A DNA stretch of 50,398 bases, taken from assembly GCA_945868805.1 (NCBI GenBank), contig CAMBMO010000016.1:1-50398 (forward strand), given 5' to 3'. The notes below the pieces were generated by a model, which ran no database searches, was not told the origin of the DNA, and worked only from the letters and a program-made list of their open reading frames with translations. The position numbers and the translations under genes were made by a program. Source of the DNA: Singulisphaera sp. GP187 (GTDB lineage: Bacteria; Planctomycetota; Phycisphaerae; Phycisphaerales; SM1A02). This document shows positions 1-50,398 of the stretch, piece by piece. Position 1 is the stretch's first letter; every line of letters begins with the position of its first letter.

Positions 1-276
1 AGCAGTTTCACCCAGTCATTCGATTTCGTCGCATTCACTGGCACTTCGATCTCGCTCTTCGGGGGACGAATTTATACGGCGGTGCTCTTCTCCAACGCGC
101 TTGATCCTCAAAACCAGGCGTACTTCATCAAGGGTGGATCGGACTCCCCGCTTTCGTTGGTCGATGTAAATGGCAATCCCACGGGTAATGGCGGATCAAT
201 CATCCCTCCCGTTCCCGCACCGGGAGCGCTTGCCGTAATGCTCCTCGCAGGATTCGCGCGCAAGCGCAGACGGTAA
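1..276 (+). CDS. C-terminal part of a surface protein with PEP-CTERM-like sorting tail
   Basis: The reading frame is open from the first base of the window to a TAA at 274-276, so the gene starts outside the window and only its last 91 residues are seen. The end reads PVPAPGALAVMLLAGFARKRRR: a Pro-rich turn, a short hydrophobic segment and a basic cluster. That is the tripartite layout of PEP-CTERM-type sorting signals and their planctomycete variants, in which the tail is thought to be processed at the membrane by an exosortase-like system. The upstream part (DFVAFTGTSISLFGG) resembles a beta-sandwich edge, but I cannot name the domain. The role is inferred as an exported or cell-surface protein; substrate and function are unknown. 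Confidence 0.7.
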   Translation, partial: SSFTQSFDFVAFTGTSISLFGGRIYTAVLFSNALDPQNQAYFIKGGSDSPLSLVDVNGNPTGNGGSIIPPVPAPGALAVMLLAGFARKRRR

Positions 277-284
277 GGCTTCGC

Positions 285-460
285 ACTTCACGAACCACGC
301 CATCGCGCTCGGCGAGGTGACCCAGTTGCAGTAATGACCCGCACCGCATCGACAGGTGGTCATCTTTCCGACCTGTCGCGGACCCACCACAAGCGCCACC
401 TGCCGATGCGCCGCCAGATGCCCCAGGAGGATGGTGTCGTAGAGTCGTTTGAGCGATGCC
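285..460 (-). pseudogene. Relic of an AAA ATPase N-terminus (AAA_14/DUF4143-like)
   Basis: Read on the minus strand, about 58 residues are recognisable: LKRLYDTILLGHLAAHRQ, then VALVVGPRQVGK, then CNWVTSP. This order (an LL.HL..H.Q helix, a P-loop GPRQVGKTT, then an LNW strand) is typical of the N-terminus of AAA_14/DUF4143 ATPases. Here the P-loop reads GPRQVGKMTT, with one extra residue, and no start codon, ATPase core or C-terminal domain follows. The frame instead runs into the 3' end of the surface-protein gene on the other strand. I read it as a decayed fragment. The evidence is motif similarity only; a chance match of this length and order is unlikely but not excluded. Confidence 0.5.
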
Positions 461-630
461 GTGGTCTGACCATTACCGCATGTGTCGGAGAATAGTCAGG
501 ACCATTTTTCGATGTTCGCGAGAGTAGTCACGGCACTCGATCCCTCTTTCGCGCCTCGGAGGCATTGGACTAGCATTGCGCATGTCTCGTACGTCTCTCG
601 TCCCTCACACTTTTCCCGGAGAACCAAATC

Positions 631-966
631 ATGCAGAAGCAACTCAGTCGATTGCCGTTCCTCGCGGTCATCATCGCCACGCTGACCCTCACACTTTCCC
701 ACGTAGGCGGGGCGAACATCGCGCCTACAAAACCTGACGTCAAGAAAATATTCGGCAGGATTCAGTATGTGACGGTGTTCCCCGACTACAAGGTCGAAAT
801 TGTCTCTGCGTTCGAGGACCTTCGAGTGCAGGAGGTCACGGCGCTCGCCAATTCTGCCGGAAAGTGGCAGATCGTCACCGCACTTCCAGACTTCAAGATT
901 CAAAAGGTCACCGCATTCGCCGATTTCAAGATCCGCTTCGTCAATGCGTTGCCAGGAACTCCGTGA
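631..966 (+). CDS. Secreted 7(1) septoil knot (DUF6150-like) protein
   Basis: This is a 111-residue protein with an N-terminal signal peptide (MQKQLSRLPFLAVIIATLTLTL, cleavage probably near residues 27-29). The rest is built from short repeated strands of the form V.(V/A)FPD(Y/F)K: YVTVFPDYKVEIV, SAFEDLRVQEV, ALANSAGKWQIV, ALPDFKIQKV, AFADFKIRFV, NALPG. Such degenerate 10-11-residue strands mark the small bacterial family annotated as the 7(1) septoil knot domain (DUF6150), whose molecular role is not established. A GGAG ribosome-binding site lies 9 bases before the ATG. It stands alone between mobile-element relics, so it may be accessory. Secretion is well supported; function is unknown. 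Confidence 0.75.
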   Translation: MQKQLSRLPFLAVIIATLTLTLSHVGGANIAPTKPDVKKIFGRIQYVTVFPDYKVEIVSAFEDLRVQEVTALANSAGKWQIVTALPDFKIQKVTAFADFKIRFVNALPGTP

Positions 967-1081
967 GCCGATGATTCGGAGAGCCTTTCATGACTCTCAT
1001 GAGACCTGCGGCGTTTGAACCATCAGCGCAGTTGCGGTGTGTTCCGACCGCGTCTGTTACGGAGGCTCCGTCTGCCACGAG

Positions 1082-1177
1082 TTCGGGTTTGCCCCAGGTG
1101 CCGAAGTAATGGAACTTGCTGCCGACTCGGCAGTAGGCGAGGTTCTTTGATCGGTGCAAGCACAGGCGTAGCGACAC
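1082..1177 (-). pseudogene. Relic of a planctomycete-type integrase N-terminus
   Basis: The minus-strand frame beginning at the ATG at 1177 reads LCLHRSKNLAYCRVGSKF followed by HYFGTWGKPE. Many planctomycete tyrosine integrases open with the same pattern (LC.H...G.A.V...G...YLG..G.PE). After the GKPE motif the similarity stops and the frame continues for about 46 residues without an arm-binding or catalytic domain. It lies about 140 bases from tRNA-Ala, and tRNA genes are common integration sites. The call rests on a match of about 30 residues recalled from the family, so confidence is limited. Confidence 0.35.
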
Positions 1178-1197
1178 AGGGACTCCATATCCCTACC

Positions 1198-1238
1198 TTG
1201 GTACACACTTGGTACACACTTGGTACGGGTACACACTT
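1198..1238. repeat. Short tandem repeat (11-bp unit TTGGTACACAC)
   Basis: The unit TTGGTACACAC occurs at 1198-1208 and 1209-1219. A broken third copy (TTGGTAC, GG, GTACACACTT) runs to about 1238. It sits just 5' of the integrase relic on the minus strand. Its role is unknown; it could be a remnant of an element end or a slippage product. Confidence 0.6.
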
Positions 1239-1266
1239 TCGCCGTCTGGCTAGGTCCCCAAACCCA

Positions 1267-1307
1267 AACCCCATTGCTTCTCTTTTTGGTCGAGAAACAA
1301 TGGGGTT
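1267..1307 (-). terminator. Hairpin downstream of tRNA-Ala
   Basis: Bases 1267-1276 pair with 1298-1307 (10 bp). After a single mismatch, 1278-1282 pair with 1292-1296 (5 bp), leaving a loop of about 9 bases. It lies 10 bases beyond the 3' end of the minus-strand tRNA. The trailing sequence is TTTGGGTTTGG rather than a clean T tract, so it may act in 3' processing or as a weak terminator. Confidence 0.5.
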
Positions 1308-1316
1308 CTTATCCAA

Positions 1317-1389
1317 TGGACCTGATCGGGCTCGAACCGACGACCTCTTCCATGCCATGGAAGCGCTCTCCCAATTGAGCTACAGGCCC
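1317..1389 (-). tRNA. tRNA-Ala (anticodon GGC)
   Basis: The minus strand folds into a 73-nt cloverleaf. The acceptor stem is GGGCCTG/CAGGTCC, including the G3:U70 wobble that identifies alanine tRNAs. The D stem is GCTC/GAGC, the anticodon stem CTTCC/GGAAG with loop ATGGCAT (anticodon GGC), and the T arm GTCGG-TTCGAGC-CCGAT, with discriminator A. The CCA end is not encoded. It reads GCC and GCU alanine codons. It lies just upstream of the integrase and ATPase relics, consistent with use as an integration target. Confidence 0.95.
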
Positions 1390-1418
1390 CGCAAACTGAA
1401 TCGTATCAGATGTGCCCG

Positions 1419-1748
1419 TCACATCGCCGAATCAAGCGCGCCGGCGAGCACGCTCTTCGAAACGAGTCCGACAAACTTCTTGTGCATCGCGCCGTTCTTC
1501 ATCACGAGAATTGTTGGAATCGACTGAATGCCGAACTTCAGCGCCACTTCGCGGCTGTTGTCGACGTTGACTTTGCCGATCTTGGCCTTGCCTTGATAGT
1601 CGTTGGCCAATTCATCGATGGCTGGGCTAAGCGCGCGGCACGGTCCACACCATTCCGCCCAGAAATCTACGAGGACTGGAACCGTTGATTCCAGGACATC
1701 GGTTTGAAAGTTTCCATCAGTGAATTCAAGCGTGTTCTGACCAGCCAT
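1419..1748 (-). CDS. trxA: Thioredoxin
   Basis: This is a 109-residue protein, the usual thioredoxin length, carrying the WCGPC redox centre (VLVDFWAEWCGPCRALSP) and the cis-proline loop IQSIPT. It is a cytoplasmic disulfide reductase for enzymes such as ribonucleotide reductase and peroxiredoxins. The frame is open further upstream, but the start at 1748 (MAGQNTLEFTD) has a TTGGAG ribosome-binding site 7 bases away and matches the family's N-terminus. The gene follows folP on the same strand after a 47-base gap and lies in the same neighbourhood as a glutathione peroxidase, which thioredoxin may reduce (inference). Confidence 0.95.
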   Translation of the reverse strand: MAGQNTLEFTDGNFQTDVLESTVPVLVDFWAEWCGPCRALSPAIDELANDYQGKAKIGKVNVDNSREVALKFGIQSIPTILVMKNGAMHKKFVGLVSKSVLAGALDSAM

Positions 1749-1795
1749 CGGGTGACTCCAAAGAGTGTGCGTGTGAAATGAGAGGGCAAATACTA

Positions 1796-2716
1796 TCAGC
1801 GTGGGATCGTGCAAGTGCGCGAGTTTGCCTCGCAATTTTCACCTTGTTTTTCGCCCCGAATCGAACATCCAACCCGGAATGCGTCAGCATGTGCCCGCAC
1901 GTCATGCGCCCGCACAACGGCGACACCCGCTCGCGCCATCTCTATCGCCACAGCCACGCTTGCGGCGACGCGCGACGAAGGCACGGACTCCCCCGTGGCA
2001 ATCCCGAGAAACGATTTGCGACTCGCTGAGACAACGACGGAGTATCCGAGCGCCACGACTTCGTTCATACGCGCAATGAGCGCGAAGTTTTGCTCGACAC
2101 TCTTTCCAAATCCAAGCCCGGGGTCGAGCGCGATCGAATCACGTGCGATGCCTGCGCGCTCGGCCGCTTGTGCACGGTCGCTCAGCCACTCGCAGACATC
2201 TGTGACAACGTCGGAATACTCGGGCGCTCGTGCATATCGATCGCTGTATGAATCTGCACTCGGCGCACAAAGCCTGTGCATCAATACATAACCACACTTT
2301 CGCCGAGCAACCAGTGGCCACATCGCATCATCGTCTTGCCCGGCACTGACATCATTGATGATCGTGGCACCCGCATCGAGAGCGGCTTCAGCAACACCTG
2401 CTCTGGTCGTGTCGATCGAGATTGTGCACTGCGTCGCCAATCGTTCGATCACTGGTCGAGTGCGTGCGATCTGCAATTCGACCGCCACAGGCGTCGCCCC
2501 TGGCCTCGTGCTCTCGCCGCCAATATCCAGAATGCCCGCTCCATCTTCGCGACAGCTTCGCGCGAACGCACACGCGGATTCGACATCAGCGTGCTGACCT
2601 CCATCCGAAAATGAATCGGGCGTCACATTCACGATCGCCATAATCGTGGGCATGCTGGACTTGCTCGTCATGCGTGTCTTGCTGGTCAACCCGCGCCACG
2701 ACCACTGCTCGCTCAT
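1796..2716 (-). CDS. folP: Dihydropteroate synthase
   Basis: This 306-residue enzyme condenses para-aminobenzoate with hydroxymethyl-dihydropterin pyrophosphate in folate synthesis and is the sulfonamide target. All family signatures are present in order: IMAIVNVTPDSFSDGG near residue 25, ILDIGGESTRPGA near 62, IDTTRAGVAEAALDAGA, INDVSAG, DPGLGFGKS near 195 and SASRKSFLG near 225. The start ATG overlaps the TGA of the upstream gene as ATGA, suggesting translational coupling. The N-terminus before MAIVNV carries about 20 extra residues, so a start at Met16 or Met22 is possible. The C-terminal 30 residues are low in complexity and not conserved. Confidence 0.95.
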   Translation of the reverse strand: MSEQWSWRGLTSKTRMTSKSSMPTIMAIVNVTPDSFSDGGQHADVESACAFARSCREDGAGILDIGGESTRPGATPVAVELQIARTRPVIERLATQCTISIDTTRAGVAEAALDAGATIINDVSAGQDDDAMWPLVARRKCGYVLMHRLCAPSADSYSDRYARAPEYSDVVTDVCEWLSDRAQAAERAGIARDSIALDPGLGFGKSVEQNFALIARMNEVVALGYSVVVSASRKSFLGIATGESVPSSRVAASVAVAIEMARAGVAVVRAHDVRAHADAFRVGCSIRGEKQGENCEANSRTCTIPR

Positions 2717-4515
2717 TCGTTCGGTGCTTCCATAGGCGTGTCCTTCATCGACTCTGGAGGCGGTTCACTCGGCGGTCGCTCACCACCGCGCCTTCCTCCC
2801 ATCGCGCCACTCATGACTTGGTCATAGACCGCCGCGAGCGTCGCCGTCGGAATCATCGCTGAAGCTTCAGTCGCAGTTGGATTGACTCGAAACGCAAACG
2901 CCACTGGCGGACTTCGCGTCGGGATCGTCGGCAACTGCATCTGGCCTCCGCCAAAGGTCGATGCGAGTTGACGCACGACCTTCAAGATCTGCCCGACCGA
3001 TATAAACGCCTCGCACTGCGCACCTGGAACGAGCCACGGCCGCATCGCGACGATCACACTGTCATCCTTGAGCGATTCCCCACCCGCCGCCGCCGTAAGT
3101 GCACGATCAAGAACATCTGGTCGCTGACTAAAAGTAATGACAACCGCGCTAGGCAGGACCTGGACAAATCCATGCATGCCGCGACTTCCAAAGATCGCTT
3201 GGCGCATCATCTGGCGCATCGTCACGCCACTGAGATCAACTCCCTGCGCCTCGCTCGGGCCAAGCGGAAATTCCTTCAGTTCAAATGCATCGACGACTGT
3301 TCCGTTTTTCAGTACGCGCCCATCCTCCCATGCTGGTTCTCGCCGCACACCTTCCGCGTTCCCGGTCTGCGCCATCAGCGATGACTTGAAGAGATCGCGG
3401 ATCGCCTGTGGTTGACTTGTCTCGATCAGACACGCGCAGTCGTTCAAGAATCCCCCTGCGATCAATCCCAACTTTGATGGATAGCACGCGAATCGAATGC
3501 TCCGCACTCCCTCCTTCGCCTGCGAGAGCCACGCAGGAACCAAGTCGGAAACACCCAACGCACTCGTCAACGCATCCAGCTTGCTCGCGCCTCCGAGTGC
3601 TTGTGCATCGAGCGCGACTGCGCAGTAAAACGGTGCCTTCGGAAGCCCCGCAAGTGTCATCGCACCCTCGCCCGCGACGGGCTTAGCGTCGAGCGCGAGT
3701 TGACCGAGTTGACTTCCCGAGGAATATGTTCCGTACGCACGCAGCGAGAGCCCCAGCGCATCGGCATCCACGACCAAGAGTCCGTCCGCCATGCCCGCAA
3801 AGAGCTCGCGAAATCGATCGGTGCTCCCCGCGACACCAGCGAGAATCCCACCGAGCGCCTCTCCTTCAGCATTCGGGCGTCCAGGAGTCGCGGATTGCGA
3901 TTCTTTCAGCGCATCTGCTCCAGCCCACGCAATCAGATCGCCACCGCGTGCGAGTGTCATCCCACGATCGCCGACTCTCTTTGCGAAGTCCGCGCCGATT
4001 CCGCCGGATGGGTCGTATTCATCGATCGCAGATTTCGAAATTGAAACCAACACATGCTTCGCGAGGGCACGTGCGTGTACCTTTTCTCCGCGGAATTCGC
4101 CGATTCCTTCGGAATTCGGCGCGATATTTGCTGTCACGAATGCAGCGGGGTCTTCGCTCGGCACAAGCAGCACCCACGCGCGCGCCACCGGCTGTCCATC
4201 GGAACCTACAACGGAAACACCACCCACCGTCCACGCCGCCATCGATCCGCGCTCGTCAAATCCCTCTTTGATGCCGAGCATGCCGCGAAGTTGATCGACT
4301 GGCCTGCCGGCAATCGCCGTTTCTTTGCGATCCATCCCCGCGATGCAAGCGTCGACATCTCTCGACAACTTCGCGAGGCTTGGGATCGCGATCATGCTCG
4401 CTGAATCTTTCGGGACAAGCGTCAAAACATCGTCAAGCGCATCTGCGCATGCGACGCTGGCGACGCACATGACGAGCCCCACTTGAATCGCGCTTCCCAT
4501 CAGTTGAGCTCTCAT
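2713..4515 (-). CDS. Secreted protein of unknown function (600 aa)
   Basis: I do not recognise a family with confidence. Starting at 4515 gives an ATGA overlap with the end of the peroxidase gene and a clear signal peptide (MRAQLMGSAIQVGLVMCVAS, cleavage near ACA-DA), so I prefer it to the ATG 27 bases upstream. The mature protein opens with ALDDVLTLVPKDSASMIAIPSL. It alternates hydrophobic strands with stretches such as GDLIAWAGADAL and MTLAGLPKAPFYCAVALD, ending in a Pro/Glu-rich tail (GERPPSEPPPES). The opening 'V.LVP.D...M..IPSL..L' resembles planctomycete DUF3352-like proteins, a weak comparison. It is probably periplasmic and co-translated with gpx and folP, though functional linkage is not implied. 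Confidence 0.75.
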   Translation of the reverse strand: MRAQLMGSAIQVGLVMCVASVACADALDDVLTLVPKDSASMIAIPSLAKLSRDVDACIAGMDRKETAIAGRPVDQLRGMLGIKEGFDERGSMAAWTVGGVSVVGSDGQPVARAWVLLVPSEDPAAFVTANIAPNSEGIGEFRGEKVHARALAKHVLVSISKSAIDEYDPSGGIGADFAKRVGDRGMTLARGGDLIAWAGADALKESQSATPGRPNAEGEALGGILAGVAGSTDRFRELFAGMADGLLVVDADALGLSLRAYGTYSSGSQLGQLALDAKPVAGEGAMTLAGLPKAPFYCAVALDAQALGGASKLDALTSALGVSDLVPAWLSQAKEGVRSIRFACYPSKLGLIAGGFLNDCACLIETSQPQAIRDLFKSSLMAQTGNAEGVRREPAWEDGRVLKNGTVVDAFELKEFPLGPSEAQGVDLSGVTMRQMMRQAIFGSRGMHGFVQVLPSAVVITFSQRPDVLDRALTAAAGGESLKDDSVIVAMRPWLVPGAQCEAFISVGQILKVVRQLASTFGGGQMQLPTIPTRSPPVAFAFRVNPTATEASAMIPTATLAAVYDQVMSGAMGGRRGGERPPSEPPPESMKDTPMEAPNE

Positions 4516-5138
4516 GGCTTTGCCAGTGCCGCTTCGATGCACTTCAGAAGTTCAGGGCTGTCTGGCTTGACGGCACTCGCGAAGAATTCGATGGGATGAC
4601 CATCCTTCCCGATCACGTACTTTGAAAAATTCCACGCAGGCAACTTGCCAGTGCGCGCCGCGAGATATTCGAAGAGCACCGACTGCCCTTCGCCCGCTTT
4701 CGTCTGCGATTTTTCCAGCATCGGAAACGTCACCCCATAGTTCTTGTCGCAGAACGACTGGATCTCTTTGGGTGTTCCAGGTTCCTGCGCGCCGAAGTCA
4801 TTGCTCGGAACGCCGATGACCACGACACCTTTGCCTTTCATGTCGTCGTACAACTTCTGCAAACCCGCATACTGCGGTGTGTATCCGCACTTGCTTGCGA
4901 CATTCACGACCACAAGCACCTTGCCCTTAAACTGAGCGAAATCGACGGGCTTACCGTCGAGACCTTTGATTTGCACATCGGCTGCGATTTCGTACATCGA
5001 TTTCCCTTTCCATTTCTGCGACTGTTCTGGCGTCGCCGTCTCGACTTGCTGAGTCGGTTGCGCTCCGACCTGCGCGACCACCAACGCCGTGACAACGGCA
5101 GTCGCAATCGAGACCGTGATCAGGAGCGACCAGATCAT
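4512..5138 (-). CDS. Glutathione peroxidase family protein, exported
   Basis: This is a 208-residue thiol peroxidase. The three family signatures are visible: ASKCGYTPQY with peroxidatic Cys in place of selenocysteine, GVPSNDFGAQEPGT with the resolving-loop region, and WNFSKYVIGKDG with the catalytic Trp-Asn. Bacterial members usually use thioredoxin as reductant. The first 26 residues (MIWSLLITVSIATAVVTALVVAQVGA, 20 of them strongly hydrophobic) form a signal peptide or anchor, so the enzyme probably works in the periplasm or at the membrane, unlike the usual cytosolic form. The start overlaps the glmS stop as ATGA, and the end overlaps the next gene the same way. Confidence 0.9.
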   Translation of the reverse strand: MIWSLLITVSIATAVVTALVVAQVGAQPTQQVETATPEQSQKWKGKSMYEIAADVQIKGLDGKPVDFAQFKGKVLVVVNVASKCGYTPQYAGLQKLYDDMKGKGVVVIGVPSNDFGAQEPGTPKEIQSFCDKNYGVTFPMLEKSQTKAGEGQSVLFEYLAARTGKLPAWNFSKYVIGKDGHPIEFFASAVKPDSPELLKCIEAALAKP

Positions 5139-6970
5139 TCGACCGTCACGCTCTTAGCCAAGTTTCTCGGCTTGTCGACATCTTTCCCTCGCAAGACAGC
5201 TGCGTGGTAGGCGAGCAATTGCAACGGAATCACCGACACCAGTGGTTGCAATTGCTCGATGACATCAGGCACATAGAAAACTTCTTCGGAAACTGTGCGA
5301 ATGTGATCGTCGCCTTCCGTCGCGACGGCGATGACATGACCGCCACGACTGCGCACCTCAGAGATATTTGCGAGGACCTTTTCGTACTGCGAGTTGCGCG
5401 TCGCCACAAAGACGACTGGCATTCCTTTGTCGATGAGCGCGATCGGTCCGTGCTTCATCTCTGCGGCTGGCATTCCTTCGGCGTGGATGTACGAGATTTC
5501 CTTTAACTTGAGCGCACCTTCGAGCGCGACTGGATAGTTGACACCGCGACCGAGGAAGAGCCAGTTCTCGCGCTCGACATACTTCGCCGTCGCCTTACAG
5601 ATCGCGTCGCTCGTTTCGAGCACGCGCTGGATCTTGTCTGGGATGCCGGACATCTCCTTGATGAACGAAGTGACATAGTCCTGACTGAGGTACCGCCGTC
5701 GACCGATATACAGCGACAGCATCGAGAGCGCGAGGATCTGCCCTGTAAACGCCTTCGTGCTCGCGACGCCGATCTCAGGTCCGACCCGCAAGTACACACC
5801 CGCATCAGATTCGCGCGCAATCGTCGAGCCGACCACGTTGACAACTCCGAGCGCAAGCGCGCCTCGCTGCTTCGCCTCTTGCAGTGCAGCAAGCGTGTCA
5901 GCGGTCTCGCCCGATTGACTGACCGCGATAACACATGTCCCGAAATCGACGATCGGATTTCGATACCGAAACTCGCTGGCGAAGTCATGCTCGGACGCAA
6001 TCTTCGCAAGATCCTCCATCAGATATCTGCCGACCATGCTCGCGTGTAGCGCGGTCCCCTGCCCGACCATCACGATTCGCTTGGCGTTGGCGAGAGTACG
6101 GGCGTGCTCGGCAATACCACCCAGCACGATCGACCCAGTGCGCGCATCGATACGACCCTGCATCGTCATTCGCAATGACCGTGGCTGCTCGAAGATCTCC
6201 TTCAGCATGTAGTGGTCGTACGGACCGAGGTCGATTTCTGCCAATTCGAATTCCAACTCCCGAACCTCGGTCGTGATCGGAACGTCGTCGATCGTCGCGG
6301 TACGAAACGCGTCGCGCGTCAGTTTGGCGACCGTGAAGTCTGGAAGCGTGAACGCCTGGGTGGTGTGAGCGACGATCGCACTCGAATCGCTTGCGACGAT
6401 GTACTCGCCGTTGCCGACGCCGACCATCAGCGGCGATCCCTTTCGGGCGACAACGAGCGTGTCCGGCTCCTCGACACAGAGCACCGCGATTGCATACGCC
6501 CCGGTGACCTCGCGGAGTGCGGCCTGGACTGCTTTCTCTAGGTCGCCGTGGTAGAGCTCGCCGATGAGGTGGGAAAGCACTTCAGTGTCGGTCTCGCTAT
6601 GGAACTTATGTCCCTTTTCCTCCAAATACTTCTTTAAAACGGAGTAATTCTCGATGATCCCGTTGTGGATCACCGCGATCCCATGCCCTGACTCAAGATC
6701 ATCTTGGTGAGGATGCGCGTTTGCCTCGGTCACTCCACCGTGAGTCGCCCAACGAGTGTGCGCGATGCCGATCGTGCCAGCCAAGCCTTCGACAGTCCGG
6801 ATCTTCTCTTCAAGAACGCGCACTCGACCGACTGCCCTACAGATCTTGAGACCGTCGTTGAGCAATCCGATTCCTGCCGAGTCGTAACCGCGGTACTCCA
6901 GACGCTTCAATCCCTCCAACAGGATTGGCATGGCTTGTTTGCGACCGATGTAAGCGACGATTCCACACAT
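5135..6970 (-). CDS. glmS: Glutamine-fructose-6-phosphate aminotransferase (isomerizing)
   Basis: This 611-residue enzyme makes glucosamine-6-phosphate for peptidoglycan and lipopolysaccharide. The N-terminal glutaminase begins MCGIVAYIG with nucleophile Cys2 and has HTRWATHG and HNGIIENY. Two SIS domains follow, with SQSGETADT, GPEIGVASTKAFTGQ, and the C-terminal DKPRNLAKSVTVE carrying the catalytic lysine. The frame is open 81 bases further upstream, but the start at 6970 is fixed by Cys2 and by AAGGAG 9 bases before it. It is the first gene of the minus-strand cluster glmS-gpx-unknown-folP. I saw no glmS ribozyme in the roughly 125 bases upstream, where the next gene diverges. Confidence 0.97.
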   Translation of the reverse strand: MCGIVAYIGRKQAMPILLEGLKRLEYRGYDSAGIGLLNDGLKICRAVGRVRVLEEKIRTVEGLAGTIGIAHTRWATHGGVTEANAHPHQDDLESGHGIAVIHNGIIENYSVLKKYLEEKGHKFHSETDTEVLSHLIGELYHGDLEKAVQAALREVTGAYAIAVLCVEEPDTLVVARKGSPLMVGVGNGEYIVASDSSAIVAHTTQAFTLPDFTVAKLTRDAFRTATIDDVPITTEVRELEFELAEIDLGPYDHYMLKEIFEQPRSLRMTMQGRIDARTGSIVLGGIAEHARTLANAKRIVMVGQGTALHASMVGRYLMEDLAKIASEHDFASEFRYRNPIVDFGTCVIAVSQSGETADTLAALQEAKQRGALALGVVNVVGSTIARESDAGVYLRVGPEIGVASTKAFTGQILALSMLSLYIGRRRYLSQDYVTSFIKEMSGIPDKIQRVLETSDAICKATAKYVERENWLFLGRGVNYPVALEGALKLKEISYIHAEGMPAAEMKHGPIALIDKGMPVVFVATRNSQYEKVLANISEVRSRGGHVIAVATEGDDHIRTVSEEVFYVPDVIEQLQPLVSVIPLQLLAYHAAVLRGKDVDKPRNLAKSVTVE

Positions 6971-7095
6971 TGATGACGACTCCTTAAGAGGACGAGGACT
7001 CACGGAAACCGAACCGTAAGGTATCTTACGCACGCAATAGGCGACACGCATCGTGCGGTCGCTCGGCAGGACGCCTTTCTCGAGGAATCGGACGC

Positions 7096-7746
7096 ATGGA
7101 TGCGTCGCACAACCCTCTCGACATCTCCCATCGCAAAAATGCGATCCGAAATGAAATGCGGACGCGCCTCAGCTCACTTGAGGTGGCGCAGCGGATCGAG
7201 TGGTCGACTGCCGCGTGCGCTCGGCTGATTCGATCTGATGCGTTTGCCAACGCCAGTCGCATCATGCTTTACATGCCAATGCGGAGCGAAGTCGACGTGA
7301 TTTCCGTTGCGCTCGAGGCTTTTCGACTTGGGAAGTCTGTCTGCGTCCCTCGAGTCGAAACCGGTCGCAAGTCGATGCATGCTGTCGAAATGACGACATT
7401 CGATGATGAGTCGCTGGATTCCGATGCGCTGGGAGTTCGCACGCCGAAGACCGGGCAGGTCTTTCCCCATGACGCGATCGACATGATCGTCGTCCCTGGC
7501 GTGGCGTTCGACATACGCGGATTTCGACTCGGGCGAGGCGGAGGGTATTACGACCGATACCTCGATCGCGTGCCCCACCGGATCGCCACCATCGGCGTTT
7601 GTTTCGACTTTCAATTCGTCGACCAGATCCCCATCGAACCAACTGACATCGCCGTTCAAGCGGTCGTGAGCGATCGTCGCGCCGTCCAGCGCGATCCTCT
7701 TCGGGCACTGCTCGCGGCCCAGGATCGAATCATCCCACAGCCATAA
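7096..7746 (+). CDS. 5-formyltetrahydrofolate cyclo-ligase
   Basis: This 216-residue protein of the methenyl-THF synthetase family (YgfA/Fau type) converts 5-formyl-THF to 5,10-methenyl-THF using ATP. Diagnostic features are RKNAIRNEMRTRLSSL at the N-terminus, IMLYMPMRSEVDV, PKTGQ, MIVVPGVAFD and the glycine-rich signature GFRLGRGGGYYDRYL near residue 150, which binds ATP and substrate. It is divergent from glmS with about 125 bases between the starts. With folP nearby it adds to the window's folate genes. The C-terminal 20 residues are not conserved. Confidence 0.93.
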   Translation: MDASHNPLDISHRKNAIRNEMRTRLSSLEVAQRIEWSTAACARLIRSDAFANASRIMLYMPMRSEVDVISVALEAFRLGKSVCVPRVETGRKSMHAVEMTTFDDESLDSDALGVRTPKTGQVFPHDAIDMIVVPGVAFDIRGFRLGRGGGYYDRYLDRVPHRIATIGVCFDFQFVDQIPIEPTDIAVQAVVSDRRAVQRDPLRALLAAQDRIIPQP

Positions 7747-7778
7747 CCAGACACTCCAATACTCCAGGAACCAATCAC

Positions 7779-8918
7779 ATGACCCTCGACAGTCAGTTAC
7801 CCAGATCATCTTTCGCCGCAGCTTCTTTGTTCGGATCCAACCGTCGCAAGATGATTCCAATTGCACTTGCGATCGTGGGTGCAGCGAGTGTCGCCTGCGC
7901 AACATTTTATTTCACTCAGGTCGACGAAACTCCGACGGCCGCTCGAGTCCCAATCAATGCCGTGCCAGAAGTTGTCGTCGCGGCACCCGAAGCGCCTAGG
8001 AAACCCCAAGAAAAGCAAGCGATTCCTTCGCCTGGCGGTCCCAAGCAGGTCGCGATGACAGTGCCCGCGCCAATCGTGTCGCCCGCACGCGCCGTGACCC
8101 CAAGTGCGACAGTCCCCGCCGAAGCGCTCCCTGCAAGAACTGCTTCCGCGCCCGCCACGATGAATCTTGCGACCGCGATGGCGATGACACAGGCCGATCC
8201 TGTCGGAGCACGACTCGCGCTCACGCGCTTGATCGATCGCCGCGAAATCGCTCCAGCCGATCTCCCCGCCGTGATGAACGCGATTCGAGAAGTCAACGCA
8301 CAACTCTTTTTCTCACCAACCGTCGTTGCGGGCGACCCAGTCACACGCTCCTACACAGTGAAATCGGGCGACACACTCTCAAGAATTGCCAAGCGCAACG
8401 ATGTGCAAACCGACTGGCGAGTCATCCAACGTATCAATGGAATGAAGAGCGAGAAGTCGCTGAGGGTCGGACAGAATTTGAAGATCCCCGTGGGAGCGTT
8501 TCACGCCGAAATTTCGAAGAGCGATTATCAAATGCGCATTTACGCTGGTGAAGGATCCGCGCGAGTGATTGTCGCGATCCTCCAAGTCGGATTGGGCGAA
8601 CTGAATTCAACTCCAACTGGGGCGTTCATGGTGCGACCAAAGAGCAAGCTCATCAACCCAGAATGGAACAACCCCCGCACGGGCGAGCACTTCGCGAGCG
8701 ACGATCCGAAGAATCCGATTGGCGAACACTGGATCGGTTTGATTGGAGTTGAAGCGCACAACCAAGGATTCAAGGGGTACGGAATTCATGGGACGATCGA
8801 TGCGGGATCGATCGGCAATCAGGCATCCATGGGATGCGTTCGAATGAATGACCCTGATGTCGAATTGGTGTACGAACTTCTCACCGAACCAAACAGCACG
8901 ATCGTGATCGCGCCGTGA
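7779..8918 (+). CDS. LysM and L,D-transpeptidase (YkuD) protein
   Basis: This is a 379-residue envelope protein. A basic N-terminus and membrane segment (about residues 25-46, MIPIALAIVGAASVACATFY) anchor it. A long Pro/Ala/Val linker follows (residues 50-125), then a LysM peptidoglycan-binding module (YTVKSGDTLSRIAKRN, about 192-236) and a YkuD catalytic domain. The catalytic motif is HGT...S.GC.RM, with His337 and Cys353. L,D-transpeptidases form 3-3 peptidoglycan crosslinks or attach proteins to the wall. It follows the cyclo-ligase after 32 bases, with AGGA 9 bases before the ATG. In a planctomycete it is direct evidence for peptidoglycan remodelling. Confidence 0.95.
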   Translation: MTLDSQLPRSSFAAASLFGSNRRKMIPIALAIVGAASVACATFYFTQVDETPTAARVPINAVPEVVVAAPEAPRKPQEKQAIPSPGGPKQVAMTVPAPIVSPARAVTPSATVPAEALPARTASAPATMNLATAMAMTQADPVGARLALTRLIDRREIAPADLPAVMNAIREVNAQLFFSPTVVAGDPVTRSYTVKSGDTLSRIAKRNDVQTDWRVIQRINGMKSEKSLRVGQNLKIPVGAFHAEISKSDYQMRIYAGEGSARVIVAILQVGLGELNSTPTGAFMVRPKSKLINPEWNNPRTGEHFASDDPKNPIGEHWIGLIGVEAHNQGFKGYGIHGTIDAGSIGNQASMGCVRMNDPDVELVYELLTEPNSTIVIAP

Positions 8919-8934
8919 TGGCGAGTCAGGCAAT

Positions 8935-9183
8935 TTAAGTTTTTGCCAGCATGACCGACTGCCAAGCCATTTGTTCTGCTTGCGACAGCTTGGAGAACCC
9001 CGCGTCCTTCGTCCTCGCAAAGTCCGTCTCATGACGCTTGCAGGTGTTCTCGTACCACTGCTTGCTCACCTCGAGCCACTCGGGGTGAGCGTCAAGAATG
9101 CGTTTCACCTGGAACCATGAGATCCTGATTTCATTTGTTGCCCATGTCCACTCGAATGCTCCCTCGCTTCTAGCTCTCTGCAA
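8935..9183 (-). CDS. Small hypothetical protein
   Basis: This 82-residue frame is rich in Trp, Lys and Glu (FEWTWATNEIRISWFQVKRI, WLEVSKQWYENTCKRHETDF) and predicted to be helical. Its composition is protein-like and it does not lie opposite a known gene, so it may be real. I recognise no family and see no ribosome-binding site. It might instead be the tail of a decayed longer gene, since the next 80 bases before pdxA are non-coding debris. It is convergent with the L,D-transpeptidase gene, 16 bases away. Confidence 0.3.
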   Translation of the reverse strand: MQRARSEGAFEWTWATNEIRISWFQVKRILDAHPEWLEVSKQWYENTCKRHETDFARTKDAGFSKLSQAEQMAWQSVMLAKT

Positions 9184-9266
9184 GGCGCGTGAGAGCGAAG
9201 TAGGGCACGATCTGCCTGCGAACGAGCAGTTTTCCGCAGCCTGCTAGGGCTCGTGCTCTACAAACA

Positions 9267-10370
9267 TCACCCCGTCCAAGGGCCGCTCGACGACCATTCG
9301 CCACGCGCGGGACCATCTGGGTGATTGCCGATGTTTCGGGATGCACCTGAACTTCGCGGAGCTCGCGCCAATTTCGCCGCCAGCAACATCGCCTCGCGCA
9401 TTGCTCCCGCGTCAGCCTTTCCCTCGCCTGCAATTCCGAATGCCGTCCCGTGATCGGGGCTGGTGCGCACGATGGGAATACCAAGGGTCACATTGACTGC
9501 AGATTCGAATGCCACCATCTTGAGCGGGATGAGCCCTTGATCGTGATACATCGCGACGACCAAGTCATATCTCCCGCTGAGCGCGTCGCGGAAAATCGTG
9601 TCCGCTGGCCACGGACCCGATGCATCAATGCCCGCACTACACGCCATTTCGATCGCCGGACGAATGATGCGGTCCTCCTCGTCGCCGAAGAGCCCGCGCT
9701 CGCCAGCATGTGGATTGAGTCCGCAAACTGCAATTCTCGGCTCGCTGACTCCCATGTCCTTGCAGAATCGGCACCCCAGATCGATCGGGTCAAAGACTCG
9801 ACCAATCGTCAGCAAATCCCGAATCGTCATGAGTGGCACATGCGTCGTCGCGAGCGCGACGCGCAACTTTGACGCAGAAAAAGCCATGCAATGTCGGCGT
9901 GCACGAGTACGAAAGGCGAAGAGTTCGGTGTGCCCGGGCCACCGATAACCGGCGAGCGACCAGGATTCCTTACTGATCGGTGCAGTCACAACCGCATCGA
10001 CACGGCGAGGGTCGCCCTGTGGGCGCATGGCATCGACGATTGCAGTTTCGACATATGCCTTGCTGACGGTTCCGCCAATCTTTGAAGGCTCGCGTCGATC
10101 GAACAGCCCGAGGACTTGCCCATGATCGAAGACGACATAGTCCGAATCGATTTCAAACTGTGCGCGCTCGCTCTCGACCGCCACCCGAAGCCAATCGACT
10201 GGAATTCCGCTTCGTTCGGCAGCGACGTGCATGAGATGGTTGGAACCATGCACCACCCAACGAGCCGCCCGGCGCACGACGGGGTCGGCGAGTGCCTTCA
10301 CCGCGACCTCGGCGCCGATGCCGCACGGATCGCCGAGCGAGATCGCGACTGTGGGGCGGTCAGTGTTCAT
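9267..10370 (-). CDS. pdxA: 4-hydroxythreonine-4-phosphate dehydrogenase
   Basis: This 367-residue enzyme oxidises 4-phosphohydroxy-L-threonine in the deoxyxylulose-5-phosphate-independent branch of pyridoxal phosphate synthesis, requiring NAD and a divalent metal. Family marks are AISLGDPCGIGAEVAVKAL at the start, VDAVVTAPISKESW, YRWPGHTELFA (metal-binding His), CGLNPHAGERGLFGDEE, MYHDQGLIPLKM (metal-binding His) and RTSPDHGTAF. The C-terminal 30 residues (after KLARAP) are low complexity and extend past the usual length of about 330. The ATG at 10370 precedes MNTDRPTVAISLGDP, as in homologues; no clear ribosome-binding site is seen. Confidence 0.95.
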   Translation of the reverse strand: MNTDRPTVAISLGDPCGIGAEVAVKALADPVVRRAARWVVHGSNHLMHVAAERSGIPVDWLRVAVESERAQFEIDSDYVVFDHGQVLGLFDRREPSKIGGTVSKAYVETAIVDAMRPQGDPRRVDAVVTAPISKESWSLAGYRWPGHTELFAFRTRARRHCMAFSASKLRVALATTHVPLMTIRDLLTIGRVFDPIDLGCRFCKDMGVSEPRIAVCGLNPHAGERGLFGDEEDRIIRPAIEMACSAGIDASGPWPADTIFRDALSGRYDLVVAMYHDQGLIPLKMVAFESAVNVTLGIPIVRTSPDHGTAFGIAGEGKADAGAMREAMLLAAKLARAPRSSGASRNIGNHPDGPARGEWSSSGPWTG

Positions 10371-10452
10371 ACGAAGAATGCTAGCGACCCAAATGTGAAG
10401 ATTTCAGGTCGTTCCGTCCGATTCGGGGGGGTAGATTGATCTGTTCGGCGGC

Positions 10453-10770
10453 ATGCCCATGACCTCACAAACATCGCGGACATCACAACTTTCCAACAGC
10501 GAGCCCGATCCTCGATGCTGTCCACACATGGAAACCAACGACCATCGCTGCACCTCAAGGTTTGCCCTCGGCGAGGTCGAGCAGCTCTTCGCATACTGCT
10601 GTGGCGGGTTCCACGGCTGCGCCCTCTTTCACCGGATCAACATGGAAGTGCGGTTTCGTGAAACCGTGGGCGATCGGAACAGAGGCGTCTTGCAACCCAA
10701 TCGATCTCCCGCCCTGATGAATCCCACAGTCCATGGAATCGCCTCCCGTAGCTACAAAAAAGCGCCGTGA
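10453..10770 (+). CDS. Small Cys/His-rich protein
   Basis: A 105-residue frame with the segment CCPHMETNDHRCTSRFAL, then VEQLFAYCCGGFHGCALFH, about residues 22-63. The spacing C-C-P-H-(7)-C-(16)-C-C-(4)-C-(4)-H suggests a small metal-binding site or redox fold. I have seen similar 'CPH/CPFL...RC...CxGxxxxCxxY' proteins in bacteria but cannot name a family. The frame after residue 75 is low complexity and overlaps the recombinase start by 38 bases, so the two may be co-translated. The role is unknown; a metal-binding regulatory or accessory protein would fit. Confidence 0.5.
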   Translation: MPMTSQTSRTSQLSNSEPDPRCCPHMETNDHRCTSRFALGEVEQLFAYCCGGFHGCALFHRINMEVRFRETVGDRNRGVLQPNRSPALMNPTVHGIASRSYKKAP

Positions 10771-11719
10771 CTTTCTGGCCTTCTGCCAGATCGAATGCGG
10801 ACTCGCGAAGCTGACTCTCGAGGCGTACGGGCGAGACCTAGACCTCCTAGCGTGCTATCTGCGCCAGCGTGGCAACGACGATCTATCGACCGCGACGATG
10901 CACGATCTGACGAATCACATCCAGTGGCTCTCGCGCGAACGAGAGTACGCACCGACAACCATCACCCGTCATCTTGCGACCATTCGGGTTTTCTTTCGCT
11001 GGCTCCATGCGACGGGATCGATCGCGAGGGACCCGGCGAGATTGCTCGAGCGACCGACAGCGTGGAAGCGACTCCCTGGAGCCATGACCGCAAAGCAGAT
11101 GAAGGCGCTCGTCGAGACCCCTTCGCCTGAGTCTGGTCCGCTCTGGTTACGAGACCGCGCAATGCTCGAACTGCTCTACGGCGGTGGACTGCGAGCGAGC
11201 GAAGTCTGCACAGTGAAGGTGAACGACTTTCACGAAACACTTGGAGCGCTCGCGGTGACGGGAAAGGGTGGCAAGCAGCGCATCGTGCCGATCGGAGTTC
11301 CCGCGATCAAATGGACAATGCGGTATCTCGAGGAGTGCCGACCGGGGCTCGCCGCCGTCAGCGCTGGGCGCGACGCGTTTCGATTATTGCTCTCGTTTTC
11401 GGGCCGTCCCCTCGACCGAGTGGCGATCTGGCAGTTGGTGAAGAAGAACGCGGCGCGCGCAGGTCTTAAGGATGTCCACCCACACACACTTCGGCACTCC
11501 TTCGCGACCCATCTCGTCAATGGCGGGGCGGATTTGCGTGTTGTGCAAGAACTGCTTGGTCACTCGAGCATCACGACGACTCAGGTCTACACGCATGTCA
11601 CACGCGATCACCTGAGGGAAGTCATCGCGAATTGCCATCCTCGAGAGATGAAAATGAAAAAGGTGACGCCGATCGTGGCAGTCAAGCGTCAACCGATCGT
11701 CAGTCGCCGCGGGAAGTAG
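10733..11719 (+). CDS. Tyrosine recombinase, XerC/XerD-like
   Basis: This 328-residue site-specific recombinase has an N-terminal SAM-like core-binding domain (residues about 12-100, FLAFCQIECGLAKLTLEAYG) and a complete catalytic domain. Catalytic residues are Arg154 in GGLRASE, Lys178 in GKGGKQR, His251 and Arg254 in HTLRHSFATH, His277 in LGHSS and nucleophile Tyr286 in TTQVYTH. Length and the LLGHSSI...YTHV motif fit chromosome-dimer resolvases rather than phage integrases, which are usually longer. XerC and XerD cannot be told apart here. The last 31 bases overlap the 3' end of trpS on the other strand. The C-terminal 25 residues are an unusual basic tail (KMKKVTPIVAVKRQ). Confidence 0.93.
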   Translation: MESPPVATKKRRDFLAFCQIECGLAKLTLEAYGRDLDLLACYLRQRGNDDLSTATMHDLTNHIQWLSREREYAPTTITRHLATIRVFFRWLHATGSIARDPARLLERPTAWKRLPGAMTAKQMKALVETPSPESGPLWLRDRAMLELLYGGGLRASEVCTVKVNDFHETLGALAVTGKGGKQRIVPIGVPAIKWTMRYLEECRPGLAAVSAGRDAFRLLLSFSGRPLDRVAIWQLVKKNAARAGLKDVHPHTLRHSFATHLVNGGADLRVVQELLGHSSITTTQVYTHVTRDHLREVIANCHPREMKMKKVTPIVAVKRQPIVSRRGK

Positions 11720-12768
11720 GCCAATTTCGTCGCGTCCTTCACCATCGCGAGCGTCTCTTCCGCGACTTGGTTCGCGCGAATGCAACCATCCTTCAGAATG
11801 TCGATGATCGCACGATCGTCGCCTTCAAACTGACGCCGTCTCTCTCGCATGGGCTCAAGCATCTTGTTGAGCGCCTCCGCGACTTCTTGTTTGATATGGC
11901 CGTCACCGATATTGTCCCCTCTTGAATAGCGATCCTTCAGTTCGGCGACACGGGGCGGATCGAGAATAAACGCATCAACATATTGAAAGAGCGCATTCGT
12001 GATGTCGCCAGGCTCGGTTGGACTCTGACGACCGGTAAAGATCTTGCCGACCTTCTTCTGCACTTCCTTTGGAGTATCGGCAATGAAGATCGCATTCCCG
12101 AGACTCTTGCTCATCTTGTTGATGCCGTCAATTCCCACAAGCCGACCGACCGCTCCGACATCCGCGTGTGGAATGGGAAAGGTCCCCCCGAGCTTCTCGT
12201 GGTCCGAGTCTTCGGCGTGCTCTGAGACCTTGCAGAAAATCTGGTTGAATCTGCGTGCGACTTCGCGAGTCATCTCTAAGTGCGGCACTTGATCTTCGCC
12301 CACGGGAACTCCCGACGGACGAAAGGCGAGAATGTCCGCGGTCTGCCCGACCGCGTAGAGCGGAAATCCAAACGAGTATGTCTCGCCGAGATTCTTGATC
12401 TTGATCTCGTCCTTCAGAGTTGGATTTCGCATCACCCGGTTGAATGGCAACAGCATCGCAAAGAGAAACGTCAATTCGGCGATCGCGGGAACTTCGCTCT
12501 GCAGAAAGATCGCAGACTGCTTTGGGTCGATTCCCATCGCCAAATAGTCGCGGACGATCTCGATCGAGTCGCGGCGAATCTCGGCGGAGAGGTCGACGCG
12601 CGTCGTGAATGCGTGCATGTTCGCGACCAAGAAATAGCACTCGTGTGTCGATTGCAGTTCGACGCGTCGCTTGACGCTCCCAACCCAGTGGCCGAGGTGC
12701 AATGCCCCGGTCGGCGTGTCACCCGTCAATATGCGTGGCCTGCCGTTTCGGGTGACTTGCGGGTTCAT
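11689..12768 (-). CDS. trpS: Tryptophan-tRNA ligase
   Basis: This 359-residue class I aminoacyl-tRNA synthetase charges tRNA-Trp. The HIGH-type motif is TGDTPTGALHLGHWVGS near residue 15, and the KMSKS motif is INKMSKSLGNAI near residue 215. The active-site segments AVGQTADIL and PVGEDQVPHLEMTREVARRFN are conserved. An AGGA lies 11 bases before the ATG. It is convergent with the recombinase gene and overlaps it by 31 bases. It is an ordinary housekeeping gene with no sign of truncation. Confidence 0.97.
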   Translation of the reverse strand: MNPQVTRNGRPRILTGDTPTGALHLGHWVGSVKRRVELQSTHECYFLVANMHAFTTRVDLSAEIRRDSIEIVRDYLAMGIDPKQSAIFLQSEVPAIAELTFLFAMLLPFNRVMRNPTLKDEIKIKNLGETYSFGFPLYAVGQTADILAFRPSGVPVGEDQVPHLEMTREVARRFNQIFCKVSEHAEDSDHEKLGGTFPIPHADVGAVGRLVGIDGINKMSKSLGNAIFIADTPKEVQKKVGKIFTGRQSPTEPGDITNALFQYVDAFILDPPRVAELKDRYSRGDNIGDGHIKQEVAEALNKMLEPMRERRRQFEGDDRAIIDILKDGCIRANQVAEETLAMVKDATKLAYFPRRLTIG

Positions 12769-12810
12769 GCTGGGGATGATCCTACGAAACTCCCGAATCC
12801 TCGGTCGAAC

Positions 12811-13737
12811 TCATCCCCACCAGAACCACATCAGATTGCAGAGGTTGAAGAGCGCATGTGCCGTGATCGGCGCGGCGATCCGCCCTGTGCGTTCCATCAA
12901 CCATCCAAGCACGACCGCGAGCATGAAGAGCGTCGCAATGCCCGATGCTTCCGCTCCCGCGACGAGCACCGGAATATGAACACCAGCGAAGAGCGCACTG
13001 GTGATCCAAATGCGCCACCACCTCGAAACACGGAGCCCTCTGAGTCCCATCTGAAATCCGCCACGAAATGCGAATTCTTCGGTCAGTGGTGCGCAGACGA
13101 CGACGACGAGCACCATCGCCGCCTTCCAAATCATCACGTCGCTCGCACGAAGTAGTTCGAAGGTGGAGTGCCCTTCGGTCGGAGCCACCGCCCCGCCAAA
13201 GTAAAGCTGTATCGACGCAACAATCGAGCCCACCGACTGCAGTGGAAGCCACGCGACCAGAAAAACCACAACGCCAAACCCGACCGATCGCCAGAACTTC
13301 CATGGTTGCAGTGCCCCCCCTTCGGCAATGCTCGCAAGACCCGGCACTCGGACTCGAAAGATAATCAGCGCGATCGCCACGAATTGAGCCACGAACGATC
13401 CGGCTGCCACGATCACCTTCGCCTGAATCGTTTCACTGCCCGGTTCCACGCCAGCGATTGCTTTCGCCAAACCGCCACCCGACGATCCCAAGATGTACAG
13501 GGCAACGAAAAGCAAGAACGATCGAGTGAAGTCCCAATTCCATGCGTTTCGCGGAGCGTCCCGCAATCGCATCGCTCGCGTAATCGCGATCGCCGCAAGG
13601 ATTGCGAATCCGAGCACGAGCGAGATGATGGGCCAGGATGACGCGTCGCCAGAGAAAGACGAATCTCCAGCTTCGGATCTAACCTCTCTTGCCAGAACGC
13701 CGACGGCCAAGATGAACGACATGCTCAAGACCATCAT
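12811..13737 (-). CDS. CPBP family intramembrane metalloprotease
   Basis: This membrane protein of about 308 residues has roughly eight hydrophobic segments. The CPBP (Abi/CAAX-protease-like) signature is complete: LTEEFAFRGGFQ with the paired Glu and Arg, LFAGVH, and HALFNLCN near the C-terminus. Members cleave prenylated or membrane substrates, and some give bacteriocin self-immunity; this substrate is unknown. The frame is open far upstream, but those residues are antisense to trpC. I place the start at 13737 (MMVLSMSFILAVGV), where a signal-like segment begins; 13734 or 13722 are alternatives. The 5' end overlaps the divergent trpC start by up to 26 bases. Confidence 0.85.
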   Translation of the reverse strand: MMVLSMSFILAVGVLAREVRSEAGDSSFSGDASSWPIISLVLGFAILAAIAITRAMRLRDAPRNAWNWDFTRSFLLFVALYILGSSGGGLAKAIAGVEPGSETIQAKVIVAAGSFVAQFVAIALIIFRVRVPGLASIAEGGALQPWKFWRSVGFGVVVFLVAWLPLQSVGSIVASIQLYFGGAVAPTEGHSTFELLRASDVMIWKAAMVLVVVVCAPLTEEFAFRGGFQMGLRGLRVSRWWRIWITSALFAGVHIPVLVAGAEASGIATLFMLAVVLGWLMERTGRIAAPITAHALFNLCNLMWFWWG

Positions 13738-14518
13738 TCGGCGCAAGCGCAAGGAAGTCGCCGTGGCACAGAAAGCAGTGCCAATCGAGGTCCTTCGAGA
13801 GCGCATTTCCGAGCTCGGCCGAACCCGCAATTTCTTCCAGAAGGTCGTCGACCATGGAAACACGACGCGAACACGACTCATCGCCGAAGTCGAGCGCAAG
13901 AGTCCATCCGCTGGCGTCATTTGTGAAGTCTTCGATCCCGTCGCCATCGCTCGAAAGTATCACGCAGGAGGCGCGACCGCGATCTCCTGCCAGACGGACG
14001 GTCCAGATTTCGGCGGAAGTTTGGAACACATCCACGCCATTCGCGATGCGATTCCCCTTCCCGTCCTTCGACGGGACTTCATCATCGATCCATATCAGAT
14101 CTGGGAGTCGCGTGCGGCGGGTGCGGATGCCGTCCTCCTGATCGCGGAGTGCCTGCGCGAGAGCGAAGTTATCGACTTTCAGATTCTCTCGGTCGAACTT
14201 GGAATGACAATATTGCTGGAAGCGCACGATGCTGAAAACATCTGTCGCGTGCTCTCACATGTCGGGTTTCCTCATCCAGGGTATTCGCTCCTTGGCATCA
14301 ACAACCGCAACCTGCGAACAAAGAAGACCGACATCAATCATTCATTGCGCATGGCGGATCTCGTGGAGGATCCCCACACGCTCGTCAGTGATTCGGGCAT
14401 CGAATCACCAGATGATTTACGCCGACTCCGCACTCATGGAATCAACATCGTGATCGTCGGAGAGCACCTTCTGCGTCAGGGAAACCTAGAACAAGCGACC
14501 AGAGACCTGCTCAAGTAG
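13712..14518 (+). CDS. trpC: Indole-3-glycerol-phosphate synthase
   Basis: This 268-residue TIM-barrel enzyme closes the indole ring in tryptophan synthesis. Marks are MNDMLKTIIRRKRKEVAVAQ at the start, LIAEVERKSPSAGVI with the catalytic Lys, YHAGGATAISCQTDGPDFGGS, LRRDFIIDPYQIWESRAAGADAVLLI, LLGINNRNLRT, and SDSGIESPDDL. The frame is open about 220 bases further upstream, but that part is antisense to the CPBP gene, so I choose 13712; 13721 is an alternative. It stands apart from other trp genes (only trpS is nearby), and overlaps the 3' end of asd by 8 bases. Confidence 0.95.
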   Translation: MNDMLKTIIRRKRKEVAVAQKAVPIEVLRERISELGRTRNFFQKVVDHGNTTRTRLIAEVERKSPSAGVICEVFDPVAIARKYHAGGATAISCQTDGPDFGGSLEHIHAIRDAIPLPVLRRDFIIDPYQIWESRAAGADAVLLIAECLRESEVIDFQILSVELGMTILLEAHDAENICRVLSHVGFPHPGYSLLGINNRNLRTKKTDINHSLRMADLVEDPHTLVSDSGIESPDDLRRLRTHGINIVIVGEHLLRQGNLEQATRDLLK

Positions 14519-15566
14519 CGCGTGTCGCGGCGAGACGCGTCGCGATCAACTCGGCGATGCGCCATCCCGTCAGTGCGGCACCGATGCGGATCTGATCCCC
14601 CGCCACAAACATTTGAAGTCCCATTCCAGGATCGAGACTCCAGTCCGCGCGAATTCTCCCGACGAGCACCGGATCTCGACCAGCGGCCTGGAGGGGTTCT
14701 GGGAATCGATTATTCACGCGATCGTCGACGATTTCGACTCCGGGAGCACTCGCGAGGATCTCACGTGCGCGTGCTTCAGAAAGTGCAGTTTCGAATTCCA
14801 GTCCGATCGCCTCTGCGTGAGCCCTGAGCACGGGTACGCGAACGCACGTCGCCGTGACACGTACATCTGGGTCGTCCCAAATCTTGCGCGTCTCGTGAAG
14901 GAGCTTCGCCTCTTCCTCGTTGTAACCGTCCGCGCCGATCGCACTGTTGTGGCTAAAGCAGTTGAAGAGGTACTGCCTCCCGAAAATATCGGTCTTCATC
15001 GGCCGGCTCGCCACGTGATCGTGCACCTGAGCTTCGAGTTCGCGCATCGCGGCCGCTCCCGCACCGCTCGCTGCTTGGTATGTCGCGACTGTCATCCGAC
15101 GAACCCGAGCGACGCGGTGGAGTGGCGTCGCCGCGACGAGCGCAACGATGGTCGAACAGTTCGGCACTGCGACGATGGACGGTCCATCGCACGCATCGAT
15201 CGCATCTGGATTGACTTCCGGAATCACGAGCGGAACTGCGGGGTCCATGCGAAAGCAACTCGAGTTATCGACAACCCACGCTCCCGACGCTATGGCTTGC
15301 GGAGCCCAGGTCTTCGAGATTCCTTTTCCCGCCGAGAAAAAAGCAATCGTGACCCCCGCGAAACAGCCAGGGCGAAGTGCTTCGACAGTGACAGGGCGAC
15401 CGCCGACTTCGATCACTCGTCCAGCCGATCTTTCGCTCGCGAACAAACGCACTCGTTGGGGATCAACCCCGTTCGACTGAAGCAGTTCGATGAACTCCGA
15501 CCCGACCGCACCCGTTGCTCCGACCACTGCGAAAGCCAGATCTCGTCGTCTCGCAATAGTTTTCAT
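14511..15566 (-). CDS. asd: Aspartate-semialdehyde dehydrogenase
   Basis: This 351-residue enzyme makes aspartate semialdehyde, the branch point to lysine/diaminopimelate, threonine and methionine. The nucleotide-binding motif VVGATGAVGSEFIELL is near residue 14. Others are LFASERSAGR, FFSAGKGISK, VVDNSSCFRMD, VPNCSTI with catalytic Cys near 135, and YQAASGAGAAAM. The RVPVLRAHAEAIGLEFE segment contains the catalytic His. A GAGGTGG ribosome-binding site precedes the start. It diverges from the peptide gene, leaving a 109-base intergenic region that holds the promoters of both. Confidence 0.96.
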   Translation of the reverse strand: MKTIARRRDLAFAVVGATGAVGSEFIELLQSNGVDPQRVRLFASERSAGRVIEVGGRPVTVEALRPGCFAGVTIAFFSAGKGISKTWAPQAIASGAWVVDNSSCFRMDPAVPLVIPEVNPDAIDACDGPSIVAVPNCSTIVALVAATPLHRVARVRRMTVATYQAASGAGAAAMRELEAQVHDHVASRPMKTDIFGRQYLFNCFSHNSAIGADGYNEEEAKLLHETRKIWDDPDVRVTATCVRVPVLRAHAEAIGLEFETALSEARAREILASAPGVEIVDDRVNNRFPEPLQAAGRDPVLVGRIRADWSLDPGMGLQMFVAGDQIRIGAALTGWRIAELIATRLAATRAT

Positions 15567-15623
15567 CGAAAATCCACCTCTTCATTTGCCATTTTGGGAA
15601 TGTATCGTACGGTGTTCCTGTTC

Positions 15624-15652
15624 TTGAAGTCTCGATCGTGTTGATCGATACC
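15624..15652 (+). promoter_or_regulatory. Possible promoter with operator-like palindrome before the double-Gly peptide
   Basis: TTGAAG (15624-15629) and GATACC (15647-15652) are 17 bases apart and could be -35 and -10 boxes; only the first matches consensus well. Between them lies the inverted repeat TCGATC-gtgtt-GATCGA (15632-15648), 27 bases before the peptide ATG, a plausible repressor site. Planctomycete promoters are poorly characterised, so this is a weak prediction. Confidence 0.25.
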
Positions 15653-15675
15653 ACGAGCAACTCTGAGGAGATTCA

Positions 15676-15834
15676 ATGTCACCGAAGCCAGCGAAACCGT
15701 CCAAGACGCCAAAGACCAATACGAAGTCCGTGAAACTGTCCGACGCTGAACTGGAGAAAGCAAGCGGAGGCGGTTCAAGCCGCGTCGCTCGCAACTCTTC
15801 TTCTGCTCGAAGAGCCCGGACGCCGAAGCGCTAA
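15676..15834 (+). CDS. Double-glycine leader peptide, candidate substrate of the adjacent NHLM-type exporter
   Basis: A 52-residue ORF with a strong GAGGAG ribosome-binding site 5 bases before its ATG. Residues 1-20 are Lys/Pro-rich (MSPKPAKPSKTPKTN). Residues 21-33 read LSDAELEKASGGG. Counting back from Gly32, Leu is at -12, Ser -11, Glu -8, Leu -7, Ala -4 and Gly -2/-1, which is the double-glycine leader consensus cut by C39 peptidases. The predicted product after Gly32 is 20 residues, G-SSRVARNSSSARRARTPKR, with about seven positive charges and no Cys, acidic or aromatic residue. A terminator-like hairpin follows, then the convergent export operon. Substrate status is inferred from motif and location; toxin, signal or structural roles are all open. 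Confidence 0.75.
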   Translation: MSPKPAKPSKTPKTNTKSVKLSDAELEKASGGGSSRVARNSSSARRARTPKR

Positions 15835-15887
15835 TTCAGCGTCGTCTGCGCCAGACGATCGACCGCACAGGTGATCGAATGCCTCGA

Positions 15888-15930
15888 AGCCAACGACCGT
15901 TCTTGCTCCTGAACGGCCGTTGGCTGTTTT
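15888..15930 (+). terminator. Rho-independent terminator after the peptide gene
   Basis: Bases 15888-15902 pair with 15911-15925: a 15-bp stem with one A/C mismatch around an 8-base loop. GTTTT follows. It lies 53 bases after the peptide stop. A smaller 7-bp hairpin (15842-15848 with 15852-15858) precedes it. Confidence 0.75.
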
Positions 15931-15965
15931 AGTATTCGCCTGTTTTAGTATTCGCCTGTTTTAGT
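15925..15965. repeat. 16-bp tandem repeat next to the terminator
   Basis: The unit TGTTTTAGTATTCGCC occurs at 15925-15940 and 15941-15956, with nine bases of a third copy to 15965. The first copy begins at the last base of the terminator stem, so the T tract itself is duplicated. Confidence 0.8.
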
Positions 15966-15977
15966 TTCGGTGATCGA

Positions 15978-16009
15978 TCTTCAGATCAGCGAGTCTTCAG
16001 ATCACCGAG
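15978..16009. repeat. 16-bp direct repeat spanning the end of the ABC gene
   Basis: TCTTCAGATCAGCGAG (15978-15993) is followed directly by a copy with one change, TCTTCAGATCACCGAG (15994-16009). The second copy covers the last codons and stop of the minus-strand ABC transporter gene; the first is a duplication just beyond it. Confidence 0.7.
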
Positions 16010-18696
16010 TCATCCTTCGAATCGATCATCTGTCGTTTGGCAAGTTCCTTGAACGGTCCTTCGACCCCGATCAATTCGCTGTAGCTGCCTGACTGGACGA
16101 CTTTCCCCGAATCCATCACATAGATCTTCTTCACTGTCCGAACGGTGCTCAGGCGATGCGCCACGATGATTCGAGTCGCATTGAGCCGCTCAAGGCTTCG
16201 CACAACTTGAGACTGCGAAATCTCGTCGAGTGCGCTTGTCGCTTCGTCAAAAATCAAGATGCGCGGACGGGTCACCAACGCGCGCGCGATCATAAGTTTT
16301 TGGACTTGCCCACCCGAAAGTGTCTGATCGGTGACATATGTGTGGACCCCCATTGGCATTTGGCCGACTTCCGCGTCGAAGCCGGCGGCCTCGATCGCCG
16401 CTTCCGCATGCTTGGCCGTGAAGAGCGTGCTCCCGACGATGTTTTCCAGGATCGTCCCCGGTATGACGCGCGTGTTCTGAACGACCGCTCCGATTTGACG
16501 ACGAACCGAGACGAGGTCGATTCGATCGAGCGCCTTGCCGTCATACATCACGCCACCGGAAGTCGGCATCCTCAGACCGAGCAGCAACTGCAAGAGCGTC
16601 GATTTCCCACTTCCACTCGGACCGACGATCGCGACGCTCTCGCCCGCTTCGACTCGAATACTCACCCCCGTCAGCACTTCGTTGGCAGTTCCCGGATATG
16701 TGAACCGCGCGTCGGTGATCTCGACCTGACCAGAGAGCGTTCCAGGTTGTTCGCGCTCGCCCATTCGCTCGATGGGTGCTTCGAGAATGGGATCGATTCG
16801 TCGAAGCATAGATCGCAGGGTCGCGAGATCCCCAAGGCGTTCCCCAAGTTCCAGCACCGCGTAGAGCGCTGTCACAAACGCGCTATTGAAGACGAGATAG
16901 GCGGCGACTCGCTCGGGAGTCGCGAGTGCCTGTCCTTCCAAGAATCGGCCCGAATCCCCAACTGGCAAAAACATCGCCCAGAAGATCATCATGCACGCCA
17001 TCGGAAACGCCGCTGCAAAGACATCGAACGCGCGATCGAGTGCACGGATCTGCGAGATCGAACCTCGGATTTCTCGAAAGCTGCGGAACCAGCGCATCGT
17101 CGCGAACTGCTCCGCAGATGCTCCCCGAATTGTGTCGATGCCACCAATGAACTCGAGAACCATGCTCGACAATCGGCCTTGACCCTCCATGATCTTGGAT
17201 GTCAATTGCGCCCGACCCGCGCTCATAAGCGCGCTTGCGAGGATCGCGACGAGAAGAAGCCCTGCGCCGACGAGCCCAGCGGACGGGTTCACCGCGAGCA
17301 TGACCGCCAGATAAACCATCGAGAAGACGCCCGCCATGATTGATGCGATGCCGGCACCAGAAATCACCGACTGCAAGTCGCCGACGGCAAGTATTCGATC
17401 GGCCAAGTCACCGCTCGAAAATTGACGGAAGGCGTGCACGGGCATGCGAAGACAGCGATCCAAGACTCCCCCAAGAGCGCGCGTTCCCATTCGCGTCTCG
17501 GTGCGCAGGAGCAAGTTCGATACGACGAATCCGCACGCGGATGAAGACAAGGTCGTTCCCAGCAGCACGAGTCCAAGGAAGACAAGCGCGAGCTGATTGT
17601 CGCCTGGTAGGACTTTGATGACGAGCACGCCGGTCGCGATCGGAATCGCGAGATTGACGATTGTGCCGAGTCCCGAGATCAGCAATGCACGCACGAAGTC
17701 ATTCTCCGAACCGTGCATCGTGAATCGAATGAATTGTCGCCGCGTCGTCGCTCGATGTGGGAGAGTCGCATGAAACTGCGACGCCGTTGGCGAGAGGCCC
17801 CGAGCGAACTCTGCGTCGACTTCGATCGGGCCAATCGTCGCGCCAGCCGAGTGAACGAACGCAGCGAAGCCGGCGCGCCTCGGCAGAATCGCCACGGGCG
17901 ACTGATCGTCCGCGCGGAATGCGAGGAGCGCGTCCACCCCGCTCTTCCACCATCCCGGATCGAGAAAGACTGGGCGTATACCCAACGCCGCGACGTGCGC
18001 GAAAATCTGCTCTGGGCGTCTGGTCGTGTCTCTGGGGATCCGCGTTGGGATCGAATCTGGATCGCAACCCACCGCAATTGCGACTTGCGTGCAAGCTCGA
18101 ATAATCGGAGCCAATCGATCATCGGGGAGATCGCGTCCAGCGATCCGCTTGCGACTGCGAAGCAAAGTCTGAAGTCGCTGATCGAACGAGAGTGCCGCGC
18201 TCGCGGTGCTTACAAGTCTGCGCAGGTGTCGCGAGAATGCGTTTTCACAGACGATCTCGCCGCGGCGACCCATTTCACTTGCGCATCGCTGGCAAGCCGA
18301 GGCGAGCGCGCCACTGGGAGCCTGATGCGTGGAAAGCGAGCTTCCGCACGCCGCCAGCGCTTCACCGATTCCCCGCACAAGGGCGATTTCTGTCGCGGAG
18401 CCACTCTGAATCGCCGCGATGCGCTCGATCGGGATCCGCACAACTTCGATGTCGCTGACTGGGACGATTTCGAGGTTCGCGTTTGATCCGACAAAGACAT
18501 GTCCCTGCAAGAACACTCCAACCTTGTGCCGTCTTGAGTGGTCGTCACGGTGCGCAAATACAACTGCGCTTCCCTTCGTCAAAACAAACAGATCGAGGAG
18601 TTGATCGCCCCGGATGCTCTGGCGTCGATCGAAAAAGACCGAGTGTCCTCCAGCGCCAAGCGCAAGCGTCGCAACATCGCCTGGCGAAGCGTTCAA
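15997..18696 (-). CDS. NHLM-type bacteriocin-system ABC transporter without peptidase
   Basis: This 899-residue fused permease-ATPase is the third gene of the export operon. The N-terminal 330 residues form a cytoplasmic domain without C39 catalytic residues; it starts with a cupin-like or cyclic-nucleotide-like sensor fold (LFVLTKGSAVVF, VGVFLQGHVFVGS). An ABC transmembrane domain follows (about 340-640, FVRALLISGLGTIVNLAIPI), then an ATPase with Walker A GPSGSGKST, signature LSGGQ and Walker B ILIFDEATSALD. This layout matches the second ABC protein of NHLM (nitrile-hydratase-leader microcin) export systems, which probably pairs with the peptidase-bearing ABC protein. Its ATG overlaps the upstream TGA as ATGA. 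Confidence 0.88.
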   Translation of the reverse strand: MNASPGDVATLALGAGGHSVFFDRRQSIRGDQLLDLFVLTKGSAVVFAHRDDHSRRHKVGVFLQGHVFVGSNANLEIVPVSDIEVVRIPIERIAAIQSGSATEIALVRGIGEALAACGSSLSTHQAPSGALASACQRCASEMGRRGEIVCENAFSRHLRRLVSTASAALSFDQRLQTLLRSRKRIAGRDLPDDRLAPIIRACTQVAIAVGCDPDSIPTRIPRDTTRRPEQIFAHVAALGIRPVFLDPGWWKSGVDALLAFRADDQSPVAILPRRAGFAAFVHSAGATIGPIEVDAEFARGLSPTASQFHATLPHRATTRRQFIRFTMHGSENDFVRALLISGLGTIVNLAIPIATGVLVIKVLPGDNQLALVFLGLVLLGTTLSSSACGFVVSNLLLRTETRMGTRALGGVLDRCLRMPVHAFRQFSSGDLADRILAVGDLQSVISGAGIASIMAGVFSMVYLAVMLAVNPSAGLVGAGLLLVAILASALMSAGRAQLTSKIMEGQGRLSSMVLEFIGGIDTIRGASAEQFATMRWFRSFREIRGSISQIRALDRAFDVFAAAFPMACMMIFWAMFLPVGDSGRFLEGQALATPERVAAYLVFNSAFVTALYAVLELGERLGDLATLRSMLRRIDPILEAPIERMGEREQPGTLSGQVEITDARFTYPGTANEVLTGVSIRVEAGESVAIVGPSGSGKSTLLQLLLGLRMPTSGGVMYDGKALDRIDLVSVRRQIGAVVQNTRVIPGTILENIVGSTLFTAKHAEAAIEAAGFDAEVGQMPMGVHTYVTDQTLSGGQVQKLMIARALVTRPRILIFDEATSALDEISQSQVVRSLERLNATRIIVAHRLSTVRTVKKIYVMDSGKVVQSGSYSELIGVEGPFKELAKRQMIDSKDDSVI

Positions 18697-20918
18697 CTTG
18701 TCGCCTCCCCCGCGACCAGATCGCAGTAGACGCCACCAAGTGCGAGAAGTTGATCGTGCGTTCCACGCTCGACGACTGAACCCGATTCCACGACGACGAT
18801 TTCGTCCGCGTCTCGAATCGTGCTCAACCGATGCGCGACGATGAGGCAGGTGATTCCACGACGCCTCAGAGCGGCATCAAGCGCAAGTTCGGTCACAGGA
18901 TCGAGCGCACTCGTCGCCTCGTCCATAATCAAGAGCGCCGGCCTCCTCGAAAGCGCTCGGGCAATATCGATTCGCTGCGCCTCGCCACCGGAGAAATTTC
19001 CGCCACCTTCCGATACCGGCTGATCAAGCCCACCTCGAGCTGCGATGATGTCGGTCAATTGCGCATCGTCGAGTGCCTCAACCATCCACTGATCAGAGAG
19101 ATCCGGATTCCAGAGCGACAGATTTTCTCTGAGAGATCCTTCGAAAAATGTTGCGCGCTGGAAGACTGTCGCGATGCTCGTCGCTCGCACATGACGCGGA
19201 ATCTCTCCAAGCGGTTGTCCATCGAGCAAGACCTCGCCCTGCCATGGATCGAGGAGCCCCGCCGCGATCCGCGCGACCGTCGATTTTCCCGATCCAGTTC
19301 CTCCGACAATCGCCACGCGCCCACCCGATCGCACACTCAGCGAGAAATCTTCCAGGAGCGGTCGTTGCCCATGTCCATATCCGAAAGTGATGCCACGCAG
19401 CTCAAGTGCCCCCGCTGCGTACTCGGTGACTTGCAGATTGTCGAGACCACTATCCATCGCGAGGCGGTCCACCGCATGGCAATTGACATCGTCGAGTCGC
19501 CCGAGATCCGCGCGCACAACTTGAATCTCCTTGAGAAGTTCGGCAAGCTGAGTGACTGGGGTCATGAAGCCCAGGAGCAGGATCTGCAACCCAAGCAGAG
19601 TGCCGATCGACATCGACCCTTCCATGACTTGCCATCCACCGAATGAAAGTACGAGCACCGAAACGACGACCGACTGAAGCCACGATGGAATGATGCTGAC
19701 TGCATTCGAAAGCAAGCTCGCCCGTTGCTGCGCTGCGCTGACCCGTGCCACAAACCCCATCGAGCGACCGAAGAAGTCCGCTTCGCGACCGCCAGCCTTG
19801 AGCGACTCGAGCGTCAGTAGCCCCGCAACGATCGCGCCCTGCTTCATCCCTTCCTGCTGTGAAAGCGACTGCGCCTGATCGACACGAGCGCGCGCGACGA
19901 AGACGAGCATCGAAAGTGTCGCAAGGACCGCTACCAACGCGATGATTGCCATCGGAATATTGATGTAGGCGATCGCCCCGAGAAAAACGATCAGCGTGAA
20001 AACTTGGACGATTGCAGGTGCGAACTTCGATGCCAGCAGTGATGCGACCGAATCGTTCGACTGGACTCGCTCGGCGATATCTCCTGGATAACGCTGCGCG
20101 AAAAATGTCGTGGGCAGACGGAAGAGCTGTTGAACAAAGCTCACGCTTCGCTCGAGCGCGAGTTGGTGTTCCAATCGTGCGAGCGCTGTCTGCTGGATGA
20201 ACAAGAGCCCAGCTTCAAGCACAAGCGCGACGATGGCTCCGAAGACGATCCATCCCATCCAACCGTCGCGTCCCTGCGCGAGCACCGTGTCAACATATGC
20301 CGCGGCCATTCCTGGGATCGCCACCATCGGCACCGCTAATAGAAGCCCCACAATCACGGTCAGTCCCACGGCAACATCGGATCCGCGCATCCACTGCGTC
20401 ACGAGGCTCAATGAAGATGGAGCGCTCCCAGTCGCCACAAAATCTTCGGCTGGTTCCATCACAAGCACGACTCCCGAAAACTGTTGATCGAATTCTTCAG
20501 GAGTGACGACTCTGCGACCAACAGCTGGATCCATCACTCGGAATCCGCTGCGATTCCACCCCTCTAGTACGACGAAGTGGTTCAGTCCCCAGAAGACAAT
20601 TGCGGGGAGTGCGATCTCTTCCAGATCCTCGACTTCGCACTTGATCCCTTCGGTTGCGAGCCCGAAGTACCGAGCAGCACGTGCGATGCGCAGCGCATTC
20701 GAACCATCACGATCAACTCCCACAGCTTCGCGCACTTCTTCAAGCGGGCGATAGGCGTTGTGATATGCCAACACGCTTGCAAGACTCGCCGCACCGCACT
20801 CGGCCGCGACGACCTGCATGACCGTTGGAACTCGAACACTTCGTGCCTTTCCGCCCGGAAGGAGCGGCGCAATCTCCTCGTCGTCGGCAACTTGCTCGAC
20901 CGCTTCCGCATCACTCAT
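18693..20918 (-). CDS. NHLM-type ABC transporter with C39 leader peptidase
   Basis: This 741-residue protein cuts double-glycine leaders and exports the cargo. Residues about 25-150 are a complete C39 peptidase: Gln35 and Cys41 in MQVVAAECGAASLASVL, His114 in GLNHFVVLEGW and Asp130 in VMDPAVGRR. The transmembrane domain spans about 165-455. The ATPase has Walker A VGGTGSGKST, signature FSGGEAQRIDIARAL and Walker B LLIMDEATSALD. It is the middle gene of the operon, overlapping the adaptor gene by 8 bases and the next ABC gene by 4. The intact catalytic triad argues that the system is active and that a double-glycine substrate exists; the ORF at 15676 is the best candidate seen. Confidence 0.93.
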   Translation of the reverse strand: MSDAEAVEQVADDEEIAPLLPGGKARSVRVPTVMQVVAAECGAASLASVLAYHNAYRPLEEVREAVGVDRDGSNALRIARAARYFGLATEGIKCEVEDLEEIALPAIVFWGLNHFVVLEGWNRSGFRVMDPAVGRRVVTPEEFDQQFSGVVLVMEPAEDFVATGSAPSSLSLVTQWMRGSDVAVGLTVIVGLLLAVPMVAIPGMAAAYVDTVLAQGRDGWMGWIVFGAIVALVLEAGLLFIQQTALARLEHQLALERSVSFVQQLFRLPTTFFAQRYPGDIAERVQSNDSVASLLASKFAPAIVQVFTLIVFLGAIAYINIPMAIIALVAVLATLSMLVFVARARVDQAQSLSQQEGMKQGAIVAGLLTLESLKAGGREADFFGRSMGFVARVSAAQQRASLLSNAVSIIPSWLQSVVVSVLVLSFGGWQVMEGSMSIGTLLGLQILLLGFMTPVTQLAELLKEIQVVRADLGRLDDVNCHAVDRLAMDSGLDNLQVTEYAAGALELRGITFGYGHGQRPLLEDFSLSVRSGGRVAIVGGTGSGKSTVARIAAGLLDPWQGEVLLDGQPLGEIPRHVRATSIATVFQRATFFEGSLRENLSLWNPDLSDQWMVEALDDAQLTDIIAARGGLDQPVSEGGGNFSGGEAQRIDIARALSRRPALLIMDEATSALDPVTELALDAALRRRGITCLIVAHRLSTIRDADEIVVVESGSVVERGTHDQLLALGGVYCDLVAGEATS

Positions 20919-21786
20919 GGCGATCGCGAGTCTGGGAATCCAACTCCGGCATGATCAATGCGACGGGTCGAATCTCGCCGATGGTGATTTCGATATCACA
21001 CGGAGCGCCGTCGATAAGTAGCCCCGCCGCGCCCTTCCCCGAATTCCACTTCACTCCGCCACCTCCCGCTGGGTCTGCGTCGAGCAAGACCGTGACGGCC
21101 ATCACGGGGCCGTACTGCTGGCGAATCGCGTCGACGAATGTCGGGTTTGGTACTCGACCGTGCATTTTTTCTTCGCTCGTTATGAAACTGTCGACATAAT
21201 CCACGTGACCAACGGCTTGGGCGGCGCCAAGGGCATCGGCTGTTGAAAATTCCAATCGAACTGGCATTCCGACGACAACGCACTTTCCTTCGCTCAGGGG
21301 GATGAACGCGATGCATCTGGGAGCGTCCGATCCCGATGCGATGACAGCGACAACTCGACCCGAGGTGACGAAATCGCCCACTTCCACTTCGATCGAGACG
21401 ACTCGACCCGAGACTGGCGAAAGCGCTTCCGTTGGCTGTCCATCAGAGTCGGACGGTCCGGCCGCGACGATCGCGATGCATTCTCCCGCTTGAACACGGT
21501 CGCCCTCGCGCTTGCGAACTTCACTGACATGCCCCTGCGCGAAAGTGTTGCATGTATCCATCCGTTCGCCACGAAGGAAGATGCCAGTGCCTATCACCGT
21601 GATCGGAATGCGACCCATGAATCCCCATGCCACGATGGTCGCGAGCAGAAATGCGAGTGCGCTCGTCAGCACCCACAGCCGAGGCGAGATGATCGGGCTG
21701 AGCGCATGGAGTCGATTTCCACCCCCTGCAGCCGCGAGGGCACCGGCTCGAAAAATCTTTTTGTCTCCATCGACTTCGGGTGACAT
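20911..21786 (-). CDS. HlyD-like secretion adaptor of the NHLM-type system
   Basis: This 291-residue membrane-fusion protein has a short cytoplasmic N-terminus, one membrane span (about residues 36-58, LWVLTSALAFLLATIVAWGF) and a periplasmic lipoyl/barrel region: GHVSEVRKREGDRVQAGECI, then SPVSGRVVSIEVEVGDFVTSG. The spacer between the lipoyl halves is only about 25 residues (AAGPSDSDGQPTEAL), so the long alpha-helical hairpin of classical HlyD that contacts a TolC channel is missing. It matches the short adaptors of NHLM bacteriocin systems. It is the first gene of the operon adaptor-ABC-ABC; no ribosome-binding site stands out before its start. Confidence 0.85.
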   Translation of the reverse strand: MSPEVDGDKKIFRAGALAAAGGGNRLHALSPIISPRLWVLTSALAFLLATIVAWGFMGRIPITVIGTGIFLRGERMDTCNTFAQGHVSEVRKREGDRVQAGECIAIVAAGPSDSDGQPTEALSPVSGRVVSIEVEVGDFVTSGRVVAVIASGSDAPRCIAFIPLSEGKCVVVGMPVRLEFSTADALGAAQAVGHVDYVDSFITSEEKMHGRVPNPTFVDAIRQQYGPVMAVTVLLDADPAGGGGVKWNSGKGAAGLLIDGAPCDIEITIGEIRPVALIMPELDSQTRDRHE

Positions 21787-21876
21787 CGTTCAGCACAAGC
21801 GTACTCGCTGCGTCGATGGTGCGAGGAGTTCGCTCACCTCGGGGCGCGACTCAATCGGCTCTTCGCTCTGACGGGT

Positions 21877-22302
21877 TCAGCTCGATTTCGTCGCCAAGTA
21901 AAATCGCGCGACCTGGGCCTCGACTGTCGATCCATCCTCACGATCGAAGATGAAGTGCCCTTCCATCGTTCCCCACGGTGTCGGGAGAATGCAGTAGCTC
22001 GAGTACTCAAAGGTCTCGCCCGGCGCGAGGTTTGGAAACTTCCCCACGACTCCAGGGCCGATCACTTCGTTTCGAGTTCCATCGGCGTCGACGATGTGCC
22101 ACCTGCGACTATTCAGACGGATGGGATCGCTCCCCTCATTGGTCATCTGGACTTTGTATGAGAAGACGAATCGCCCCTTCTCTGCGTCCGAGTGCGAATC
22201 CACGAAATCTGGCTCCGCTCGAACGCGAATTCCGTTGGTGGTGGTTTCTGAACTCAGCGACTTTGCGGCGGTGCCGATCATGGGACAAGCGTAGGCGATC
22301 AT
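21877..22302 (-). CDS. apaG: ApaG family protein (Co2+/Mg2+ efflux-type annotation)
   Basis: This 141-residue protein is almost entirely one ApaG/FN3-like domain: IRVRAEPDFVDSHSDAEKGR, FSYKVQMTNEGSDPIRLNSR, WHIVDADG, GEVIG-type loop NEVIGPGVVGKFPNLAPGE, FEYSSYCILPTPWGTMEGHF. The family binds small phosphorylated ligands and is linked genetically to ApaH and metal resistance in enterobacteria; its biochemical role is not settled. A much longer open frame exists upstream, but that part is antisense to the lipoprotein gene. Starting at 22302 gives an ATGA overlap with that gene's stop; Met8 is a second candidate. Confidence 0.92.
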   Translation of the reverse strand: MIAYACPMIGTAAKSLSSETTTNGIRVRAEPDFVDSHSDAEKGRFVFSYKVQMTNEGSDPIRLNSRRWHIVDADGTRNEVIGPGVVGKFPNLAPGETFEYSSYCILPTPWGTMEGHFIFDREDGSTVEAQVARFYLATKSS

Positions 22303-23312
22303 TTCCGATCGAGGGCAATCTGGATGGGGCGTTTCGTGCCGAGCGACTGCCAACACAAGACCTGCCGACGTGCGCGGAATCTTTCCCCCGACACGCTCAC
22401 GACAATCTGATCCATGTCCGGCACCAGAACCTCGGGAGTGCAACCATTCGCGTCGGTTTTCACCGACCATCCATTGGGATCCCTCGCGATACCGTCGAAT
22501 TGCTTCCCGAGTTCGACTGTTGCGTTTGCGATCGGCGCGCCGGAATTGCCATCGATCGCCCGAAGAATGGCGGGCTTGCTCGCGACACGAGCGAGTGTCA
22601 CATCGAGTCGCTCGTTGCCATCCAGTCGATCGAGTGCGATGCGCTGGGTCGCTCGTCCCACCATCCGAACATAAAGATAGTTTCGAAGCCCTCGGTGAGC
22701 CGTCACCACGACACACCCTGTCGCATCCGTTTCGAGTCGCTGAATCGGTGGTCGACCCCACTCGCTCTCGGTTCCATCCTTTGGGAGAAAAAGGCCCGTC
22801 TCGACAATTGCCTCCGCGGCAGGAAGTGCGGCTCCTGCCTCGTCTCGAACGCACAGACGAAGTTGCCATGGGACGATGCGATTCAATCGCACATCGATCA
22901 CGGCATGATCGGCGAGTCGCTCGAAGTCGATAGAGTTTTCGGGCGAGACATCAACCTTCAAAAGCGGTGGCTCGAGCGACTTGGCACTTCCCTTCGGCTC
23001 GGGAACGATTGAGAGTCCAGTCGGAACATAGCCAGGTCGCAGAAGCGCCAGACTCGTTCCCCGCGCATTCAGCACGAGGTCGATCCGTCCGTCGCCATCA
23101 GTCTTTGGCGCGTCGCCCTTGCGCGGGATGAACTGAAAGAAGCGGGCTCCGTGCTGTCGGACATCGACATCGGCGATGGGGTTTCCCGTTGCGCTATCGA
23201 GGACGTGAAGTTGGACTGGCTTCGAGACGCATCCGCCTGCGAAAGCAAGCAGAATTCCCACGAAAACCGCGCATGACGGGCGAACCGTCGAACAAATGTG
23301 GCGGGAGATCAT
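22299..23312 (-). CDS. Lipoprotein with carboxypeptidase-regulatory-like repeats
   Basis: A 337-residue protein with a lipoprotein signal: hydrophobic VFVGILLAFAGG followed by Cys28 (lipobox FAGGC). The mature part contains at least two beta-sandwich modules of the carboxypeptidase-regulatory/Ig-like type: LHVLDSATGNPIADVDVRQHG...TDGDGRIDLVL and LRAIDGNSGAPIANATVELG...TDANGCTPEVLV. Between them lies a third, weaker copy (LRLCVRDEAGAALPAAEAIV...TDATGCVVV). It should sit on the periplasmic side of a membrane. The function is unknown; such modules usually mediate protein or glycan contacts. It is co-transcribed with apaG by a 4-base overlap. Confidence 0.85.
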   Translation of the reverse strand: MISRHICSTVRPSCAVFVGILLAFAGGCVSKPVQLHVLDSATGNPIADVDVRQHGARFFQFIPRKGDAPKTDGDGRIDLVLNARGTSLALLRPGYVPTGLSIVPEPKGSAKSLEPPLLKVDVSPENSIDFERLADHAVIDVRLNRIVPWQLRLCVRDEAGAALPAAEAIVETGLFLPKDGTESEWGRPPIQRLETDATGCVVVTAHRGLRNYLYVRMVGRATQRIALDRLDGNERLDVTLARVASKPAILRAIDGNSGAPIANATVELGKQFDGIARDPNGWSVKTDANGCTPEVLVPDMDQIVVSVSGERFRARRQVLCWQSLGTKRPIQIALDRK

Positions 23313-23368
23313 GGAAATGAGAACTGTGATACGGGGCGGACTTCGCTACTATGAAAACCCAGTCACTT

Positions 23369-23439
23369 TGGGGATTGGTGTAACGGTAGCACAACTGACT
23401 CTGACTCAGTTTGTCCTAGTTCGAATCTAGGATCCCCAG
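23369..23439 (+). tRNA. tRNA-Gln (anticodon CTG)
   Basis: A 71-nt cloverleaf: acceptor TGGGGAT/ATCCCCA with discriminator G, D stem GTGT/GCAC, anticodon stem ACTGA/TCAGT with loop CTCTGAC (anticodon CTG), T arm CCTAG-TTCGAAT-CTAGG. The weak U1:A72 pair is typical of glutamine tRNAs. The CCA is not encoded. Its last 9 bases are the first part of a tandem repeat. Confidence 0.95.
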
Positions 23440-23510
23440 TTTCCGATTCCGCGATCCCCAGTTTCCGATTCCGCGATCCCCAGTTTCCGATTCCGCGATC
23501 CCCAGTTTCC
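23431..23510. repeat. 22-bp tandem repeat seeded by the tRNA-Gln 3' end
   Basis: The unit GATCCCCAGTTTCCGATTCC-GC is repeated exactly at 23431-23452, 23453-23474 and 23475-23496, and 14 bases of a fourth copy follow to 23510. The first nine bases of copy one are the 3' end of tRNA-Gln. The block separates the tRNA from the convergent dockerin-like gene. Confidence 0.95.
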
Positions 23511-23524
23511 CAAGCTCTTTCCGG

Positions 23525-24253
23525 TCACGACGTCCAGGCCGAGAGCAATGTCGCGATGTCGGAACCATCGACCAATCCATCGTCATTGATGTCTGCCGGA
23601 CAATTCATGCATGGTCCCCAGGCACTGAGTACGAACGATAGATCAGCTCCGTTGACACTTCCATCACCGTTGACATCGGACGGATTGGGAAGTCCGGCTG
23701 TGCCTTCAACAGTCAAGGTCAATGCCGCACCGAATCCGCCCGCCTGCCAGACACCGCTTGGCAGTGACGTCGCGCTGAAGGTATTGCCGACCGACGCAAA
23801 ATTCCAGACTGGATCTGATCCACCCGACGCTGTCGATTCCGCGACGACCCAATACTTCACTCCCGAATGAAGTGCAACCCCACCCGTGGAGAGCACGACC
23901 TCTTGAATTGGACTCCACCCGAGTGCCTGAACATTGAATATCCACTGCTCAATCACGGTGTTGCTTGGCGTACTGACCGTTCCTGCCGACTGATCGGTTC
24001 GCAAGGTGATTCTGACTGTGGGATGCGCTGACGAACTGTTGTTCATGAACCAAATCTTGATCGAGGTCAGGGTGAAGTCACCGTTTGGAATGAACCGAGC
24101 ACCCACGGATTGCTGGTTTGACACATCCGCGCCCCACAGACCGAAGAACCCGCCAAAGGGACCTGCAGTCGTATGGATGATCGCCGCGAATGCGCTCCCC
24201 GCGATTGCGATGGCGAGGACGGTCGCTGGGATCTTGTGGCGCAGGGCAAGCAT
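23525..24253 (-). CDS. Secreted protein with C-terminal dockerin-like repeats
   Basis: A 242-residue exported protein. The start at 24253 gives a clean signal peptide (MLALRHKIPATVLAIAIAGS, cleavage near AFA-AI); an ATG 21 bases upstream is also open. Residues about 25-180 form a beta-rich domain (TSIKIWFMNNSSSAHPTVRI, GVKYWVVAES, VWNFASVGNTF) resembling choice-of-anchor sandwich domains of planctomycete extracellular proteins. The C-terminus has two calcium-loop repeats, DVNGDGSVNGADLSFVLSAWG and DINDDGLVDGSDIATLLSAW, linked by a CMNC pair, as in dockerin type I or GC-type dockerin tails. It probably attaches to a surface partner; ligand unknown. Confidence 0.85.
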   Translation of the reverse strand: MLALRHKIPATVLAIAIAGSAFAAIIHTTAGPFGGFFGLWGADVSNQQSVGARFIPNGDFTLTSIKIWFMNNSSSAHPTVRITLRTDQSAGTVSTPSNTVIEQWIFNVQALGWSPIQEVVLSTGGVALHSGVKYWVVAESTASGGSDPVWNFASVGNTFSATSLPSGVWQAGGFGAALTLTVEGTAGLPNPSDVNGDGSVNGADLSFVLSAWGPCMNCPADINDDGLVDGSDIATLLSAWTS

Positions 24254-24325
24254 TTCAAGTGAATTGTGACACAAGAGGTAACGAAGTCAAGGCGGATTGG
24301 AGCGCTTGGAACTAGTTTCTCGCTC

Positions 24326-25246
24326 ATGCGAATCGTCAGTCTTCTTCCATCTGCCACCGAGATTCTTTGCCGAATCGGCGGCGAGAAATTGTTGGTCGGG
24401 CGAAGTCATGAATGCGATTGGCCACGGGAGATTCTCGACCGTCCGGTTTTGACTGGACAACGCACTCCTTCGCCCACCGGCATCGGCGCAAGTGCGGCGA
24501 TCGATGCCGCGGTTCGATCCGCGATGGGGAGCGAACAGTCGCTCTACACAATCGACGCGGATCGACTGCGAGGCCTTCGTCCAGACCTGATTCTCACGCA
24601 GGACTTGTGTGATGTCTGCTCGATCGACCTGAATACCGTGCGTGCTATCGCGGCGACGATGAATCCCGCGCCCGTAATCCTGAGTCTGAATCCCAAGTCG
24701 ATCTGGGACGTGCTTGATGATTGCCTGCGAATCGGCGAAGCGACTGATCGCACGGCGAGTGCGACACAAGCGATGGTCGAACTCCGCGAAGGATGGTGGA
24801 CCGCGGTCGATCATGTGAATCCCTACACCGAGGGACCCGAAGTTCTTTTCCTTGAATGGATGGACCCACCATTTGCAGGCGGACACTGGACGCCGGAGTT
24901 GATCGTCGCCGCCGGGGGGCGGCACTCGCTGAATCCCGCTGGATCGAAGAGTCGACAAGTCACGCCAGAAGAGATTCTTGAATCATCGCCGCAGCGGATC
25001 ATTGTCTGCCCGTGTGGCTATGGACTGCCCGCGATCCGCGCCGAGATGGCGACACTTCGTTCGCAAAAGTGGTGGCCCCTGCTTCCTGCCAATTTGGACG
25101 GCGGTGGGCACGTAGCGCTTGTCGATGGCAACCAAATGTTCAATAGACCCGGACCCCGGCTCGTTGATGCCTTTCGTTGGCTCGTGGGATGGCTCAATGA
25201 TCGTCCTGAGCTGATTCCAGAGGGGTTTCCTATCGAAAGAGCATGA
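24326..25246 (+). CDS. Cobalamin-binding, BtuF-like periplasmic-binding-fold protein
   Basis: A 306-residue protein with the BtuF/FhuD fold: RIVSLLPSATEILCRIGGE, LLVGRSHECDWP, then RGLRPDLILTQDLCDVC, VILSLNPKSIWDVLDD and the C-terminal half GGRHSLNPAGSKSRQVTPEE...IIVCPCGYG. Start 24326 (MRIVSLLPSATEI) matches homologues; the upstream extension is not conserved. There is no signal peptide and no permease or ATPase gene nearby, so despite kinship with transporter binding proteins it may act in the cytoplasm, as is common for this subgroup. The ligand (cobalamin or a related corrinoid) is assigned by family only. Confidence 0.85.
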   Translation: MRIVSLLPSATEILCRIGGEKLLVGRSHECDWPREILDRPVLTGQRTPSPTGIGASAAIDAAVRSAMGSEQSLYTIDADRLRGLRPDLILTQDLCDVCSIDLNTVRAIAATMNPAPVILSLNPKSIWDVLDDCLRIGEATDRTASATQAMVELREGWWTAVDHVNPYTEGPEVLFLEWMDPPFAGGHWTPELIVAAGGRHSLNPAGSKSRQVTPEEILESSPQRIIVCPCGYGLPAIRAEMATLRSQKWWPLLPANLDGGGHVALVDGNQMFNRPGPRLVDAFRWLVGWLNDRPELIPEGFPIERA

Positions 25247-25297
25247 TCTGATCCTCGCTCCTCTTCTCGGCACGGAGATTGCTACAGAAACGAACCT

Positions 25298-27913
25298 ATG
25301 AACTTCGAGAAATTCACAACACTTGCTCAGCAAGCCCTTTCGCAGGCACAGTCCACAGCCGTTCGTGATCAGCACGGCGAAGTCAGTTCATTGCATTTGC
25401 TCGCGGCGTTACTCAGCGAGAAGAACGGTCCAGCCAATGGAGTACTCGCAAAGGCGGGTCTCGATCCAGCACAGATCGCAGCGACCGCCACAGCGCAACT
25501 TTCGCGTCAGCCCCGCGTGCAGGGGTCGACACCGACAGTCGGTCGAGAATTGACAGAGATCATCGGCGCGGCTGAACGGCTCGCGCAGAAGATGAAAGAT
25601 TCGTACGTGTCCAGCGACCACTTGCTTATCGCGATCGCGCAGTCGAAGGGATCTGGGCAGGATGTTCTCAACGCGGTCGGTGCGCACGCCAAAGAACTCG
25701 AAACCGCCGCACGCGAGATTCGCAAAGCAAGTGGCGTGCAAGGCATTCACGACCCTGGCGCAGAGAACACCTTCGAAGCACTCAAAAAGTACGGCAAGGA
25801 TCTTAACGAACTCGCTGCCAGCGGAAAGCTCGATCCAGTGATCGGCCGCGACGAAGAGATTCGCCGTTGCATGCAAGTGCTCTCGCGACGCACAAAGAAT
25901 AATCCCGTACTGATCGGCGAGCCCGGCGTTGGCAAGACCGCGATTGCTGAAGGGCTCGCCCAGCGCATTCTGAATGGCGACTGCCCAGAGTCGATGCGAA
26001 GTTCGCGGATCATCGCGCTTGATGTTGGGCAATTGCTCGCGGGCGCGAAATTCCGCGGCGAATTCGAAGAACGGCTGAAGGCTGTCCTGCGAGAAGTCGC
26101 GGCGAGCGAAGGACGGATCATCCTCTTCATCGACGAACTGCACACGATCGTCGGCGCGGGTCAAGGCGAGGGCGCGGTCGGTGCCGGACAACTGCTCAAG
26201 CCTGCGCTCGCGCGCGGCGAATTGCACTGCATTGGGGCAACGACGCTCGACGAGTACCGCAAGCATGTCGAGAAAGACGCGGCATTCGAGCGGCGCTTCA
26301 GTCCCGTCTATGTCGGCGAGCCAGGTGTCGAGGACACGATCGCGATCCTTCGAGGGCTGAAGGAGAAGTACCAAGCACATCACGGCGTGCGCATCCAAGA
26401 TGCCGCACTCGTCGCAGCGGCACATCTTTCCGACCGATACATCAGCGATCGGTTCTTGCCGGATAAGGCGATCGACCTGCTCGACGAGGCAGCGAGTCGT
26501 CTTCGCATCGAGAACGATTCGATGCCGGTGGAACTGGACGAAATCCGCAGGCTGATCACCAAGCTCGAAATCGAGAAAGCAGCACTACAAATAGAGAAAG
26601 ACCCGCAGAGTGCGAAGCGAAGAGCGGGCGTCGATCAGGAACTCGCAGGCGAGCGAGAGAAGGATCGGACGATGACTGCGCAGTGGACGATCGAGAAGAA
26701 GGAGCTCGATGCGATTAAAGAGATCGACCGTGCAATCGAGGCTCGCAAGGTCGAATTTGACCAAGCACAGCGACGAGGGGACTTCGAGCGCGCGGCACGT
26801 ATTCAGCACGGAGAAATCCGCGACCTCGAACTTCGTCGCGGTGAGGCAGAACTCGCCCTGCGCAAGCGCATCGAATCCGGCACTGCGCTCGTGAAGGAAG
26901 AGGTCGATCCCGAAGCCGTGGCGGAAGTCGTCGCGAAGTGGACTGGCATTCCGATGTCCAAGTTGATCGAAAGCGAACGCGAGAAGCTCTTGCACATTGA
27001 GGATGCGCTTCGGCAGCGCGTCGTCGGTCAGAGCGAAGCGGTACGCGCGGTCGCTGAAGCGGTGCGGCGCAATCGCGCTGGCCTTGGCGAGCCCAATCGA
27101 CCGATTGGTTCGTTCCTCTTTCTCGGTCCGACTGGTGTCGGAAAGACTGAACTTTGCAAGGCACTCGCCGAATTGCTCTTCGATTCTCAGGATGCGATGG
27201 TGCGCATCGACATGAGCGAATACATGGAACGACATTCAGTCGCGCGGCTGATCGGCGCGCCTCCGGGGTATGTCGGTTTTGAAGAGGGAGGACGACTGAC
27301 CGAGGCGGTGAGACGCCGGCCATACAGCGTCGTGCTCTTCGACGAATTCGAGAAGGCGCACCCCGATGTCAGCAATGTGTTGCTCCAGGTGCTCGACGAT
27401 GGACGACTGACGGACGGTCAGGGTCGCACGGTCAACTTCGCCAACACGCTGATTGTGATGACCAGCAATATCGGTTCGAATGCGATCTTGGAAATGACCG
27501 AAGCGCATCAGCCCGAAGAAATGATCCAAGCGCACATCCGCGGATTGCTCAAGGCGCAACTGCGGCCGGAACTTCTCAACCGCATTGACGAAACAATCAT
27601 CTTTCACCAACTTGACCGCGAGCAACTCGGGAAGATCGCGGAGATCCAGGTCGGACAATTGCGAAGAAGACTCGTCCAGCGCGGACTCGGGCTCGAAGTC
27701 TCCCCCACCGCCATAGACGCGCTCTCAGCGGAAGGATTCGATCCACAGTTCGGCGCACGACCGCTCAAACGCGTCATTCAACAGCGCCTTGAAAACCCGA
27801 TCGCATCCGGAATCCTTGGCGGGACTTTCAAGGATGGCGACACCGTGCGGGTCGACTACAAGGGAAAATCGTTCACGTTTACGACTGACGCGAAGAAGAA
27901 GCAAACGGCCTAG
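25298..27913 (+). CDS. clpB: ClpB disaggregase
   Basis: An 871-residue Hsp100 ATPase that rescues aggregated proteins with the DnaK system. Domains in order: Clp N-domain ([18 protein letters not shown], 1-145), first AAA+ module with GEPGVGKTA near 207-215 and [12 protein letters not shown], the coiled-coil middle domain about 400-525 ([20 protein letters not shown]), which is specific to ClpB, and a second AAA+ module with [29 protein letters not shown] and the C-terminal D2 domain ending KKKQTA. Full length. I saw no CIRCE or sigma-32-type site in the 51 bases before it. Its last 189 bases are overlapped by the minus-strand HEPN frame. Confidence 0.97.
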
Positions 27914-28345
27914 GGGGTGCTGTTCCACCGGTCGACAATTCATCGGCAATAGATCCATCACTCCATCGAGCACGCGCTTCGCAATATCGAGCGCATGTAA
28001 GGCATCTGCTCTTGAAACTGAAGCGGCGTCGCCTGGAGAGCGAAATCGCCAAGCGAATTCGGACATCAGTAAAGCAGTACGCATCAACTCTGCCATCGGA
28101 GGAAGGAGCCTCGCGACGGCGCCACCGAGCTCCGTCAAACTGTCTGTCTTTCGAGAAGCCTGTTCGCGGTGAACGAGGTACGCCTTTATCGATTTTTCCG
28201 CGCATTGCTGTGCATGGAAAGCAGCATCGTTGAGAAGTGGCGCAACGGCGGTCGGGTCATGCGCACTGGCGCACAAATCTTCCGTCGCACGGAGGAGCCA
28301 ACCACGCACTTCGAGAGTGCGAATGTCTGCCGACTCCCCCGCCAT
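27725..28345 (-). CDS. HEPN domain protein
   Basis: The first about 130 of 206 residues are a HEPN domain (PF05168 type): [36 protein letters not shown], then helices with [21 protein letters not shown] and [22 protein letters not shown] proteins are often the effector of HEPN/MNT toxin-antitoxin pairs, and a broken MNT gene lies directly upstream with a short overlap. Residues after about 144 (from the segment [11 protein letters not shown] on) are antisense to the 3' end of clpB and unlikely to be conserved, so the stop was probably lost and the frame now reads on to 27725. The RX4-6H RNase motif is not evident. Confidence 0.7.
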
Positions 28346-28549
28346 GCAACAATTGCCCCTCGCGTTCGATTATCCAAGGTAGCGATGCAACGACTCTCCG
28401 ACGGGTCGCGAATTCCGTTTCGGTGAAGACATCGGCACCTCGCTCGAGCCCCCACAGGACTTCGGCCGCAGTTCGTGGACTTCGACGCGACTCATCCCCC
28501 CTATATCCCCGACGATCACGGCGAGATCGATATTGCTGTCACTCGTCGC
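28340..28549 (-). pseudogene. Broken MNT-type nucleotidyltransferase (antitoxin partner of HEPN)
   Basis: Two frames together give a nucleotidyltransferase: ATSDSNIDLAVIVGD from 28549, then, one frame over, DESRRSPRTAAEVLWGLERG, DVFTETEFATRRR and [18 protein letters not shown] down to 28340. The second part matches the C-terminal half of MNT domains (...EEFERRR...LP..I.REG..LY). The frames meet at a run of six G (28496-28501); seven or four would restore them. The catalytic D-I-D is N-I-D here, and the upstream GS motif is absent because the neighbouring membrane gene ends here. It is probably dead, or a sequencing slip made it look so. Confidence 0.55.
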
Positions 28550-29376
28550 ATCGAATACATCAGAGGTGCGGTCACGAATGAGACCGCAAGCAACCAGCAG
28601 ACCACGATGCCAAGCGCAGGACCCATCAACGGGAAGAGCCAGATACCGAGGAGCGCGAACAAACCAACGCTCGTCGCTCCCAGGATCATCGGCGCGACCG
28701 CGCCGATCGGCACCTCGTGTCCTTGCGCGATCCAAGTGCCGATCATCGTCGTCAAGAATATTGCTGGGAAGGCACTGACAAGTCCGCCGAAGACCGGCAT
28801 GCCATTCGCTGCGATCGTGAGTGCGACGCCATTTGCAATCGCGGACGCGGCGCCGCGCAACAACAACTGACTCGTTGGTACTCGTCGATGTCCCTTCAGC
28901 GCCGGAATGTTCTGGCGTGAAAGCAACAAGCCCATCGCGAGTGTCACGAGGAGCGCGACGACTCCCCAAACGACTGCAGCTCCGGACGCGGCGCCAGGCG
29001 CAGGATTCGTTGCGCGCTGAACATCCGCGATCACAACAGCGCAGGCGATCCAGATGACGATCGAAAAGATCGTTGTCACCAGAAGTCTTGACGCCGAACT
29101 CAACGCATGCAATCGGTGTGGCAGTACTCGCCAAATTGCAAGCACTCCTGTCGAAAGCAGCATCCCAACGGGTATTGCCGCCATCGACTTCACGAAATTC
29201 TCGCCCTGATCGACTTGGTAGAGCCCCCACGACGCGAACACAATCGTTGACGGCATCGTCGCGAGTGCGCCGCCTCTGCGTCCGCCGAATCGCTCGATCG
29301 CTGCACTTGCGAGAATGGCGATGACCCCCGCACCCGCCGCCACGATGACGATCGCATCGCGCGAAGCTGGTTCCAT
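28516..29376 (-). CDS. Multi-pass membrane protein, DUF3147-like duplicated
   Basis: A 286-residue integral membrane protein with about eight to nine hydrophobic segments. The two halves look related: GGRRGGALATMPSTIVFASWG early and GGLVSAFPAIFLTTMIGTWI late, each following a short hydrophobic stretch. The pattern resembles a doubled DUF3147/GlpM-type unit, but this is a tentative match. The start at 29376 shares one base with the GAF gene's stop (TGATG), implying co-translation; the open frame upstream of it is antisense-free but inside the GAF gene. The 3' end overlaps the MNT relic. Function unknown. Confidence 0.75.
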   Translation of the reverse strand: MEPASRDAIVIVAAGAGVIAILASAAIERFGGRRGGALATMPSTIVFASWGLYQVDQGENFVKSMAAIPVGMLLSTGVLAIWRVLPHRLHALSSASRLLVTTIFSIVIWIACAVVIADVQRATNPAPGAASGAAVVWGVVALLVTLAMGLLLSRQNIPALKGHRRVPTSQLLLRGAASAIANGVALTIAANGMPVFGGLVSAFPAIFLTTMIGTWIAQGHEVPIGAVAPMILGATSVGLFALLGIWLFPLMGPALGIVVCWLLAVSFVTAPLMYSMRRVTAISISP

Positions 29377-29870
29377 CAGGAGGCGCGGTCCTTCGGTGTC
29401 GCCGAATCGATCATGCGTGCAATCGTGCGACCGCACTCCAAAAGCGAGACAGTCTCGACTGGCGAATATTCTCGTGGCGCGAACGTAGCGACGCCGAGAA
29501 CGGCGACAATCGTGCCACCATTTGCTCCTCCGAAACACGGAACCGTGATTGCCCCCTCCATTCCAGTTGCACGTGCACCCGGACGCGCATCGCCCGAGGT
29601 GTCGGTCTGCAAGTTGCAAACGGTGACAGGTCCGCGTCGCTCGACGGCGAGTCCTGCCAAGCCCTTACCAACTGGAATCGTCCGAATCGCATCCATGACA
29701 GGCAGCGGAAACTTGCCGACGATGGCGGTCAAGTGGAGTTGGCCATCGGCACCCATGCTGTGAAGAGTTCCCGTATCAGCGGCGAAGTGCGCGACGATCG
29801 AATTGAGCGCCAACTGCAAATCATTCAACTTTGCAAGCTCTGCGTGCCACTCGATATTCAATGCGCTCAT
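29376..29870 (-). CDS. GAF domain protein
   Basis: A 164-residue single GAF domain: ALNSIVAHFAADTGTLHSMG, TAIVGKFP, VMDAIRTIPVGKGLAGLAVE, PVTVCNLQTDTSG, GAITVPCFGGANGGTIVAVLGVAT, then a helix. GAF domains sense small molecules or light; with no output domain fused, it may act on a partner or be an fRMsr-like enzyme. The Cys residues of free-methionine-sulfoxide reductases are not clearly placed (only Cys at PCFGG and CNLQ), so I do not assign that activity. It is coupled to the membrane protein downstream by a TGATG overlap, and diverges from the cupin gene. Confidence 0.85.
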   Translation of the reverse strand: MSALNIEWHAELAKLNDLQLALNSIVAHFAADTGTLHSMGADGQLHLTAIVGKFPLPVMDAIRTIPVGKGLAGLAVERRGPVTVCNLQTDTSGDARPGARATGMEGAITVPCFGGANGGTIVAVLGVATFAPREYSPVETVSLLECGRTIARMIDSATPKDRAS

Positions 29871-29917
29871 CGAGTTGAGAATAGGCTTATCTTGATTGGA
29901 TGCATGCGCTACGCACG

Positions 29918-30376
29918 ATGACTGCCCAGGAAATCATCAAGGCCTTGAATCTCGCACCCCATCCAGAAGGTGGATGGTTTCGCGAAACGCACCGAGCGAC
30001 CGTTGATGGTTCGGGGCGAAGCGACACCCTCAGTCGGCCTGCGTGCACAGCGATCTACTTCTTGATCGAGCGGAGCCAGTCGAATCGCTGGCACAAAGTC
30101 GACGCCGTCGAGTTGTGGCTCTGGCACGCGGGATCTGATCTTGAACTCTCGGTCGCTTCGGGCAACGAAGGCGCGCTCTCAGTGAAAGTGACCAAGCTAG
30201 GAACGAGCATCGATCGATCGATCGAGCCCCAGGGAATAGTTCCAGCGAGAGTTTGGCAATCGGTACGAACGCTCGGTGAATGGACGCTCGTCTCATGCGT
30301 TGTTGCACCAGGATTCGAGTGGTCGGGATTCACTCTCGCCCCAGAAGGCTGGACGCCAGTTTCGACTTCGACCTGA
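29918..30376 (+). CDS. DUF985 (Cupin_5) family protein
   Basis: A 152-residue cupin-like protein: MTAQEIIKALNLAPHPEGGWF at the start, ETHRATVDGSG, CTAIYFLIERSQSNRWHKVDAVELWLWHAG and LVSCVVAPGFEWSGFTLAP. These are the hallmarks of DUF985, often beside sugar-nucleotide genes; the biochemical role is not established. An ATG at 29900 is also in frame, but homologues begin at M-T-A-(Q/E)-E-I-I, so I prefer 29918. It is convergent with asnB, 9 bases apart. Confidence 0.88.
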   Translation: MTAQEIIKALNLAPHPEGGWFRETHRATVDGSGRSDTLSRPACTAIYFLIERSQSNRWHKVDAVELWLWHAGSDLELSVASGNEGALSVKVTKLGTSIDRSIEPQGIVPARVWQSVRTLGEWTLVSCVVAPGFEWSGFTLAPEGWTPVSTST

Positions 30377-30385
30377 GCTCGATGA

Positions 30386-32302
30386 TCAATTCGGTAAGCG
30401 ATTCGATCGCGCCGCATTCCACGACTGAAACATCAGCACCGCCCAGATGAGATGCCGATCGATCTCGCGCCCAGCAAGAAACGCTTCCCAACGCGCGCGT
30501 GTCTCTTTCGGGTGGAAAAATCCATCGCGTGCGAGACGGCGTTCATCGAGCAAGTCTTCGGCCCAGTCGCGCAGATCTGTCCGCAACCAAGCGGCGATGG
30601 GAACTCCAAAGCCCAGCTTCGGTTGATTCGGAAATCCCCCTGGGACAAGTCGATTTGCAAGTTGATATGAAATCCACTTGCCACGTCCGCCGCGAATCTT
30701 TGCAGACATCGGCACTCGCCACGACCACTCGACAAACTCGCGGTCGAGATATGGAGATCGCACTTCAAGACCCACCGACATCGACGCCCGATCGACCTTG
30801 ACCAGTAAATCGTCGACGAGATACGAAACGAAGTCGCGGTGCATCATCTTCGAAGCGATCGACTGCGCATCGCCGTGCCATCTCTTCAAGTGCGACTCCT
30901 GCTCGCCCCCCGCTCCGATGACGAGAATCTCCGCCCCTTCCCCACTGCTCGAAAGCGCACGGTAGACAGACTCGAAATCCGAGAGTGCGATGATCGACGC
31001 GACACGGTCAAGCTTCTCATGCAAGCGACTGCCGCTCCTCCCCGCGACCATCGACAAGCAATTCGCCATGAATCTGCGAATGAACATGGGCTGGAAGCGC
31101 AGCTTCGCAAACATCCTCGGAGCGACGAGATACCGGTCGTATCCACCGAGCAACTCGTCGGCGCCATCACCAGATAGAGCGACGGTCACCTTCGACCGTG
31201 TGAGTTCGCTCAACATCACTGTCGGAATCTGACTGCTGTCTGCGAAGGGCTCGTCGTAGATGTTGCAGAGCCGCGGAATGATCGCCATCGCATCGCGAGC
31301 GGTGGCGACGACTTCGGTGTGATCCGTCCCGAGCGCCCTCGCCGTCGCGCGCGCACGAGCGGATTCGTCGTACGCGGCATTGTCGAATCCGATCGTGAAA
31401 GTCTTGATGCGCGAACTGCTCGCTCGTGACATCAGAGCGACGACGAGCGCACTATCCACCCCACCCGAAAGAAACGCCCCAAGTGGCACGTCAGAGATCA
31501 TGCGTCGAGAGACTGCGCTGTGCAAATGTGTTTGCAGTTGATCAATGAGCGCAGAGTCCGTTTCGACGAGTAGATGCGCTTCGCACGCCTGCGCACGATC
31601 ATTCGCGCTCCAGAAAGTTGCAATCGTTGGTTGCGTGCCGCACTCCGCCCTCACTTGCATCGACGCGATCTGCCCAGCGGGCAACTTGCGCAAGTTTGGA
31701 TGGATGCACTGCGATCCCGGCACATGCCCCAAGCGCAAGTACGCCGCGAGTGCACTGCGATCGACATCGAGCGCGCCTGATGAAACGGGCGCGATCCCCT
31801 TCAGTTCGCTCGCAAACGCGAAGACCCTTCCAATCCAGCCGTAGTAGAGCGGCTTCTTGCCCATCGGGTCGCGCACGAGATGCAGCGTCTGCGCCTGTTT
31901 GTCCCAAACCGCAAACGCAAACATCCCGTTGAACTTTCGTGCGGCTTCCGCCACTCCCCATGCGTCGATTGCTTCGAGCATCATTTCGGTATCGCTGCGA
32001 CCGCGCCAGGCAATTCGCACACGAGCATCGAGTTCCCCACGCAGTTCGCCCGCGTTATAGATCTCTCCGTTGAACACGATCGTGAAGCGCCCCGATGCAC
32101 TGACCATCGGCTGGTGCCCCGCAGACGTGAGATCGATGATCGACAGGCGACGATGCGAGAATCCGACGCGCAGGTGCTCGTCCCACCAGACACCACTGTC
32201 GTCGGGTCCGCGGTGCGAAAGGCTCGAAGCCATCGCTTCGAGCGTCGTGCGCGGATCACTCAACTGACCGCGCGGATCGATGAATCCCGCAATGCCGCAC
32301 AT
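30386..32302 (-). CDS. asnB: Asparagine synthase (glutamine-hydrolysing)
   Basis: A 638-residue AsnB-type enzyme. The glutaminase part begins MCGIAGFID with nucleophile Cys2 and has SHRGPDDSGVW, HRRLSIIDL and FNGEIYN. The synthetase part has the PP-motif LSGGVDSALV, FTIGFDN, VALSGDGADELLGGYDRY and the C-terminal ELANRLVP-type region (SYQLANRLVPGGFPNQPKLG). It makes asparagine from aspartate, or amidates a cell-envelope precursor, as many AsnB paralogues in polysaccharide clusters do; no such cluster is seen here. The start at 32302 is set by Cys2; the longer frame upstream is antisense to the lipoprotein gene. Confidence 0.95.
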   Translation of the reverse strand: MCGIAGFIDPRGQLSDPRTTLEAMASSLSHRGPDDSGVWWDEHLRVGFSHRRLSIIDLTSAGHQPMVSASGRFTIVFNGEIYNAGELRGELDARVRIAWRGRSDTEMMLEAIDAWGVAEAARKFNGMFAFAVWDKQAQTLHLVRDPMGKKPLYYGWIGRVFAFASELKGIAPVSSGALDVDRSALAAYLRLGHVPGSQCIHPNLRKLPAGQIASMQVRAECGTQPTIATFWSANDRAQACEAHLLVETDSALIDQLQTHLHSAVSRRMISDVPLGAFLSGGVDSALVVALMSRASSSRIKTFTIGFDNAAYDESARARATARALGTDHTEVVATARDAMAIIPRLCNIYDEPFADSSQIPTVMLSELTRSKVTVALSGDGADELLGGYDRYLVAPRMFAKLRFQPMFIRRFMANCLSMVAGRSGSRLHEKLDRVASIIALSDFESVYRALSSSGEGAEILVIGAGGEQESHLKRWHGDAQSIASKMMHRDFVSYLVDDLLVKVDRASMSVGLEVRSPYLDREFVEWSWRVPMSAKIRGGRGKWISYQLANRLVPGGFPNQPKLGFGVPIAAWLRTDLRDWAEDLLDERRLARDGFFHPKETRARWEAFLAGREIDRHLIWAVLMFQSWNAARSNRLPN

Positions 32303-32381
32303 CGCTCGATCATAGGACGATCCAGTTTCGTCAAGGTATCCTCGCAAAATGAACACACTTCGAACTGGGCAGTCCACTCGC

Positions 32382-33404
32382 ATGAAATCGACCTTCGTAA
32401 GAATCGTGCTTTCCACAGCAACGCTTACGCTCGCCGCGTGCGGAGTCTCGGACACTTTCCCCATCGAGACCGTGGGCCCTTCGACGGCGGGAATTCTGCG
32501 CATTTCCACCTCTGGAGTGGGTATCAAGGAAATCCAGCAGAGCGCAGATGCGCTTGCGACGATCATGTCAAAGTCCAAGATTCCGCAGGTCGTGCAAGCT
32601 TCTGGATTGCTTCAACTTCAAGCGGCGGGACTCGACGCGAACCCCAGCCTGAAGAAGCTGGATGAAACGATGGCATCGCTCAGGCAAATCGGAGCGAAGG
32701 CGGTCTATATTGTCGCTGACAAAATTGCCGCGGAGAGCATGACGGACGCTCTGACCGACGAACTTCCAATCGGCGCAGACGGAGTGATCTTTCTCGTTCA
32801 GACTGACAGTGTTTTTTCGACGTCGGATATCGAGTCCGTCGCCGCGAAGGCGTTCAACGCCTCGGTCATCGTTGAATCAATCGGCAAGGGCTGGTATTGG
32901 TTGAAGTCCGACGCCAACGAGTCTCTCCCGACGATCACCGACGCAGCAATCGACGTGGAATTCAACCATTCGCTGAATGCGCTCTCTGGATCTGCGATCA
33001 CATTCGGAATGCGAATGACGGCTGAGATGCGCGCGACAATCGACGAATCGATGGCGGAGGACGCTGGGCCACTCGCGGCGTTCACGGCTGGATTTACGGA
33101 ACCGCTCAAGTCGCTCAATTCGCTTTCGGCATCGATTGACTTCGGACCAAATCCGACTCTGCGCGTTGCGATGACATTTGCAACGAAGGAATCAGCCGGA
33201 GAATTCAACGATGTCTGGAGCACGACAACACGCAGTATCGGGACGATGGCAGGCATGATGATGGCAGGTGGCGGCGAAGATGGCGAGGGCGGCATCGACC
33301 CGAAGGCATTCGGCCAGATCGCGGAAGCACTCGACATGAAGCAGGCTGAATCACAACTCACACTCACACTCGATGACGCAGGCTGGAAGAAGTTGATTCC
33401 GTGA
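32382..33404 (+). CDS. Hypothetical lipoprotein
   Basis: A 340-residue protein starting MKSTFVRIVLSTATLTLAAC, a lipoprotein signal with lipobox LAAC; an in-frame ATG 33 bases upstream is less likely. The mature part has alternating helices and strands (IQQSADALATIMSKSKIPQ, GAKAVYIVADKI, ALSGSAITFGMRMTAEMRAT) and ends with AFGQIAEALDMKQAESQL. The organisation (repeated 'A.AVY.VAD', 'G.W...') is reminiscent of the secreted unknown at 2713-4515, which also assesses to alternating strand-helix units, but I could not align them by eye. No family assigned. It diverges from asnB with 79 bases between starts. Confidence 0.75.
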   Translation: MKSTFVRIVLSTATLTLAACGVSDTFPIETVGPSTAGILRISTSGVGIKEIQQSADALATIMSKSKIPQVVQASGLLQLQAAGLDANPSLKKLDETMASLRQIGAKAVYIVADKIAAESMTDALTDELPIGADGVIFLVQTDSVFSTSDIESVAAKAFNASVIVESIGKGWYWLKSDANESLPTITDAAIDVEFNHSLNALSGSAITFGMRMTAEMRATIDESMAEDAGPLAAFTAGFTEPLKSLNSLSASIDFGPNPTLRVAMTFATKESAGEFNDVWSTTTRSIGTMAGMMMAGGGEDGEGGIDPKAFGQIAEALDMKQAESQLTLTLDDAGWKKLIP

Positions 33405-33518
33405 TTGGGTGAGACGGTTCTTAGCGGGCAGAAAGGCACGCCGATACAGCACGTTTTGCCCCCCAAGCGTGCGAATGTGCAGGCTGCTCGCCGCGCCATC
33501 CTCCCCAAACCAATCCCC

Positions 33519-34682
33519 CTACAACCCTCTTGCAACCGCCAGAAACCCATCGTAATTCGCGCGCATTTCTTTCAGCGAATCACCGCCGAATTTTTCACGC
33601 AGGGCGCGCGCGATCTCGAACGCGACGACATTTTCCATCACCACGCTCGCCGCAGCGATCGCGCTGATGTCCGATCGCTCGTACTGGCTCTGCGTCGCCT
33701 CGTGCGTACGAAGGTCGACGCTGGGCATTCCCCGCAGGAGCGTCGAGATCGGTTTCATCGCTCCACGCACGACGACTGGCATTCCGTTGGTCATTCCCCC
33801 TTCGATACCGCCAGCGTTGTTCGACGGACGTGTGTATCCCAAGTGCGATTCGCCTCGCCGATTGTCATCAAAGACAATCGGATCATGCACTTGACTGCCG
33901 GTCCTGCGTGCAGCTTCACTGCCAAGCCCGATCTCGACTGCCTTGAAAGCTTGAATCCCCATGACCGCTCCAGCAAGGCGCGAATCGAGCCGCGAATCCC
34001 AACTTTCGCAGGATCCCAAACCTGGCACCACTCCAAAGATATGCACTTCGCAGATGCCTCCGACGGTGTCCTTGTCCACTTTCGCTTGATGGATCGCCGC
34101 AACGATTGCCGCTGATGCCACGGTGTCCGGGCAGTAGACCTCGCTTGCGTTGCGGGCGTCACGCAGACTCGCCAGCGCTTGCTCACTCGGCTCGACCGCG
34201 CTCGTCGTCGTAAGCGCCCCGCGCACGAATCCAAAACATTCGATGCCGAATGCCCGCAGCAAACACCTTGCAATCGCTCCCGCAGCAGTTCGTGCGGCAG
34301 TCTCGCGTGCGCTCGCTCTTTCAAGTGTCCCACGACAATCTGTCGTCAACCATTTGATGCTTCCCGCAAGATCCGCGTGTCCAGGGCGCGGACGAAAGAC
34401 GGGCGGGGTCTTCACCGCGTCGTCGATGCGCGAATCCGTATTGGCAATCTGCACGGCGATGGGCGATCCAATCGTGAGACCACCACGCACTCCCGCCAAG
34501 AAAACCGCACGGTCGGATTCGATGCGCTGGCGTGCGCTGCGGCCATACCCGCCTTGTCTACGGTGCAGTTCGTTGTCGATGAATGCGGCGTCGATCTCGA
34601 CTCCAGACGGCATCCCTTCGACGAGCGCGATCATCGCGGGCCCGTGCGACTCGCCTGCTGTTGTGTACTTCAAGTGCGCCAC
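33519..34682 (-). CDS. aroC: Chorismate synthase
   Basis: A 387-residue enzyme forming chorismate from EPSP with reduced FMN. Marks are LKYTTAGESHGPAM at the start, RRQGGYGRSARQRIESD, RPGHADLAGSIKW, RASARETAARTAAGA and GESHLGYTRPSNNAGGIEGGMTNG. The start is GTG at 34682 (reading M-A-H-L-K-Y), with AGGA 8 bases upstream; no ATG fits. It follows aroDE on the same strand after 10 bases, so three shikimate steps are in one operon. The C-terminus (residues after about 350) is full length. Confidence 0.96.
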   Translation of the reverse strand: MAHLKYTTAGESHGPAMIALVEGMPSGVEIDAAFIDNELHRRQGGYGRSARQRIESDRAVFLAGVRGGLTIGSPIAVQIANTDSRIDDAVKTPPVFRPRPGHADLAGSIKWLTTDCRGTLERASARETAARTAAGAIARCLLRAFGIECFGFVRGALTTTSAVEPSEQALASLRDARNASEVYCPDTVASAAIVAAIHQAKVDKDTVGGICEVHIFGVVPGLGSCESWDSRLDSRLAGAVMGIQAFKAVEIGLGSEAARRTGSQVHDPIVFDDNRRGESHLGYTRPSNNAGGIEGGMTNGMPVVVRGAMKPISTLLRGMPSVDLRTHEATQSQYERSDISAIAAASVVMENVVAFEIARALREKFGGDSLKEMRANYDGFLAVARGL

Positions 34683-34692
34683 GAGTGCGATC

Positions 34693-36291
34693 CTATCTCG
34701 ACTGCTTGGCTGTCGACGGTGGCGAACCAGTCCAAATCGCGAACTGCGCGCGAGCCTGTGCGATAAACATCTGCGATCCCTCAACAACTCGCGCGCCGCG
34801 AGATTTTGCATACTTCAGAAACGGAGTCTGCGCCGGCAAGTACACCGCATCAAGCACGGCGGTCCGCTGGTCAATCACGATGCCTTCGGGCAGAGGATTT
34901 CCATCTGGCAGTGGACCGCCCTCCATGCCAACACTGGTGCAGTTCACGATGAAGTCGAAGTGCTGGCCCGAAAGTTTCGCGAGCTCGCTCGCGCTCACAT
35001 CGAGATCCGACCCGCCACTTGCCTTCGAGAATTCCGCCGCAATACGCGTCGCTCGATCCGCCGTGCGATTGACGATCACGACCTTTGCGCCCGCATTCGC
35101 GATTCCATACGCCGCGGCACGCGCGGCACCACCCGCACCGAGCACGAGTGCGCGCTTGCCATCCATCGCTCGACTCGCCGTCTCGCGGCCCGATGTTTCC
35201 CCAAGCGCATCGACGAACGCGCCCGCGTCTGTGTTATCTGCGATGAGTGTTCCGTCGCTCAGGCGTGCGATCGTGTTTGCCGCGCCGATTCGGCGAGCGC
35301 CGCCCGTGATCACTCCACCTGATTCTTGAACGAATCGGATCGCATGCGCCTTGTGTGGCATCGTGATCGACGCGCCGGAAAAGTCCAGTGGTGCGTACGC
35401 GAGCAGTTCGCCCAACGTCGCCTTGAATGACTCCCACGAGGGCGCAACCTCGATGGCAAAGAGGCGCGCATTGACCTTCGCTTGGCGGAACCACCCATTG
35501 TGGGTCGCAGGCGACCGCGAGTGGGCAACTGGCGACCCAAGCACTCCGTAGATGCGGGTCCGCGCATCGATCGAGCGGAAACCCCAATCGCTCTGCAACT
35601 CCGCGGTGGTCGGCTGTCCCGGGGCCGTCCCCTGCTCGTCACTTCGTGCATAGGTCAGGAACCCCCCAAACTTCGGCGCAAGCACTCGGCTCATGAGTCC
35701 GTGTTCTCCCATGCAAAGTGCAATCGTTGGCTTGACCCGCGTCGCAAGCAACTCAAACGCCTCGATGTTGTCGCGTGCGGTGCGCGCAGTCCACACGACC
35801 TTTGCGATTGTGCCCACAGGCTCGTTCCAGATTTCCGCGACTCGCGAGGAAAGACCCGAAGGTCGCCCAGCCAAGTCATGAAACGAGAGGATGACTCGTG
35901 GCGCGTCCATCCCCGACTGCCCCGCTATCCGAGCCATTTCCCGCACCGAATCGCCTAGGACTGACCGCGATCGGATCGTGGCGAGCTCAACATCGACGTA
36001 CGCGGCGGATGGCTTCGCGCTCGACGCCGCCGACCACGCCGCTTGTCGCTCGTCATCGCTTCCCGAAAACGCGCCGCCCTGGCTCTCGTCCCGCACCGTG
36101 ACGATGCAAGGCATCGGCGATTCTTGTACCAGTCTCGCAATCCCGCCCGCACCGCTGGGCTCTTGTGCGAGCGAATCCACGCGCCACTCGACGAGATCCG
36201 CGCCCTGACTCTTGGCGAGTCGCGCGGAATCGAGCGCACGGCCGATCGCATCGGTTCGCTCGACAGAAATAGCGACAGCGATCAGTGTCAC
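34693..36291 (-). CDS. Fused 3-dehydroquinate dehydratase (type I) - shikimate dehydrogenase
   Basis: A 532-residue bifunctional enzyme for shikimate-pathway steps 3 and 4. Residues 1-225 are a type I dehydroquinase: EWRVDS near 35, ILSFHDLAGRP with His138, and AKVVWTA with the Schiff-base Lys164. Residues 245-520 are a shikimate dehydrogenase: YGVLGSPVAHSRSPATHN, SITMPHK with Lys314, NTDA with Asp355, the NADP site LGAGGAARAAAYG near 384 and NRT near 408. The start is GTG at 36291; an open frame upstream is overlapped by the divergent gene and not conserved. The AroD-AroE fusion is known in plants, Chlamydiae and planctomycetes. Confidence 0.95.
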   Translation of the reverse strand: MTLIAVAISVERTDAIGRALDSARLAKSQGADLVEWRVDSLAQEPSGAGGIARLVQESPMPCIVTVRDESQGGAFSGSDDERQAAWSAASSAKPSAAYVDVELATIRSRSVLGDSVREMARIAGQSGMDAPRVILSFHDLAGRPSGLSSRVAEIWNEPVGTIAKVVWTARTARDNIEAFELLATRVKPTIALCMGEHGLMSRVLAPKFGGFLTYARSDEQGTAPGQPTTAELQSDWGFRSIDARTRIYGVLGSPVAHSRSPATHNGWFRQAKVNARLFAIEVAPSWESFKATLGELLAYAPLDFSGASITMPHKAHAIRFVQESGGVITGGARRIGAANTIARLSDGTLIADNTDAGAFVDALGETSGRETASRAMDGKRALVLGAGGAARAAAYGIANAGAKVVIVNRTADRATRIAAEFSKASGGSDLDVSASELAKLSGQHFDFIVNCTSVGMEGGPLPDGNPLPEGIVIDQRTAVLDAVYLPAQTPFLKYAKSRGARVVEGSQMFIAQARAQFAIWTGSPPSTAKQSR

Positions 36292-36370
36292 GACCCGAGC
36301 GTACGCCACCCATGCGACGCTGTCGTGTCGCTGTCGTTGCGCTGGATATCGATCGCTAGAATCCTCTTCA

Positions 36371-36997
36371 ATGGAATCAGAACCAGATATCGAGCAGGAA
36401 GCGTACGAATGGCTTCGCGGACACCTTTCTGGCTTTCTTCGATTCGACGGCGAGCGCATTCCTCTCAAGATCGCCCCGCTACCCGATGGTCGATTCGTTG
36501 CGCCCGTCATGGTGGCGATGCAAATCGCAGCAGATACGGTGCTCGAACTTCCAGACGATGGCGACGGCGATCTGCATCTGATGGTGTCGCTTGAGAAGTT
36601 CGACGAACGCACTGAAACTGGAGGATCCGCAGATCGCTGGCGGATCTATCACGGCGATCCGCCGGATGTGAACTGGGCGTTTATCACCATCGACGCATCC
36701 AAGTACCACGGCTACTTCATTGATGGAGAAGTCTTCCTCAGACCCAACACACTCGACAATGGCGGTGCACCGATCTGTCGAACACTCAATCAGACGCAGA
36801 TCGCCGAAGTTCGCGCTGCGATCTACACGCAGTTTCGAGCCGATTCGGAGGCGCCTGTCGTCGTTGGTGTCGATCAGGGTGGCTTCGATGTACGCAGGCA
36901 ATTCGACCTCATTCGATTGACCGCGCCGAAAGGTGTTGTGATCACAGACCAAGCGAGCGCGGTGGCCACATTGGCGACGCTCGCGAAGAACGCATAG
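36371..36997 (+). CDS. Hypothetical protein (208 aa)
   Basis: No family recognised. The start at 36371 (MESEPDIEQEAYEWLRGHLS) is chosen because the frame upstream overlaps aroDE on the other strand. The protein is acidic and soluble, without signal peptide or membrane segment, with strands such as RWRIYHGDPPDVNWAFITI, KYHGYFIDGEVFLRPN and PVVVGVDQGGFDVRRQFDLI. The composition is that of a compact alpha/beta cytoplasmic protein. It sits between aroDE (divergent) and the phenylalanine hydroxylase gene, 64 bases downstream on the same strand, so it may share a transcript with aromatic amino-acid metabolism; that link is only positional. Confidence 0.75.
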   Translation: MESEPDIEQEAYEWLRGHLSGFLRFDGERIPLKIAPLPDGRFVAPVMVAMQIAADTVLELPDDGDGDLHLMVSLEKFDERTETGGSADRWRIYHGDPPDVNWAFITIDASKYHGYFIDGEVFLRPNTLDNGGAPICRTLNQTQIAEVRAAIYTQFRADSEAPVVVGVDQGGFDVRRQFDLIRLTAPKGVVITDQASAVATLATLAKNA

Positions 36998-37061
36998 CGC
37001 CACTTTCCCTCCCGTTGGAGAGCGGAAGAAAAACCCCCTAGACTCAAGTAAGGAGACTCTC

Positions 37062-37943
37062 ATGGGACAACACGACGGCAAACAGAAGTTCTCAGGCAGT
37101 TTGAACAGCGCGATGATCGATGGACCCGAAGGCGTCGCTGCGCAGGAGTACGCCAACAACTTCGGCGCTCCTGGATACGACGATATCTCGCGGATCTACA
37201 TCACCCAGCGGTACGAGGGCTATTCCGCCGAGAATCAGGAATCCTGGCGGACTCTCTACGACCGACAGATGTCGTACTTGGAATCCCACGCATCGGATGT
37301 CTATCTGACCGGAGCGCGTTCGATCCGCCTCGTGCGCGATCACATCCCACATCTTGATGGTCCAGAGTCAATCAACATCTATCTGAAAAAATTGACTGGC
37401 TGGCAGAGTTGTGGCGTGCCCGGCTATCTGCCTGCGAAAGCGTTCTTCGCCTGCCTCGCGCGTCGCGAATTCCCAACGACAGTCGTGCTTCGTCCGAAGG
37501 AATCGCTGGACTATCTGCCCGAGCCCGATGTTTTTCACGACATCTTCGGACATGTCCCATTGCACGCGGACCCGATATTCGCTGACTTCCTTCAGACCTA
37601 CGGCAAGGCGGCATCGACGACAAACGACCCATTCCACATTGAACGACTCGCGCGCCTCTTCTGGTTCACGGTCGAGTTCGGCCTGATTCGCGAAGGCGGT
37701 CGGGTGAAGCTCTATGGATCTGGTTTGATTTCCAGCCCTGGCGAAAGTCGCCACGCCCTCGACAGTCCCGATGTCGAGCGCCGTCCCTTCGACATGGAAA
37801 CCGTCTGTTCGACGAGTTTCGAGATTGATCACTTTCAGCCGATTCTGTTTGTGCTGGAGAGCTTCGACCAACTGCGCGAAGCGATGAATTCCTATGCACA
37901 GCGCATTCTCAATTCACCTGCGACCGCTCACGTCGAGGGATGA
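37062..37943 (+). CDS. phhA: Phenylalanine 4-monooxygenase
   Basis: A 293-residue aromatic amino-acid hydroxylase that converts phenylalanine to tyrosine with tetrahydropterin and Fe(II). The iron site is VFHDIFGHVPLHAD (two His near residues 160 and 165) with Glu in FWFTVEFGLI; other marks are GYLPAKAFFACLARREFP and YGSGLISSPGE. It corresponds to the catalytic domain of animal enzymes, the normal bacterial length. AAGGAG lies 6 bases before the ATG. The N-terminal 30 residues vary among homologues. No pterin-carbinolamine dehydratase gene is nearby. The next gene starts 16 bases downstream. Confidence 0.95.
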   Translation: MGQHDGKQKFSGSLNSAMIDGPEGVAAQEYANNFGAPGYDDISRIYITQRYEGYSAENQESWRTLYDRQMSYLESHASDVYLTGARSIRLVRDHIPHLDGPESINIYLKKLTGWQSCGVPGYLPAKAFFACLARREFPTTVVLRPKESLDYLPEPDVFHDIFGHVPLHADPIFADFLQTYGKAASTTNDPFHIERLARLFWFTVEFGLIREGGRVKLYGSGLISSPGESRHALDSPDVERRPFDMETVCSTSFEIDHFQPILFVLESFDQLREAMNSYAQRILNSPATAHVEG

Positions 37944-37959
37944 CCATTTGGACCCAGCC

Positions 37960-39168
37960 ATGAAGAAAGTCAAGAGGGCGTCCATCGCAACGATATCCAG
38001 CGCGGAATTCACGGCACGTCGAGATCGAGTTCTGCGTGCACTCGCACGCGATGGCAATGCAATCGGACTCGTCCTTGCGGGCGATGCTGATGCGTCGCTC
38101 TCGCACGCTTGGCGCCCAAATCCTAACTTTGAATACCTCACCGGGATTACCGATGAGCCGGGCGCGATGCTGCTCCTTGATCCCAATCACCCCGTGATCG
38201 CACGGCGTACGCAGCTCTTTCTGCGTCCACTTAATCCGGAACTCGAACGTTGGGATGGCTTGCGCGAATCCGTCGGCGCGCAACTCAAGGATCGATACGG
38301 CATCGCAACCATCATGCGCACGACCGCCCTCGCGCGCTTTTTGCTCGAGAGTGCCAAGCGAGCGAAGCGATTCGCTTGCCTGCATCCACTCGCTGCGCAC
38401 AATGCACCCAACTCCCCCGACCTCACGATCTTCAAGGAGAGCGCCTCCCGAATTCCGAGCGCGACAATCTCAGACCTCTCACACATTCTTCCCGCGCTTC
38501 GCGCAGTGAAGAGCACGGCCGAAGTCGCCTGCGTCCAACACGCCGCGGATATCACGGCGATTGGATTTCAAGCAGCCCTCGCCACAGCAAAGCCTGGCAA
38601 GACCGAATTCAATGTCCAAGAAGCGGTCGAACACGCTTACAAATCCGCAGGTGCGCGCGAGACCGCGTATCGCACGATCGCAGGCACTGGATTCAACGCG
38701 ACCGTTCTGCATTACCACGCCAACTCAAGAGCGATCCAAGCGGGCGAACTGCTCGTCCTTGATTCCGGAGCAAGCTTTGGCGGATATGCGGCGGATGTCA
38801 CACGAACATTTGCGGTCTCGGGGACATTTACGCCGCGACAGAAACTCGTCTACGACACCGTACTGAAAGCCCAACTCGCGTCGATTCGTGCGTGCCGCCC
38901 CGGTGCGACGATGTCCCAAGTCGACGCTGCCGCACGCAAGGTGATCACTGCGGCTGGATTCGCTGACAATTTCATCCACGGCATCGGACACCATCTCGGA
39001 TTGGAAGTGCACGATGCCGATCCCGGCAGCGCGCTCGAACCTGGCATGATTGTCACGATCGAGCCTGGCATCTACATCCAAGAAGAATCGCTGGGAGTTC
39101 GCATCGAAGACGACATCTTGATCACGCGTGGCGGTGCGAAAGTGCTGACATCCGCGATCCCAAAGTAA
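37960..39168 (+). CDS. pepP: Xaa-Pro aminopeptidase (M24B)
   Basis: A 402-residue metallopeptidase that removes N-terminal residues before proline. The AMP N-domain (EFTARRDRVLRAL, NFEYLTGITDEPGAMLLL) spans residues 10-150. The catalytic pita-bread domain carries the two-metal ligands: Asp in LLVLDSGAS and YAADVTRTF, His in FIHGIGHHLGLEVHD, Glu in TIEPGIY and GVRIEDD. An in-frame start 66 bases upstream lies inside the hydroxylase gene; 37960 (MKKVKRASIATISS) is 16 bases after it and more likely. Cytoplasmic. Co-transcription with the hydroxylase is likely by spacing. Confidence 0.95.
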   Translation: MKKVKRASIATISSAEFTARRDRVLRALARDGNAIGLVLAGDADASLSHAWRPNPNFEYLTGITDEPGAMLLLDPNHPVIARRTQLFLRPLNPELERWDGLRESVGAQLKDRYGIATIMRTTALARFLLESAKRAKRFACLHPLAAHNAPNSPDLTIFKESASRIPSATISDLSHILPALRAVKSTAEVACVQHAADITAIGFQAALATAKPGKTEFNVQEAVEHAYKSAGARETAYRTIAGTGFNATVLHYHANSRAIQAGELLVLDSGASFGGYAADVTRTFAVSGTFTPRQKLVYDTVLKAQLASIRACRPGATMSQVDAAARKVITAAGFADNFIHGIGHHLGLEVHDADPGSALEPGMIVTIEPGIYIQEESLGVRIEDDILITRGGAKVLTSAIPK

Positions 39169-39178
39169 CCCAACGCGA

Positions 39179-39562
39179 TCACATCTCTGGCGGCATCATC
39201 CAGTGATAGAAGAGCAACGCTCCTGAGTAAATGACAGGCGCGGACGAGACGATCAGGGCGAACCAGATAAGGAACTTTCCGACAGATAACTTGTCGCGCG
39301 ATATCCATTCGCACGCGAGAATCACGAAGAGAACCAAACTGAACTTGAATCCGATCGCCCCCCAGAGTCCCCATGCATCGATAACGATCTTGGCGACGGG
39401 ATTTAACTCGAGACCCTGGTGGCGCTCGAGGATGTACCAGGTCAGCATGACGTCCATGCCCGCCAGAAAGATGAGCCAGACGTACTCGTCCTGATATCGA
39501 AGCGCTGGCATCGAGAAGAAACGAGGTCGGTGACTGGCGCGATTGTGCTTCGGATCAGTCAT
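39179..39562 (-). CDS. Small membrane protein, DUF5658-like
   Basis: A 127-residue protein with four hydrophobic segments. Residues 25-90 match the DUF5658 pattern: YVWLIFLAGMDVMLTWYIL, then LELNPVAKIVID, then WGLWGAIGFKFSLVLFVIL. The 'MD...T......G..E.NP' signature is characteristic. The family's role is unknown. Start 39562 (MTDPKHNRASH) is preferred to one 30 bases upstream, but no ribosome-binding site decides it. Convergent with pepP 10 bases away, and 85 bases downstream of thiC on the same strand. Confidence 0.8.
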   Translation of the reverse strand: MTDPKHNRASHRPRFFSMPALRYQDEYVWLIFLAGMDVMLTWYILERHQGLELNPVAKIVIDAWGLWGAIGFKFSLVLFVILACEWISRDKLSVGKFLIWFALIVSSAPVIYSGALLFYHWMMPPEM

Positions 39563-39647
39563 GCGTGGTCGCGATATCGATCGCTTTTCCAATGATAATG
39601 CGTGTGAAAACTGGGGCTTTTCGGCGTGGATTTGCAGTGCATCGAAC

Positions 39648-41540
39648 TTAAATCACCGAATCGTGCACCGACAAGTTGTGCGCCGGTGCCGTGTTCAGCT
39701 GAACCAGTTTCTCGCCTTGCACACTCTTGGCTGTTTCAGGATCGACATAGTCACTGTGACATGACCCCTTCGCAACATCCGCACCGACCGCCGACTTCGT
39801 CTTCGACGCCAGCTTATGAATCTCATCCGGCGAGAGCACACCGCGCTTCGCCAAGATCTCCTGCTGTTCCTCGTTTAACGCGCCGCTTCGAACGGGCTTG
39901 CCCCGTTGATACTCCTCTTCCTTGCCACTCGCAAACTCCTGGATCTCCTTACTGATGCGAACACTGCACCAGTCGTGCCCACACATTGCGCAAAAGTCCG
40001 TATCGACATCCAGGTCTTCGTCGTGGTACGCCCGTGCCGTGTCGGGATCAAACGACAATTCGAAGTGCTTCTCCCAGTTCAGCGCGGCTCGCGCCTTTGT
40101 GAGTTCGTCGTCGCGGTCGCGCGTTCCCGGAATTCCAAGCGCAACATCCGCGGCGTGCGCCGCAATCTTGTAAGCGATGCACCCCTGCTTCACATCGTCT
40201 TTTTTCGGCAGGCCGAGGTGCTCCTTTGGCGTCACATAACAAAGCATGCTCGCGCCGTGATACCCCGCCGCCGTCGCGCCGATACAACTGGTGATGTGGT
40301 CGTATCCGGGAAAAATGTCCGTGACGAGCGGTCCAAGCACATAAAACGGCGCGCCGTGACAAAGCGTGCGCTGCAGTTTCATGTTGTATTCAATCTGATC
40401 GAATGGAACATGGCCGGGACCTTCCACCATCACCTGCACTCCCTTGCGCCAGGCACGCTCGGTCAATTCTCCAATCGTGGCAAGTTCGGCGAGCTGTGCA
40501 GCGTCGGTCGCGTCGGCGAGACCTCCAGGACGCAGTCCATCACCGATGGAAAATGTCACGTCATATTCGCGCATCACATCGCAAATACTCTCCCATCCCG
40601 TGTACATCAGGTTCTGACGATTGTTGACCAACATCCATTTCGCCAACAGACTTCCACCACGACTAACGATTCCGATGAGTCGCTTGCGAATAAGCGGCAG
40701 ATGCTCCTTCAGCACTCCGGCATGGATAGTGAAGTAGTCCACACCTTGCTTCGCTTGATGCGCCAGAGTTTCGAGCACGATCGTTTCATCCAACTCCTCT
40801 AGCTTCTTTCCGATGATCATCGAATAGATCGGTACTGTGCCGATCGGCACCGTGCTGTTAAGGATGATCGCCTCGCGACACGCGTCTAAGTCGCCGCCAG
40901 TCGAGAGATCCATGACCGTGTCCGCACCCCAACGCTCCGCCCACTTCAACTTTTCGACTTCCTCGTCGGTTCCAGAACTGACGGGACTCGCGCCCATATT
41001 CGCGTTGATCTTGGTCTTCGACGCGCGGCCGATCGCCATCGGGTCGAGTTTGTGTTCGAGGTGCACGCGATTGGCAGGGATCACCATGCGGCCCGCTGCG
41101 ATTTCATCGCGAACTTGCAGAGCAGTCAAGTGCCCTTCGCGCTCGGCCACTCGCTTCATTTGCGCAGTCACGATTCCTAGGCGTGCATGTTCGAGCTGCG
41201 TGATCGGCACGAATCCACGCGGAGCGACTGCACGGATGAACGATCCCACTGCGACGCGAGCATGAGCAGCACAACCTTCTTCGTGCGACGGCACCGCTTC
41301 GAGCGTCCATTCACGGGGAAGGAAATCCCAGGCGGTCAGTTTGCTCGGAGCGGGCATCCCCGGCGTATCCGGGGAGCTGAACGCGAGTGTGCCACCGACA
41401 TCGGGTGCGTTGGCAAAGCTTCCTGGCGTCGTTCCCGCCGATGTAGAAGAAGGATCCATGGCACCTCGGAGCGGGAGCTCAATCGGCGGGGAAATGCGGG
41501 CTGGGATGGCTGAAGCGGCTTTTTTTGTTTGGATGGTCAT
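39648..41540 (-). CDS. thiC: Phosphomethylpyrimidine synthase
   Basis: A 630-residue radical-SAM enzyme that turns aminoimidazole ribotide into the HMP-phosphate of thiamine. Marks are [80 protein letters not shown] and, near the C-terminus, the iron-sulfur motif CAMCGHDWC that is peculiar to ThiC. The first about 65 residues are low-complexity and Pro/Ala-rich, extra to the family; a later start is possible but no other ATG fits. The 230 bases between this gene and the divergent regulator lack a complete TPP riboswitch. Confidence 0.97.
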
Positions 41541-41770
41541 ATGGATGCTCTAATCAGCGAAAACGGAGGGGACTTCTCAGCTCAACGAGTGGCAGACGCG
41601 CTGAGCGACGAGGTGCAAGTATACGCCTGCAGAACGAGCTGAAGCGATACCATCCGCTTTCACATTCCAGGTTTCATTTTCAGGACAGTCGGTTTGGTTG
41701 CTTGCGACCGCTTCGACCATCGCATGCAACGAACGCTTCGCACCGCGAGGAACTTGCTCTGCTCGAAACC

Positions 41771-42742
41771 ATGTTTCCAACTCGACCCGAGTGCAAACGC
41801 ATAGCCAGCGCTATCGATCGATCATGGCTAGAGATCCTCCGCGCCGATGGACGACAGATCGGTCGGTTCTTCGCCGAGCGATCTGACGTCTCAGATGCCA
41901 CGGTCAGTCGCCGTCTTTCGATCATGAAAGAGTCGTCACTCGTTGATGTTCGCGGATACCTCAGCCCGTTCGACGCAGGAGTCGGCGCAATCTCGATGGT
42001 TCGCTTCAAAACCGCCACATCACCAGATCAATTCGCGACTGCGCTCGCGGGACTCTCCTGCTGTTATCGAGTCGCGACCATCTTCGGCCAATCACTGGTC
42101 GTCGCTCTCATGGCGGGCGAATGCGACTTGTCCCTCCTCGCCAATGTCGACTCGATCCTCGGCGATCACCCCTCTGTCTCGATCGAAAACGCATGCCCGG
42201 TCCTTCGGATCATCCCGCCCCGAGAAGCTCGTCAACCTGCGAACCACCGAAAGACAATCGAATTGGACCGGCCGACGGATCGACAGCGACTGATTCAAGC
42301 GAGGCTGATCCAAGCCATCCAGAAGGATTTCCGGGCGACTGTCGCGTCGATCGCGACGACGGTCGGGGTATCCGCGCCATCGGTCGCAGCATTGATCGCA
42401 CGCATGACCGAGCAGGGGGAAATTCGCCACATTGTCGATACGGATCCACGATTCTTAAATCGCCCGCTCTGCGCGCAATTGCGGATCACCGTCCGAAAAA
42501 ACATTCAGACAACAGCACAGGCGATCGCCGAACAGCTCGACCCTGACTGGGTTTTCCTCTGCCTCGGACACGAGCACATCGTCGCCGAGATCGCCGTGCA
42601 CGACGAAGCTGAACTGCTTCGCTGGCAACACAATGTTGAGAGGATGCCAGATGTTCAGTTCGTCACACCAGAACCATTTGCAGCGGTCTACAAGCGATCC
42701 TTTGACTGGTTTTTCGATTCCCAGAATTCGCATCAATCCTGA
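41771..42742 (+). CDS. Doubled Lrp/AsnC-family transcription regulator
   Basis: A 323-residue protein with two Lrp/AsnC units in tandem. Unit 1 (about residues 10-150) has the winged helix SWLEILRADGRQIGRFFAER, SDVSDATVSRRLSIMKESS and a ligand-domain beta sheet. Unit 2 (about 170-320) has RLIQAIQKDFRATVASIATT, VGVSAPSVAALIARMTEQGE and a RAM-like domain ending VQFVTPEPFAAVYKRSF. Tandem forms are common in actinobacteria. Start 41771 (MFPTRPECKRIASAIDRSWL) is chosen; the open frame upstream lies in the thiC promoter region. Amino-acid effector unknown; it is 28 bases upstream of a threonine/serine dehydratase, a likely target. Confidence 0.88.
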   Translation: MFPTRPECKRIASAIDRSWLEILRADGRQIGRFFAERSDVSDATVSRRLSIMKESSLVDVRGYLSPFDAGVGAISMVRFKTATSPDQFATALAGLSCCYRVATIFGQSLVVALMAGECDLSLLANVDSILGDHPSVSIENACPVLRIIPPREARQPANHRKTIELDRPTDRQRLIQARLIQAIQKDFRATVASIATTVGVSAPSVAALIARMTEQGEIRHIVDTDPRFLNRPLCAQLRITVRKNIQTTAQAIAEQLDPDWVFLCLGHEHIVAEIAVHDEAELLRWQHNVERMPDVQFVTPEPFAAVYKRSFDWFFDSQNSHQS

Positions 42743-42769
42743 TTCGTCGTCGACTCTATCCTTCGACCC

Positions 42770-43732
42770 ATGACGGAATTCGCCGCGAATCTTTCGGACA
42801 TTCAAGCCGCCGCCCTACGTATCGCCCCGTGGATACACCGAACACCCGTCATGCGATGCGCCCACCTCGACGCGCTCGCCGATCGCCCGCTGCACTTCAA
42901 GTGCGAGATTTTTCAGCGAACGGGGTCATTCAAATTTCGGGGCGCGTGTAACGCGGTCATGTCGCTCACGGATGAGCAGGCCAAACGCGGAGTCGTCACT
43001 CATTCGTCGGGGAATCACGCACAGGCACTCGCGCTTGCTGCGAAACTGCGTGGCATCGCGGCGTATGTCGTTATGCCACACGACTCGGCACGAACCAAGG
43101 TTGCAGCGGTAGAGGGATACGGCGGACGGGTGATCTACTGCGAGCCTACGGTTGCCGCACGTGCTGCCGCCGCGCAGGAAGTCATCGCGCAAACTGGCGG
43201 AGCATTCATCCCGCCCTACGACCATCCCATGGTGATTGCAGGACAGGGAACGATCGCGATCGAACTGCTCGACCAAGTCAAAATCCTCGACGCCATCATC
43301 GTTCCACTCGGGGGTGGCGGAATGATCTCGGGGATCACGATCGCCGCACGCGCTCTTCGCCCGAACATCAAGATCATCGGCGCAGAACCCGAAACGGTCG
43401 GAGATGCGGCACTCTCGAAGCGACTTGGATCGCGTCAGCCAGCGACAGGTGCCGTCACTGTCGCTGATGGCCTGCGGACTTCGCTCGGCGATCTCACATG
43501 GCCGGTCGTTCGAGATCTCGTCGACTCGGTGGTGACTGTCTCGGAAGCAGAGATCAAGTCGGCGCTTCGGCTGGTCTATGAACGCATGAAGGTTGTGATC
43601 GAACCCAGCGCGGCGGTCGGAATCGCGACCGCTCTTGGTGTTCTTCGCGATCGCCGAGACTTCCAGAGCGCCGGTGTCATCCTCTGCGGTGGAAACATCG
43701 ATCTCGACTCACTCAGCGAGCTGATCGCGTAG
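42770..43732 (+). CDS. Threonine/serine dehydratase, PLP fold II
   Basis: A 320-residue PLP enzyme. Marks are IHRTPVMRCAHLDAL, FKCEIFQRTGSFKFRGACNAV with the PLP-Lys, THSSGNHAQALALAAKL (phosphate-side SGNHAQ), VPLGGGGMISGITIAAR and GGNIDLDSL. It lacks the C-terminal ACT regulatory domain of biosynthetic IlvA, so it is a catabolic-type threonine dehydratase or a serine racemase/dehydratase; sequence alone does not separate these. It probably forms an operon with the Lrp/AsnC gene just upstream. A hairpin beyond the stop may end transcription. Confidence 0.93.
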   Translation: MTEFAANLSDIQAAALRIAPWIHRTPVMRCAHLDALADRPLHFKCEIFQRTGSFKFRGACNAVMSLTDEQAKRGVVTHSSGNHAQALALAAKLRGIAAYVVMPHDSARTKVAAVEGYGGRVIYCEPTVAARAAAAQEVIAQTGGAFIPPYDHPMVIAGQGTIAIELLDQVKILDAIIVPLGGGGMISGITIAARALRPNIKIIGAEPETVGDAALSKRLGSRQPATGAVTVADGLRTSLGDLTWPVVRDLVDSVVTVSEAEIKSALRLVYERMKVVIEPSAAVGIATALGVLRDRRDFQSAGVILCGGNIDLDSLSELIA

Positions 43733-43743
43733 CTGCACCCAGA

Positions 43744-43765
43744 CCGAATCCCTATCTGGGTTCGG
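43744..43765 (+). terminator. Hairpin between convergent genes
   Basis: CCGAA (43744-43748) with TTCGG (43761-43765) and CCC with GGG form an 8-bp stem with one bulged T and a 5-base loop. It overlaps the last codons of the convergent lipoprotein gene. Only a short T run follows on the plus strand, so terminator function is uncertain. Confidence 0.35.
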
Positions 43766-44636
43766 ACTGTTTCGCGGGCTCCGCTTGCTCGGCGAAGTCT
43801 GCAACCTTTGCGAGTTCGTCGGGGGTGGCGTGGATGTACAGGACGGACTTCTCGATCGACATCACATAATCGCGGTTCAAGTTGAACCCGTACGTGCGTG
43901 CCGCCGCGGCATTCGCATCATTGAGTTGCTTCTGACTCAGATCCAACTGCCCTTGCGCGTAGTTTTTTGCGGTCTCGTCCTTCGCCGAGTCGACCTCAAC
44001 CCTCAGCGCGATCGCCTTCTGGCGCATCTCTTGAAGTTTTTGAACCGTCGACTGAAACGCCGCGTTCGATTGCGGGTCATTCAGCGAGCAAACGAGGAGG
44101 GATTTCGCCTGAGCACTCCCATCCGTAGGAACCGGTTGCTGCGCAATCTCATCCGCCGTCAGGACGAGAAAGACTTCGCTCTTCTCTGGGACACGGGTGT
44201 AGTTGCGCAGGAGCGAGTACCCGTACGACTTCGCCATTACTCGATTGTCCGCATCCAGTTTCTTCACCGTCGCAACGATCTGTTCCTGCAACGCCTCGCG
44301 ATCTTTGCCAGCGTGAACCGTCGCCATCCCCTGGGTCAGCCGTACAACTTCTTGGCGCTGCGCCTGCAGTACTTGAACATTGCGCGTGAACTCGTCGTTG
44401 GCGGCCTTGCCTTCAATCGTCGCGAGCTTGACGAGCTCTGACACAGGCGGAGCTGGTATCGCGACTGCACTCGGGGGGGCAGGCCCGACTGGCGTGCTCG
44501 GTTCGTTCGGTGCGGTGACTGTGACCGATGGTGCGCCCTCTGTGGCGGGAGCAATGCTCGCATCGCCCGGTCCACACGAGGCGACGAACAAGAGCACTCC
44601 AACGATGACTGAAAGTTTCTGAATATCTAAGTTCAT
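43752..44636 (-). CDS. Lipoprotein with an internal duplication
   Basis: A 294-residue lipoprotein: signal SVIVGVLLFVAS followed by Cys21, then a Pro/Ala/Thr-rich linker to residue 65. Two related modules follow: residues about 80-165 (DEFTRNVQVLQAQRQEVVRL ... ADNRVMAKSYGYSLLRNYTR ... VFLVLTADE) and about 190-278 (AAFQSTVQKLQEMRQKAIAL ... NDANAAAARTYGFNLNRDYV ... LYIHATPDE). Each is a coiled-coil hairpin, a YG..L.R.Y loop and a short strand. No family recognised. It lies 32 bases downstream of the giant adhesin-like gene on the same strand, so the two may be co-transcribed, for example as an envelope partner (inference). Confidence 0.8.
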   Translation of the reverse strand: MNLDIQKLSVIVGVLLFVASCGPGDASIAPATEGAPSVTVTAPNEPSTPVGPAPPSAVAIPAPPVSELVKLATIEGKAANDEFTRNVQVLQAQRQEVVRLTQGMATVHAGKDREALQEQIVATVKKLDADNRVMAKSYGYSLLRNYTRVPEKSEVFLVLTADEIAQQPVPTDGSAQAKSLLVCSLNDPQSNAAFQSTVQKLQEMRQKAIALRVEVDSAKDETAKNYAQGQLDLSQKQLNDANAAAARTYGFNLNRDYVMSIEKSVLYIHATPDELAKVADFAEQAEPAKQSEPR

Positions 44637-44668
44637 GGGGATCCCCTTCCTAAAGCAAACTGGTCGCC

Positions 44669-47600
44669 CTACGCGATTCCCTTCGTTGGATGGACAGTTG
44701 GATGGACAGTTGGATTGACCCCGGGAGACCCGGGAGACCCGGGAGACCCTGGAGACCCTGGAGAATTGGGATCATCCGGCGATTCGGGAGTTCCGTCCTC
44801 GGTCGAATCAGCCTCGTCGTCATCGAGCGTTTCGCCCGTCCCCAGCAGTCCAATCGCCGGAATGATCGACATCGCTTGTGGGATGACCGTCGCGGGGTTA
44901 CTGAATGAGACGCTATTGGCAACGCTCAAGTCGAGAATCTGCCCGGAAAGCGAGAGCAGTTGCTCATTGACCGCAAAGAGGTAAGTCGTCGTCAGGTATC
45001 CACCGAGCGTGCCCGATCCGTCGACATTGGCAGTCGGACTGGAGAAAATCGCGGACCCACCCGATCCAGACATGATTGGCGCAGTACTAAAGAACACCTG
45101 TCCGCCGACGATAAAGTCGACCGTTCGATCTGTCACAGTGCCACCAGAATTCGTCAGGATCGAACCAGACGATCGTGCGAGCAATGTGATCGACCCCGCC
45201 GTCACTCGAAGATCCCCCACTGCGTTGACATCGCCGAGGGTCACAGCCGCAGGCACATTGCCTCCCTCGATCACGATATCGCCGAGCGAGGTGAGCTTGT
45301 GATTTTGCCCCATCGTGAAGACGTCGGTCGCGAATTCGATGTCGCCCATCGCGACAATCGTCGCCACGGTCGCTGGAGCATTGAGCGTGCTATTGGTGTT
45401 GAGCAGGATGCCACCAAACGCAGAAACACTTCCAACTCCGCTTCCGAACGTGATGACCTCTCCCACGCCAGTTCCGCAGTCGATTGTCAGAACTCCAGGC
45501 GTCGCCATCGTGATCGCGCCATTGACGTTGACATTACCGCCCGCGAGGATCGTCATGCTCGTGTGATTCGGTCCACCACCGTAGAGCAATGCTCCAACAG
45601 TAATGTCGCCGGCGGTCGCGGTCAGATGAACACCCGCGATGCCGTTAAAGACCACCTGGCTCGAAATGGAGATGCTTCCGCTTGTGCTTGTCACATCTCC
45701 GAAGATGATGTTTGCGCCATCGCCACTCTGCGTGAAATTGCCTCCGATCACCAGTATGGCGTCTGTCGAGAGGGTGAATCCACCTGCATTCTCGATCGTC
45801 ATTATCCCATCGACGAAGTTTTCATCTGCAAACGCGACATCCAAGTTCGCGCCAGTGAAACTGAAGTTCCCGCTCAAGTCCAGGATCTGATTCAACGAGG
45901 TCGTGCCTGTGCCCGCGAGCTGCGTAAATGTCGCCGCGATGAGCGCGCCATCAATCGTCACATCGTTGGCACTCGTGACCGTCAGAGCGCCGAGCGCGTT
46001 ACCGATCGTCCCTGCCCCAAAGAGCAGCGCGATGTCGCCACCACCTGCATCGAGCGTCAGTGCAAAGGTTCCCGCTCCGTCCGTGATCGAACCACCGAAT
46101 GTGATGTCGTCCCCCACACCGCCACTCGTCCGCAGGTCGGCGTTTGTCGTCAGGGTCGTGTCATCCCCGAGATTGAACGACTGCGCGGTGAGCGATGTCC
46201 CACCTCCCGCAATCGTGCTCAGAGAGACTCCAGAAGAGTTGCTTGCCACAAGATTCCCCGAGATCTCGCCACTGATAGCCAACGAGATTTCGTCGGTATC
46301 AGGGGCAATTCCATCGCCACCCATCGTCAAGTCGGCAAGAAAAAGGTCGTCGACGACATCGTCGGTGAAGGTGGCGGTCAGAGTGATCGACGCATCGGCC
46401 GACGTTGTCACAAGCGTCAGATTGGTGTCAGCAACATCCGCCGATATTCCCGCAGCGAAACCGGTCGTATTGATCACGATCCCGCCAACCCCAGTGGCAG
46501 TCAGCGTGCGGGTGACACCACCCTGCACCACGACCGCGTCATTGATATCGATGGAACCCTGCGTGATGTCTGCGTTGATGAACGTGGTTCCACCAGAACC
46601 ATCAACTGTCAAGCTTCCAGATCCTGTGATATCGCCGTTGACCTGGAACGAACCAAAGTCGCCTGTGTCGCCACCTGCGAGAAATTGAATCGTCGCATCG
46701 AGGTTGTTGACCCAATCTCCACCCACAGTGACTGTGCCCGTGTACGAAGAACTGTCACCAATGATGACCACGCCGACCGTCGTGCCGTCGATGAGAATCC
46801 ACTCGAGTTGCGAAAGATTGAATGCTGAAACTCCCTCGATCGAAATGTCGGCTGTCGAATCGATGTTGCGAATCGTGAGTGTCGAGAGATCGGAGATGAT
46901 GTCGGTGATCTCGATCGCGCCTGCGGCGAGCGTCAGCGCGAACCCGCCACCAGCGATCGTCCCGAGCGTCAGGGTTCCGTTGCATTCAAAGATCGTCGCT
47001 TCCGTGAGGGTGACCGCGCCCACATCGAGATTCCCTGCAACGTAGACATTTCCTGCGAAACTGGTACTTGAAGCTGTCACTGTCAATCCGGAGAGACGGT
47101 CCTCTGGCGCTCCGACATCCCCACCAAAGGAGGCTCCCGCAGACCCCGCATTCACTTCAAGAGTCTCGCTGTCATCGTCCGCGACCACGACCGCGGCGTC
47201 GAATTGAACGCTGTCACCGACCAATCCCCCCGATGTGATCGTCGTTGTTCCTGCGCCGGTCAGTGTCACCACGCCGGCAAATTCGATCGATCCACCAGCG
47301 TTGATAAAGACACTATTGATCGTTGCGAGACCGTCCACGACCAGATCGTTATCGAATGTCGACCCCGCGCCCGTGAAAATCACTCCGTCACCTTCCGCGC
47401 CGAGGGTCGTCGTACCGTCGATCGAACCGCCACCGAGCAGGCCGTTCACGGTCACACTTCCGAGTGCGCCAGACGCGGTGATCTTCAAGCCCCCAGTCGT
47501 ATCAATGAAAGCCAGTTCGGCGTTGCCGAGGATCAAGTCGCCCGCGACTCCTCCAATCCCCACGAAAATATCCACATCCACATTGGCGACGAAGCTCACC

Positions 47601-50398
47601 GATCCATCGACAACGAGCGCGGCCGCGATGTCGATCCCACTCGCGAGCACGACCAACGAGTTGGCAAACGTGGAGGCGTTGTTCACAAACGAGACCTCGT
47701 CGGTCGCTGTGAGAGTCGTCGCTCCATGGATGTCTGCGCCACCTGTGACATTGTCCACCACAATGTCCGCATCCAATCCGGTCGCCGCAATCGACAGAGC
47801 GCCCGAGCTGATGAAGGCGAGTTCGGCATCGTCAAGATTGAGACCCGCGCCCGCTGCCCCGAGAAAAATGTCAACACCAGAATCGCCCGCGATCCGGACG
47901 AGCCCCGTCACCTCCATGGCCGCGCCAACGACGATGTCCCCTGCCGACACGATCGTGATCGAAGCGAGGTCCGCGCTGTCGCCGACGGCTCCACCGAAAG
48001 TGACTGTTGCACCACCCGCAGTCAGTGTCAACGCCTGCGCGCCATTCAGCGCGTCGGAAAATGTGATGTCGCTCCCACCCGAATCAATCATGACCGCACC
48101 GGTCGTCAATTCGACCGTACCGCCAAAGGTGATTTCACCACCAACCGTCGAAATGTTTACCCCTGCGATCGTCGTCTCGCCGAGCACAGTCAGTGCGTTG
48201 TCGAAGCTGGACGACGCGGTGATGAAAGTCACGCCCTCGACATCCGAAGAGAGGGTTGTCAGTCCAGTGATCTGACCGCCACCAGTAATGCCGTTGACGG
48301 TCACACTCGACCCAACACCAGTCGCCGAAATCACCATCGAATCCGCAGTGAGCCTGCTCCACTCTGCGTTCGTCAAGCTCATTCCCGCGCCCGCCACGCC
48401 GAGAAAGAGATCGACGCCATCATTGCCTGAAAATGTCAGTTCGTCTCCAACATTAACCGCGACATTGATCGCAACATCGTTGGCCAGGACCGCGAGCGAG
48501 TTATCGAAGTTCGAAGCGACTGTTGCGAATGTCACGATGCCATCGGTCGAAACGATTGTTGCCGTATCCGCAATCGAACCCCCGATCGAAAGAGCATTCA
48601 CCGTGACATTCGCGCCCACACCCGTCGCCGTCACCGACAAGAATTGGGCGGTGATCAGGTCGATTTCCCCGTCTGTCAAGCTTAAGTCGCCCGCATCGCC
48701 CGCAACTCCGAGGAAGACATCGACACCTTCGGTTCCCGTAAAGGTGACAGATCCTGCCACGCCGAGCGCTCCGCCGATGGCGATGTCATTGGTGGTCACA
48801 ATCAGATCGCCACCGATCGTCGCGACTCCGTCAAACGAGACTGAACTCCCCCCGCCCTGTGAGATCGTCAAGTTGCCGTCGAAGTCGAATCCCGAAGCGA
48901 TATCGACTGTGCCGATCTCGAATCCTGAGAGGTCAAAGCCGAGCTGAATCGTCCCGACAGTCGAGATGAACCCGAGAGCGTTGTCGTCGATGGAGAGCGC
49001 TCCAGCCGCGCCGGTTCCAAGGCCGACGGTCGGACTTCCCGTCAATCCATAAATCGTCAGTACTGTGACCCCAGTGACGTTGCCAGTGAACGCAATCGAT
49101 GAATCCGCGACGAGCGCGAGATCGTCGTTGTCGGCGATCACCGCTCCGATACTCAAGTTGTCCGCGCCGAGCGTGACATTGCCGTCCAAGGTGATCGTGC
49201 CATTGACAGTCATGGACTGCCCGGCGCCAGTGATCGTGATGAGCGAATTCGCCCCCATCGCCAGATTCGTAAAGACGATGCTGTTTGCGATCTCAACGGA
49301 TCCACTGGCGACGATCGCGAGATCGGCGATCAACCCCGTCATCGTGTCGACTCCCGCCACCTGATTGAGCGCGTAGTCCACCGAGTTTGTCAGGTCGACC
49401 GTGTCGGCGTTCTCGAAACTCAGCGACGATCCCGAAAAGTCATTTGCTTGGTTCAGCGTGATGCTGACACCATCGGCCGCCGTGAATGATGCGGTTGCGG
49501 CGTTACTCAGAGTGATCGCACCACTTTGGGTGATTGCGCCCGAGGCAACCACTGTCAGTGATCCGTCGATTGTCACACTGCCCAACTGGAGGGCATCGGA
49601 ATCTGTCAGGCTCACGTTGCCACCGCTCACAATCGAAAGATCCCCACCGAAATTGTTGGCGCTGCCGATGAGGGCGACATCGTTGCCTCCGGCGGTAATC
49701 GTGGTCGTTCCACCGATCATCAGCACGGAATCCGCGCTCTGCGTGATCGCCCCGCCCGCCGTCATTGCGAGCAAGCCACCCTGCGTGTTGATCGCCGCGG
49801 TTCCCTGCAAGTCGATCGTGCTCGTTGCGTTGAGTAGGAGATTGAGCGCGAATGCGTCGCTCGTCGTGATCGTGACGCCGTCGTTTATCTGAATGCCGCC
49901 AGCTGAATTCACTGTGAGTGTCCGACCTGCGCCCGCCGTTGAATTTATCCACGCCGCGAATGTGACGAGACCAGTTCCTGCGAATCCATCGCCTGCATTT
50001 GTTTGGATCACCACGTCGCCGGTGTTCAGTGCAGCAACGAGTGTCGCAATATCAAGAACCGCTGCTGTAGCTGTCGGCTCGAATGGACTCGCCCCAGTCA
50101 CGTTGGCGTCCATAGCGTTGTCGATCGTCAGGTTCGCCGGATCGAGCAACCATGTGCCACCTGCACCGAGCGCGCTCCCAGCATTCACACTTCCAAACGC
50201 CTGCAGATTGTTGTGCGAGCTTGTTTCGATGAATCCGCCCTTGCCGCTCCCTGCGGCCGAGACATCGATCGATCCGAAAAAGCCCGTGTACTCGTCCGAC
50301 CAGACGATCACCCGACCGCCGTTGCCAGTCTGAGTCGCCTTCGCTTCGATCTGTGCACCCTCATCGATATATGTTCGATTGGCATGAGGCGCGTTCGC
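44669..50398 (-). CDS. Giant FhaB-like repeat protein, 5' end outside window
   Basis: The minus-strand frame is open to the window edge, giving at least 1909 residues; the start lies beyond 50398. The first part visible (YIDEGAQIEAKATQTGNGG, RVIVWSDEYTGFFGSI, GGFIETSSHNNLQAFGSV, GTWLLDPANLTI) is the end of the TPS/hemagglutinin N-terminal domain as in FhaB-type exoproteins. The rest is a long beta-helix of G/T/V/A-rich strands. At least four repeats of about 110-130 residues are marked by VDIFLGxAGxxxxLxxAE and SFDNxLxVL motifs. The C-terminus is LDDDEADSTEDGTPESPDDP, SPG repeats and VNPTVHPT, with no autotransporter barrel or sorting signal. Probably surface adhesion; a TpsB-type transporter is not in view. 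Confidence 0.85.
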   Translation of the reverse strand, partial: ANAPHANRTYIDEGAQIEAKATQTGNGGRVIVWSDEYTGFFGSIDVSAAGSGKGGFIETSSHNNLQAFGSVNAGSALGAGGTWLLDPANLTIDNAMDANVTGASPFEPTATAAVLDIATLVAALNTGDVVIQTNAGDGFAGTGLVTFAAWINSTAGAGRTLTVNSAGGIQINDGVTITTSDAFALNLLLNATSTIDLQGTAAINTQGGLLAMTAGGAITQSADSVLMIGGTTTITAGGNDVALIGSANNFGGDLSIVSGGNVSLTDSDALQLGSVTIDGSLTVVASGAITQSGAITLSNAATASFTAADGVSITLNQANDFSGSSLSFENADTVDLTNSVDYALNQVAGVDTMTGLIADLAIVASGSVEIANSIVFTNLAMGANSLITITGAGQSMTVNGTITLDGNVTLGADNLSIGAVIADNDDLALVADSSIAFTGNVTGVTVLTIYGLTGSPTVGLGTGAAGALSIDDNALGFISTVGTIQLGFDLSGFEIGTVDIASGFDFDGNLTISQGGGSSVSFDGVATIGGDLIVTTNDIAIGGALGVAGSVTFTGTEGVDVFLGVAGDAGDLSLTDGEIDLITAQFLSVTATGVGANVTVNALSIGGSIADTATIVSTDGIVTFATVASNFDNSLAVLANDVAINVAVNVGDELTFSGNDGVDLFLGVAGAGMSLTNAEWSRLTADSMVISATGVGSSVTVNGITGGGQITGLTTLSSDVEGVTFITASSSFDNALTVLGETTIAGVNISTVGGEITFGGTVELTTGAVMIDSGGSDITFSDALNGAQALTLTAGGATVTFGGAVGDSADLASITIVSAGDIVVGAAMEVTGLVRIAGDSGVDIFLGAAGAGLNLDDAELAFISSGALSIAATGLDADIVVDNVTGGADIHGATTLTATDEVSFVNNASTFANSLVVLASGIDIAAALVVDGSVSFVANVDVDIFVGIGGVAGDLILGNAELAFIDTTGGLKITASGALGSVTVNGLLGGGSIDGTTTLGAEGDGVIFTGAGSTFDNDLVVDGLATINSVFINAGGSIEFAGVVTLTGAGTTTITSGGLVGDSVQFDAAVVVADDDSETLEVNAGSAGASFGGDVGAPEDRLSGLTVTASSTSFAGNVYVAGNLDVGAVTLTEATIFECNGTLTLGTIAGGGFALTLAAGAIEITDIISDLSTLTIRNIDSTADISIEGVSAFNLSQLEWILIDGTTVGVVIIGDSSSYTGTVTVGGDWVNNLDATIQFLAGGDTGDFGSFQVNGDITGSGSLTVDGSGGTTFINADITQGSIDINDAVVVQGGVTRTLTATGVGGIVINTTGFAAGISADVADTNLTLVTTSADASITLTATFTDDVVDDLFLADLTMGGDGIAPDTDEISLAISGEISGNLVASNSSGVSLSTIAGGGTSLTAQSFNLGDDTTLTTNADLRTSGGVGDDITFGGSITDGAGTFALTLDAGGGDIALLFGAGTIGNALGALTVTSANDVTIDGALIAATFTQLAGTGTTSLNQILDLSGNFSFTGANLDVAFADENFVDGIMTIENAGGFTLSTDAILVIGGNFTQSGDGANIIFGDVTSTSGSISISSQVVFNGIAGVHLTATAGDITVGALLYGGGPNHTSMTILAGGNVNVNGAITMATPGVLTIDCGTGVGEVITFGSGVGSVSAFGGILLNTNSTLNAPATVATIVAMGDIEFATDVFTMGQNHKLTSLGDIVIEGGNVPAAVTLGDVNAVGDLRVTAGSITLLARSSGSILTNSGGTVTDRTVDFIVGGQVFFSTAPIMSGSGGSAIFSSPTANVDGSGTLGGYLTTTYLFAVNEQLLSLSGQILDLSVANSVSFSNPATVIPQAMSIIPAIGLLGTGETLDDDEADSTEDGTPESPDDPNSPGSPGSPGSPGSPGVNPTVHPTVHPTKGIA
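44721..44765 (-). repeat. 9-bp repeats encoding an SPG tail
   Basis: Five 9-bp units (CCGGGAGAC three times, then CCTGGAGAC and CCTGGAGAA on the plus strand) encode SPGSPGSPGSPGSPG near the end of the FhaB-like protein. Next to it the 12-bp TTGGATGGACAG occurs twice (44686-44709), encoding VHPTVHPT. Copy number could vary by slippage without shifting the frame. Confidence 0.85.

Follow-up and report, generated by a model that had tools for sequence, protein, structure and literature searches.

The tRNA-Gln(CTG) gene analyzed here, from an uncultured planctomycete-type bacterium, runs directly into a perfect array of short tandem units. Judging from its sequence, we consider it very likely that this array is a minisatellite that arose over the 3' edge of the gene, either by replication slippage or by another duplication based on short homology.

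The array and its context

Within the window (the whole stretch of 50,398 nucleotides that was analyzed), Tandem Repeats Finder places the array at 23431-23510, with a period of 22, 3.6 copies, a 100% match and a score of 160 (Table 1). We take GATCCCCAG (23431-23439) as the last nine bases of the tRNA because Infernal ends the gene at 23439; the span given by ARAGORN is one base longer at each end than the 23369-23439 of Infernal. The two programs, Tandem Repeats Finder and Infernal, confirm the original prediction: three perfect 22-bp copies are followed by 14 bp of another, in an array that starts with the nine terminal bases of tRNA-Gln. As expected of a minisatellite, the units stand head to tail with high identity.

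Table 1. Coordinates of the tRNA-Gln(CTG) gene, the array copies and the flanking gene in the window
Feature	Position	Strand	Evidence or remark
tRNA-Gln(CTG), intact, CCA not encoded	23369..23439	+	Infernal RF00005, 62.7 bits; ARAGORN
Likely parent segment CGAATCTAGGATCCCCAGTTTC, T-loop to trailer, 22 bases	23422..23443	+	18/22 identical to the unit in the same register
Array copy 1 of GATCCCCAGTTTCCGATTCCGC, bases 1-9 being the tRNA-Gln 3' end	23431..23452	+	Tandem Repeats Finder
Array copy 2, perfect	23453..23474	+	Tandem Repeats Finder
Array copy 3, perfect	23475..23496	+	Tandem Repeats Finder
Array copy 4, partial, 14 bases	23497..23510	+	Tandem Repeats Finder
Convergent gene, weak dockerin-type matches (under curated cut-offs)	23525..24274	-	Stop codon ends 15 bases beyond the array

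The 22-mer, with up to 3 mismatches, occurs three times in the window, against a mean of 0 over 100 shuffles. Searched for with the same tolerance, a 20-base portion of the unit matches just the three array sites in the own genome (2.50 Mb in 47 contigs, a 95.8% complete draft, called G000 among the 19 genomes of the genus), and the reversed pattern, used as a control, gave 1 match. The unit was thus not found at other tRNAs of the genome, where the original prediction had suggested looking for it. An exact search for copies of tRNA tails (at least 8 bases, within 250 bases downstream of 43 tRNAs in G000 and 39 in G001) found a tail array at tRNA-Gln(CTG) only, in both genomes; this search is blind to degenerate cases, tRNA-Trp being one. 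Its other matches were one of 20 bases behind tRNA-Gly(TCC), those between adjacent tRNA-Glu genes, one of 9 bases behind tRNA-His, and scattered ones of 8 bases. The tRNA-Gly(TCC) copy is exact, covers the 3' end of the tRNA from the T-loop to the end plus one T, and lies 137 bases downstream of the gene (L041 1710-1729, G000:C1). It is absent from the corresponding trailer in G011.

The draft state of the assembly, with its 47 contigs, could suggest that the array is an assembly artefact. However, an 80-bp array is shorter than the usual read, and G001, which is another species, carries an array of its own at the same place. We give the artefact almost no chance. Elsewhere in the window, positions 15997-21786 likely hold NHLP-type bacteriocin export genes, with two ABC transporters, one of them bearing a C39 peptidase domain, and an HlyD-like protein whose match to the NHLM secretion model falls under the cut-off.

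Origin of the repeat unit

Read in the register of the G001 array, the unit is CGATTCCGCGATCCCCAGTTTC and the matching segment of the tRNA and its first trailer bases is CGAATCTAGGATCCCCAGTTTC. They are of equal length and differ by 4 changes. The last 13 bases are common by construction and the remaining 9 carry the test; these upstream bases match the T-loop at 5 of 9 positions (p about 0.045). The comparison is suggestive of a unit derived from the segment between the T-loop and the trailer, and we rate it no higher because it depends mainly on the junction TTTC/CGA, which is identical in G001. Given the weak 5/9 match, the parent could have comprised just the nine bases of the tRNA and the trailer, leaving 8 bases unaccounted for. 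Since the unit matches the segment from the T-loop to the trailer both in length and in register, and departs from it by 4 changes, the first duplication probably comprised more than nine bases, which then decayed and were re-amplified.

Slippage could have built the array in three steps. The 22 bases from the CGA of the T-loop to the TTTC of the trailer would have been duplicated, with the aid of the short homology between the T-loop TTC and the trailer TTTCC. The extra copy, being unconstrained, would then have acquired 4 changes. Finally, as the perfect identity of the copies suggests, the altered unit may have been amplified to three copies. The original prediction read this identity as the sign of a recent expansion. 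The copies are indeed identical, but the unit itself differs from its likely tRNA/trailer parent at 4 of 22 positions. Replication slippage, one of the two origins that had been put forward, agrees with our observations. Selection would not have purged the array because the first copy always keeps the tRNA gene complete. The array occupies the gap ahead of the convergent gene, and in the simplest account it needs no function.

Distribution among relatives

Arrays at tRNA-Gln are lineage-specific, as expected of a minisatellite: they are present in 2 of the 19 genomes of the genus, G000 and G001, which are not sisters (trailers were inspected for 18 genomes, and G007 is covered by the array count alone). 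The G001 array has a 23-bp unit, the same junction, and near-exact copies of the last 18 bases of the tRNA; the four additional copies depart from the G001 tRNA segment at 1, 2, 2 and 3 of 23 bases. In the ClpB tree (17 of the 19 genomes, omitting G004 and G006, with three partial rows), G000 and G001 belong to different groups. Its strongly supported branches require two changes, and a history with a single change is compatible with 0% of 200 bootstrap trees. Hence, two origins of the arrays are favoured. The junction common to both could instead reflect one old origin followed by several losses.

Other traces of duplication at this gene are few. In two sister-like genomes, G003 (L144) and G006 (L145), a lone second ATCCCCAA lies 31 bases past tRNA-Gln, behind a CAGGC..GCCTG inverted repeat. 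A scan of genome contigs gave 11 stretches, five with tRNA-Gln and six that are simple repeats without a tRNA. The clear duplications among the five are L202 (G001) and L203; L204, L205 and L207 have just one further 8-base match at tRNA-Gln. In L203 (JAUIDL010000050.1, a MAG of unstated kinship), the tRNA-Gln(CTG) 3' end is duplicated exactly over 20 bases, after 14 bases. The pattern GATCCCCAR..GATCCCCAR was found in 22 of 298 genomes of the class, and among the 30 loci listed, a draw that did not include G001, tRNA-Gln is present at the own two only. The G047 C87 match, from a different search, is a separate short repeat with no sign of a tRNA.

Attachment sites of mobile elements

Repeated use of an attachment core had been proposed as an alternative origin. 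The array would then be a string of such cores, left at the tRNA as mobile elements integrated and were lost time and again. The duplicated piece in G001 and L203 extends from the T-loop as far as the 3' end of the tRNA, a stretch known to be used by tRNA-targeting integrases, and the exact copy of the tRNA-Gly(TCC) 3' end in the own genome would also fit. Yet the search for tyrosine recombinases (PF00589, Phage_integrase) found two in this nearly complete genome, both Xer-like, and no phage-type integrase gene at tRNA-Gln or elsewhere. Both proteins fall slightly short of the equivalog cut-offs for XerC and XerD, and both exceed that of the PRK00283 tyrosine recombinases. One, at 10733-11719, is the sole such protein among 30 window ORFs (Pfam) and lies amid housekeeping genes, 12 kb from the array; the other is about 0.2 kb from tRNA-Lys(TTT).

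Further evidence points in the same direction. No viral contig contains the exact 22-mer, and the unit is unique in the genome. No element lies between two core copies at tRNA-Gln: the units adjoin directly and are too short for elements. In 18 of the 19 genomes, tRNA-Gln and clpB share a contig and are separated by about 0.85 to 5 kb (G003 has them on two contigs, and contig ends truncate certain clpB matches). Four genomes, G005, G006, G009 and G011, have a gap of more than 2.5 kb; the ORFs called between the two genes in G005 and G009, the two that were scanned, include no integrase according to Pfam, and one of 443 aa has no Pfam match. The tyrosine recombinases, synteny and viral contigs thus disfavour an attachment-site origin, which we consider highly improbable, and the interpretation given in the original prediction is partly supported.

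RNA folding and function

The copies could also act as spare acceptor strands, trapping the 5' half of pre-tRNA-Gln in such a way that copy number tunes maturation. In the minimum-energy fold, the 5' acceptor strand pairs with copy 2 or, when a different stretch is folded, with copy 4, instead of its native strand. On average, pairing of the native acceptor drops from 0.85 for the tRNA alone to 0.24 with 84 bases and to about 0 with the entire array; in G001 it falls from 0.87 to 0. However, native pairing is equally low with 200 shuffled-base trailers (median 0.001, mean 0.05), it ranges from 0.008 to 0.854 in six array-free relatives with 85 trailer bases each, and the fold of the array region is not better than those of shuffled sequences (z 0.91). 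As shuffled trailers and some relatives give an equal effect, competition for the acceptor is not specific to the repeat; we have rejected such a decoy and regard it as extremely unlikely. A role as terminator or promoter was also discarded: there is no terminator-like site in 23200-24300, and the only promoter-like site in this region (0.5 expected) is outside the array.

Short tandem arrays in the genome background

Short arrays are about three times as dense in intergenic as in coding DNA. In a 200-kb sample of the own genome there are 12 in 28.0 kb of intergenic versus 23 in 172.0 kb of coding DNA, and in the window with ten stretches from the genus there are 10 in 27.3 kb versus 19 in 208.3 kb; the genes were called by a crude codon-score caller, which missed certain real window genes, e.g., chorismate synthase. 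In the own genome, arrays were found in 11 of 43 tRNA trailers versus 0 of 43 leaders (p 0.0005). Protein genes of the same genome have arrays in 9 of 53 3' flanks (counting those with 60 or more intergenic bases) and in 7 of 68 5' flanks, and the tRNA trailers do not differ significantly from either (p 0.32 and p 0.06, respectively). The corresponding flank counts in the window and the ten stretches are 6 of 54 and 4 of 74. Over five genomes of the genus, arrays are present in 27 of 177 trailers versus 11 of 177 leaders (p 0.009; 20 versus 9 at the stricter score of 50), with an opposite trend in G005 (5 trailers versus 6 leaders) and G011 (1 versus 2). These counts use the tRNAs of ARAGORN, at least one of which is doubtful (a tRNA-Ala in L225, entered as a leader with an array), and the loci of the best 30 of 44, 45 and 44 tRNAs for G005, G008 and G011. 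Judged by the array and flank counts, the tRNA-Gln array is in keeping with a population of intergenic minisatellites spread over the whole genome.

The recurrence of arrays at tRNA-Gln and tRNA-Trp is the sole mildly unusual aspect. Arrays reaching at least 3 bases into the tRNA were found at five 3' ends (those of tRNA-Gln in G000 and G001 and of tRNA-Trp in G000, G001 and G005) and at one 5' end. Arrays recur at the same isoacceptor in 11 pairs versus 6.0 expected (p 0.03), some of which may result from inheritance. It is conceivable, if rather unlikely, that tandem duplication in the genus starts repeatedly at the 3' edges of a few tRNA genes (Gln-CTG, Trp, perhaps Ala and Leu-CAA) and gives rise to one different array after another at a given tRNA, possibly through the stalling of replication by tRNA transcription or termination.

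The trailers of other tRNAs have arrays of several kinds. Those of tRNA-Trp (L058 in G000, L162 in G001 and L231 in G005) begin inside the tRNA 3' end with a different unit in each, and in G000 and G005 the unit is similar, by eye, to the tail of the tRNA itself. Two tRNA-Met(CAT) genes of G000 (L069, L070) are followed by tandem copies of one hairpin, GTACTCGCCCTGCGGCGAGTA, in 33- and 36-bp units. Immediately behind tRNA-Ala(GGC), two species have arrays with the common core TTCACGCGCC: G005 a 26-bp unit in 3.6 copies (L240) and G008 a 25-bp unit in 4 (L271). In the own species, an 11-bp array is situated near tRNA-Ala(GGC), at 1197-1226 of the window. Behind tRNA-Leu(CAG) of G000 (L081), the 10-bp TAGCCGGATG is repeated 8.5 times from 2 bases past the tRNA, an array that is absent in G001.

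Relation to known repeats

The array is ordinary in the sense that it is a further case of a known kind of structure. The tyrT/tyrV (rtT, RttR) repeats of Escherichia coli are likewise repetitions of the 3' end of a tRNA, located behind the gene from which it comes: in K-12 MG1655, three exact copies of the final 19 bases of tyrV follow downstream, with a spacing of 178 bases. The tRNA-Gln array is the same kind of structure, outside that RNA family. The 178-bp unit at tyrV includes an annotated RNA (rttR) and a small ORF (tpr), whereas the unit described here has 22 bp and its tRNA gene does not encode CCA. The Rfam RtT model RF00391 has 0 matches in the own genome, and the E. coli control was positive. 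For Salmonella, an indel table gives the rtT RNA as a 175-bp VNTR (PMC2658671).

Slippage between repeats mostly shorter than 30 bp is named as one source of small-scale genome variation in PMC2884548. The tRNA-Gln array resembles the bacterial minisatellites and VNTRs that arise by short-homology slippage, with short, perfect, head-to-tail intergenic units, but differs from them in extending into a tRNA gene and in being known here from one genome per species. Another partial copy of a tRNA gene, beside the insertion of an element, is that of PYG1 at tRNA-Gln of Pyrococcus yayanosii, which PMC9897764 describes as a 21.4-kb island between two 44-bp repeats. Unlike the PYG1 repeats, the units of the tRNA-Gln array abut, and neither an island nor, in the PF00589 search, a phage-type integrase was found. 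Among the literature matches listed, whose coverage leaves out most subscription papers, there is no report of a short array of a tRNA end in bacteria, and we do not claim that none exists.

The array shows a tRNA tail multiplying with no mobile element evident. This is relevant for the programs that search for genomic islands, since they take direct repeats of tRNA ends for attachment scars. If the edges of tRNA genes are true hotspots of duplication, the genus would offer natural replicates for testing the cause.
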